The notes beneath the pieces were generated by a model. It was not told the DNA's origin, did no database searches, and saw only the letters and a program-made list of their open reading frames with translations. From positions 1 to 40,434 of IMG/VR virus record IMGVR_UViG_3300046167_000085: a stretch of 40,434 nucleotides of DNA; one strand, 5' to 3'. The DNA is from a virus. The position numbers and the translations under genes are program-made. Shown in pieces: positions 1 through 40,434 of the stretch. Position 1 is the first letter of the stretch; each line of letters starts with the position of its first letter.

Positions 1-16
1 CAGAGGTATTACTACC
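1..16. repeat. Terminal overlap copy 1 (circular closure)
   Basis: These 16 bases (cagaggtattactacc) recur exactly as the last 16 bases of the window (40419-40434). Joining the copies lets the gene that opens at 40255 end in frame at the TAA at 17-19, just ahead of the portal ribosome binding site. The overlap therefore reflects a circular or circularly permuted assembly and is probably not a biological terminal repeat. Real T7-type terminal repeats are longer and would lie elsewhere, probably in 24979-25635. Confidence 0.85.
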
Positions 17-19
17 TAA
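1..19 (+). CDS. 3' end of the small protein that starts at 40255
   Basis: The TAA at 17-19 closes the reading frame that opens at 40255 and runs to the end of the window. With the 16-base overlap collapsed the product is 60 residues. Its stop lies 11 bases before the portal ATG at 31, and the sequence between (AAGGATTAGACT) holds the portal ribosome binding site. See the entry at 40255 for the protein. Confidence 0.7.
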
Positions 20-30
20 AGGATTAGACT

Positions 31-1566
31 ATGGAAATGGAATTAGGTACAGTAGCTAAACGCTACAGCCAATTGGAAGGTGAACGTGATACCTTTCTTG
101 AACGAGGGCGAGAGGCAGCTAGACTAACTATCCCTACTCTGTTACCAGAGGAAGGACACAGTTCGTCCTCAACTTATGCTACACCCTACCAAGGTATTGG
201 TGCTAGGGGTGTAAACAATCTAGCCTCTAAATTATTGATGGCTCTCCTGCCACCTAACACACCCTTCTTTCGTCTGACCATTGATGACTTTGACTTGCAG
301 GAACTTGCAGGTGACAATCGTGGACAGGTAGAGGAAGGGTTAGCACGTATTGAACGTGCAGCATTGGCAGAGATAGAGGGTAAAGCAGTTCGTGTTCCTG
401 TGTTTGAAGCACTAAAGCTTCTGATTGTATCAGGTAATGCGCTTTTATTTAAAGACCCTAAGGGACAGATGCGTGTATATCGTCCTGATCGTTTCGTTAT
501 TAAACGTGACATGATGGGGAACGTGCTAGAAATTATTACAAAAGAATCAGTAGCGGGTATTATGTTACCAGAGGCAGCACAAGCTGTCATTACAGCAGGT
601 GATACCCCAATGAAGAACCACCACCTGTATACCAAGGTTTGCCGTACTAAAAAAGGATGGGAAACTGAACAAGAGGTAGCAGGTATATCCATTGAGGAGT
701 CCAAGGGTACTTATAAAGTAGACCGCAATCCCTTTATACCACTACGGTTCATCCGTATTGATGGTGAGGACTATGGGCGTGGCTTCATTGAAGAATACTT
801 AGGAGACTTACGTAGCCTTGAAGCACTAACTAAGGCTATTGTTGAGGGTAGTGCTGCATCAGCAAAGCTACTATTCTTGGTACGTCCTAATGGTACAACC
901 AAGACTAGTCAGCTATCCAAAGCACCTAACGGTGCGTTTGTAACTGGTGATGCTAACGATGTCTCAGCTATGCAAGTACAGAAGTCAGGTGATTTCCGTG
1001 TTGCATTAGAAACTATGCGTATGATTAACGACAGACTGGCTGCGGCCTTCCTGTTGAACAGTGCTGTACAGCGTAATGCTGAACGTGTCACAGCCGAAGA
1101 AGTACGCTTTATGGCACAAGAACTAGAGACTGCGCTTGGGGGCGTGTACTCAGTTCTATCACAAGAGTTTCAGTTGCCTATGATTAACTTGCTGTTGACC
1201 TCATTGGAGACACAGGGCAAGATGCCTAAGATGCCAAGGGACAGTGTTAAACCTACTGTCGTAACTGGTATTGAGGCACTAGGCCGTGGGCAAGACCTTA
1301 ACAAACTTGCCGCTTTCTTACAGTATCTTCAGCCACTTGGTCCTGAAGTTATCCAAAGTGAGATGAACCTTGGTGATTACATAGACAGACTTGCAGCATC
1401 TCTTGGCATTGATACGTCAGGACTTATTAAATCAGACGAACAGAAGCAACAAGAACAGATGATGCAGCAGCAAATGATGCAACAACAAATGTTAGAACAA
1501 ACAGCAGCAGGTATGGCACAGGGTGCTGCACCACAGCTAGCTAAAGGCGCAGTAGAAACGGAGTAA
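31..1566 (+). CDS. Portal protein (head-tail connector, T7 gp8-like)
   Basis: The 511-residue product matches the T7 gp8 connector family (536 residues in T7). This protein forms the dodecameric ring at one capsid vertex, through which DNA is packaged and ejected. The N-terminus has the family pattern of an early Arg/Glu-rich helix, then a stretch reading YATPYQGIGARGVNNLASKL and LLPPNTPFF near residues 49-80. The C-terminus (about 470-490) is a Gln/Met-rich run (repeated QQQMM). The ATG follows AAGGAT at good spacing. Scaffold and capsid genes follow directly, as in T7. Confidence 0.96.
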   Translation: MEMELGTVAKRYSQLEGERDTFLERGREAARLTIPTLLPEEGHSSSSTYATPYQGIGARGVNNLASKLLMALLPPNTPFFRLTIDDFDLQELAGDNRGQVEEGLARIERAALAEIEGKAVRVPVFEALKLLIVSGNALLFKDPKGQMRVYRPDRFVIKRDMMGNVLEIITKESVAGIMLPEAAQAVITAGDTPMKNHHLYTKVCRTKKGWETEQEVAGISIEESKGTYKVDRNPFIPLRFIRIDGEDYGRGFIEEYLGDLRSLEALTKAIVEGSAASAKLLFLVRPNGTTKTSQLSKAPNGAFVTGDANDVSAMQVQKSGDFRVALETMRMINDRLAAAFLLNSAVQRNAERVTAEEVRFMAQELETALGGVYSVLSQEFQLPMINLLLTSLETQGKMPKMPRDSVKPTVVTGIEALGRGQDLNKLAAFLQYLQPLGPEVIQSEMNLGDYIDRLAASLGIDTSGLIKSDEQKQQEQMMQQQMMQQQMLEQTAAGMAQGAAPQLAKGAVETE

Positions 1567-1569
1567 CAC

Positions 1570-2334
1570 ATGGCAGATGCCGTAAACACTTATCAAGAAG
1601 AACCAGCAGAGTCACAAGAACATGTTGACGCTATGCTGGCTAAGGTTGAGGGTACTCAAACAGACCCTGAACGTCCAGAATGGTTGCCTGAAAAGTTCAA
1701 ATCACCAGAGGATATGGCTAAAGCCTACTCTGCACTAGAAGGTAAACTAGGTAGTAATTCAGAAGCTGAGGCTCAACAAGAAGCAGACAGTCAGACAGAA
1801 GATGTTAGTCAGACAGCAAACGAGGTTTCTGAGTTACTTGATGAAAGAGGACTAGACTTTGAAGTATTCCAACAGGAATATGCAGAGAACGGTACTCTAT
1901 CAGAAGAAGCATACCAAGCCCTAGAGGAAGCTGGCTTTCCAGAAGCTATGGTTGACTCATGGATTGAAGGTCAGAACGCTGTTGCGGCTCAGATGACTTC
2001 TGATATGCAGTCCCTTGTTGGGGGTGCTGAGGAATATTCTGCTATGGTACAGTGGGCAGCAGACAATCTTCCTGAGGCAGAGGTTGATGCTTTTAATGCT
2101 ACAATGGAAACGCAAGATGCAAACTTAATTCAGTTTGCCATCCAAGGTCTAAGCGCAAGGTATCGAACTAATGCGGAACCTTCCCTACTTCAAGGTGGGA
2201 CAGGTGAAGTGTCAGGTGGGAAGTTCAATAGCAATGCAGAATTAACTGCTGCTATGCGTGACCCCAAATACGCGCAAGACCCTGCCTACAGGCAAGCAGT
2301 CGCTGATAAGTTGGCTCGTTCTAGCCTGTTCTAA
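1570..2334 (+). CDS. Scaffolding protein (T7 gp9-like)
   Basis: This 254-residue acidic protein lies between portal and major capsid genes, the position of T7 gp9 (307 residues). Scaffolds direct procapsid assembly and are then released. The N-terminal part carries a motif typical of phage scaffolds in which a 'PEWLPEKFKSPEDMAKAY' segment (about residues 36-54) precedes a Glu/Gln-rich low-complexity stretch. The C-terminal 40 residues, rich in basic and aromatic residues (DPKYAQDPAYRQAV, ARSSLF), fit a capsid-binding helix. Only three bases separate it from the portal stop, and GGAG precedes the ATG. Confidence 0.92.
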   Translation: MADAVNTYQEEPAESQEHVDAMLAKVEGTQTDPERPEWLPEKFKSPEDMAKAYSALEGKLGSNSEAEAQQEADSQTEDVSQTANEVSELLDERGLDFEVFQQEYAENGTLSEEAYQALEEAGFPEAMVDSWIEGQNAVAAQMTSDMQSLVGGAEEYSAMVQWAADNLPEAEVDAFNATMETQDANLIQFAIQGLSARYRTNAEPSLLQGGTGEVSGGKFNSNAELTAAMRDPKYAQDPAYRQAVADKLARSSLF

Positions 2335-2351
2335 CATTGTTGCATGGGGTT

Positions 2352-2367
2352 GGGGGAGAAATCCCCC
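2352..2367 (+). terminator. G/C-rich hairpin after the scaffold gene
   Basis: A perfect 6-bp stem (GGGGGA/TCCCCC) closes a GAAA tetraloop, followed by ttccttct. The weak T tract makes this a poor intrinsic terminator. It may instead be an mRNA-stability or processing structure in the capsid leader. Confidence 0.5.
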
Positions 2368-2369
2368 TT

Positions 2370-2401
2370 CCTTCTAGTTACATTACGGTGTGCCTAGAAG
2401 G
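2370..2401 (+). other. Stem-loop in the capsid leader
   Basis: CCTTCTAG (2370-2377) pairs perfectly with CTAGAAGG (2394-2401) around a 16-base loop. It lies immediately downstream of the GAAA hairpin, in the 265-base gap before the capsid gene. No T tract follows, so it is not terminator-like. Confidence 0.5.
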
Positions 2402-2416
2402 GATCACATCCCAAGA

Positions 2417-2448
2417 CCTTACAGGAATGTGCAATCCGCACTGTAGGG
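2417..2448 (+). other. Two-tier stem-loop in the capsid leader
   Basis: An outer stem, CCTTACA (2417-2423) with TGTAGGG (2442-2448, one G-U pair), encloses an inner stem GTGC (2429-2432)/GCAC (2438-2441) with loop AATCC and a one-sided GGAAT bulge. It is the third structured element between scaffold and capsid genes. The rest of this gap (2449-2599) holds no gene. It ends in the capsid ribosome binding site AAGGAG. Confidence 0.45.
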
Positions 2449-2599
2449 TGTAGAAAGGATTGTTAACTCTAACTAACACGAAGCTAACATAACAAACGAT
2501 TACCCCTGACCCCTTGCGAGGGACAATCTTGGAGAAAGGATGTAGTGTAATGCAGAGTGTACTTAACTCAACATTATACTCACTAAGGAGTAATTACAA

Positions 2600-3715
2600 A
2601 TGGCACAAGCTGCTTCAAATCCGGCCTATAGCGTAAGCTTCCAAGGCCAGAATAACAATACAGGTGACGTACGTGACCTATTTCTCAAGCTGTATGCTGG
2701 CGAAGTCCTAACAGCCTTTGAGGAAAAGAAAGTCCTTATGGACAAAGTACGCACTCGTACAATCTCAAAAGGTAAGTCTGCATCATTTCCAATGACAGGC
2801 CGTGCATCTGCTGAATACTTGACCCCCGGAAACGAAATTACTGGTGGACAAGTACGTGCAGGTGAACGCATCGTCACAATTGATGACTTGCTGATCTCAA
2901 GCCAGTTCATTGCTAACATTGATGAAGCCATCAACCACTACGATGTACGTTCAATCTACTCAAAGGAAGCTGGTATCGCACTAGCTAACGAGGCAGACAA
3001 GAACGTAGCACGTATGTTGACCAAGGCTGCATTGGCAACTAACGCAACACGTGCTGCTGGTCTTGTTCAAGACTACAAAGCTTTTACCGAAGAAGACTTT
3101 ACAGATAACGTCAACATTGGTACAGCTACTGCTGACTCAACAGATGCTGCCAAGCTTGCTAAAGCTATCTTTGACGCACGTAAAGAGATGGAAATCAAGA
3201 ACGTACCTACTGATGGTGCTGTTGTTGTACTTGCACCAGATCAGTACTACGCCCTCTTGGACGTAACTGATGGTAACAAGCTTGTCTACATGAACAAAGA
3301 CTTTGGTGGTGCTGGTTCAATTGCATCAGGCACAGTACCTTCAATTGCTGGTATGCCTGTCATCATGTCAAACCACGCCAAAGTATCTAACCTGTATGTG
3401 AACTTCACCACAGGCGATGCTAACGAAGGTAAGACATCTGATAATGCACCACTAGCAAACACTGCTGGTTCTGGACGCACAACACACTATGACCTACCGA
3501 CTGCTGCTGTAGACGGTGCTGACATGGTGGCTCTTGCTTCTAAGTTCCGTGGCTTTGTCTTCACACCAGACGCTGTTGCTACTGTCAAGCTTCTTGACCT
3601 TGGCATGGAGTCTGAGTACCAAATTAATCGTCAAGGCACACTGATGGTTGCTAAGTACGCAATGGGACACAACGTCCTGCGTCCAGCAGCCTGTATCGGT
3701 CTGTCTGAGGTTTAA
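2600..3715 (+). CDS. Major capsid protein (T7 gp10A-like)
   Basis: The 371-residue product is the icosahedral shell subunit, comparable to T7 gp10A (345 residues). It starts with the family-like segment around FQGQNNNTGDVRDLFLKLYAGEVLTAF, and contains the FPMTGRASAEYLTPGNE segment near residues 62-78 and IDDLLISSQF near 93-102. The ATG follows AAGGAG. A strong intrinsic terminator lies 7 bases after the stop, as the Tphi terminator follows gene 10 in T7. No slippery site or extended frame for a gp10B-type product is apparent at the 3' end. Confidence 0.96.
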   Translation: MAQAASNPAYSVSFQGQNNNTGDVRDLFLKLYAGEVLTAFEEKKVLMDKVRTRTISKGKSASFPMTGRASAEYLTPGNEITGGQVRAGERIVTIDDLLISSQFIANIDEAINHYDVRSIYSKEAGIALANEADKNVARMLTKAALATNATRAAGLVQDYKAFTEEDFTDNVNIGTATADSTDAAKLAKAIFDARKEMEIKNVPTDGAVVVLAPDQYYALLDVTDGNKLVYMNKDFGGAGSIASGTVPSIAGMPVIMSNHAKVSNLYVNFTTGDANEGKTSDNAPLANTAGSGRTTHYDLPTAAVDGADMVALASKFRGFVFTPDAVATVKLLDLGMESEYQINRQGTLMVAKYAMGHNVLRPAACIGLSEV

Positions 3716-3722
3716 TAAACTT

Positions 3723-3753
3723 GGGGGTAGCTTAACGGCTACTCCCTTTTTTT
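3723..3753 (+). terminator. Intrinsic terminator after the capsid gene
   Basis: GGGGGTAGC (3723-3731) and GCTACTCCC (3738-3746) form a 9-bp stem with one G-U pair around loop TTAACG, followed by seven T residues (3747-3753). It sits directly after the capsid stop, matching T7 Tphi. It should lower transcription of the downstream tail genes relative to the capsid. Confidence 0.88.
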
Positions 3754-3766
3754 ATTGGATGGTGTT

Positions 3767-3958
3767 ATGAAAAAGCTAAAGATTAAGAAGTCACGTGTGA
3801 ACGAGGCAGGTAACTACACCAAACCTACTATGCGTAAGCGTATGTTCAACGCTATTAAGTCTGGAACTAAGGGTGGTAATGCAGGTCAGTGGTCTGCACG
3901 TAAGGCTCAACTACTAGCTTCTCGTTATAAGAAAGCTGGTGGGGGTTATACATCGTGA
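3767..3958 (+). CDS. Small Lys/Arg-rich protein, unknown function
   Basis: This 63-residue, strongly basic protein has no membrane segment. It reads as a run of Lys/Arg-rich helices with a Gly-rich middle (KGGNAGQWSARKAQLLASRYKKAGGGY). The 'QWSARKAQLLASRYKKAGGGY' type of ending is common in small basic proteins of marine phages. The ATG at 3767 has GGATGG upstream and lies just after the capsid terminator. The stop overlaps the start of the next gene (GTGAAG at 3955). Nucleic-acid binding or minor virion roles are possible; neither is shown. Confidence 0.75.
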   Translation: MKKLKIKKSRVNEAGNYTKPTMRKRMFNAIKSGTKGGNAGQWSARKAQLLASRYKKAGGGYTS

Positions 3959-4191
3959 AGAAACCTCAGCAAAGCCTCAAGAAATGGACAAAGCAAAAGT
4001 GGCGTACTAAGTCTGGTAAACCATCAGGCAAGACAGGTGAACGCTACCTACCAGAGAAAGCTATTAAGTCGTTGTCTGCGTCAGAGTACGCTGCCACTAC
4101 TAAAGCAAAGCGTGAAGGCTCTCGCAAAGGTAAACAGTTTGTCCGTCAACCTCTAAAGATTGCTAAGAAGACAGCACAGTATAGGAAATAG
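3955..4191 (+). CDS. Small basic protein, DUF5872-like
   Basis: The 78-residue product begins at GTG (3955), overlapping the stop of the previous gene by 4 bases, so the two are probably translationally coupled. The pattern LKKWTKQKWRTKSGKPS, TGERYLP, SASEYAATTKAKREGSRKGKQ and FVRQP resembles the DUF5872 family found in phages and large viruses. The family's function is unknown. It contains many Lys/Arg residues and no acidic cluster. It belongs to a four-gene set of small basic proteins between the capsid and tail tubular A genes. Confidence 0.75.
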   Translation: MKKPQQSLKKWTKQKWRTKSGKPSGKTGERYLPEKAIKSLSASEYAATTKAKREGSRKGKQFVRQPLKIAKKTAQYRK

Positions 4192-4193
4192 AT

Positions 4194-4304
4194 ATGCCGA
4201 ATGTAGCAGGTAAAGAATATAAGTATACTAAAAAGGGTATGGCACAGGCTAAGGCTGCGGCTAAGAAGACTGGTGCTACCATAAAATATAAGAAGAAGAA
4301 ATGA
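4194..4304 (+). CDS. Very small lysine-rich protein (36 aa)
   Basis: An ATG at 4194, two bases after the previous stop, opens a 36-residue frame with about one third Lys. It has a YKYTKKGMAQAKAAAKKTGA core and a KKKK tail. The stop at 4302-4304 is directly followed by the next ATG at 4306. Gapless packing with its neighbours and the shared lysine bias are the main reasons to accept so short a gene. Its function is unknown. Confidence 0.6.
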   Translation: MPNVAGKEYKYTKKGMAQAKAAAKKTGATIKYKKKK

Positions 4305-4305
4305 T

Positions 4306-4560
4306 ATGGCTATTACACACGCAGGTGAAACCTTCCAAGGACTACGTATACCAAAGCGTTCTCCTAAAGGTAAGAAATCACATGCTGTACTGGTAGGCAC
4401 AAAAGAGAAACCAAAAGTTATTAGGTTTGGTGAACGAGGTGCTAAAACAAACCAGTCAGCCAAACAACGTAAAGCTTTCAAAAGCAGACACGCAAAGAAC
4501 ATAGCCAAAGGACCGTCAAGCGCAGCTTATTGGGCTAATAAGGTTAAGTGGAAAGCATAG
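4306..4560 (+). CDS. Small conserved basic phage protein
   Basis: This 84-residue basic protein starts MAITHAGETFQGLRIPKRSP and contains SHAVLVGTKEK, VIRFGERGAKT, FKSRHAKNIAKG and ends SAAYWANKVKW. This arrangement is recognisable from small conserved proteins of marine podoviruses and pelagiphages that carry no assigned function. It is the last of the four small basic genes before tail tubular protein A. It might bind DNA or be a minor virion part; nothing in the sequence decides this. Confidence 0.78.
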   Translation: MAITHAGETFQGLRIPKRSPKGKKSHAVLVGTKEKPKVIRFGERGAKTNQSAKQRKAFKSRHAKNIAKGPSSAAYWANKVKWKA

Positions 4561-4569
4561 GTAAACGAC

Positions 4570-5154
4570 ATGGCAGGAACAACTAAACTAGATGCAGTCA
4601 ACACAATGCTTTCTGCCATTGGCGAAGCACCAGTTAGTAGTCTCTCCTCTGGCTTGATTGAAGCAGAGATTGCAGAGACTATCCTTGACACAGTTGACAG
4701 AGAAGTACAGTCTATGGGCTGGCACTTTAACACAGAATTAAACAAAAGTTTTGCCCAAGATACTAATGGTCAGATAATCTTACCTGCTGATATTCTTAAA
4801 GCAGATGCTACCCTAGTAGCTAACAGCCCTGACCTAGTACAACGTGGCTTAAAAATGTATGACAGAAAGAACCACACGTTTAACATTGGTGTAAATGTAG
4901 GACTTGATGTAGTGGTTCAATTAGAATTTAATGATGTACCTGAGGTAGCAAAGAGGTACATGGTATTACGTGCTACACGTATCTTCCAAGATCGTGTGGT
5001 AGGTTCAGCTACCCTACATGATTTCCATGAGAAGGACGAAAACCGTGCCTTAATGGAACTAAGAGAATTTGACAAATCTGCTGACGATGATAACATCTTT
5101 GATAACTATGATACATACAGCATCATTGACAGGCAGGGACGGAGAACAATGTAA
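4570..5154 (+). CDS. Tail tubular protein A (T7 gp11-like adaptor)
   Basis: The 194-residue product matches T7 gp11 (196 residues), the adaptor ring under the portal that also binds the tail fibres. The N-terminal helix pattern LDAVNTMLSAIGEAPVSSL, then the region SMGWHFNTE near residues 48-56, are family hallmarks. RYMVLRATRIFQDRVVGS lies near 135-152. The stop (TAA 5152-5154) overlaps the ATG of tail tubular B (5154) by one base. Confidence 0.95.
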   Translation: MAGTTKLDAVNTMLSAIGEAPVSSLSSGLIEAEIAETILDTVDREVQSMGWHFNTELNKSFAQDTNGQIILPADILKADATLVANSPDLVQRGLKMYDRKNHTFNIGVNVGLDVVVQLEFNDVPEVAKRYMVLRATRIFQDRVVGSATLHDFHEKDENRALMELREFDKSADDDNIFDNYDTYSIIDRQGRRTM

Positions 5155-7493
5155 TGGCACTAATTAGTCAATCCATTCCTAACCTAATTAACGGAGTATC
5201 GCAGCAGCCACCTTCCCTACGCTTGTCTACTCAGGCAGAGGTACAGGAAAACGGATTGTCTAGTGTTGTCTCTGGACTATCTAAACGTCCACCTACACAA
5301 CACATAGCAGACTTAGGTGTTATTAGTAACCTAGACAAAGCTTTTATCCACACTATTCGTAGAGATGAGAATGAACTGTACTCTATGGTGGTAGATACAG
5401 CAGGAACTATCCGTGTGTTTGACAAGGACGGTACAGCTAGGACAGTTACTAACAACGCTGCTTCTTACTTAGCAGGGCTAACAGACCCTAGTAAGGAACT
5501 GTCTGCTGTTTCTATTGCTGACACAACATTCATTCTAAATAAGAACAAAGTAGTTGCTAAAGATACTACAACTAGTCCATCACGTGGACCAGAAGCACTG
5601 GTATATGTTAAACAGGCTGACTATTCTTCTACATATCGGCTAAAGCTTACTAAGGGTAGTAACAGTGGTACGATTGAGTTTGCTACAAAATCATCTACAC
5701 AAGCTAGTACATCAGCTACACAGAACGCAGAACGTGGTGCATCAACAGATTTAATTGCTAGGAACTTAGTTAGGTTTAGTAGTAGTAATGTACAAACTGC
5801 GTATTATGATGACATCACAAATAGTGGTGCTGTATCAGGATTGACTGTCACACGCTACGGCTCAGTGTTACACATCCAGTCTACTGATACTACAGACTTT
5901 CAAGTAGAAGTAGGTGACTCACACGGCGGTGAACACTTACTTGTGTTCAAGGATGAGACACCTGACTTTAAGAAGTTACCTGTTGAGGGACCAAATGACT
6001 TCCTTATTAAAGTAGCTGGTGATAACCAGAAGGCACAGGATGATTTCTATGTTAAGTTTTCTGACGGTGTGTGGAAAGAAACAGTAGCTGAAAATGTCTT
6101 GATTGATATTGATGCTTCAACCATGCCACACAAACTTACTAAGCAAGCCAATGGTACGTTTATATTTGATGAGGTAGTCTATGAGTCACGCAAAGTAGGT
6201 GATGATGCTACTAACGACTTTCCATCCTTCATAGGCTTTACACTAGCTGACATCTTCTTTCATAGAAATAGACTAGGTGTACTAGCAGATGAGAATGTTA
6301 TCTTTAGTAGGGCAGGTGAGTTTGTAAACTTTGACTTCTTCCGTAAGTCTACCCTAACAACAGTTGACAGCGATCCGATTGATGTAGCAGTTTCCTCTAA
6401 CAAGGTGAACATACTTAAACACGCTGTACCATTTAACAACACACTATTGCTGTTCTCTGAACTAACACAGTTCAAGGTAACGGCTGATCCTATCCTAACC
6501 CCTGAAACAATTAACGTATCTAGTACCACAGAGTTTGAGGCTTCACTGAGAGCCAAGCCAGCAGCCGCTGGTAGATTTGTGTACTTTGCTACTAAGCGTG
6601 GTGCGTGGTCAGGTATGTGGGAGTATTACGTTGATTCTGACACTGATACTAATGACGCTGCTGAAACTACGTCACACGTACCAGAGTATCTTGATGGTGA
6701 GATTAAAAAGATTGAGGCATCGTCTAACGAGGACATGATCCTTGTACAGACTACAGGTGAAACTAAGTCAGTCTATGTCTACAGGTACTACTGGAAAGGT
6801 AGAGAGAAGCTACAGGCTTCTTGGTCTAAGTGGACGTTTGGTGATGATGTACTGTCCATGGCCTTTAACTTGGCTGACATTATGATACTTGTTAAACGTG
6901 GTAGTAACTTGTTCCTAGAAAAGATTAACCTATCAGTAGATGATGCTACTCAGTATACTACAGGTCAGTTCCCTATTATGTTGGACAGGCGTGTACAGTT
7001 AGAAACAAGCGGTCTTACTACTGTACCCTATACAGATAGTAACTTGACTTACATTAACCAACGTGGTAAAGTAATTGCAGTTGGTGATGTAGCAGCTTTG
7101 CTTAGTGCATCAGAGGTAGTCTATGCAGGTATACCCTACACATTTAAATACCAGTTCTCAGAGCCAGTACTTAAACAAGATAACAGTCCTATCACAACAG
7201 GACACTTACAGCTTAGAAACTATGCAGTTGTTTACAATGACACAGGTTTCTTTGACGTTAAGGTAACACCTCTTAAACGTGCTACTTATACTCGTAGCTT
7301 CACAGGACGTATTGTTGGTGCTTCTACTAACATCCTAAACCAAGCAGCTATTGACTCTGGCACTTATCGCTTTGGTGTTGTTGGTAAAGCTGGTGATGTT
7401 GATGTTGTATTAGAAAGCAGCAGTCACTTCCCTTGTGTATTCCAATCAGCAGAGTATGAAGCCTTCTTTAATCTACGTTCACGGAGAATGTAA
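5154..7493 (+). CDS. Tail tubular protein B (T7 gp12-like nozzle)
   Basis: The 779-residue product corresponds to T7 gp12 (794 residues), the hexameric nozzle of the short tail. The start contains IPNLINGVSQQPPSLRLSTQ, the best-conserved stretch of this family. A second hallmark, FFHRNRLGVLADENVIFSRAG, lies near residues 367-387. The gene is coupled to the adaptor gene upstream (one-base overlap) and to the gp13-like gene downstream (one-base overlap at 7493). Confidence 0.96.
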   Translation: MALISQSIPNLINGVSQQPPSLRLSTQAEVQENGLSSVVSGLSKRPPTQHIADLGVISNLDKAFIHTIRRDENELYSMVVDTAGTIRVFDKDGTARTVTNNAASYLAGLTDPSKELSAVSIADTTFILNKNKVVAKDTTTSPSRGPEALVYVKQADYSSTYRLKLTKGSNSGTIEFATKSSTQASTSATQNAERGASTDLIARNLVRFSSSNVQTAYYDDITNSGAVSGLTVTRYGSVLHIQSTDTTDFQVEVGDSHGGEHLLVFKDETPDFKKLPVEGPNDFLIKVAGDNQKAQDDFYVKFSDGVWKETVAENVLIDIDASTMPHKLTKQANGTFIFDEVVYESRKVGDDATNDFPSFIGFTLADIFFHRNRLGVLADENVIFSRAGEFVNFDFFRKSTLTTVDSDPIDVAVSSNKVNILKHAVPFNNTLLLFSELTQFKVTADPILTPETINVSSTTEFEASLRAKPAAAGRFVYFATKRGAWSGMWEYYVDSDTDTNDAAETTSHVPEYLDGEIKKIEASSNEDMILVQTTGETKSVYVYRYYWKGREKLQASWSKWTFGDDVLSMAFNLADIMILVKRGSNLFLEKINLSVDDATQYTTGQFPIMLDRRVQLETSGLTTVPYTDSNLTYINQRGKVIAVGDVAALLSASEVVYAGIPYTFKYQFSEPVLKQDNSPITTGHLQLRNYAVVYNDTGFFDVKVTPLKRATYTRSFTGRIVGASTNILNQAAIDSGTYRFGVVGKAGDVDVVLESSSHFPCVFQSAEYEAFFNLRSRRM

Positions 7494-7948
7494 TGAAAGT
7501 CCATGTGAGAGATAGTATCCAGTCTGATGTAGACTACCTAGCTTCTAACCTTAGAGAAGAAGACAGGCTAGAGGTGTTATCCTCACATGGCGATGTTAAA
7601 CAAGGACTACAAGATGGTTTTGATTACTCTGAGGAGTGTTACACTATCATAGTAACAGATACAAACGAGATTGCAGGTATGTATGGTCTGTGTGAGATGG
7701 ATGACATGGTAGCAACGCCTTGGCTACTTACTAGCCCAGCAATACATAAAGTATGGCTACCATTTCTACGTCAATCTAAACAGTGGGTAGCAGACGCTAA
7801 CCTAAAATACCCTGTACTTACCAACGCCTGTGATGAACGATACCATGTAGCTTTGAAATGGTTAAGGTTCGTAGGGTTTACTTTTATTAAACGCCATGAA
7901 ACGTATGGCGAAGGGGATAAACCCTTCTTAGAATTTGTGAGGATATAA
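7493..7948 (+). CDS. Internal virion protein A-like (T7 gp13 position, GNAT-like fold)
   Basis: This 151-residue protein lies where T7 has gp13 (138 residues), which is needed for virion assembly. Its layout resembles a GNAT acetyltransferase: an N-terminal VRDSIQSDVDYLASNLREED segment, a central strand EIAGMYGLCEMDD, and a C-terminal NACDERYHVALKWLRFVGFTFIKRH segment. The last follows the gp13-like pattern of a short helix followed by a LRFVGF strand. A catalytic role is unproven. The ATG overlaps the stop of tail tubular B. Confidence 0.85.
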   Translation: MKVHVRDSIQSDVDYLASNLREEDRLEVLSSHGDVKQGLQDGFDYSEECYTIIVTDTNEIAGMYGLCEMDDMVATPWLLTSPAIHKVWLPFLRQSKQWVADANLKYPVLTNACDERYHVALKWLRFVGFTFIKRHETYGEGDKPFLEFVRI

Positions 7949-7949
7949 A

Positions 7950-8534
7950 ATGGACCCATTTACCATGATGTTGATTGGTGGTTCGGCACTTGCTGACTTT
8001 GATCAGGCTGGTGCAGAGGCTGTTCAGGCTGAAAGAAAGTACCAACAAAACCGTGTTAGTGCTGCAGCAGCAAGAGACTTGAAAATACAATCTCTCAATG
8101 CTCGTATGATACAAGAAGGTGAAGCAGCAGCCTCTCAGAAACAACAACTAGGTATAGCTGCTTTAAAGAAGGCAGAAAGAGCCAAGGTAGCTGCAGGTGA
8201 AGCAGGTATAGCAGGTAGAGGGGTTGATACCCTAGTAAATGAATTTGAAACTGCTCGTTTACGAGGAGTAAGTACAGTAAATGCACAGACCAAAGCATTA
8301 CGTAATCAAATTGAGATGGAAAAGATGGGTATCAGTGCTGAGGCTATAAATAGGATTAACTCCTTGCCACGTGGACAACAGCCTAACTTTTTAGCTTATG
8401 CTGTCAAAGCTGGCGCACAAATGTATGCTGCGGAAGCATCACTACAACCTGATTTAACAGGATTGGACACGAACCTCCCATCAGTAAATTCTGGTTCTAA
8501 TTACTTTGGTCAAAATGAAGCTATTGTTTTATAG
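7950..8534 (+). CDS. Internal virion protein B (T7 gp14-like)
   Basis: The 194-residue product equals T7 gp14 in length (196) and position. In T7, gp14 is ejected and forms the outer-membrane pore of the DNA-ejection channel. The sequence is an Ala/Gln/Glu-rich helical protein with a small hydrophobic N-terminus (MDPFTMMLIGGSALADFDQ) and a long heptad-like region (about residues 30-130). The ATG lies one base after the gp13-like stop. Confidence 0.9.
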   Translation: MDPFTMMLIGGSALADFDQAGAEAVQAERKYQQNRVSAAAARDLKIQSLNARMIQEGEAAASQKQQLGIAALKKAERAKVAAGEAGIAGRGVDTLVNEFETARLRGVSTVNAQTKALRNQIEMEKMGISAEAINRINSLPRGQQPNFLAYAVKAGAQMYAAEASLQPDLTGLDTNLPSVNSGSNYFGQNEAIVL

Positions 8535-8543
8535 GAGTAACAC

Positions 8544-11438
8544 ATGGCAAGACAACGAGTACAGGTAGCTCCTTTAGAGGCTCCTACTACTGTAAGACCA
8601 GTTGCTTCTCCAGTAGATACATATATAAGACCAGCGCAGGAACCTAAAGCAAAGAGTGGTCTATCAGAATTTATCTCAGCTATAACTCCTGCATTGAAAG
8701 CAGAAGCCCAAAAAGAAATAGATGCTAGACAAAAGCAGAATGAAAAGATTGAAGCAGGTATAGCATCAAGAGAAGCCTTCCAGTCTAAGCTAGCTAGGGC
8801 AGAACTAATCAGTGAAGCTGCTAGTGGTTTTGAAAATAACAAAGAATATTATCTTGAAGCTGGCAGAGATCAAATCGCCGCTGATAGAAAGAAGTATATT
8901 ACAGATTACGTAACAGACCTTGAGGCTGCTGGTACACATCCTAATATTATAGCAGAGATTAAAAATGATTTTGAGCTTTCTACTGCTAAGTTTTTCTTAG
9001 ACCCTAAGAATGGATATAATGTACAAAAATCAGCTTATGATCTAAACAAAAGAGATGAGCAAGTTTTTCAACAAGTCTTTAAAATAGACGATGATCCTAA
9101 TATTGATAGAGAAACAAAGACTGCAGAAATTGCAGACATAATGGAAAGCTACATCAAGTTACGTGGTAACCCCAAAGAGTTTTTTGATAAGTTTATTCCT
9201 CTTGAGGTAACTCGCTCTAAGTCACGTGGTCAGACCTCTGTTTACGATTATCTTAATAGTGACCTATCTAAGAATAGACTACGTGTGTCTAATTATCTTG
9301 ATAGTAATGAGGCAATTAAGGCAAATCAAGCTTCCTTAAACAAAGCTCAAAAGACTGCTAATAAACCTATTATTAAAGAAGCTGTTGTAAATAAACTAGT
9401 AGCTGATTCCATAACTACAAGCAACCCAGCAGGGGCAAAGGTAGGAGAAAAAGTCACAGCATCAGATGGTGCAGGTGGATCATTTGAATTCACTGTTACT
9501 AAGGAGATGGCAGCAAAAGCAGCAGATAAACAGTTCTTCCTAGCTGACCAAGCTTTAAGAGATGAAGTAGAATCCCTTAGTATAGCTAAATCTCAAGGAC
9601 GACATGATCCAGCTACGTTTGACACTGTAATGGAGACACTTAACCAACAACGTGTTGATTTAGAAGCTCGTTTCTTTAATACACATTATAATCCACATGA
9701 GATAGTACCAGCTAGGTATAAGTTACCTATCACTGCAGGACTACCTTTTTTACAGGGTGGAGATGTGAGCGAAGGTAGTCAAGGACTAGCTGCTTTAGAT
9801 AGTGGACTAAAAGCCATTAGAGACTTTAAGTCTATGGGTGGTAGTATGTCTACCTTGAAGCTTTCTAAAGAACAAGAGTTTAAAGTAAATTCTCTAAATG
9901 CTTTGCTAGAATCTGGTAGAGAACTAAGGGACATTGCTCCTTTTGCAGCTAAACCTATTCCATCAGATTTTGGTAACATAGAAAGCTTAGTTACTGAGGA
10001 AAGAGTTAAAGATACGATTGATACAGGTGTTTTTGATTTTGCTAATATAGATGAAGCTCAGATTGGATACCCCTCGTTATTGATGGATGTTCAGAAGCAA
10101 GCTAAAGCTATTATGTTTATGTCAGAAGTACCTATGTCAGCAGAAGAAGCTGTTGCCCTAGCTATACCACAAGTTAGAGATAATTACCTTACACTTAGAA
10201 CCAGCCAATGGGACGCATTTGCTCTTGGTGATCCTAGACATTTCTCAGTGGTTAAGAAAGTAAATGGACAAATTAACTCAGAGGCTAACGAGAAGACTCT
10301 TGATGATATACTTACACGCACGTTTGATAATGAACGTGTAAAAGAAATCATAGAACCTCGTTTAGCAGCTATCGGATCGTCTACTACAGGCATCTTTGAT
10401 CCTGACATGGCTTTTGCTTGGCAGCAAGACTCACGCAATGCTAACATGTTAAATCTTATGGCATACGCAGAGGGTGACTACAGCCGCATGGTGCGAGTAG
10501 GAACTGTTAATCTACAGACTTTAACATCAACTAGTTCACTAGCGTTTGCTAACGAGTTAGCTGACGAATTAAATAAAAATGTAGAGCAAGCTGATACAAC
10601 AGAACTGATGGCTGAAGAAGCACAAAGACTTGCAGCAGAATCCGGTATGGCTATTGCTGCACAGGATATGTCTGGTGGAACTAGTGATATTATGGATACA
10701 ATAAATCAGGCTCAGGCATTTGCTGCATCTCAAGCTGTTTCACCAACACAAGAGGTGGAGCCTGAAGAAACTGAAAGCATGTTCTCTAGTATTGTAGATT
10801 CCGTCAGTTCTTTATTCACAGGTGATGAAGCACAAGCGGCTACACTACCTAGTGAAACAGTACCTAGCGAAACCACTAGAACAGTATTTACAGACCAAAC
10901 AGGAAAAGTAGCAGACATGACAGGTAACACCGTTGCAGAAAAAGCAGGTAATCTAATTAAGACCCAAGAGGGATTTAAGCCTAACCCTTACAAGGATGGT
11001 AAAGATCGTTCAGTAGGTTACGGTTTCTATTTACCTGCACTAGAGCCTGATGAACTAGCTTTAATTGCTGATGTAGAAAACATTACACAAGAAGAAGCTG
11101 ACGCAGTTATGGAACTGAAGACTAGGAAGATTAGTACCTTCTTAGCTGATGAGATTACTAACTTTGAATCACTACCTGAGGAAACTCAACTAGGTGTCAT
11201 AAGTATGGCTTATCAATTAGGTGCGCCTAATCTTCCATCTAGCTGGCCTAGCTTTATGAAGGCTATCAAGGAAGCTGCTTCTGCACCTGAGGGTTCAGCA
11301 GAACAAACAGCAGCCTTAGAAGAAGCAGCGTTCAACATGCTTTACAATCGTAAGGCAGATGGTTCTACTACTAAAACAAAGTGGTATCAACAGACACCTA
11401 ACCGTGCGGAAGAAATGGCTGCGGCTGTAAAAGGTTAA
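8544..11438 (+). CDS. Internal virion protein C (T7 gp15-like) with C-terminal GH24 lysozyme domain
   Basis: The 964-residue product sits in the gp15 slot (747 residues in T7), whose protein is part of the internal core and the ejection channel. The first ~780 residues are mainly helical. The last ~160 form a T4-lysozyme-like (GH24) domain: Glu809 in QEGFKPNPYKDGKDRSVGYGF, then Asp818 nine residues later (the E-D spacing of T4 lysozyme), and a Ser where T4 has Thr. A Pro/Glu-rich linker (about 730-800) separates the parts. The domain probably opens peptidoglycan during DNA entry. AGGAG precedes the ATG. Confidence 0.9.
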   Translation: MARQRVQVAPLEAPTTVRPVASPVDTYIRPAQEPKAKSGLSEFISAITPALKAEAQKEIDARQKQNEKIEAGIASREAFQSKLARAELISEAASGFENNKEYYLEAGRDQIAADRKKYITDYVTDLEAAGTHPNIIAEIKNDFELSTAKFFLDPKNGYNVQKSAYDLNKRDEQVFQQVFKIDDDPNIDRETKTAEIADIMESYIKLRGNPKEFFDKFIPLEVTRSKSRGQTSVYDYLNSDLSKNRLRVSNYLDSNEAIKANQASLNKAQKTANKPIIKEAVVNKLVADSITTSNPAGAKVGEKVTASDGAGGSFEFTVTKEMAAKAADKQFFLADQALRDEVESLSIAKSQGRHDPATFDTVMETLNQQRVDLEARFFNTHYNPHEIVPARYKLPITAGLPFLQGGDVSEGSQGLAALDSGLKAIRDFKSMGGSMSTLKLSKEQEFKVNSLNALLESGRELRDIAPFAAKPIPSDFGNIESLVTEERVKDTIDTGVFDFANIDEAQIGYPSLLMDVQKQAKAIMFMSEVPMSAEEAVALAIPQVRDNYLTLRTSQWDAFALGDPRHFSVVKKVNGQINSEANEKTLDDILTRTFDNERVKEIIEPRLAAIGSSTTGIFDPDMAFAWQQDSRNANMLNLMAYAEGDYSRMVRVGTVNLQTLTSTSSLAFANELADELNKNVEQADTTELMAEEAQRLAAESGMAIAAQDMSGGTSDIMDTINQAQAFAASQAVSPTQEVEPEETESMFSSIVDSVSSLFTGDEAQAATLPSETVPSETTRTVFTDQTGKVADMTGNTVAEKAGNLIKTQEGFKPNPYKDGKDRSVGYGFYLPALEPDELALIADVENITQEEADAVMELKTRKISTFLADEITNFESLPEETQLGVISMAYQLGAPNLPSSWPSFMKAIKEAASAPEGSAEQTAALEEAAFNMLYNRKADGSTTKTKWYQQTPNRAEEMAAAVKG

Positions 11439-11453
11439 TCATAGGAATGTATT

Positions 11454-14400
11454 ATGGCTGATGACAATCAAGAGTTCTTAAAAAGTTTAGGGTTTAACAC
11501 TAGCGTAGCTTCCCCTAAAGTAGACTTTGTTAGTGACTACACTATGTACAAAGCACAGAAGGAAGCAGAAGAAGAAGTAGCAGACTTAGGCTTTTGGGAC
11601 TTAGTAGGTAAACGTCAAGCCACTCAGGGTACATTTATGAATGTTATGGGTGAGATTGATCGCCCTGATTCAGCAGGTGCTACTGTACTAACCTCACAGG
11701 ATGTAACCAATCTGACAGAGGGCTTCACTGATAGAAACGCTATTGAGCGTATTCTTGAGGAAGCTTCTGACAATGGCATTGAACGTGCAAGATACCTAGC
11801 CAATGAATTTAAAAGGACTGAGGAAGCCAACAGGCTCCTTGGTCTGGCTGGTGTTAAGGGCATAGCTGCACAAGCTGTGTCTGATGTATTTGATCCTGCT
11901 GATATAGCAGTTATGATAGGTAGTGGTGCTGCTTTATCTTGGGCTGGTCCTCTAGGGGCTGGTTTGGGAGCAACTGCTGCTAAGACAGTTAGTTTGCTTA
12001 GTAAGTTCCGTAAAGGAAAGAACTATGCAGCTTTGTTTGGTGGTGTTACAGCGGCAGAGACATTGGCACTTGAGCGTCTAAGACAGCAGAGTAACTACGA
12101 AACTACTAACGAAGACTTACTGCTTATGTCAGCTATTAGTGGTACTGTTGGTGCTGGTATTGGTGGTTTTATTAACCAGAGTGCCAAGCGTTTAGCTATC
12201 CAAACAGCACGGCGTAAGTTTGTGGATGAGGAAGACCTTACTACTGATGAACTAAACCTTATCTTTAGTAACAGCGATGAAGTACTTGGTCCAAAGTATG
12301 TGCAAGAAGCTTTAGCACGTGATGATTTTAAAACTCGTTCTGACATAACCAGTGGAACAGAGGCTGATGCTAGAACTTTTGAACAGCTTACTCCTGAACA
12401 ACAAGCTGAGGTAGCAGTAGCACGTGGTGGCTTTCAAAAATCACGTGGTTTGATTTCTGCTATGGCTAATCTTTCAGGTAAGGAGACTGTGGCTGAGGCA
12501 CGTTTCTTAGGTTCTAAGTTAGGAACAGCGTTTGCTGGGTTCTTACCTAATGCAGACGGTAGTGTAAATGTAGCTAAAGCAGGTGCGTTAGAAGCACGTG
12601 ACTTTATGCAAGCACGTTTTCGTGGTTTACCTGCCCCTGCTATTGAAAGAGCCGTTAAGCAGTATAAAAAACGTGTACGTAAAGAAGGTATACTAGATAA
12701 CAGAGAGAATGATCTATTTGAAGAAGCTTATGATGCTTTACGTTTTAACAAACGAGTAAGTCCAGAAGCTCAGATGATAGCAGACGCTATGCGTCCTAAC
12801 ATTGAGGCTTTGGGTAAGCAAGCTGTAGAAGCAAACGCAGCAGGTTTCTTTCCTGATACCCTATTGAACATAAAAGACTATGGCCTACCTCGCTTACGAA
12901 GTCAAGTTAAGATTGGTAAGCTAGAAGATATGTTAGACGCAGATAACCCTGTATTTGATGAGTTAGCTGAAGCTGCCATTCGTAGGGGACAACCTGAGAT
13001 TGAACGGAAAGTAGCTGCTAAGTTATCTGCTAAGAAGGGCAAAGCAGCTACTAAGCAAGAAATTGATACATTTATTAAGCGTTTGGCTTCTGGCTACATG
13101 ACAAAGTTTAGAGACTTTGAAGGTAAACTTGGCATGAAGATGGGTAGCAATGACTTAGATGTAGATGACTTTAAGGAGATGCTACGGCAAGCTGGTGTAC
13201 CTGAAGACGAACTTGATTTTATTACTGAGCTTGTACTTCATAAGGGTAAGGATGTAAAAGGCATTGGACGAGCAAAACCTCGTATGGTACTTGATGAAGA
13301 TGCTAGTGTAGATGTAACAATTCGTAATGGACCTCGTAAGGGTGAAATTATGACACTAAAGTTTTCTGACCTAGTAGAAAAGAATGTACAGAACATTTAT
13401 GATACCTTTGTCTTTCAGATGTCAGGTGCTATTGCTTTAGCGCAACGAGGTATTGACACTAATGACATTGGGTCTACCTTTACTACTCAGTTAAACAAGG
13501 CTATGAACGCTGGTGCTACTGAACAGAACAAACGTGGTCTTGAGTATATGTATGATATGGTCAAGGGTACACACATCTATCGTTCTGATATAGGTGCTAC
13601 AGGTCTTAGAATGATGAACAGAGCTAGGGAAATTAGTTACAGTGTAAGCATGGGTATGGCTGGTATGGCGGCTCTTATGGAGCTTCCTATGGTCATGGTT
13701 CCTAACTCTATTGAGATACTTACAAAGACTATGCCTCGCTACAAGCAACTTCTACGTGATGCACGTAACGGTGAAATTAAAGATAGTCTAGGTAGAGAGA
13801 TGGCAGCAGCAACTGGTGTTGGCTCAGATGGCCTAGTATCTAAGTTTACTCGCGCACAAAGTAGATTTGAAGGAGAAATCTTTGAGTCACGAAAGACTGC
13901 TGGACAGTTCACGCAGTTAGACGAAGTGTTGGGCAAGAGTAGGGTATTTGTCTCTATGATGTCTGGTTTGACTGGTGTTACTGATATGCTACGAAGAATG
14001 GCAACTCTTAACTACGCAGTGACATGGGAAGTAGCAGCACGTAAGGGTGATATGCCTTTCTCAGATATTAAGTTAGAACAACTTGGTATCACTAAGGAAA
14101 TGGCGTTGAACATCAATAAGCAGATTGTTAAACATGCTACATATTTGGATAAAAATAAGAAAACACTGGACGCTGTAAACCTTGATAGGTGGACAGATAG
14201 AACAGCCGCTGATATATTTGCTATGTCAGCACGTAGGGATGCTACAACTAGTGTACAAGAAATGAACGCTGGATCAGTTAATACTTGGCTACGTAGTCCT
14301 ATTGGTATGACTGTGTTTCAGTTTCTGTCGTTCCCCTTAGCCTCATTAGAGCAACAGGCAGTACGCATGGGTGTTCGGGCAGCTAATGGAGATTCAGCAG

Positions 14401-14813
14401 AAGTAGCACGTACTCTGCTTGTTACAACCTTCATGGGTAGTATGATGTATTACAGTCGTTCTTGGATGAACTCTATTGGACGTAGTGATCAAGCAGACTA
14501 TATGAAAGAAAGAGTAAAAGCTGGTAACTGGCTTGTAGGTACTATGAACCAAGTTGGTCCTGCTTCTTTGTTCAGTTATCTTTACCAAGTAGCTACTGGT
14601 ACTATGGATGGAACAACAAGGGCAATCACCCCTGCTTCTGTATCTATGGGACTAGGCGTATCTAAAGGTCTAAAGGATTTGTTTGCATCCATTGGCCCTG
14701 ACACTGAATTATCTGAGGGTCAACTTAGGAGTATGCTAAGAGTTTTACCCTTTTCTTCTCTTTACGGAGCTAGACAAATCTTAAACTCCATAGCATCACT
14801 AAAAGAAAACTAA
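11454..14813 (+). CDS. Internal virion protein D (T7 gp16-like ejection protein)
   Basis: The 1119-residue product occupies the T7 gp16 slot (1318 residues), the largest ejected core protein. Its N-terminal ~150 residues show no transglycosylase (SLT) signature of the T7 kind. The hydrolase of this phage seems instead to be the GH24 domain of the previous gene. Hydrophobic Gly/Ala-rich segments near residues 160-185 and 225-245 (ADIAVMIGSGAALSWAGPLG; LLMSAISGTVGAGIGGFI), and others past residue 730, fit a protein that inserts in membranes. Weak GGAA precedes the ATG. Confidence 0.88.
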   Translation: MADDNQEFLKSLGFNTSVASPKVDFVSDYTMYKAQKEAEEEVADLGFWDLVGKRQATQGTFMNVMGEIDRPDSAGATVLTSQDVTNLTEGFTDRNAIERILEEASDNGIERARYLANEFKRTEEANRLLGLAGVKGIAAQAVSDVFDPADIAVMIGSGAALSWAGPLGAGLGATAAKTVSLLSKFRKGKNYAALFGGVTAAETLALERLRQQSNYETTNEDLLLMSAISGTVGAGIGGFINQSAKRLAIQTARRKFVDEEDLTTDELNLIFSNSDEVLGPKYVQEALARDDFKTRSDITSGTEADARTFEQLTPEQQAEVAVARGGFQKSRGLISAMANLSGKETVAEARFLGSKLGTAFAGFLPNADGSVNVAKAGALEARDFMQARFRGLPAPAIERAVKQYKKRVRKEGILDNRENDLFEEAYDALRFNKRVSPEAQMIADAMRPNIEALGKQAVEANAAGFFPDTLLNIKDYGLPRLRSQVKIGKLEDMLDADNPVFDELAEAAIRRGQPEIERKVAAKLSAKKGKAATKQEIDTFIKRLASGYMTKFRDFEGKLGMKMGSNDLDVDDFKEMLRQAGVPEDELDFITELVLHKGKDVKGIGRAKPRMVLDEDASVDVTIRNGPRKGEIMTLKFSDLVEKNVQNIYDTFVFQMSGAIALAQRGIDTNDIGSTFTTQLNKAMNAGATEQNKRGLEYMYDMVKGTHIYRSDIGATGLRMMNRAREISYSVSMGMAGMAALMELPMVMVPNSIEILTKTMPRYKQLLRDARNGEIKDSLGREMAAATGVGSDGLVSKFTRAQSRFEGEIFESRKTAGQFTQLDEVLGKSRVFVSMMSGLTGVTDMLRRMATLNYAVTWEVAARKGDMPFSDIKLEQLGITKEMALNINKQIVKHATYLDKNKKTLDAVNLDRWTDRTAADIFAMSARRDATTSVQEMNAGSVNTWLRSPIGMTVFQFLSFPLASLEQQAVRMGVRAANGDSAEVARTLLVTTFMGSMMYYSRSWMNSIGRSDQADYMKERVKAGNWLVGTMNQVGPASLFSYLYQVATGTMDGTTRAITPASVSMGLGVSKGLKDLFASIGPDTELSEGQLRSMLRVLPFSSLYGARQILNSIASLKEN

Positions 14814-14825
14814 ATAGGAAAACAA

Positions 14826-16418
14826 ATGCCACTATCATATGAAAACTATACAGGGGATAACACTACCACACAGTTCTCTATCCCCTTTACCTATCAAGCA
14901 GAATCTGAAATAAGTGTAACAGTAGATGGTGTGGCTGAGACAGGTTTAACTTTTCCTTCTAGTTCTACTGTGCAACTAACATCAGCACCAGCTACTGGAA
15001 CTCTGGTACAGGTGCGGCGTACCACAGACCTTGCAACACGTGCTGTGGACTTTGCCTCAGGATCAGTACTAACTGAGGAAGACTTAGATAATTCTAGTAT
15101 ACAGACTTTCCACGCAGCACAAGAAGCCATTGATAAAACCAACGATGGTATGACACTAGGCTCAGATGACAAGTGGGATTCACAGAACAAGATTATCAAA
15201 AGTGTTGGTACTCCTACAGCCACCACAGATGCTGCAACAAAAGCTTATGTAGATGGTGTAGCTGGTTCTGCTAGTGCAGCAGCCGCTAGTGCCTCAGCAG
15301 CAGCATCGTCAGCTACAGCAGCGGCAACTAGTGCCACAGCAGCTTCTACAAGTGCTACTAATGCTGGTACATCTGCCACTACAGCTAGCACAGGGGCTAC
15401 TACAGCTACCACACAAGCTACGGCAGCAGCAGCTAGTGCAGCAGCAGCCCTCGTATCAGAGAACAATGCTGCTACAAGTGCTACTACAGCTACTACTCAG
15501 GCCGCTACAGCGACTACACAAGCTGGTGTAGCTACAACACAAGCAACCAATGCAGCAACATCTGCAACGGCTGCACAGGCTGCACAGGCAGCGGCAGAAC
15601 TGGCAGCAGATAACTTTGATGACACTTACCTTGGTGCAAAGTCTAGTGACCCCACGGTGGACAATGACGGTGACGCACTAAACGCTGGTGATTTATATTT
15701 CAATACAACCAGCAACGTACTAAAAGTTTACAGCGGTTCAGCTTGGCAAGTTGCGGCTGTATCAACATCAGGACTGTTGGCTGCTGCCAATGATTTGTCT
15801 GATCTTAATGATGCGCCTACAGCTTTGACCAACCTTGGCTTAACAGCCACAGCAGCAGAACTAAACACACTAAGTGGTATTACATCTGATGTCACTGAAT
15901 TGAATTATAACGACATCACAACGCTTGGTTTAGTCGAAGCTAGTAAAACTGTGACTGCTGACGCTAACGCAGAGATTACTATCCCTGATGATAAGAAGCT
16001 ATATTTTGGCACAGATCAAGACGCACACATTCGTTACGATGAAAACACCACAGACACATTGATTGTGGATGGTGCTAAAGTGAAATTTGGGCAAGCAGTC
16101 AGAGGCAACAACTTTTCGTCTAACATTTCTGGAAGCACAACACTTAGCTTTGCTAATTATCAAAACTTCATTGTAACGCTGACAGGTAATGTCACGTTAT
16201 CTAACCCAACGACAGAAACAACAGGTCAAACTGGCTTTATTGTCTTTATTCAGGACAGCACTGGCGGGTACACAGTATCACTAGGCACTGACTATGAGAC
16301 TGCTGGCGGTGCTGGTCTAACATTATCAACAACGGCTGATGCCTATGATGTTGTGCCTTATATTGTTAAAGCTAATGGCTCTATTCTACTAGGTACACCA
16401 CAACTTGCATTTGCATAA
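14826..16418 (+). CDS. Tail fibre protein with T7 gp17 N-terminal domain
   Basis: The 530-residue product starts with a gp17-type adaptor-binding domain (SYENYTGDNTTTQFSIPFTY, then LVQVRRTTDLATRAVDF and LTEEDLDNSSIQTFHAAQEA, residues 1-105). A long Ala/Ser/Thr-rich repeat (about 145-260) of SATTA-like units follows, probably a coiled-coil or trimeric shaft. The C-terminal half holds an AAELNTLSGITSDVTELNYND motif common in phage appendages and a beta-rich end. The N-terminus should attach to the adaptor ring; the C-terminus probably carries or links to the large fibre encoded next. Confidence 0.92.
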   Translation: MPLSYENYTGDNTTTQFSIPFTYQAESEISVTVDGVAETGLTFPSSSTVQLTSAPATGTLVQVRRTTDLATRAVDFASGSVLTEEDLDNSSIQTFHAAQEAIDKTNDGMTLGSDDKWDSQNKIIKSVGTPTATTDAATKAYVDGVAGSASAAAASASAAASSATAAATSATAASTSATNAGTSATTASTGATTATTQATAAAASAAAALVSENNAATSATTATTQAATATTQAGVATTQATNAATSATAAQAAQAAAELAADNFDDTYLGAKSSDPTVDNDGDALNAGDLYFNTTSNVLKVYSGSAWQVAAVSTSGLLAAANDLSDLNDAPTALTNLGLTATAAELNTLSGITSDVTELNYNDITTLGLVEASKTVTADANAEITIPDDKKLYFGTDQDAHIRYDENTTDTLIVDGAKVKFGQAVRGNNFSSNISGSTTLSFANYQNFIVTLTGNVTLSNPTTETTGQTGFIVFIQDSTGGYTVSLGTDYETAGGAGLTLSTTADAYDVVPYIVKANGSILLGTPQLAFA

Positions 16419-16430
16419 AGGAGAGAAACT

Positions 16431-16946
16431 ATGAGTACACCTTTAGGTTCATCTCAGTGGATGTATGCAAGCGGCGAAGAAGTCACCCAGCAATCCCTAA
16501 AGTTCAACGATGACGAAAACCAGTACCTAAGCTGGACACCGGCTTCTGCTGGCAACCGCAAGACTTGGACTTGGAGTGGCTGGGTCAAGCGTGGCAACTT
16601 GGGGTCAGCCCAATATCTTTATTTCTGCTATGGAGGCACAACCAATTCTACATACGGCGGGATAATGATTACGTCTGATGTGCTTTCGTTAAATGGCGCA
16701 ACCGATGATTTTGCAGACGTTGCTGGCGTATTTAGAGACCCTTCAGCTTGGTATCATATTGTTGTTGCATTGGACACAACGCAAGCTACAGCGGGGAACC
16801 GTCTTAAATTTTATGTGAATGGTACTGAACGTAGCTATACAAGCACAGGAATTTTCCCTAGTCAAAATGACGATTTGGCAATTGGACAAGCAAGTCCACA
16901 CAATATTGGAAGCCGAACAGCATACAACTCTAGCTACTACTTTTGA
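16431..16946 (+). CDS. Large LamG-type fibre protein, N-terminal fragment (interrupted)
   Basis: The frame starts at ATG 16431 after AAGGAG and stops at TGA 16944-16946 after 171 residues. Residues 20-165 look like a LamG/concanavalin-like domain (TWTWSGWVKRGNL, YHIVVALDT, KFYVNGTE). The domain's closing strand is cut off. One frame over, the bases after TTTT (16941-16944) read FDGYLSDI, and then the original frame again gives FIDGQALDASSFGEA. A one-base insertion in the T run plus a one-base loss near 16961-16967 would restore an uninterrupted gene of about 1436 residues ending at 20741. Confidence 0.8.
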   Translation: MSTPLGSSQWMYASGEEVTQQSLKFNDDENQYLSWTPASAGNRKTWTWSGWVKRGNLGSAQYLYFCYGGTTNSTYGGIMITSDVLSLNGATDDFADVAGVFRDPSAWYHIVVALDTTQATAGNRLKFYVNGTERSYTSTGIFPSQNDDLAIGQASPHNIGSRTAYNSSYYF

Positions 16947-17093
16947 CGGCTACCTATCCGACATCACTTCATTGACGGTCAAGCCCTAGACGCAAGCAGC
17001 TTTGGTGAGGCTGTTAACGGCTATTGGAAAGCTAAAGATTACGCTGGCACATATGGTACAAACGGTTTCAGACTTACCTTCCAAGATGACGTT

Positions 17094-20000
17094 GTGTCTG
17101 AGGGGTTCAATACTGTTACCTATAAGGGCATTGGAACTAAACAAAGCATCAGCGGGTTGGGCTTTTCGCCGGATTTCGTTTGGATGAAGCGCAGAACGGC
17201 TGATGACCACGATTTACAAGACAGTGTTCGTGGCGGCGGGAAAACGCTGATGTCGCAGAGCACTGCGGCAGAAACCAACCTTAGTGGTTCTTATGGTATT
17301 AATTCATTTGATGGTGACGGTTTTTCTTTAGTCGGAAACGGTGGCAGAACAAACGAAAGCGGCGGCAGTTACGTTGCTTGGAATTGGGATGCTGGCGAGA
17401 ACAATCCGGCAACAGGCCACAGTTCTGTTACCTATATTGGCAACAATACCGATAACCATAGAATTAGCGGCTTTGGCTTTGAGCCGGATTTAGTTTGGAT
17501 TAAGCGTAGAGATGGGGTGGCTGGACATCAACTATACGATTCTGTTCGTGGGGCTACCGAAAGGCTACAGTCAGACAGCAATGGCGCAGAAAGCACACAA
17601 TCAACTGGCTTAAAATCTTTTGACGCGGATGGATTTACGCTAGGCACATTAGGCGGTTCAAATGCAAGCAGCGAAACATTTGTCGCTTGGGCTTGGGATG
17701 CTGGCAGCGGTTCACCTGTCAGCAATACTGAAGGGTCAATCACCAGCACGGTCAAGGCAAATCCTGACTATGGTTTTTCGATTACCACCTATACTGGCAA
17801 CGGCACTAACGGGGCTACGGTTGGTCTTGGATTAGATACGCCAGATTTAATTTTATTTAAAAGCAGAAACGGTACTAACAAAGGCTGGCCTGTTTTTGTT
17901 AATGCAATATCTACCGATGGCAGAAAGCTTCGCCTTGATTCTACAAACGCGCTGGACTCTGGAACTTCTGAGTGGCCTACAGTAGCTAACACAGCCACTA
18001 CATTTAGATTAGGCTCTGGCACTTTTGTTAATGAAAATGGAAAGGACTTCGTAGCATACGCTTGGAAATCGGTGGCTGGCTACTCATCTATCGGCACCTA
18101 TACTGGCAACGGTTCTTCATCAGGGCCAACAGTGACAACCGGCTTCCGCCCCGGATTTGTTATGGTGAAAAATACTACTAATTCGACTTTTGGAAATTGG
18201 CACGTTTTTGATGGCACACGAGATGTGTATGATTTCCAAGAAGACAGACTTGAATGGAATACATCTGATGCCGAAGCTGTTGCTAGTGGTTTCTTCTTAG
18301 GTAACTTTACTGATACTGGCTTTGAAATTACAAATAGTAGTTCACACATAAATCAATCAGGCAGTACATTTATCTATATGGCCTTCAAGGGCAGCTACTC
18401 TGACTATGTGTCTGACCTAAACACTGATGGCACGATTGATAGCCGTGTCAAGGCAAATCCTGACTATGGGTTTAGCATCGTGGGCTGGGCTGGAACTGAT
18501 GGTTCTTCACAAACTGTTGGTCACGGATTAGGTGCTACGCCAGAATTATTTATAATTAAAAACAGGACTACGGCGGGTCAATCTTGGTTAGTGTATACAA
18601 CTGCTATTGATGGTTCTCTTGATTTTTTAACTCTTGAGGACACTGATGCTAAAACCAATTCAGGAGCCAACGCCCCAACATCTTCAGTTTTTTCGGTTGC
18701 CGGAAATTCATCAAACAAATCAGGGTCAAATCACATAGCCTACTGCTTCAATTCGGTGGCTGGCTACTCATCCATCGGGTCATACAGCGGCACAGATAGC
18801 GCAGGCGTTACTGTAACCACTGGCTTCCGTCCAGCTTTCGTTATGATAAAAGCGACAAACATTGCTGAAAATTGGGTGATTATAGACAACACTAGAAACC
18901 CCGCTAACCCCGCTAACTCATACCTAAACCCTAACACATCTTCAGCGGAGGGGAGTAGTTCAGCTTTTGACATTGACTTTACGGACACTGGGTTTGTCTT
19001 GCAAGGAACTGATGATGCAATCAATGGCTACAACGGAGGCACAGGCGAATACATCTATATGGCCTTTGCCGACACACGCGAAGCAGCCTTTTGGAAAGAC
19101 GTATCTGGGCAGGGCAACCACTGGACACCTAACAACCTAGACTATCGGGATTCCTTGCCTGACAGTCCGGCGAATAACTTTGCTGTATTGCAGCCAACAG
19201 CCTTTGTAAATACTGGCGGTGCTAATAGCGCACAATCTTTGTCGGAAGGCAATTTGCGTTTTACTGGTACGTCAACAGAAGGCAGAAGCACACCAGCAAC
19301 CATTCGTGTGGCTTCTGGCAAATATTATGCTGAAGCCACAAAAACATCTGGAAGTGGCAGTGTTAATGTTGATTTCATTGTCAATAACGCCCGCGTTGCT
19401 GGCAAAAGCACATCAACAACTGGCGACATAATTATAGTTGCTGTTGATGTTGATGCTGGCAAATATTGGTCTGGCTTAAATGGAACGTGGGATAGTTCTG
19501 GAAACCCAGCAACAGGGGCAAACCCAACAGGCACCTTTACTGCAAATAGCAGTTTTACATTTGGTGGCCGTGTTTATGATACTGCGAGGGTTGGTCATTT
19601 TAACTTCGGTCAAGACAGCACTTTCGCTGGCGCAAAGCCGATGGGTGCTTACACCGATGACAGCGAACTGGGAACATTCCAGTACGCACCGCCTGCTGGC
19701 TACCTTGCCTTGTGTACCGCGAACCTTCCAACGCCTACAATTGTTGATGGGTCTGAGTATTTCAATACTGTGCTATGGACTGGTGATGGAACTGGCAGCC
19801 GTGATATTGGCGGTTTATTGTTTGCCCCCGATTTTACTTGGATTAAGAATAGAACTTCAGCAATAAATCACGGTTTATTTGATACAGTTCGTGGGGCAGG
19901 TGAAAGATTGTCATCTAACCTCACTAACGCTGAAACCACGAGGAGTGATAATCTAACCTTATTTAATTCCGATGGGTTTAGAGTTAACTCTGGTTCTGTA

Positions 20001-20741
20001 ACAAACCAAAGCGGAAGCACCTACGCATCTTGGAACTGGAAAGCTGGCGGCACGGCGGTCAGCAATACTGATGGCAGCATTACGTCACAGGTGTCTGCGA
20101 ATGTTGACGCAGGGTTTTCTATAGCCACTTACACGGGAACAGGTGCTAACGCTAGTTTTGGTCACGGCTTAGGCGTTGCGCCGGATATGGTGATGGTCAA
20201 GAGGCGTGATGCAACTAACGGTTGGATTGTGTTTCACAAAGATTTAACAACTGGACATATTCTTGTTTTAAGCAGCACTACATCGTCATTTTTCTCAAAC
20301 CAGTTTAGTCCAGACCCATCTAGTTCTGTTGTAAGCATTTTAGACCAACCTGCGACCAACGCATCTGGTGGAACTTATGTGGCTTACTCATTCGCAAATA
20401 CCGATGGCTATCTGAAGGCGGGCAGCTACACCGGCAACGGCCAGTCTGGGGATGGTGCGCCGTTTGTCTACACAGGGTTTAGGCCAGCTTGGGTTATGAT
20501 TAAGAACACAGCAGGAACTAATAGCTGGTGTATATATGATGTTGAGCGTGATACATACAATGTGTCTGATGCGTTATTGCAAGCGCAAGATTCTGCCGCT
20601 GAAGCTACATATGGCGGTTTAGATTTTACATCTAATGGTTTTAAAATCAGGTCAAATGTTGGTGCTTTAAACGGGTCAGGTAACACGTTAATATACCTCG
20701 CCTTCGCAGAACATCCATTCAAATACGCAAACGCCAGATAG
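17094..20741 (+). CDS. Large repeat-containing fibre/adhesin protein, C-terminal part (interrupted gene)
   Basis: The frame is open from 16947, and GTG 17094 is only the first start-like codon; the true start is ATG 16431. The 1215+ residues contain about nine units of one beta-repeat of ~90-110 residues (TYTGNGT, GF.P.FV.IK.R, then FVAYAWK or IYMAF), resembling the DUF7483-type repeats of marine phage appendages. Near 665-690 a KDVSGQGNHW linker leads to an SPRY-like domain (GKYYAEATK, FNFGQDSTF). Two more repeat groups follow. Glycine is mostly GGC and serine often AGC, unlike the GGT/TCT habit of neighbouring genes, suggesting acquisition by recombination. Confidence 0.85.
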   Translation: MSEGFNTVTYKGIGTKQSISGLGFSPDFVWMKRRTADDHDLQDSVRGGGKTLMSQSTAAETNLSGSYGINSFDGDGFSLVGNGGRTNESGGSYVAWNWDAGENNPATGHSSVTYIGNNTDNHRISGFGFEPDLVWIKRRDGVAGHQLYDSVRGATERLQSDSNGAESTQSTGLKSFDADGFTLGTLGGSNASSETFVAWAWDAGSGSPVSNTEGSITSTVKANPDYGFSITTYTGNGTNGATVGLGLDTPDLILFKSRNGTNKGWPVFVNAISTDGRKLRLDSTNALDSGTSEWPTVANTATTFRLGSGTFVNENGKDFVAYAWKSVAGYSSIGTYTGNGSSSGPTVTTGFRPGFVMVKNTTNSTFGNWHVFDGTRDVYDFQEDRLEWNTSDAEAVASGFFLGNFTDTGFEITNSSSHINQSGSTFIYMAFKGSYSDYVSDLNTDGTIDSRVKANPDYGFSIVGWAGTDGSSQTVGHGLGATPELFIIKNRTTAGQSWLVYTTAIDGSLDFLTLEDTDAKTNSGANAPTSSVFSVAGNSSNKSGSNHIAYCFNSVAGYSSIGSYSGTDSAGVTVTTGFRPAFVMIKATNIAENWVIIDNTRNPANPANSYLNPNTSSAEGSSSAFDIDFTDTGFVLQGTDDAINGYNGGTGEYIYMAFADTREAAFWKDVSGQGNHWTPNNLDYRDSLPDSPANNFAVLQPTAFVNTGGANSAQSLSEGNLRFTGTSTEGRSTPATIRVASGKYYAEATKTSGSGSVNVDFIVNNARVAGKSTSTTGDIIIVAVDVDAGKYWSGLNGTWDSSGNPATGANPTGTFTANSSFTFGGRVYDTARVGHFNFGQDSTFAGAKPMGAYTDDSELGTFQYAPPAGYLALCTANLPTPTIVDGSEYFNTVLWTGDGTGSRDIGGLLFAPDFTWIKNRTSAINHGLFDTVRGAGERLSSNLTNAETTRSDNLTLFNSDGFRVNSGSVTNQSGSTYASWNWKAGGTAVSNTDGSITSQVSANVDAGFSIATYTGTGANASFGHGLGVAPDMVMVKRRDATNGWIVFHKDLTTGHILVLSSTTSSFFSNQFSPDPSSSVVSILDQPATNASGGTYVAYSFANTDGYLKAGSYTGNGQSGDGAPFVYTGFRPAWVMIKNTAGTNSWCIYDVERDTYNVSDALLQAQDSAAEATYGGLDFTSNGFKIRSNVGALNGSGNTLIYLAFAEHPFKYANAR

Positions 20742-20750
20742 GAGTTAACT

Positions 20751-20888
20751 ATGGCATATAAATATAGTGGAAGAATAATCCGTACTGGCAAAAGCTGGGT
20801 GGACAATGATGGCATTACCCATCCTAAGAATTGGGCAGTGTGGTCAGCAGAAACAAAAGCAGAGAAGGGGGGTCATCTGGGAAGATGA
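20751..20888 (+). CDS. Fibre-assembly-like protein, 5' fragment (frameshifted at G6 tract)
   Basis: ATG 20751 after AGGAG opens a 45-residue frame (MAYKYSGRIIRTGKSW, then ITHPKNWAVWSAETKAEK) that stops at 20886-20888. The break lies at six G residues, 20867-20872. With five G the reading would go on as KGVIWEDDPSSFDSRFYWSAD into the frame that ends at 21294. The gene would then be one protein of about 180 residues. It follows the fibre gene by 9 bases, the usual place for a fibre chaperone or accessory gene. Confidence 0.7.
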   Translation: MAYKYSGRIIRTGKSWVDNDGITHPKNWAVWSAETKAEKGGHLGR

Positions 20889-21294
20889 TCCTTCTTCCTT
20901 TGACTCTAGGTTCTACTGGTCAGCAGATGTTCCAAAGTCCTTAGAGGATGTGAATGAAGTTGACGAGAACGGCAACGCAGTACTAGATGCTGACGGTGTA
21001 CAGCTAGTTACAAAGGGTTTGAAGTCCAACGCTATTGCTACTGTTAAGCAGCAAGCAGCAGGGCTTCTTACCCCTACTGACTGGTACGTTACACGTAAAG
21101 CAGAAACAGATACTGTAATCCCTTCAGATATCTTAACATACCGTCAATCCATCAGGACAGCCTCAGGAACGATTGAAGCAGCTATTAGCGGTGTCACTAC
21201 CCTAGAAGCCTTTATCGCGCTGTACGAGGCTCCTGTGGACGCTGATGGCAATCTTACAGGTAACGCACCTGTTAACGATTGGCCTGAGGCATGA
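20806..21294 (+). CDS. Fibre-assembly-like protein, 3' part
   Basis: The frame is open from 20806, but its first ~20 codons are the wrong frame of the overlapping fragment; real coding starts at the G run (20867-20872). The remaining ~140 residues include GLKSNAIATVKQQAAGLLTPTDWY, then VTRKAETDTVIPSDILTYRQSIRT and GVTTLEAF. The 'LLTPTDWYVTRKAE...IP..I..YR..IR' arrangement is that of the C-terminal part of tail-fibre assembly chaperones. The stop overlaps the next ATG (21291) by 4 bases. Confidence 0.78.
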   Translation: MMALPILRIGQCGQQKQKQRRGVIWEDDPSSFDSRFYWSADVPKSLEDVNEVDENGNAVLDADGVQLVTKGLKSNAIATVKQQAAGLLTPTDWYVTRKAETDTVIPSDILTYRQSIRTASGTIEAAISGVTTLEAFIALYEAPVDADGNLTGNAPVNDWPEA

Positions 21295-21494
21295 AACTAG
21301 AACAGTCAGTCAGTCCCGCCCTAAAGGTAGAACTAGAGTTAGAAGCACACGAAAAAGAATGTGCAGTGCGCTATGAGATGGTGCATGGTAAGCTAGAAAG
21401 CCTTGATAAGCGTATGTGGCGTTTAGAAGCAATGATCATGGGGTCAACGGTAATAGTCGTTGGCCTCGCTGCATCCCTGTTAATGAAGCTATAA
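21291..21494 (+). CDS. Small membrane protein with coiled coil (possible lysis or XhlA-like)
   Basis: In this 67-residue protein, residues 5-45 form a charged helix with heptad spacing (EAHEKECAVRYEMVHGKLES, DKRMWRLEAM). Residues 48-66 form one membrane segment (MGSTVIVVGLAASLLMKL). A soluble coiled coil followed by a C-terminal anchor is the layout of XhlA-type lysis accessories, but no specific signature is visible. It overlaps the preceding gene (ATGA) and precedes other membrane proteins and a holin. Confidence 0.7.
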   Translation: MKLEQSVSPALKVELELEAHEKECAVRYEMVHGKLESLDKRMWRLEAMIMGSTVIVVGLAASLLMKL

Positions 21495-21503
21495 GGAATT
21501 ACG

Positions 21504-22004
21504 ATGGAACCTATCAGTACTACCCTTGCAGGGATTGCATTAGTTAAACAGAGTGTGGACTTTATTAAAACACACATAAGCACTGTTCAAGATATTGGAC
21601 AAATAGCAAGCCAGATTGATGACCTGTTCACAGGTGAAAAACAAGTCCAACAAGCCAGAAACAAGAAGGCTGGTGGTGGACTTGGAGATCAGTTTGGGGT
21701 AGATACTGTAGCTAGAGAAGTCATAGATGCTAAACTCGCAGCAGAGAAGTTGCAGGAAGTAGCCACTATGGTTGACATGAGGTTTGGTCACGGTACTTGG
21801 AAAAGTATCTTGGCTGAACGTGCTAAGAGATTACAGGAACAACGAGAAGCCGAAGCTAAGGCTAAACGAGAAATGATACAGAAGGCCAAGGAGTTTGAGG
21901 AGACTATGAAGACCGTTGTGTTAATTGGTGCTATTCTAGCAATAGCCATAGGTCTTTTTATAACCGTTATGGTTTCTGTAGCGAAAGCGATGAGTTATGT
22001 TTAA
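21504..22004 (+). CDS. Conserved phage protein with C-terminal membrane segment
   Basis: The 166-residue product begins MEPISTTLAGIALVKQSVDF and has a Gly/Lys-rich joint near 55-62 (NKKAGGGLGDQF). A long charged helix follows (about 85-135; AERAKRLQEQREAEAKAKRE), then one membrane segment (138-160; VVLIGAILAIAIGLFITVMV). Proteins with this beginning occur in many marine phages without known function. The helix-plus-anchor layout would suit a spanin-like or holin-associated role, but there is no lipobox or signal peptide. The ATG follows AAGGAA. Confidence 0.72.
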   Translation: MEPISTTLAGIALVKQSVDFIKTHISTVQDIGQIASQIDDLFTGEKQVQQARNKKAGGGLGDQFGVDTVAREVIDAKLAAEKLQEVATMVDMRFGHGTWKSILAERAKRLQEQREAEAKAKREMIQKAKEFEETMKTVVLIGAILAIAIGLFITVMVSVAKAMSYV

Positions 22005-22200
22005 AACACTAGTACTAGCTTGCAGCCTGTCTGTACCTACGGATTGCTGGGAGTTTCACGATGTACGTGGCCCCTATCCCACATACGAACTATGTCAGAA
22101 AAGAGCCTACGTAATGGGTAACGACATTATGACTATGCAGGGTAGAGATTTAAGACCTAAGATGTTTAAGTGTCTTCCACTAAAGGGACAACAGCTATGA
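21997..22200 (+). CDS. Small Cys-containing, possibly exported protein
   Basis: This 67-residue protein starts with a short hydrophobic segment (MFKTLVLACSLSV) and carries four Cys residues (9, 17, 33, 59). The layout suggests an exported, disulfide-linked product: a DCWEFHDVRGPYPTYELCQKRA stretch in the middle and FKCLPL near the end. Leu-Ala-Cys at residues 7-9 could be a minimal lipobox, as in Rz1-like lipoproteins, but that is speculative. The ATG overlaps the end of the previous gene by 8 bases, and its own stop overlaps the holin start. Confidence 0.65.
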   Translation: MFKTLVLACSLSVPTDCWEFHDVRGPYPTYELCQKRAYVMGNDIMTMQGRDLRPKMFKCLPLKGQQL

Positions 22201-22580
22201 TGAGTGTATTACTACAGGGATTGTTTGGCGTAGCCAGCAGTGCCGTGGAAGGCTTTGTTGAAACAAAGAAAGCCAAAGCAAAGCAAAAATTAGTCAAGAT
22301 TCAAGCAGAAACCTCTCTTATGGAGAAGAAGATTTCTGGTGAGATTGATTGGGATAAGGCAGCAATAGATGGCGCAAAGGATAGTTGGAAGGATGAGTAT
22401 CTTACAATTTTGTTCAGTATACCACTGCTGCTATGTTTCTTACCCTTTACCGTGGAGTACGTAGAACGAGGCTTTGAGGCTTTGTCTATGACACCTGACT
22501 GGTATCGTTATACCTTAGGTATTATCGTATCAGCTAGCTTTGGTATTAAGGGTGCAACTAAAATGTTTGGAAAAAAGTAA
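22197..22580 (+). CDS. Holin-like membrane protein (GTA 3-TM holin type)
   Basis: The 127-residue product has a pattern typical of the 3-TM holin family known from gene transfer agents: a charged N-terminal helix, IDWDKAAIDGAKDSWKDEYL (residues 58-77), then hydrophobic helices TILFSIPLLLCFLPF and YTLGIIVSASFGIKG separated by TPDWYRY. Such holins permeabilise the inner membrane at the end of infection. The start is ATG 22197 or 22200, overlapping the previous stop. The stop overlaps the next ATG. Confidence 0.8.
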   Translation: MMSVLLQGLFGVASSAVEGFVETKKAKAKQKLVKIQAETSLMEKKISGEIDWDKAAIDGAKDSWKDEYLTILFSIPLLLCFLPFTVEYVERGFEALSMTPDWYRYTLGIIVSASFGIKGATKMFGKK

Positions 22581-22792
22581 TGAAGATACCTACAAAACCT
22601 AAAAATACTAATAAGTATAAAAAAAAAGTAATGCTTGATGGTGATACAGCTTATAACATAGCTAATACTTTATCACAGGGTATGGCTGGTGCTGGTTTAA
22701 CTGCTGGTGGTTACTATGCTAGTAAAGCTATTAAGGGAACTATTAGAGGTTTTAAAAGCATAGGAAAGACTATGGGAAGAAAACCAAAATGA
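22580..22792 (+). CDS. Small basic Gly-rich protein, unknown function
   Basis: This 70-residue protein has a Lys-rich N-terminus (KIPTKPKNTNKYKKKVM), a Gly/Ala-rich, weakly hydrophobic middle (GMAGAGLTAGGYYASKAI) and a basic tail (SIGKTMGRKPK). The middle could associate with membranes. It is tightly packed between the holin and small terminase genes, overlapping both by 1-4 bases. Its function is not recognised. Confidence 0.68.
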   Translation: MKIPTKPKNTNKYKKKVMLDGDTAYNIANTLSQGMAGAGLTAGGYYASKAIKGTIRGFKSIGKTMGRKPK

Positions 22793-23004
22793 CAGAAAAA
22801 GAACTGATGGATACCTTGCATGATGCAGTCACTAAAGAACTGCTTATGCGAGTACAGAGTGGAGAAGCAACTGCAAGTGAACTGTCAGTAGCTGTCAAGT
22901 TTCTTAAAGACAATGGTGCTTCTCTTGATGTAATTACAGCAGAAAGTCCTATGGCTAGTCTTCTACAAGACCTACCGTTTGACGTTGGAGAACAGTTACA
23001 ATGA
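22789..23004 (+). CDS. Small terminase subunit (DNA maturase A, T7 gp18-like)
   Basis: The 71-residue product resembles T7 gp18 (89 residues), which recognises concatemer DNA and works with the large subunit during packaging. The signature is KELLMRVQSGEATASELSVA followed by KFLKDNGASLD (residues 16-50), the helical core shared by T7-like small terminases. The ATG overlaps the previous stop (ATGA). It lies one gene ahead of the large terminase. Confidence 0.88.
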   Translation: MTEKELMDTLHDAVTKELLMRVQSGEATASELSVAVKFLKDNGASLDVITAESPMASLLQDLPFDVGEQLQ

Positions 23005-23315
23005 GGGAAGGTCCTAATGCAACACTGAAACACAAGGTAGTAACTCTTACTGGTGGTAACTGGACTAAGCTATTAGATACAAATGTCCAACGTACTTACC
23101 TAATGATACAGAACCAGTACGATGCCCATGCTATTGAGGTAGGCTTTGGTACAGATACTGTAGCACCTGCACACGGCTTTCAGATTGAGGGTGCATCATC
23201 TGGTAATAAAATACTAGATGTTACCTTTCAGTTTAACTCTGCGCCTATCAACGCTGTGTGGGCTAAGGCAGAAGACACACATGACCATGACGTAAGTATA
23301 GTACATGATGACTAA
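23001..23315 (+). CDS. Unknown beta-rich protein between the terminase genes
   Basis: This 104-residue protein has a predicted all-beta character (KVVTLTGGNWTKLL, TYLMIQNQYDAHAIEVGFG, ILDVTFQFNSAPINAVWAKA) and an acidic, His/Asp-rich tail (DTHDHDVSIVHDD). The pattern of a strand-rich core that handles 'GF..' loops recalls small virion stabilisation or decoration proteins, but I do not recognise the family. It overlaps both terminase genes, which is unusual because T7 places lysis genes (18.5, 18.7) here. Confidence 0.75.
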   Translation: MREGPNATLKHKVVTLTGGNWTKLLDTNVQRTYLMIQNQYDAHAIEVGFGTDTVAPAHGFQIEGASSGNKILDVTFQFNSAPINAVWAKAEDTHDHDVSIVHDD

Positions 23316-24978
23316 TGTTCCAGAACAACTTAAAGACTTTAGAAACTTTACATACCTTGTATGGCAGCATTTAGGACTGCCAGAGCCTACTGAGATACAG
23401 TATGACATAGCACACTATCTTCAGGATAGTCCTAAGCGTTGCATCATTGAGGCTTTCCGTGGTGTAGGTAAGTCTTACATTACTGCTGCCTACGTAGTAC
23501 ATCAGCTACTGCTTGACCCTCAACTAAAGTTTATGGTTGTGTCAGCGTCTAAGGCACGTGCCGATGACTTCTCTACCTTTACTCAGCGTATCATTATGGA
23601 ACTGCCTATATGTCAGCACCTAGTCGCTAAGGAAGGCCAGAGATGGTCTAAGATAGCCTTTGACGTAGCACCTGCTAAAGCCTCTGGTAGCCCCTCAGTA
23701 AAGTCTGTGGGTGTCACAGGACAGCTTACAGGTAGCCGTGCAGACATTATCATTGCTGATGACGTAGAAGTCCCTAACAACTCTATGACACACATGATGC
23801 GAGAGAAGCTAGGAGAGACTGTCAAGGAATTTGATGCTGTTCTCAAGCCTGAGGGTAAGATTATCTACCTTGGTACACCTCAAAACGAGATGTCCCTATA
23901 CAATGCCCTACTAGCACGTGGATACGAGATGAGAGTATGGCCTGCTAGATACCCTAGCCTAGAACGCGCAGAGAAGGCTTATGGGGGTAGGTTGGCTCCT
24001 CTCCTGTATGATTCTATACAAACTAACCTAGAGGCCGTGTATGGGCTTCCTACAGACCCTAAACGATTTGATGACACAGACTTACTGGAAAGAGAACTAA
24101 GTTATGGTAGAAGTGGCTTTGCTTTGCAATTTATGTTGGATACTTCACTATCTGATGCAAACAAATACCCCCTTAAACTAAGTGACCTAATGATCTACTC
24201 CTGTGACAAGGATACTGCACCTGAGAAACTAGTGTATGGTATCTTTAAGCCTCTTAACGAACTACCCAACGTAGGACTAGCAGGAGACAAGTTCTACGCC
24301 CCTGAGGACACCATAGGCAGGGCTGAGTACACTGGTAGTGTCTTAGCCATTGACCCCTCTGGTAGAGGCTCTGACGAGACAGCATACGCTGTTGTTAAGA
24401 TGTTAAACGGTTTCCTACACGTAGTAGACTGTGGTGGTGTTGAGGGTGGCTATAGTGATAGTACGCTGCAACATCTAACAGACTTGGCTAAGATACATCA
24501 GGTAAACATGGTGTTGGTTGAGAGTAACTTTGGTGACGGTATGTTTACTGAACTACTAAAGCCCTACTTACTGAAGACCTATCCTGTGACGATGGAAGAA
24601 GTTAGACACAGTAAACAGAAAGAACACAGAATAATAGATACCCTAGAGCCTGTTATGAACCAGCACAGGTTGGTTGTAGACCCTAAGGTAATACAAAAGG
24701 ACTACGACAGTACTCAACACATGCCACCAGATAAGGCTGCTAAGTATATGCTAGCCTATCAGATGACACGTATAACAAAACAAAGAGGGGCATTAGCACA
24801 TGACGATAGACTTGACGTACTTGCTATGGCAGTGCAGTACTGGTCAGACCAGATGGCTGCTGATGCAGATACAGAAATACGAACAAGAAAAGAAGAATTA
24901 CTTGAGGAAGAACTAGACAAGTTTATGGATGGTTTTAACTTCGGTAATAAACCTAGAGAATCCTTAGGGTTTTTCTAA
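23305..24978 (+). CDS. Large terminase subunit (DNA maturase B, T7 gp19-like)
   Basis: The 557-residue product is the packaging motor (586 residues in T7). Residues 51-57 (FRGVGKS) form the Walker A loop, and residues 146-154 (DIIIADDVE) Walker B. The C-terminal nuclease domain begins near 348 (AIDPSGRGSDETA), with the closing acidic motif HDDRLDVLAMA near 498-508. The start is ATG 23305 or 23308 and overlaps the preceding gene by 11 bases. The gene ends the late region; a 657-bp gene-free stretch follows. Confidence 0.97.
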   Translation: MMTNVPEQLKDFRNFTYLVWQHLGLPEPTEIQYDIAHYLQDSPKRCIIEAFRGVGKSYITAAYVVHQLLLDPQLKFMVVSASKARADDFSTFTQRIIMELPICQHLVAKEGQRWSKIAFDVAPAKASGSPSVKSVGVTGQLTGSRADIIIADDVEVPNNSMTHMMREKLGETVKEFDAVLKPEGKIIYLGTPQNEMSLYNALLARGYEMRVWPARYPSLERAEKAYGGRLAPLLYDSIQTNLEAVYGLPTDPKRFDDTDLLERELSYGRSGFALQFMLDTSLSDANKYPLKLSDLMIYSCDKDTAPEKLVYGIFKPLNELPNVGLAGDKFYAPEDTIGRAEYTGSVLAIDPSGRGSDETAYAVVKMLNGFLHVVDCGGVEGGYSDSTLQHLTDLAKIHQVNMVLVESNFGDGMFTELLKPYLLKTYPVTMEEVRHSKQKEHRIIDTLEPVMNQHRLVVDPKVIQKDYDSTQHMPPDKAAKYMLAYQMTRITKQRGALAHDDRLDVLAMAVQYWSDQMAADADTEIRTRKEELLEEELDKFMDGFNFGNKPRESLGFF

Positions 24979-24993
24979 TCTGTACCTCTTAGG
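24974..24993 (+). promoter_or_regulatory. Putative phage RNA-polymerase promoter, copy 3 (phiOR-like position)
   Basis: TCTAATCTGTACCTCTTAGG shares the first 14 positions (one variable) with 30870-30889 and 39499-39518. It starts at the stop region of the large terminase gene, where T7 carries promoter phiOR at the right end of its genome. The element looks like a T7-type promoter: a conserved recognition block followed by an A/T-rich -4 to -1 zone and a G. The assignment rests on sequence identity plus position. Confidence 0.65.
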
Positions 24994-25001
24994 CTAGACC
25001 C

Positions 25002-25077
25002 CTGTTACATAGTATAGTATAGGTATATGTTAAAGTATGTTTAACTATACCTTTACTATGTTGTACTTTGTGTAACA
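25002..25077. repeat. Large A/T-rich inverted repeat downstream of the large terminase
   Basis: Nested complementary arms are CTGTTACA (25002-25009) with TGTAACA (25071-25077), CATAGTA (25008-25014) with TACTATG (25054-25060), and GGTATATGTTAAA (25022-25034, one bulged T) with TTTAACTATACC (25040-25051) around loop GTATG. Together they can form a cruciform or a long RNA hairpin. No T tract follows. It could stop transcripts, protect an end or mark the packaging region. Confidence 0.6.
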
Positions 25078-25164
25078 CAGACGTTGTAGTTATTCTGATA
25101 GAGGAGTAACACAACTGTGCTTAAACAATGTGGCAGAGATGTGTAGGGTGTTTAAGATGGTGTT

Positions 25165-25185
25165 AGATTTTTTACAGAAAAATCT
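25165..25185 (+). other. Short perfect hairpin overlapping the -35 element
   Basis: AGATTTTT (25165-25172) and AAAAATCT (25178-25185) form an 8-bp stem around TACAG. It overlaps the -35 hexamer of the promoter at 25171-25200. It may be an operator-like dyad or an incidental A/T palindrome. Confidence 0.4.
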
Positions 25186-25200
25186 GAGGGGGTATATAAT
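25171..25200 (+). promoter_or_regulatory. Sigma70-type early promoter
   Basis: TTTACA (25171-25176; five of six to TTGACA), an 18-base spacer and a perfect TATAAT (25195-25200) read toward the early genes. Host-type promoters in the gap ahead of the first early gene are expected, since the phage polymerase has not yet been made. Transcription would start near 25207, placing the repeat array and leader unit in the transcript's 5' end. Confidence 0.65.
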
Positions 25201-25230
25201 AGTATAGAACGCGCGACACCCCCCTCGACA

Positions 25231-25355
25231 TGTCAAACTTTCAGTATAACACGCGACAGCATGGCTTGTCAATGTCAAACATTTGACAACAGTGTCAAAC
25301 ATATGACGCCTGAGTGTTGCAAATGTGCAACATGTGTGACATTTGTGCAACATGT
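25231..25355. repeat. Phased array of short repeats (TGTCAAAC and TGTGCAACATGT)
   Basis: TGTCAAAC occurs at 25231, 25273 and 25293, with starts 42 and 20 bases apart. Copies 2 and 3 each form the left half of a dyad (GTCAAACATTTGAC 25274-25287, perfect; GTCAAACATATGAC 25294-25307, partial). TGTGCAACATGT then occurs at 25324 and 25344, again 20 bases apart, and the first overlaps the dyad GTTGCA-AATG-TGCAAC (25316-25331). A further TGTCAAAC lies at 25475. Spacings near two and four helix turns suggest cooperative protein binding. T7 has short-repeat arrays beside its terminal repeat. Confidence 0.7.
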
Positions 25356-25523
25356 TTGTGTCTCTCTCTATCTATTCTTTTTATTTCAAACAATCTCAAA
25401 CTTTCTTTCATAATCTTTTCAATCACTTAGCCTATGATTCACAATTTTTATCTATTTTTTTGCATTTTGTGGGTTGTCAAACATCTCAAGGCATGATCTA
25501 GTAATGGTCATCAAGGGGACGCA

Positions 25524-25553
25524 ATGCCACGGCAGACAATCCTTGAAGCCTAG
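25524..25553 (+). CDS. Possible 9-residue leader peptide
   Basis: AAGGGG (25513-25518) lies 5 bases before ATG 25524, which opens MPRQTILEA and stops at TAG 25551-25553. The stop lies inside the left arm of the stem-loop at 25548-25589. A good ribosome binding site on a tiny frame that ends in a hairpin suggests a regulatory leader. No homologue is known to me, and translation is unproven. Confidence 0.35.
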   Translation: MPRQTILEA

Positions 25554-25589
25554 CCACCTTAAACGGTACGTCCAAACTAGGGGCTAGGC
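25548..25589 (+). other. Stem-loop in the early leader
   Basis: GCCTAGCC (25548-25555) pairs perfectly with GGCTAGGC (25582-25589) around a 26-base loop. It follows the possible leader peptide and lies 46 bases before the first early gene. No T tract follows. A related CTAGGGGC sequence recurs in the hairpin at 25853-25876. Confidence 0.5.
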
Positions 25590-25635
25590 GAAACAGACTA
25601 GAAGACAACGCAATAAAGCAAGAGGATTTAAGACA

Positions 25636-25836
25636 ATGGCATACAAAGTAAACAAAAAAGCTACAGTTACCATGACGTTTGATGAACATGAATTAACGTC
25701 CTTATGGTTAGCCTTGGATTTGAAAGCCAAGGAAGATTTGAAAGAATATAACCACGTTTTCCGCAATACTCAAAAACTGTTTGACATGATTGACAAAGCT
25801 GGTGATGAATTAAACAAAGCATTGGATGCCGAATAG
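25636..25836 (+). CDS. First early gene, small protein of unknown function
   Basis: The 66-residue product is charged and mainly helical (KVNKKATVTMTFDEHELTSL, then KAKEDLKEYNHVFRNTQKLF). It has no Cys and no membrane segment. AGAGGA lies 9 bases upstream of the ATG. As the first gene after the early promoter region it is a likely host-takeover factor, as T7 genes 0.3-0.7 are, but it resembles none of them. Confidence 0.78.
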   Translation: MAYKVNKKATVTMTFDEHELTSLWLALDLKAKEDLKEYNHVFRNTQKLFDMIDKAGDELNKALDAE

Positions 25837-25905
25837 GCTTGACATTCTAAACGCTAGGGGCGATGATGTCCCTAGCACTAACCAAAGGGGCTTGACATGT
25901 TAAAC
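25836..25905 (+). promoter_or_regulatory. Two direct repeats carrying -35-like TTGACA, with a hairpin between
   Basis: GGCTTGACATNNTAAAC occurs at 25836-25852 and 25889-25905. The first TTGACA (25839-25844) has GATGAT 17 bases downstream. The second (25892-25897) has TATTTA 18 bases downstream. Between them GCTAGGG (25853-25859) pairs with CCCTAGC (25870-25876). Both are plausible weak early promoters; the hairpin may insulate or regulate them. Confidence 0.45.
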
Positions 25906-26004
25906 ATTCTAATTGTATTTATATTCTTACTAGGCATCACCGGCTTTGCCTTGTTCATAGGTAGCATGATTGCTGCAATCTGTAACGACTATTTTGAGGG
26001 GTAA
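25897..26004 (+). CDS. 35-residue membrane protein
   Basis: ATG 25897, with AAAGGGG upstream, opens a frame whose first 28 residues are almost entirely hydrophobic (LNILIVFIFLLGITGFALFI, then GSMIAAI), ending CNDYFEG. The stop lies 5 bases before the ATG of the GP88 gene. Its start overlaps the second TTGACA repeat. Such tiny single-span proteins are common in early regions of T7-like phages. The function is unknown. Confidence 0.6.
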   Translation: MLNILIVFIFLLGITGFALFIGSMIAAICNDYFEG

Positions 26005-26008
26005 GATA

Positions 26009-26713
26009 ATGAAACTCAAGTTATTAGGGGTTGGCACTAACGCCAAGACAACAAAGGGTGACGGTAGCGAGTACCTAACAGCTATCCTATACCTTGCGCC
26101 AGCAGATACAGTAGACGGAATAAACCTATGCCCTATGGCAGTGCTAGCAGGGTGCAAGGCAGGGTGTCTTTACAGTGCTGGCAGGGGTGCTATGAATAGC
26201 GTTCAAGTAGCAAGACAGCGCAAGACTATTCTATGGCGGGACAATCGTGGCGAGTTTATTGCACAATTACATGATGACTTGATAGCGTTTCGCAAGTATT
26301 GCCTCAAGAAAGGTATCAAGCCAGTAGTCCGATTGAATGGCACTAGTGATATACATTGGGAAAGACACATAGATATGGCTGGCGAGTATCCAGAAATACA
26401 ATTCTATGACTATACAAAAGACGTAAAACGTGCTAAGAAAGTCTTGCCTAGTAACTATCACTTGACGCTATCCTATAGCGAGGCAAGCCAGCGTTATAGT
26501 GATATGGTACTAGATGCAATGCAATCAGCCAAGGGTAGTAACATGGCAGTCGTGTTTAGACACAAGGATAAGATGCCAACGACTTATAAGGGGTTCACTG
26601 TAGTAGATGGTGACAAAGATGACTTGCGTTTTCTTGATCCTAAAGGGGTAGTCGTGGCCTTGTATGCTAAAGGTAAAGCAAAGCAAGACACTAGTGGATT
26701 TGTAATAGGGTAA
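26009..26713 (+). CDS. GP88-family phage protein (function unknown)
   Basis: The 234-residue product starts at ATG 26009, after GAGGGG; an upstream TTG extension would overlap the membrane protein and is less likely. The N-terminal motif LGVGTNAKTTKG, then the Cys-rich stretch INLCPMAVLAGCKAGCLYSA (about residues 36-55; C-x7-C-x3-C), and RLNGTSDIHWER (about 103-114) match the GP88 family first named in mycobacteriophages. The remaining sequence alternates strands and helices (FYDYTKD, NYHLTLSYSEAS), as in an alpha/beta barrel. The conserved Cys could bind metal or an Fe-S cluster; this is inference. Confidence 0.85.
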   Translation: MKLKLLGVGTNAKTTKGDGSEYLTAILYLAPADTVDGINLCPMAVLAGCKAGCLYSAGRGAMNSVQVARQRKTILWRDNRGEFIAQLHDDLIAFRKYCLKKGIKPVVRLNGTSDIHWERHIDMAGEYPEIQFYDYTKDVKRAKKVLPSNYHLTLSYSEASQRYSDMVLDAMQSAKGSNMAVVFRHKDKMPTTYKGFTVVDGDKDDLRFLDPKGVVVALYAKGKAKQDTSGFVIG

Positions 26714-26726
26714 GGGGTAAAATAAA

Positions 26727-26843
26727 ATGACCAAGGTACAAAAAATATATAGACTTCTCATTGAATATGGGGTATCAAAAGAAGAAGCAGCATACGCAGC
26801 TAACAAACTAGTAAAACTTAACAACACAACCAAGAGGAACTAA
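26727..26843 (+). CDS. Small protein (38 aa), UBA-like helical pattern
   Basis: ATG 26727 follows TAAGGGGTAAAATAAA and opens 38 residues: MTKVQKIYRLLIEYGVSKEE followed by AAYAANKLVKLNN. The helix-GVSKEEA-helix arrangement resembles small UBA-like three-helix folds but is too short to assign. The stop lies 4 bases before the next ATG, whose ribosome binding site (GAGGA) is in this gene's last codons. Confidence 0.6.
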   Translation: MTKVQKIYRLLIEYGVSKEEAAYAANKLVKLNNTTKRN

Positions 26844-26847
26844 ACCA

Positions 26848-27039
26848 ATGCTTAACATTATCAAAAACCTATTCACTAAGCCAGCAACAACAGCGCGTCC
26901 AGTCTTGACCATTGATCAGGTACAGTTTAGACGTACCACCAAGCGATACGGCAAGCTGGGTACATTCAGCACCAACAAGGGCTATCTGTTAGCGCAACGT
27001 GACACAGTGTCAGGCAAGTTTGTAAAGGTAAAGGGCTAG
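26848..27039 (+). CDS. Small early protein, unknown
   Basis: This 63-residue basic protein begins MLNIIKNLFTKPATTARPVL and ends in a beta-like segment (KRYGKLGTFSTNKGYLLAQR, VSGKFVKVKG). GAGGA precedes the ATG. It is packed between other short early genes with gaps of 2-4 bases. No family is recognised. Confidence 0.68.
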   Translation: MLNIIKNLFTKPATTARPVLTIDQVQFRRTTKRYGKLGTFSTNKGYLLAQRDTVSGKFVKVKG

Positions 27040-27041
27040 TC

Positions 27042-27242
27042 ATGGGCATGTACATAGACACGGCATATCCTGACATAACACAAGACGCTAGGCTTGCTAG
27101 TATCCTAACCAAGATGAAGGCACTAGCAGTCCAGATAGAAGATGCTGAGTGGGAAGGGCAGGATGTATCAAGCATGAGGCAACAGCTATCAGGTCTAAAG
27201 GCTAGGCATGATGATGGCGCAACATATGAACCACTGTTTTAA
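27042..27242 (+). CDS. Small early protein, unknown
   Basis: The 66-residue protein starts at ATG 27042 or 27048. Its core is a helical segment (DARLASILTKMKALAVQIED, SSMRQQLSGLKARHDD). No Cys or membrane segment is visible. It begins 2 bases after the previous stop. The function is not recognised. Confidence 0.66.
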   Translation: MGMYIDTAYPDITQDARLASILTKMKALAVQIEDAEWEGQDVSSMRQQLSGLKARHDDGATYEPLF

Positions 27243-27253
27243 GGATTAAGCTA

Positions 27254-27373
27254 ATGACTGATACACCAACAATCTACATAGATGGTGAATACCTACCAGC
27301 AAAGTGGGAATGGCACGACAATGACGTTGTTTCGCAGTGGGTTTTAGTAGTAGTAGACGGAGAAATGACATGA
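27254..27373 (+). CDS. 39-residue early protein
   Basis: AAGGATTAAGCTA precedes ATG 27254. The product (MTDTPTIYIDGEYLPAKWEW, then HDNDVVSQWVLVVVDGEMT) looks like two or three beta strands with several Trp. The stop overlaps the next start as ATGA at 27370-27373, a translational-coupling arrangement that supports both genes. Confidence 0.55.
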   Translation: MTDTPTIYIDGEYLPAKWEWHDNDVVSQWVLVVVDGEMT

Positions 27374-27591
27374 CTTGGACACCTAAGGCATCAACCAAGG
27401 TGGTGATAGAGTTAGACTTTGATGGACACTGCATGGATGACAACGCACTGAAGCACTGTGTCTTTGACTATCTATGCCAGCTAATGGATGACGATAACCT
27501 ATACTATGAGACTTACCTTTATGGGGTTGACAACGACAACGAACCTATGCTAAGACTGGTAGATGATGATGAAAATAACACCAGTCACTAA
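27370..27591 (+). CDS. Small acidic early protein
   Basis: ATG 27370, overlapping the previous stop, opens 73 residues: TWTPKASTKVVIELDFDGHC, then ALKHCVFDYLCQLMDDDNLY and a very acidic end (DNDNEPMLRLVDDDENN). A frame extension to 27337 lacks a ribosome binding site. Acidic small early proteins often mimic DNA or bind host enzymes; that is only a possibility here. Confidence 0.65.
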   Translation: MTWTPKASTKVVIELDFDGHCMDDNALKHCVFDYLCQLMDDDNLYYETYLYGVDNDNEPMLRLVDDDENNTSH

Positions 27592-27623
27592 AGCAATCAT
27601 GCAATCAAGACGGAGACAAAGCA

Positions 27624-27905
27624 ATGCCAAAGAAAAATGCACACCAGTTAGCTTGGGAAAAGCTACAAGCAACAGCAAAGAAGGAACGACTAGAAACACA
27701 AGCAAAACTAAAGAAGGTACTGACTGATGAGCAGTATCGTGTATTGATAGATACCTTTAAGATTGTTGATCGCATACATGACAATGCAACAGAAATGAAT
27801 GATCTTTATATGTCAGACATCAGGATGCTAACCAGTGTATGGTATGGTCATGGTCAGTACAAGAAGGGTGTTGTTGAATTTATTTGGAGACATGATGATG
27901 CCTAA
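27624..27905 (+). CDS. Small helical protein, unknown
   Basis: GGAG lies 8 bases before ATG 27624. The 93-residue product is Lys-rich and helical in the first half (AWEKLQATAKKERLETQAKL), then TDEQYRVLIDTFKIVDRIHD, and ends VVEFIWRHDDA. It overlaps the next gene by 8 bases. No family is recognised. Confidence 0.7.
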   Translation: MPKKNAHQLAWEKLQATAKKERLETQAKLKKVLTDEQYRVLIDTFKIVDRIHDNATEMNDLYMSDIRMLTSVWYGHGQYKKGVVEFIWRHDDA

Positions 27906-28092
27906 CTACAAGCAACAAGAGACACGCAACAAGTATGATGATGCCTATGTCATGGGATACCACAACGGCTATCATGGCTTGACATATGACAACCAGTATG
28001 ATAAGAATGATCAGGCTCAGTATCATATCAAGTTTAAGATGGGCTATGTTCAAGGCGAGTTAATGCGTACCAATGAGGGGACAGACAAATGA
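27898..28092 (+). CDS. Small Tyr/Gly-rich protein with repeated GY..G motif
   Basis: Three ATGs lie in a row (27892, 27895, 27898). GGAG at 27886-27889 is best spaced (8 bases) for 27898. The 64-residue product contains YVMGYHNGYHGLTYDNQYD and IKFKMGYVQGEL. The paired 'GY..G' units recall ribosome-modulation-factor-like small phage proteins (GY..G..G then Y...W/F..G), an untested likeness. The stop overlaps the start of the next gene. Confidence 0.62.
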   Translation: MPNYKQQETRNKYDDAYVMGYHNGYHGLTYDNQYDKNDQAQYHIKFKMGYVQGELMRTNEGTDK

Positions 28093-28274
28093 GTATGGGT
28101 TTCAAACAATGTGATATGTGTGGGGATGGTGAGGCAGAAGCACTATACGCAGTGGATGGTATGATTGAGTGGTTCTGTCCTGAGTGTAACGCGAGGTGGG
28201 CAGTGGAGTCTACTGAATACGAACAAGTATCAGCACACCAGCACTGGATGATGCGTCACTATGGGGAGGAATGA
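28089..28274 (+). CDS. Small zinc-ribbon protein
   Basis: This 61-residue protein has two CxxC knuckles: CDMC at residues 8-11 and CPEC at 30-33, separated by GDGEAEALYAVDGMIEWF. This is a zinc-ribbon arrangement. The C-terminus is His/Trp-containing (AHQHWMMRHYGEE). GGGG lies 8 bases upstream of ATG 28089, which overlaps the previous stop. Phage zinc ribbons often bind nucleic acids or host enzymes; no partner is indicated. Confidence 0.7.
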   Translation: MSMGFKQCDMCGDGEAEALYAVDGMIEWFCPECNARWAVESTEYEQVSAHQHWMMRHYGEE

Positions 28275-28429
28275 TGGAAGGTTTTGTTTGGCTTTGTTTA
28301 CTGGCTATCCTAGTCAGTGGTTTGTTAGGACATAACACAGACAACGAAGTCTATATGGGATTACAATTTGTATTTATGTTAGGCATGATCGTAGGCGTAC
28401 CAATCCTATCAGTAATACTATACATGTAA
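28274..28429 (+). CDS. 51-residue two-span membrane protein
   Basis: ATG 28274 (or 28271), after GGGGAGGA, opens two hydrophobic segments: VWLCLLAILVSGLLG (residues 5-19) and LQFVFMLGMIVGVPILSVIL (30-49), joined by HNTDNEVYMG. It overlaps the zinc-ribbon stop and ends 13 bases before the RNA polymerase start. Its function is unknown. Confidence 0.62.
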   Translation: MEGFVWLCLLAILVSGLLGHNTDNEVYMGLQFVFMLGMIVGVPILSVILYM

Positions 28430-28442
28430 CAGGGGTGTGGCT

Positions 28443-29216
28443 ATGGGGTACAGTTTAGAACAACAGCTTGAATTAGAAAGAGAAATGCTGAACGCTGGCA
28501 TCAACAGGTTTAGGCGTGTGATAGATGAGGCAGTAGGCAAGGGCAGAGAGACACGCACACTGCATGGCAGGACTATGATTGCCACAGTGGTAGGCTCAGT
28601 AGCTGAAGGGGTAAAGCAAGTACAAGACACACCCACCAGCAACAGGGACGTAGCCTACAAGAAGCTGCAAGGCATGAAGCCTGACGCTGTAGCATACATA
28701 GCCCTAGTCTCTATGGTTGATGGCATCAGCAAGGCTCAAGCCTTGGTTAAAGTAGCAAAGAATATTGGTGTCAACGTAGAGATGCAAGACAGGCTAGAGA
28801 AGTGGATCGAAGCAGAAGGGGATGTAGCAAGGAACACAATCAAGAAGGCCAACGAAAAGGGTACGACAGCTAGACGCTACGGCCTGACTAACAAGATGAA
28901 CAAGGATGGATACAAACATCTAGCATGGACAGGTGATCAACGTATCCATGTAGGCATGAAGCTGGTTGATGTAATCATCAAGAACACAGGGCTAGTCAGA
29001 CTGGAAAGGCTATCGACTAGTAGAAACAAAACGACTACATATCTTAGGGCAACACCCATCACAGAGGAATGGGTCAAGGCATTTAATTCACACATGGAAG
29101 TATCAAGACCACGCTGGACACCATGTATCGTACCACCCAAGGACTGGACAGACACAGAGGGGGGTGGATACTACGCAGATTTCTTAGACCCATTGAGTAT
29201 AATCAGGAGAGGATAG
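28443..29216 (+). CDS. Phage RNA polymerase, N-terminal part (T7 gp1-like, split)
   Basis: ATG 28443 follows AGGGG at 8 bases. The 257-residue product corresponds to the N-terminal promoter-handling domain of T7 RNA polymerase. It includes GRTMIATVVGSVAEGVKQVQ and TPTSNRDVAYKKL, and ends with PPKDWTDTEGGGYYADFLDP then LSIIRRG, equal to the T7 stretch before residue ~280 (PPRPW..ITGGGYWA...PLALVR). The TAG at 29214-29216 cuts it where T7 runs on. The continuation opens at 29218 in the +1 frame. It is either a real split enzyme or an indel. Confidence 0.9.
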   Translation: MGYSLEQQLELEREMLNAGINRFRRVIDEAVGKGRETRTLHGRTMIATVVGSVAEGVKQVQDTPTSNRDVAYKKLQGMKPDAVAYIALVSMVDGISKAQALVKVAKNIGVNVEMQDRLEKWIEAEGDVARNTIKKANEKGTTARRYGLTNKMNKDGYKHLAWTGDQRIHVGMKLVDVIIKNTGLVRLERLSTSRNKTTTYLRATPITEEWVKAFNSHMEVSRPRWTPCIVPPKDWTDTEGGGYYADFLDPLSIIRRG

Positions 29217-29217
29217 T

Positions 29218-30159
29218 ATGAAGGCACACATGACCAAGCTGAAACAGCGTGACCTATCCCAAGAGTTCGACTGCTTGAACACACTGCAACACACACCATG
29301 GCAGATCAACAAGCCAGTGCTTGAGATCATCCGTAACATGTGGGACAGTGGACAAGAGTGGGCAGGACTACCAGCCAGAGAGGACAGACCACTACCTAGC
29401 TACCCATTCAACAAAGAACCAGCAGCTATGGATGAGGCAGAACGCAAGCTGTTTAAGGACTGGAGTAAGAAACGTAACGAGGTGTATACGTTCAACAACA
29501 AGACTGTAAGCAAGCGCATACAAGTGGAACGCACACTACAAATAGCTGAACAATACAGCAAGTACGATGAGTTCTATTATGTATGGCAGAATGACTTTCG
29601 TTCTCGCAAGTATCCAGCCAGCACATTCCTGTCACCACAGGCAGCAGACTGGAGTAAGGGATTGATGACCTTCAAGGTAGACAAGGCCATCAACAATTGG
29701 GATGACGCACGATGGTTGTGTATTCATGGTGCTAACCTATACGGCAACGACAAGATCACACTAGACCAGCGTGAGGGTTGGGCGTGGGATATAGCAGATG
29801 AGGTTAAGCGTGTGGCTGACAACCCATACGACAACAACTGGTGGCTGGATGCAGACAAACCCTTTCAGTTTCTAGGCTGGTGCTTAGAGTTTGCTGGCCT
29901 AGTCAAGCATGGCTGGGGTTACATGTCCAACCTACCTGTATCTGCTGATGGTAGCTGTAACGGACTGCAACATCTATCAGCTATCCTGCGTGATGAACGT
30001 GGTGGTAGGGCAACCAACCTACTAGCATCTGATGTACCTCAAGACATCTACACTGAGGTAGCAGAGGAAGCAATGCGTAACATCACCAAGGGATGCAGAC
30101 CAAGGCGAAATTCTAGCGAAAAAATTTATAGAGTTTGGCATCGACAGGTCTTTAACTAA
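29218..30159 (+). CDS. Phage RNA polymerase, middle part with catalytic Asp (split)
   Basis: ATG 29218 has AGGAGAGG just upstream, so it could be initiated independently. The first 290 residues follow T7 RNA polymerase: NTLQHTPWQINKPVLEII, then FRSRKYPASTFLSPQAADWS, the HGANLYG motif, and PVSADGSCNGLQHLSAILRD (catalytic Asp near residue 243, T7 Asp537). After NITKG the frame goes wrong: the last ~20 residues (CRPRRNS...QVFN) have no family resemblance. Skipping one base in GGG (30090-30092) continues as DADQGEILAKKFIEFGIDRS in the frame of the next part. Confidence 0.9.
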   Translation: MKAHMTKLKQRDLSQEFDCLNTLQHTPWQINKPVLEIIRNMWDSGQEWAGLPAREDRPLPSYPFNKEPAAMDEAERKLFKDWSKKRNEVYTFNNKTVSKRIQVERTLQIAEQYSKYDEFYYVWQNDFRSRKYPASTFLSPQAADWSKGLMTFKVDKAINNWDDARWLCIHGANLYGNDKITLDQREGWAWDIADEVKRVADNPYDNNWWLDADKPFQFLGWCLEFAGLVKHGWGYMSNLPVSADGSCNGLQHLSAILRDERGGRATNLLASDVPQDIYTEVAEEAMRNITKGCRPRRNSSEKIYRVWHRQVFN

Positions 30160-30166
30160 ACGGTCA

Positions 30167-30868
30167 GTGATGATTGTACCATACAGTGGCACGATACACT
30201 CATGTCGTACCTACATTGAGGAAGCTATGCGTGATAAGATTGAGAAGGGAACACCAGATATATTTGGTGATGACCTATTCGATGCTACCATCTACCTAGC
30301 TAGACATGTGTGGGATGCAATCAACGGTGTGATTACAGCAGCACGACAGGTCATGGACTACATCAAGGATGTCGGTGCTGTCTACGCCAGTCATAACAAG
30401 CACATGGAATGGGTAACACCAACCAACTGGCTGGTCATGCAGAACTACAATGACGTAGAGAAACGTAGGATCACTAGCCTAATCAACGGCAACACAATAC
30501 AGCTAGTACTCAACAGAGATATACCTAACCAAGTAAGCAAGCGGCGTACTGGTTCAGGTGCTAGCCCTAACTTCATCCACTCTATGGATGCAGCAGCTAT
30601 GACTAAGACTATCAATACCTGCAAGCAGCAGGGTATCAGACACTTTGCCATGGTACACGACAGCTATGGTACACACAGTAGCGAGATGCCAAGGCTGTCT
30701 GATGTATTGAGACAAGAGTTTGTTCAGATGTATACTGAACATGATGTGTTGACAATGCTAAGACAACATGCTATTGTCACACTTGGAACTGAGGACGTTC
30801 CAACACCACCGAAGCAGGGTAGTTTAGACATCAACAACGTATTGAAATCACAATACTTTTTTGCCTAG
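30167..30868 (+). CDS. Phage RNA polymerase, C-terminal part (split)
   Basis: The frame is open well upstream of GTG 30167. Family identity begins at least at 30092 (DADQGEILAKKFIEFGIDRS, LTKRSVMIVPYSG). Starting at GTG 30167 would drop the Arg and Lys equal to T7 Arg627/Lys631, so a functional product needs fusion to the previous part. Conserved parts are SVMIVPYSG (Tyr = T7 Tyr639), SGASPNFIHSMDA, and AMVHDSYGTH (second catalytic Asp, T7 Asp812), with ending KSQYFFA as T7 ends in DFAFA. Removing two single bases gives one protein of about 807 residues. Confidence 0.9.
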   Translation: MMIVPYSGTIHSCRTYIEEAMRDKIEKGTPDIFGDDLFDATIYLARHVWDAINGVITAARQVMDYIKDVGAVYASHNKHMEWVTPTNWLVMQNYNDVEKRRITSLINGNTIQLVLNRDIPNQVSKRRTGSGASPNFIHSMDAAAMTKTINTCKQQGIRHFAMVHDSYGTHSSEMPRLSDVLRQEFVQMYTEHDVLTMLRQHAIVTLGTEDVPTPPKQGSLDINNVLKSQYFFA

Positions 30869-30869
30869 T

Positions 30870-30889
30870 TCTAACCTGTACCTATAGCC
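30870..30889 (+). promoter_or_regulatory. Putative phage RNA-polymerase promoter, copy 1 (before SSB)
   Basis: TCTAACCTGTACCTATAGCC lies in the 53-base gap after the RNA polymerase stop. It shares the 14-base block with 24974-24993 and 39499-39518, and it ends ATAG, like the TATAG of T7 promoters. It would drive the replication genes. Confidence 0.65.
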
Positions 30890-30921
30890 TAACTAACTTT
30901 AACAACTAAGGAGAAGTGATA

Positions 30922-31542
30922 GTGATTATCATTAAAGGCAAAGCCCAATGGGCAAAAGTATTTGACCCTGATACACGGTTCGTACCAGAGGGAGAGTACT
31001 CAACACAGGTCATCGTACCTGAGGCAGAAGCAGCAGCAGTGTGTGAACAGCTTGACGGAATTATCCAGACTAAATTCCAAGAGGCTGTCAAGGACAACCC
31101 TAAACTCAAGGCAGTCCTGTCCACAGCTACACCGTACACCAAGGAAGTAGATGACAACGGTGATGAGACTGGCAACCTAGTGTTCAAGTCTAAGCTGAAG
31201 GCACGTATCAAGTCTAAGTCAGGCGAGACATACACACAGAAGCCATCAGTGGTGGATGCCAAGAAGACACCGATGGATAAGTCTATTGCTGTCGGCAATG
31301 GATCAACAGTTAAGATTGCTGTCGAGCCATTCCCCTATGTGATGCAGTCAACCAAGCAGGTGGGTGTGTCACTACGACTGAAGGCTATGCAGGTCATTGA
31401 CTTGGTAGAGTATGGTGCGCCAGCATCTATCTTTGATGAGGAAGATGGGTATGTTGCACAAGCTGTAGCCAAGGACAACAGCAACGACATGTTTGATGAT
31501 GAAGCTACTGCTAGTGATGCCGATGACGAAGGGGACTTTTGA
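30922..31542 (+). CDS. Single-stranded DNA-binding protein (T7 gp2.5-like)
   Basis: The start is GTG 30922, 8 bases after AAGGAG (30908-30913); the in-frame GTG at 30916 is too close. The 206-residue product matches gp2.5 (232 residues): KGKAQWAKVFDPDTRFVPEG at the N-terminus, LKARIKSKSGETYTQKPSVV in the middle. It ends in an acidic tail with terminal Phe (DEATASDADDEGDF), the gp2.5 feature that contacts the polymerase and helicase-primase. It covers single-stranded DNA at the fork. The stop overlaps the endonuclease gene. Confidence 0.92.
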   Translation: MIIIKGKAQWAKVFDPDTRFVPEGEYSTQVIVPEAEAAAVCEQLDGIIQTKFQEAVKDNPKLKAVLSTATPYTKEVDDNGDETGNLVFKSKLKARIKSKSGETYTQKPSVVDAKKTPMDKSIAVGNGSTVKIAVEPFPYVMQSTKQVGVSLRLKAMQVIDLVEYGAPASIFDEEDGYVAQAVAKDNSNDMFDDEATASDADDEGDF

Positions 31543-31882
31543 GGCAAGGGTCATTGCAGACCTAGATGAACGTGGCGTTCCCTATGTGTATGAGCCAGAG
31601 AAGCTGGCCTACTATGTGGAACGTCACTACATCCCTGACTTATCAGTAGGCACAATGATAGTAGAACTGAAAGGTTATCTAAGACAGGATAGCCAACGCA
31701 AGATGAAGGCAATCAAGGCACAGTATCCTGACTTGGATGTACGCTTTGTCTTTCAGAAAGCCAGTGCTACTATTCAGGGTGCTAAGAAAAGAAAGGATGG
31801 GTCTAAGATGACCTGTGGTGAGTGGGCAGACCGACAAGGTTTTGTCTGGGCAGAAGGAACTATACCTAAGGAGTGGTTATGA
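31517..31882 (+). CDS. Endonuclease I / Holliday-junction resolvase (T7 gp3-like)
   Basis: The likely start is ATG 31517 or 31523, overlapping the SSB tail; upstream ATGs in frame lie deeper in SSB. The product (about 120 residues; T7 gp3 has 149) has the PD-(D/E)XK core HYIPDLSVGTMIVELKGYL, with Asp, Glu and Lys equal to T7 Asp55, Glu65 and Lys67, plus an early Glu in TFEARV (T7 Glu20). It resolves branched DNA and helps degrade host DNA. No ribosome binding site is clear, so coupling to SSB is probable. Confidence 0.9.
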   Translation: MPMTKGTFEARVIADLDERGVPYVYEPEKLAYYVERHYIPDLSVGTMIVELKGYLRQDSQRKMKAIKAQYPDLDVRFVFQKASATIQGAKKRKDGSKMTCGEWADRQGFVWAEGTIPKEWL

Positions 31883-32130
31883 GTGTCATTGACGTAAAGG
31901 AAGAATGGGTATCTGAAGTAGATATGAACACTGAGTTCGGTGCTTATGGGCTGAGTGTATCAGTCTATGTAGACCAGCATGAACTAGCAGAACATGTAAG
32001 CTATCACGACATGGCACATGCTATGCTATCTGATGACATCAAGTATGATGATGAACTAATCATGGAGATAGCTAATGGTCTTGAGAACACAGCACAAACC
32101 CTAAGACATGGCTTAGGCAATGGAAGATAA
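31879..32130 (+). CDS. Small acidic protein between endonuclease and primase genes
   Basis: ATG 31879, after AAGGAG, overlaps the endonuclease stop (ATGA). The 83-residue product is acidic: DVKEEWVSEVDMNTEFGAYG, then a strand LSVSVYVDQHELAEHVS, and a helical end (ELIMEIANGLENTAQTLRHG). It has no zinc or amidase motifs, so it is not a T7 gp3.5 lysozyme, although it sits in that position. Unknown function. It overlaps the primase start by 11 bases. Confidence 0.7.
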   Translation: MSVIDVKEEWVSEVDMNTEFGAYGLSVSVYVDQHELAEHVSYHDMAHAMLSDDIKYDDELIMEIANGLENTAQTLRHGLGNGR

Positions 32131-33730
32131 TAGTACATTCATCAGGCACGAAGCCTGTGAATCTTGTGGCAGTAGTGATGCCAATGCGTTGTATAGTTCT
32201 GGCAATCACTACTGCTTTGCGTGTGAGAAGTTTACACCAGCAGAAGGAAATAGTATGGAACCAGTACGAGATACGGTTAGCATTGACACTAAGTTCTTGC
32301 AGCCTATACCTACACAGCTAGCCAAGCGCAAGCTAACAGAGAAGACACTAAAGCATTGGGGCTATGGTGTAGCTGAGTACCACGGTAAGAAGGTACAAGT
32401 AGCCAACTACTACAACAAGGACAACCACGTTGTAGCACAGAAGGTACGCCACCCTAACAAGGACTTCACTGTTATTGGTAGCCTCAAGGATGCTGGCCTG
32501 TATGGTCAACACCTATGCCGTGATGGTGGTAAGATGATTACCATTGTCGAGGGTGAGGTGGACGCACTATCAGTCAGTCAAATTTTTGACAACAAGTATA
32601 GTGTGGTCAGTGTACCCAACGGTGCAGCAGGTGCAAAGAAAGCAATAGCCAAGTCAATCGAATGGCTATGCAAGTACGACAAGATCATCCTTATGTTTGA
32701 TCAGGATGAGGTAGGACAGGCAGCAGCTATTGAGTGTGCCAAGATACTACCACCAGACAAGGCAAGCATTGCCAGCCTACCCCTCAAGGATGCCAGCGAA
32801 ATGTTACAGGCTGGTAGAACTGAGGAAGTAATCAGGGCAGTGTGGGGTGCTAAGACCTACAGACCTGACGGTATCGTAGCTGGTACTGACTTGTGGGATG
32901 TGGTGACAGCAGTGGATGATCGTGTGTCTATCCCCTACCCATACTCTGGTATGAATGAGAAGGTAGGTGGTTGTCGCAAGGGTGAGATCGTAACGCTTAC
33001 AGCAGGATCGGGCATTGGTAAGTCGCAGCTAGCACGTGAGTTAGCACATGGTCTTATCCAGTCAGGTCAGACAGTGGGTTACATAGCACTAGAGGAGAAC
33101 GTCAAGCGTACTGCCTTAGGTCTTATGTCAATCGAACTCAACAAGCCTTTGCATCTAGGTGAACTAAACATCAATGACAAGGAGTTACGTGATGCCTTTG
33201 ATGCAACAGTTGGTTCAGGTAGAGTATATCTCTATGATCATTGGGGCAGTACTGATAGTGACAACCTGCTATCCAAGATACGCTACCTTGTTCGTGGTTG
33301 TGGGTGCGATTTTATTGTACTTGATCATATCAGTATCGTTGTTAGTGGGCTAGAGGGTGGAGATGAAAGACGTATCATTGACAACACCATGACAGCTATG
33401 CGTTCTCTTGTTGAGGAACTTAACTGTGGTATGATACTTATCTCACACCTCAAGCGTCCGTCTGGTGACAGAGGACATGAAGATGGCGCACAGACTAGCA
33501 TGTCACAACTACGTGGCAGTGCTGCAATCGGTCAGCTTAGTGACATCGTGATTGGATTGGAAAGGAACCAGCAAGACAAGGAACGTCCAGACATAAGCAA
33601 CGTCAGGGTGTTGAAGAACAGATGGTCAGGTGAGACTGGCCTATGCAACAGCCTTCAATACATGAAGGACAGTGGACGTATGGTTGAAGTATTCTTTGAT
33701 GATGAGGAAGAACCAGACGTAGAATTTTAA
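32120..33730 (+). CDS. DNA primase-helicase (T7 gp4-like)
   Basis: The 536-residue product (T7 gp4A has 566) carries all parts of the bifunctional enzyme. There is a zinc-binding domain with Cys13, Cys16, Cys32 and Cys35, and a TOPRIM primase core (VEGEVDALS near 143, MFDQDEVGQ near 192). A RecA-type helicase follows, with Walker A AGSGIGKSQLA near 294 and Walker B FIVLDHISIVVSG near 395. The acidic C-terminus ends in Phe (DDEEEPDVEF), as in T7, where it contacts the polymerase. An internal start at 32255 could give a helicase-only form. Confidence 0.96.
   Translation: MEDNSTFIRHEACESCGSSDANALYSSGNHYCFACEKFTPAEGNSMEPVRDTVSIDTKFLQPIPTQLAKRKLTEKTLKHWGYGVAEYHGKKVQVANYYNKDNHVVAQKVRHPNKDFTVIGSLKDAGLYGQHLCRDGGKMITIVEGEVDALSVSQIFDNKYSVVSVPNGAAGAKKAIAKSIEWLCKYDKIILMFDQDEVGQAAAIECAKILPPDKASIASLPLKDASEMLQAGRTEEVIRAVWGAKTYRPDGIVAGTDLWDVVTAVDDRVSIPYPYSGMNEKVGGCRKGEIVTLTAGSGIGKSQLARELAHGLIQSGQTVGYIALEENVKRTALGLMSIELNKPLHLGELNINDKELRDAFDATVGSGRVYLYDHWGSTDSDNLLSKIRYLVRGCGCDFIVLDHISIVVSGLEGGDERRIIDNTMTAMRSLVEELNCGMILISHLKRPSGDRGHEDGAQTSMSQLRGSAAIGQLSDIVIGLERNQQDKERPDISNVRVLKNRWSGETGLCNSLQYMKDSGRMVEVFFDDEEEPDVEF
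32244..32257 (+). promoter_or_regulatory. Internal ribosome binding site and start in the primase-helicase gene
   Basis: AAGGA (32244-32248) lies 6 bases before ATG 32255, which is codon 46 of the primase-helicase frame, just past the zinc-binding domain. T7 makes its short form gp4B from an internal start (Met64) at the same structural place. The site has better spacing than the weak AGG ahead of the full-length start. Confidence 0.6.
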
Positions 33731-33748
33731 CTAGTGCGGAGACACAGT

Positions 33749-35455
33749 ATGGAATACATATGGGACTTAGAAGCAGACCATCTACTTAAAGAGGTGACAC
33801 AAGTTTGGTGTCATGTCTTCAGGGATGTACACACTGATGAGGTACACACCTTTGACCCAACACAGACGCAAGAAGCATTGGAGTTTATGGACAATGCAAA
33901 GACCTTGATTGGTCACAACATCATCGACTACGACTTGCGTGTGATGAAGAAGCTACACGACTTTACCTTCAAGGGTAAGGTAGTAGATACGTTGGTATAC
34001 TCTAGGACAATCTGGCCTCACCTAAAAGAACTAGACTTCACTATGTACAGCAAGGGTAAGTTCCCTGCTAACATCATTGGTAGTCATAGCTTGAAGGCTT
34101 GGGGCGTAAGGCTAGGAGAATTAAAAGGTGACTTCAATAATCATAGCGAAAGCTTTGCAGCATACACCACCGAAATGTTGGAGTACTGCATCCAAGACAC
34201 AAAGGTTACGCAGAAACTATACGAGAAAATTCTCAGCAAAAATTTTAGCAGCGATGCGTTACATCTTGAACAAGTAATCCACACGCTGCTGATAGGACAA
34301 GAGGAAAGAGGCTTTGACTTTGATGTTGAGGCTGCACAAGAACTGTATGCTAGCCTAGCTGGACGCAAGGCTGACATCGAACAACAGTTGGTAGACACGT
34401 TTGAGCCTACCATCATTGAGTTAAAGACAAAGACTAAGACCATCCCATTCAACCCTGCATCACGGCAGCAGATTGCTGACCGACTGATCAAGCGAGGGTG
34501 GGAGCCTACAGTATTCACTGACAGTGGTGAGCCTAAGGTAGATGAGACAGTGCTGGAAAGCATTGACATGCCAGAGGCTAGACTGCTACAGGAATACCTA
34601 CTACTAAACAAACGCATAGGCCAACTAGCCACAGGCAAACAGGCATGGCTCAAGCTAGAGGAGAACGGCAGACTACATGGTAGAGTAAACCATATGGGTG
34701 CTGTCACATCTAGGTGTACCCACGCCAACCCCAACCTTGGGCAAGTACCCAGCGTTGGTGCAGCCTACGGCAAGGAGTGTCGTTCCTTATTCGTTGCACC
34801 CAAGGGCTACAGCCTGTTAGGTGCTGACGCATCAGGTTTGGAACTACGCTGCCTAGCACACTATATGGCTAGGTATGATGACGGTAACTATGCTAACGTA
34901 GTGTTAGACGGTGACGTACATACCACTAACCAAGAAGCTGCTGGTCTTCCCACACGTTCCAATGCCAAGACATTCATCTATGGATTCTTGTATGGTGCAG
35001 GTGATGAGAAGATTGGTAAGATCATAGGCAAAGGTGCGAAGGAAGGTAAGCGTATTAAGAAGAAGTTTCTTAGCCAGCTACCTGCACTCAAGAAGCTGAA
35101 GGATGCAGTATCCCAAGCAGCAGATGATCGTGGTTACATCAAGGGACTAGATGGTAGGCACACACCTATCCGACACAGCCACGCAGCACTCAACAGTTTG
35201 CTTCAAGGTTGTGGTGCAATCTTATGTAAGACTTGGTACGTATTCATAGCTGATGCTATCAAGAAGGCAGGACTAGATGCTACTATCGTAGCGTTTGTAC
35301 ATGATGAAGTTCAACTAGTAGTAAAGGAAGGTCAAGAAGATGAGACAGGAAGACTTATTCAACAGTGTATGCGAGATGTCGAACACCACTACGGATTCAG
35401 ATGCAGACTCGACAGTGAGTACAAGTACGGACGCAACTGGTCAGACACGCATTAA
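33749..35455 (+). CDS. DNA polymerase (family A, T7 gp5-like)
   Basis: ATG 33749, with GGAG upstream, is preferred to GTG 33734 because the family begins 'DIEAN..L..VT', here WDLEADHLLKEVTQVWC. The 568-residue product has a 3'-5' exonuclease (DLEAD; DTLVYSR; YCIQDTKVT), then polymerase motif A (GADASGLELR, Asp near 358), motif B (RSNAKTFIYGFLYG, near 403) and motif C (VHDEVQL, near 517), ending RNWSDTH like T7 NWAICH. T7's ~76-residue thioredoxin-binding loop is replaced by about ten residues between VDTFEP and IPFNPASRQ. Confidence 0.96.
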   Translation: MEYIWDLEADHLLKEVTQVWCHVFRDVHTDEVHTFDPTQTQEALEFMDNAKTLIGHNIIDYDLRVMKKLHDFTFKGKVVDTLVYSRTIWPHLKELDFTMYSKGKFPANIIGSHSLKAWGVRLGELKGDFNNHSESFAAYTTEMLEYCIQDTKVTQKLYEKILSKNFSSDALHLEQVIHTLLIGQEERGFDFDVEAAQELYASLAGRKADIEQQLVDTFEPTIIELKTKTKTIPFNPASRQQIADRLIKRGWEPTVFTDSGEPKVDETVLESIDMPEARLLQEYLLLNKRIGQLATGKQAWLKLEENGRLHGRVNHMGAVTSRCTHANPNLGQVPSVGAAYGKECRSLFVAPKGYSLLGADASGLELRCLAHYMARYDDGNYANVVLDGDVHTTNQEAAGLPTRSNAKTFIYGFLYGAGDEKIGKIIGKGAKEGKRIKKKFLSQLPALKKLKDAVSQAADDRGYIKGLDGRHTPIRHSHAALNSLLQGCGAILCKTWYVFIADAIKKAGLDATIVAFVHDEVQLVVKEGQEDETGRLIQQCMRDVEHHYGFRCRLDSEYKYGRNWSDTH

Positions 35456-35927
35456 CCCAAAGACAGGCAGACCTTTCTTCTATAAGGATAATCCAGAAGC
35501 AGTTAGAAAGCGTGATGCCAACAGAATGTATGTGAATGGTAAAGAAATTTCTAAGAAACATCCATTACACAAAGCAGGACGTTATAAATCTTTCAATGAT
35601 GCAGCCTTCTCTAGTCTTGAGAACTATGAACGTAGTACTGAGGGCATGGTCTACATCATTACCAATCCAGCGTGGCCTAAGTGGGTTAAGATTGGTATGG
35701 CTGTTGATGCTGACGATAGGTGCAACGGCTACCAGACAAGCAGCCCCTTCCGTGACTACGAGGTAGTAGCCACTATCAGCACTAACGACAGACGTAAGGC
35801 TGAGGCTATCGCACATCAGATAGCAGAGGGCATGGCTAGTGATCGCAGGAACGAATGGTTCAAGCTAAAGAAAGCACAGGCAAGACAGGTACTAGTGCAG
35901 GTAGAGGAGAAGTTAAATGGACTTTGA
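35340..35927 (+). CDS. T5orf172/GIY-YIG-like domain protein
   Basis: ATG 35340 has AAGGAAGG upstream and overlaps the polymerase end by 116 bases; ATG 35376 is an alternative. The 195-residue product has a Ser/Thr/Asp-rich leader (12-35), then NPKTGRPFFYKD and a C-terminal T5orf172 domain, related to GIY-YIG nucleases: GMVYIITNP (about 101-109), WVKIGMAVDADDR (about 113-125), YQTSSPFRDYEVV, then RKAEAIAHQIAE and NEWFKL. The GIY-YIG-type Tyr, Gly, Arg and Glu appear to be present. It may be a nuclease against host or rival DNA, or a homing-type relic. Confidence 0.85.
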   Translation: MRQEDLFNSVCEMSNTTTDSDADSTVSTSTDATGQTRINPKTGRPFFYKDNPEAVRKRDANRMYVNGKEISKKHPLHKAGRYKSFNDAAFSSLENYERSTEGMVYIITNPAWPKWVKIGMAVDADDRCNGYQTSSPFRDYEVVATISTNDRRKAEAIAHQIAEGMASDRRNEWFKLKKAQARQVLVQVEEKLNGL

Positions 35928-36099
35928 TTTCATTTGGAAGCTAATACTAACCTGTTCGTTTATGAGTGTTAGTATTTGTCTCAGTGTTAAGTGGATTGTT
36001 GAGGCATACTTAGACTACATTCAAGTACAGACAGGGCTGCGTATACTACGAAAGTCTGAGAAAGATGAGGAGATTAACGATGACCCTACTGCTTATTGA
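35917..36099 (+). CDS. Small membrane protein (60 aa)
   Basis: GAGGAG lies 6 bases before ATG 35917, which overlaps the previous gene by 11 bases. Residues 5-28 form one membrane segment (FIWKLILTCSFMSVSICLSV). A helix follows (AYLDYIQVQTGLRILRKS) and a charged tail. Its last 20 bases overlap the exonuclease start, whose ribosome binding site GAGGAG is inside this gene. Its function is unknown. Confidence 0.7.
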   Translation: MDFDFIWKLILTCSFMSVSICLSVKWIVEAYLDYIQVQTGLRILRKSEKDEEINDDPTAY

Positions 36100-36814
36100 T
36101 GGTGACATCATTGCTTACAAGGCAGCTATGTCTGCTGAGACACCAGTGAATTGGGGTGATGGTCACTGGACATTGCATTGCTTTGAAGATGACGTAGCCA
36201 TACGCATCTCTGATCAGATCACCAAGCTTACAGATGAAGCACCAGTGCAGGACTGCATCGTTGCTTTGTCAGATAGTGATAACTATCGCAAGAAGGTTGC
36301 ACCTTACTACAAAGCTAACCGAAAGAAAACTCGTAAGCCTATGCTGTTACCTTACGCTAGGGAATACATCATGGGTAAGTACAACACAATTATATATAAG
36401 GGATTAGAAGCTGATGATGTCCTTGGGATACTTGGTACTGCGAACGCAGATACTATTATATGGTCTGAAGATAAAGACCTACTCACTGTGCCAGCAAAGC
36501 ACTGGCTTAATGGTGAGGTTGTTACAATCACTGAAGAAGAAGCTAACTACAATTTCGCTTACCAAACTCTGGTTGGTGACAGTACAGATAACTATAGCGG
36601 CTGTCCAACTATTGGTCCCAAGACTGCTAATAAACTTTTGTCTAATGGTTGTGGATGGGATAAGGTGGTTGATGCGTTTAAGGCTAAAGGTCTATCTGAA
36701 GAAGTAGCACTAGAGAACGCACGACTAGCACGTATCCTACGTAACGGTGAGTATGACACAGACACAGGAGAGGTAAAGTTATGGCATCCCAGCAACGACA
36801 CGAAGCTTACATGA
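36080..36814 (+). CDS. 5'-3' exonuclease (T7 gp6-like, FEN family)
   Basis: ATG 36080 follows GAGGAG. The 244-residue product (T7 gp6 has 300) has the FEN/PIN acidic sites: LLLIDGDIIAYKA at the N-terminus, YKANRKKTRKP, then GLEADDVLGIL, TIIWSEDKDLLTVP and LVGDSTDNYSGCPTIGPKTA, the helix-hairpin-helix region. It degrades host DNA, removes RNA primers and helps recombination. Its last 34 bases overlap the DUF3310 gene. Confidence 0.94.
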   Translation: MTLLLIDGDIIAYKAAMSAETPVNWGDGHWTLHCFEDDVAIRISDQITKLTDEAPVQDCIVALSDSDNYRKKVAPYYKANRKKTRKPMLLPYAREYIMGKYNTIIYKGLEADDVLGILGTANADTIIWSEDKDLLTVPAKHWLNGEVVTITEEEANYNFAYQTLVGDSTDNYSGCPTIGPKTANKLLSNGCGWDKVVDAFKAKGLSEEVALENARLARILRNGEYDTDTGEVKLWHPSNDTKLT

Positions 36815-37065
36815 AAGCACAAGCAGAGTTTGACATGGTAAACAGCCCTGCCCACTACGCAGATAGTGGCATTGAAACCATTGACTACATCGTGGACGTA
36901 CTAGGTGAGTACGAAGCTATCAGCTACTGCCATGGCAATGTCATCAAGTATACAGGCTCACGCCTATTCAAGAAGGGCAACCCTATTCAGGATGCAGAGA
37001 AGGCAGTGTGGTATCTTAACAAGATGATTGATCTACTAAAGAAAACAAAGGGAGTAAATTGGTAA
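36781..37065 (+). CDS. DUF3310-family protein
   Basis: ATG 36781 follows AGGAGAGG; ATG 36811 is an alternative. The 94-residue product contains the family pattern: MVNSPAHYADSGIETIDYIV, then HGNVIKYTGSRLFKKGN and DAEKAVWYLNKMIDLL. The family is widespread in phages, often labelled nucleotide-kinase-like, without proven function. Neighbouring MazG and RNR suggest a link to nucleotide metabolism. Confidence 0.86.
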   Translation: MASQQRHEAYMKAQAEFDMVNSPAHYADSGIETIDYIVDVLGEYEAISYCHGNVIKYTGSRLFKKGNPIQDAEKAVWYLNKMIDLLKKTKGVNW

Positions 37066-37283
37066 TGAGTATTGAGATACATCCAGACATTGTAACGTAC
37101 AAGGTAGAGACTTACGATGATGATGGTAAGATGACAACATCAACACAACAGATGTTCTTAACTGAGGGTGACTTAACTGACCACCTCTATCATTTCAAGT
37201 CCTTCCTACAGGGTGCAGGGTTTAACTACGTAGACAATGTGTATGCAGTCAAAAGTGATGGTAACGAGGTAGGTGAGGAATGA
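37065..37283 (+). CDS. Small protein of unknown function
   Basis: ATG 37065 shares its A with the TAA of the preceding gene. The 72-residue product is beta-rich at first (IEIHPDIVTYKVETYDDDGK), has a helix LTEGDLTDHLYHFKSFLQ and an acidic end (VKSDGNEVGEE). No family is recognised. It overlaps the MazG start by 1-4 bases. Confidence 0.7.
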   Translation: MSIEIHPDIVTYKVETYDDDGKMTTSTQQMFLTEGDLTDHLYHFKSFLQGAGFNYVDNVYAVKSDGNEVGEE

Positions 37284-37603
37284 TGAACTTTTATGAGTAC
37301 CAGATTGGTGCGTTGAAGACAGCAGTATATCCTAAGACATATGCTGTATCCTATCCTGCCCTTGGTTTAGCTGAGGAAGCAGGTGAGGTAGCAGGTAAGA
37401 TTGCTAAGATGATGCGTGATGAGATACCAATGCAGGATCAAAAGCAAGCTATTGCAACAGAGATGGGTGATGTACTGTGGATGTTAGCAGCACTAGCCCA
37501 TGACTGTGGCCTGTCACTACAGACTATTGCAGAGATGAACGTAGAGAAACTAAAGAAACGACAACAGAATAATACACTACACGGAGAGGGTGACAACCGA
37601 TGA
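37280..37603 (+). CDS. mazG: MazG-like nucleotide pyrophosphohydrolase
   Basis: The 107-residue product (start ATG 37280 or 37283, after GTGAGGA) has the MazG metal site: LGLAEEAGEVAGKIAKMMRD, with the ExxE pair, and ATEMGDVLWMLAALAHDCGL, with the second ExxD pair. Such all-alpha enzymes cut (d)NTPs to (d)NMPs and pyrophosphate. In marine phages they are thought to act on alarmones or nucleotide pools during infection. It is coupled to the RNR gene (ATGA overlap, 37600-37603). Confidence 0.92.
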   Translation: MMNFYEYQIGALKTAVYPKTYAVSYPALGLAEEAGEVAGKIAKMMRDEIPMQDQKQAIATEMGDVLWMLAALAHDCGLSLQTIAEMNVEKLKKRQQNNTLHGEGDNR

Positions 37604-39498
37604 GAAGCAACTACCTACCAACAGACTACCAGACTTTCATTGCTACTAGTCGGTATGCACGATGGCTTGAGGATGAGAACAGGCGAGAGACTTGGCCTGA
37701 GACAGTACAGCGATACATCAACTACATTGCTACCACTGGTCTACCCCCTAAAGACTTAGAGGAAATCGAAGAAGCTATCATCAACCTTGAAGTCATGCCT
37801 AGCATGAGAGCCTTGATGACAGCAGGGGTAGCAGCAGATCGTGACAACACCTGCATCTACAACTGTAGCTACCTGCCAGTAGACCACATCCGTGCCTTTG
37901 ATGAGGCTATGTTCATTCTACTGTGTGGCACTGGTGTAGGTTTCAGCGTAGAACGTCAGTCTATTGCCAAGTTACCTGATGTACCTGATGCACTAGAAAT
38001 TAGTGATGACATCATTGCAGTCAAGGACAGTAAGGAAGGCTGGGCTAGGGCATTGCATAAGCTACTGTCACACCTGTACTCAGGTGACATCCCTAAGTGG
38101 GACTTGTCTGCTATTCGTCCAGCAGGTGCGAGGCTCAAGACCTTTGGTGGTAGAGCCAGTGGACCAGAGCCATTGAATGACTTGTTTAACTTTGTGGTAG
38201 ACAAGTTCAAGGCAGCAGCAGGACGTAAGCTTACCAGCATTGAGTGTCACGACATCATGTGCAAGATTGGTGAGGTTGTGGTAGTGGGTGGTGTACGCCG
38301 TTCAGCTATGATCAGTCTGTCTAACCTCAGTGATGGACGCATGGCACACGCTAAGTCAGGTCAGTGGTGGGAGAACGAGGGTCAACGTGCGTTGGCTAAT
38401 AACTCTGTAGCCTACACAGACAAGCCTGACATGGAAGGTTTCATGCGTGAGTGGTTGTCCCTCGTTGAGTCTAAGTCTGGTGAACGTGGTATCTTCTCTC
38501 GCCCAGCAGCAGACAAGCACGTAGAGATGAATGGACGTAGAGAGACAGGACATGAGTGGGGTACTAACCCTTGTTCTGAGATTATCCTACGCCCTTACCA
38601 GTTCTGTAATCTAACAGAGGTTGTTGTACGTGAAACAGATGACTTAGAAAGTCTACGCCGTAAGGTACGCCTTGCCACTATCCTTGGTACAGCACAGTCT
38701 ACCTTTACTAAGATGCCATACTTGCGTAAGATTTGGCAGAAGAATACAGAAGAAGAACGACTGCTTGGTGTATCACTGACAGGCATCATGGACAACCCTG
38801 TACTATCTAAGACTGTTGATAGCCCACGTTGGCTGCAAGAGTTGAAGGCACAGGCCATTGATGTCAACCGTGTCTACGCTGACAAGCTAGGTGTACCAGC
38901 TTCCGCTGCTATCACTTGCGTCAAACCATCTGGTACTGTATCTCAGCTAACTGACACAGCTTCTGGTATTCATGCACGGCATAGTGCTTACTACATCCGT
39001 ACTGTACGTGGTGATAACAAAGACCCACTAACACAGTTTATGAAGGACAGTGGCATACCTGCTGAACCATGCGTGATGAAGCCTGACTCTACTACAGTGT
39101 TCAGCTTCCCTACTAAGTCACCATCTGGTGCTGTAACTCGCAACGACATGACTGCACTACAGCAGCTAGAGTTATGGAAGAATTACGCACTCAACTGGTG
39201 CGAACACAAACCATCAGTGACTATCACAGTCAAGGATGCAGAGTGGATGGCAGTGGGTGCATGGGTCTATGAGAACTTTGACATTTGTTCAGGTATCTCA
39301 TTCCTACCTCACAGTGACCACACGTATGCACAAGCACCATATCAGGACATTGATGAAGAAACATATAATGACCTGAAGAAACAGATGCCTACTAGTATTG
39401 ATTGGACTGCCTTATCAAACTACGAAAAAGTAGACACAACAAGTGGTAGTCAGACGTTAGCCTGTACTGCTGGTGCATGTGAACTCGTTGACATATAG
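37600..39498 (+). CDS. nrdJ: Class II (adenosylcobalamin-dependent) ribonucleotide reductase
   Basis: The 632-residue product resembles the monomeric class II RNR of Lactobacillus leichmannii type, which reduces ribonucleoside triphosphates using vitamin B12 as radical source. Visible: NTCIYNCSYLP near 87-97 (substrate-site Cys), LLCGTGVGFSVER, GGRASGP, the NPCSEIILRPYQFCN active site near 322-336 with the thiyl Cys and Glu, CVKPSGTVSQLTDTASGIHA near 445, and a C-terminal CTAGACE thiol pair near 621. It supplies dNTPs from within the replication operon. No separate small subunit is present or needed. Confidence 0.94.
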   Translation: MRSNYLPTDYQTFIATSRYARWLEDENRRETWPETVQRYINYIATTGLPPKDLEEIEEAIINLEVMPSMRALMTAGVAADRDNTCIYNCSYLPVDHIRAFDEAMFILLCGTGVGFSVERQSIAKLPDVPDALEISDDIIAVKDSKEGWARALHKLLSHLYSGDIPKWDLSAIRPAGARLKTFGGRASGPEPLNDLFNFVVDKFKAAAGRKLTSIECHDIMCKIGEVVVVGGVRRSAMISLSNLSDGRMAHAKSGQWWENEGQRALANNSVAYTDKPDMEGFMREWLSLVESKSGERGIFSRPAADKHVEMNGRRETGHEWGTNPCSEIILRPYQFCNLTEVVVRETDDLESLRRKVRLATILGTAQSTFTKMPYLRKIWQKNTEEERLLGVSLTGIMDNPVLSKTVDSPRWLQELKAQAIDVNRVYADKLGVPASAAITCVKPSGTVSQLTDTASGIHARHSAYYIRTVRGDNKDPLTQFMKDSGIPAEPCVMKPDSTTVFSFPTKSPSGAVTRNDMTALQQLELWKNYALNWCEHKPSVTITVKDAEWMAVGAWVYENFDICSGISFLPHSDHTYAQAPYQDIDEETYNDLKKQMPTSIDWTALSNYEKVDTTSGSQTLACTAGACELVDI

Positions 39499-39518
39499 TC
39501 TAAACTGTACCTATTAGC
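39499..39518 (+). promoter_or_regulatory. Putative phage RNA-polymerase promoter, copy 2 (before structural genes)
   Basis: TCTAAACTGTACCTATTAGC begins at the base after the RNR stop. It shares the 14-base block with 24974-24993 and 30870-30889. It would drive the small gp6.7/gp7.3-like genes and the head genes, matching T7's class III promoters. Confidence 0.65.
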
Positions 39519-39532
39519 GAAAGTTAAAGAAA

Positions 39533-39712
39533 ATGAAAGTACTTGGATATACACTAGGTATTACTACGGCTCTACTAAACGAACTTCAGGAACTTTATCC
39601 TAATAGGCTTCCACTTACACAAGTAACCTCTGAGGAATTAGCGTTTCTCAGAGGCCAACAGTCAGTAGTAAATAAGTTAAACGAATTATACAACGAAGAA
39701 TATGAGGATTGA
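39533..39712 (+). CDS. 59-residue protein before the structural block
   Basis: ATG 39533 follows AAAGAAA, a weak site, and opens MKVLGYTLGITTALLNELQE then LYPNRLPLTQVTSEELAFLR and an acidic, Tyr-rich end (NELYNEEYED). It looks soluble and helical. It is the first gene after the promoter-like motif and ends 3 bases before the next ATG. Its function is unknown. Confidence 0.6.
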   Translation: MKVLGYTLGITTALLNELQELYPNRLPLTQVTSEELAFLRGQQSVVNKLNELYNEEYED

Positions 39713-39715
39713 GAC

Positions 39716-39946
39716 ATGGGTGGACTATTTGCGCCAAAGATGCCGAAGCCCCTACCAGCACCAGCAAAGCCAGTGACAGCAGTAGCTAAAACTCCTGACA
39801 TTGAATTGGAAGGTGATGAAGTAGGAATTGCAGGACAGAAAAAGAAGAAGGGTAAGAAAGCCCTACGTACAGATATGATTTCAGACATGGGAACACAGAC
39901 AGGTAGTGCTGGTTCTGGTCTACAGATTCCTACAGGGGGGCAGTAA
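39716..39946 (+). CDS. gp6.7-like small virion protein
   Basis: The 76-residue product begins MGGLFAPKMPKPLPAPAKPV, a Pro/Lys pattern like the T7 gp6.7 N-terminus (FSPKIKTPKM). It continues with acidic ELEGDE, then KKKKGKKALRTDM and ends SAGSGLQIPTGGQ. The position matches T7 gene order (6.7, 7.3, 8), and T7 gp6.7 is a minor virion protein. The Lys-run-plus-SGLxIP ending is shared with the next gene. The assignment rests on order and short motifs, not strong similarity. Confidence 0.7.
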   Translation: MGGLFAPKMPKPLPAPAKPVTAVAKTPDIELEGDEVGIAGQKKKKGKKALRTDMISDMGTQTGSAGSGLQIPTGGQ

Positions 39947-39947
39947 C

Positions 39948-40250
39948 ATGGGTGCTGTAAAGAAACCGTTGAAGAAACTTGAACGTGGTTTCAAGAAGCA
40001 AGTCCGAAAAGTGGGCTATGCTGTTCAAGGTGGTAAGGCAAAAGCACGTGGTGGTACACCTGCTGCACAGACTGCCGCACCTTCTACTGCTGCTGGCAGA
40101 GGAACAGAAGAAGAAATGGAAGCTGTAGTAGAGACAGAAGGCGTACAACGTAGGCGTAGAAAGAAGGGCAAGAAACAACTTGTCACACCAGCAGCAGCTA
40201 TTGCAGTAGGTGGAGAGGGTTCTTCTGGCTTGAACATACCGAAGGGATAG
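39948..40250 (+). CDS. gp7.3-like tail assembly / minor virion protein
   Basis: ATG 39948, with GGGGGG upstream, gives 100 residues, as long as T7 gp7.3 (99). The layout is also alike: a Lys-rich amphipathic start (GAVKKPLKKLERGFKKQVRK), an Ala/Thr-rich middle, an acidic patch, then RRRRKKGKKQLV and GEGSSGLNIPKG, compared with T7's RKKARAGGKKSLS and SSGGGINI. In T7, gp7.3 is a tail-associated protein needed for infectivity. It precedes one small gene and the portal. Confidence 0.78.
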   Translation: MGAVKKPLKKLERGFKKQVRKVGYAVQGGKAKARGGTPAAQTAAPSTAAGRGTEEEMEAVVETEGVQRRRRKKGKKQLVTPAAAIAVGGEGSSGLNIPKG

Positions 40251-40254
40251 GGCT

Positions 40255-40434
40255 ATGGGTGCTTTAACATTTAACACAGGTGAGATGAAGAAACTCATGG
40301 GCAGAGATGCTGATGATGAACAAACCCCACGTGTGGAAGACCCTGAGGAACAGGCGATGATAGATGAAGAAGAAAGCATCTATAAGAAAAAGAAGAATAC
40401 GTTAGCTATCCCACCCTACAGAGGTATTACTACC
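40255..40434 (+). CDS. Small acidic/basic protein before the portal (runs across the join)
   Basis: ATG 40255, 4 bases after the gp7.3-like stop, opens MGALTFNTGEMKKLMGRDAD, an acidic middle (VEDPEEQAMIDEEES), KKKK and NTLAIPPYRGITT, reaching the last base with no stop. Read on from base 17 it meets TAA at once, giving 60 residues. A basic cluster followed by an 'IP' ending echoes the two previous genes. It may be another minor head-tail assembly part; the function is unknown. Confidence 0.7.
   Translation, partial: MGALTFNTGEMKKLMGRDADDEQTPRVEDPEEQAMIDEEESIYKKKKNTLAIPPYRGITT
40419..40434. repeat. Terminal overlap copy 2
   Basis: Identical to 1-16. See that entry: the copies should be collapsed, giving a circular map of about 40,418 bp. 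Confidence 0.85.

Follow-up and report, generated by a model that had tools for sequence, protein, structure and literature searches.

The stretch of DNA analysed here, referred to as the window, is the IMG/VR virus record IMGVR_UViG_3300046167_000085, 40,434 bases in length. Protein scans showed that its RNA polymerase (RNAP) is surrounded by an autographivirus (T7-type) gene set, which includes portal, scaffold, capsid and tail proteins, terminase, ssDNA-binding protein and endonuclease, together with primase/helicase, family A DNA polymerase, exonuclease, MazG and ribonucleotide reductase. An ORF at 35340-35927 overlaps the 3' end of the DNA polymerase gene; it contains a T5orf172/MUG113 domain and has a weak match to a homing-endonuclease PHROG. 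The RNAP itself is spread over three frames, at 28437-29216, 29218-30159 and 30092-30868, the last of which covers 30167-30868 if counted from its GTG start.

The first of these frames corresponds to the N-terminal promoter-binding domain and C-linker of a T7-family RNAP and is referred to as subunit 1 (28443-29216, + strand, with GTG 28437 as an alternative start). It is matched by the Pfam family RPOL_N over 28437-29216 (5.9e-13) and by PHROG 414 over positions 5-257 of 816, and it aligns to residues 34-298 of T7 RNAP. The two downstream frames, both of which are matched by the Pfam family RNA_pol (PF00940), together make up the catalytic part (subunit 2; 29218-30868, + strand), with thumb, palm, fingers and the C-terminal FFA, and this part is broken in the window record at 30090-30092. 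Using the intact copy from the relative L004 as the query, the catalytic part aligns to T7 RNAP residues 313-883. The two subunits are about 259 and 549 residues long, respectively. The homology to T7 gp1 that had been noticed through all three frames from the sequence of the window thus holds in both the Pfam matches and the T7 RNAP alignment. In the subclades to which the window belongs, the DX2GR motif (29593-29607 in the window) reads DFRSR, with Gly replaced by Ser; the Gly is kept in the relative L105 and in fused relatives such as Pasto.

At the first junction (29214-29220, + strand), subunit 1 ends in TAG (29214-29216), which is followed by a single T and then by the ATG (29218-29220) that starts subunit 2. 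The original prediction named both codons correctly, but described the ATG as following at once, whereas one base lies between the two. It had also given this junction a ribosome-binding site of its own, and a Shine-Dalgarno (SD)-like AGGAG is indeed present at 29205-29209 (+ strand), within the end of subunit 1 and ending 8 nt before the ATG.

Relatives were gathered by searching IMG/VR with the C-terminal part, which provided 60, and by a profile scan that added more, plus 80 from GTDB genomes. Amongst the 220 loci that were scored, 115 are split, 90 are fused and 15 are undecided (contig ends or other); the split loci include a few contigs fetched twice and represent about 100 contigs with separate cistrons. 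Every relative in which both sides of the junction are available is split at this place, and no fused RNAP with at least 47 % identity to the catalytic subunit of the window was found among the fetched relatives. The N-terminal domain lies upstream as a cistron of its own at 113 of the 115 split loci, and the two loci at which it was unmatched are both near the start of their contig. The distance from stop to start is -1 in 54 split loci, +4 in 19, +6 in 16 and +2 in 15, with a few others; the -1 class consists of ATGA, GTGA or TTGA overlaps, the +6 class has an in-frame stop, and the relative frame of the two cistrons takes all three possible values. A start codon (ATG, GTG or TTG) adjoins the stop of the first cistron in nearly all split members. 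An SD-like tetramer precedes subunit 2 in 31 of 33 representatives of the clade of the window, as against 1 of 12 fused sisters. In the fused sisters the homologous stretch mostly encodes [MLI]-[IV]-K-T with AAG or AAA, and most split members have arginines with AGG at the SD-like stretch.

Two members depart from this compact arrangement. In L105 about 975 nt, holding five small ORFs, separate the subunit cistrons, and a clear SD is absent at the catalytic start. These five ORFs (L105:2779-3755) mostly have overlapping stops and starts and belong to no family of known function. None of the five matched a homing endonuclease, and Rfam gave no intron RNA for either the window or L105, hence invasion by an intron or a homing endonuclease between the halves was rejected. 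In L120 a short near-duplication around the stop and start (near 580-645) shifts the start of subunit 2 to an unusual spacing of +22.

On these comparisons the split at the first junction is real and conserved. Its conservation, the three frame relations and the gene gap in L105 exclude a sequencing error at this site, as well as readthrough or any fixed frameshift. The idea of a two-part enzyme, with a promoter-binding N-terminal part and a catalytic part, which had been put forward as conceivable, is strongly supported at this junction by about 100 relatives. The removal of one base at each site had been expected to restore a continuous frame in reads or relatives if the breaks were not genuine; at the first junction the relatives are split.

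In a maximum-likelihood tree built from the catalytic part, all 34 representatives of the clade of the window are split and their sister clade consists of 12 fused sequences. The split clade has an SH-aLRT support of 100, and 100/100 in a more careful tree with the same topology of split versus fused sequences; it consists of metagenome contigs throughout. A second split group comprises the pelagiphages HTVC041P and Eyrgjafa, the metagenomic Deep1-GF2-KM23-C739 and contigs from SAR11 single-cell or metagenome-assembled genomes, and the fused HTVC011P is nested in it. A single split clade was rejected by AU tests (p 0.00055, or 0.0015 with HTVC011P added), and with it the common descent of the two splits. 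The split or fused label needs three changes on the tree, a count that cannot separate gain from loss of the split. These tests indicate that the split in the clade of the window is independent of that in the pelagiphages.

Some further features of individual members were seen. HTVC011P (L226) is fused among the split L227, L228 and L177, which may reflect refusion or repeated splitting in close pelagiphages. The catalytic subunit of L018 (4110-5756) is a mosaic, with an N-terminal part like the L044 group and a C-terminal part nearly identical to the group of the window, which points to intragenic recombination or to a chimeric assembly. Upstream of the split RNAP of L105, an integrase-like ORF (L105:727-1816; tyrosine-recombinase motifs recognised by eye) is followed by a tRNA gene, which suggests that some members may be temperate.

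Taken at the level of genes, the pair very probably encodes a heterodimeric RNA polymerase of the T7 family, produced by coupled translation and assembled non-covalently. Subunit 1 would supply the C-linker and the domain responsible in T7 for promoter binding and melting and, at a later stage, for part of the RNA exit channel. Subunit 2 would supply the catalytic domain, which includes thumb, palm, fingers and the specificity region. Both would be translated separately from one message, with closely coupled termination and initiation and with the ribosome-binding site inside the end of the first cistron. The subunits are expected, from homology, to associate across the normal domain interface, and the heterodimer would transcribe the middle and late genes of the phage from a T7-like promoter. 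A further version of this scheme, which we regard as unlikely, is that subunit 1 acts as a dissociable, sigma-like initiation factor that opens the promoter and then leaves or is exchanged after promoter escape. If that were true, the phages would control promoter use through the ratio of subunit 1 or through its identity, and a split at the C-linker would also abolish the tethered domain rotation that T7 uses in passing from initiation to elongation.

Production of a single polypeptide across the first junction, by programmed frameshifting or stop readthrough, appears very unlikely. An SD-like AGGAG just before the stop is found at some frameshift sites as well, however members of a single clade would need different shifts, namely +1, 0 (readthrough) or +2/-1, the halves of L105 are separated by other genes, and a start codon lies next to the stop in nearly all members.

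The heterodimer reading agrees with several signs of function in both halves. Equivalents of T7 D537, R627, K631, Y639, H811 and D812 are present in subunit 2, at invariant columns of the alignment with relatives. For comparisons that are neither saturated nor near-identical, dN/dS ranges from 0.06 to 0.25 for subunit 1 and from 0.08 to 0.16 for subunit 2; for subunit 1 it is 0 against L006. These ratios indicate that purifying selection acts on both halves. AlphaFold2 modelled subunit 1 with fair confidence (pLDDT 78) except for the last 33 residues, which form the C-linker, and in a Foldseek search the model matches T7 RNAP elongation complexes best (E 5e-9).

A candidate phage-RNAP promoter, TCTAACCTGTACCTATAGCC, lies just after the RNAP stop (30870-30889, + strand), and many members of the split clade have a motif like TTCTAAACTGTACCTATAGCC in the corresponding position. 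After the RNAP gene, 13 of 34 representatives carry it with 0-3 mismatches, compared with a mean of 9 and a minimum of 4 in shuffled sequences; this test is descriptive, because the motif was taken from the same clade. The motif search placed a second candidate copy, TCTAATCTGTACCTCTTAGG, around the end of the terminase gene (24974-24993, + strand) and a third, TCTAAACTGTACCTATTAGC, after the ribonucleotide reductase gene (39499-39518, + strand). The motif, which can be written TCTAAnCTGTACCTnT or TTCTAACCTGTACCTATAGCC, thus occurs at three module boundaries of the window (24974, 30870 and 39499, + strand). Its CTATAG core resembles the T7 promoter, and for this reason the motif is a candidate for the cognate promoter of the phage RNAP. 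Scans for host promoters and terminators in 24900-31000 gave nothing clearly beyond chance.

It could be argued that the RNAP of this clade is a decayed pseudogene that is out of use, and the catalytic gene of the window itself is interrupted. We consider this highly improbable, since both halves are under strong purifying selection across the clade, the active-site residues are kept, a conserved promoter-like motif follows the gene and the subunits are full-length in all other contigs; for the clade, the selection, the kept residues and the full-length subunits refute it.

The second break is different in kind from the first, for the first is found in all relatives with both sides available and the second in none. 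It lies in a run of G at 30090-30092 (+ strand), and all relatives that span this position are continuous there, as had been named beforehand as the outcome, after removal of one base, that would speak against a genuine break; relatives that carry the catalytic subunit whole have it at 542-549 residues. Against 14 near relatives, the GGG run of the window differs by 1 nt in length, and over about 8 kb no other coding indel is private to the window. The C-terminal protein is 97-100 % identical between the window and these 14, and after the break it has no amino-acid change relative to L004, L005 and L006 (pN = 0). As no relative has the break, the indel is the sole private one in coding sequence and the protein downstream is unchanged, the second break is, judged from this comparison, an assembly or sequencing error or a private mutation of the window record, and lies outside the two-part system. 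The alignment also confirmed that re-initiation at GTG 30167 would drop the equivalents of T7 R627 and K631, because these residues are just upstream, in the frame opened at 30092.

A real and possibly regulated +1 frameshift site at this place, giving a three-part or frameshift-controlled enzyme, is extremely improbable. The frame change is present in the window record and the downstream part is free of amino-acid changes relative to L004-L006, however a regulated site would be expected in the 14 near relatives, all of which are continuous, and the frameshift-controlled polymerase of the original prediction is left unsupported. That both breaks are errors in an ordinary continuous RNAP gene, as is probably true of the second with its short G run and continuous relatives, has a virtually negligible chance for the pair, since about 100 contigs have the first, as do deposited isolates from a second lineage, some members have in-frame stops there and L105 has five ORFs between the halves.

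The position of the cut can be compared with other enzymes of the family. In the joint alignment, the natural split of the window falls at T7 residue 300/301, with the last residue of subunit 1 at T7 300. As the C-linker of T7 RNAP covers residues 251-296 (PMC3961267), the cut falls just past it. T7 RNAP split between 301 and 302 works once the halves are joined by photodimerizers (PMC13304687), and a transposon screen recovered five tolerated bisection seams (PMC4299498). The engineered enzyme split at 301/302 and the window share the same boundary between N-terminal domain and catalytic part, however the former is man-made and brought together by dimerizers that were added to it, whereas association of the natural pair has to occur unaided. 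One of the five seams from the transposon screen is reportedly at 301-302. T7 and other Autographiviridae have a single-subunit RNAP that is homologous from end to end and shares the catalytic residues, and this is one polypeptide, whereas the clade of the window has two cistrons in all members.

The expectation of novelty for a naturally split phage polymerase was too strong, as N4 RNAPII (gp15 and gp16) is an active heterodimer of the T7 family (PMC4496689) and the RNAP of HTVC019P-type group III pelagiphages is fragmented into two ORFs, a condition judged not recent by the authors (PMC6811365). N4 RNAPII (Schitoviridae) and the RNAP of the window, which is known from its genes, are both of the T7 family, with two phage-encoded subunits from adjacent genes. 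However, in the joint alignment N4 is split at T7 453, after the thumb and DX2GR, so the cut of the window at 300/301 is not of the N4 type. N4 RNAPII has a truncated N-terminal part and works with gp1 and gp2, whereas the window genome has a T7-type gene set; no match to a virion RNAP was found in a general scan of the window proteins. The difference in split site speaks for an origin independent of N4 RNAPII. The group III pelagiphages and uv-Fonsiphage-EPL (Stopavirus/Fussvirus) share with the window two RNAP ORFs and almost the same split site. HTVC041P and Eyrgjafa, each deposited with two RNA polymerase CDS, and Deep1-GF2 are split at about T7 290-295 in the joint alignment, and the window, with its cut near T7 290-300 between the N-terminal domain and the thumb, agrees with this pelagiphage type in split site. 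The pelagiphage enzyme is nevertheless a separate lineage, with catalytic parts about 35 % identical to those of the clade of the window.

The polymerase of the window clade is apparently an independent and widespread split variant that is so far undescribed. The literature searched contained N4 RNAPII and the pelagiphage remark and no description of the split RNAP of this clade. Amongst the annotated phage records of the collection none is at least 60 % identical to the catalytic subunit, the best among the matches listed being below 40 %. T7 RNAP is the model single-chain polymerase, and from the gene arrangement we infer that a large group of uncultured marine phages makes this type of enzyme as two proteins. 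The T7-type RNAP would then have been cut at least twice independently, at a boundary also used by engineers, and the cut kept throughout a widespread clade of marine phages, in which a ribosome-binding site accompanies it. Natural halves have to come together with no dimerizer supplied, which makes them candidates for orthogonal split polymerases. They also allow a test of whether promoter escape and elongation need a covalent C-linker.
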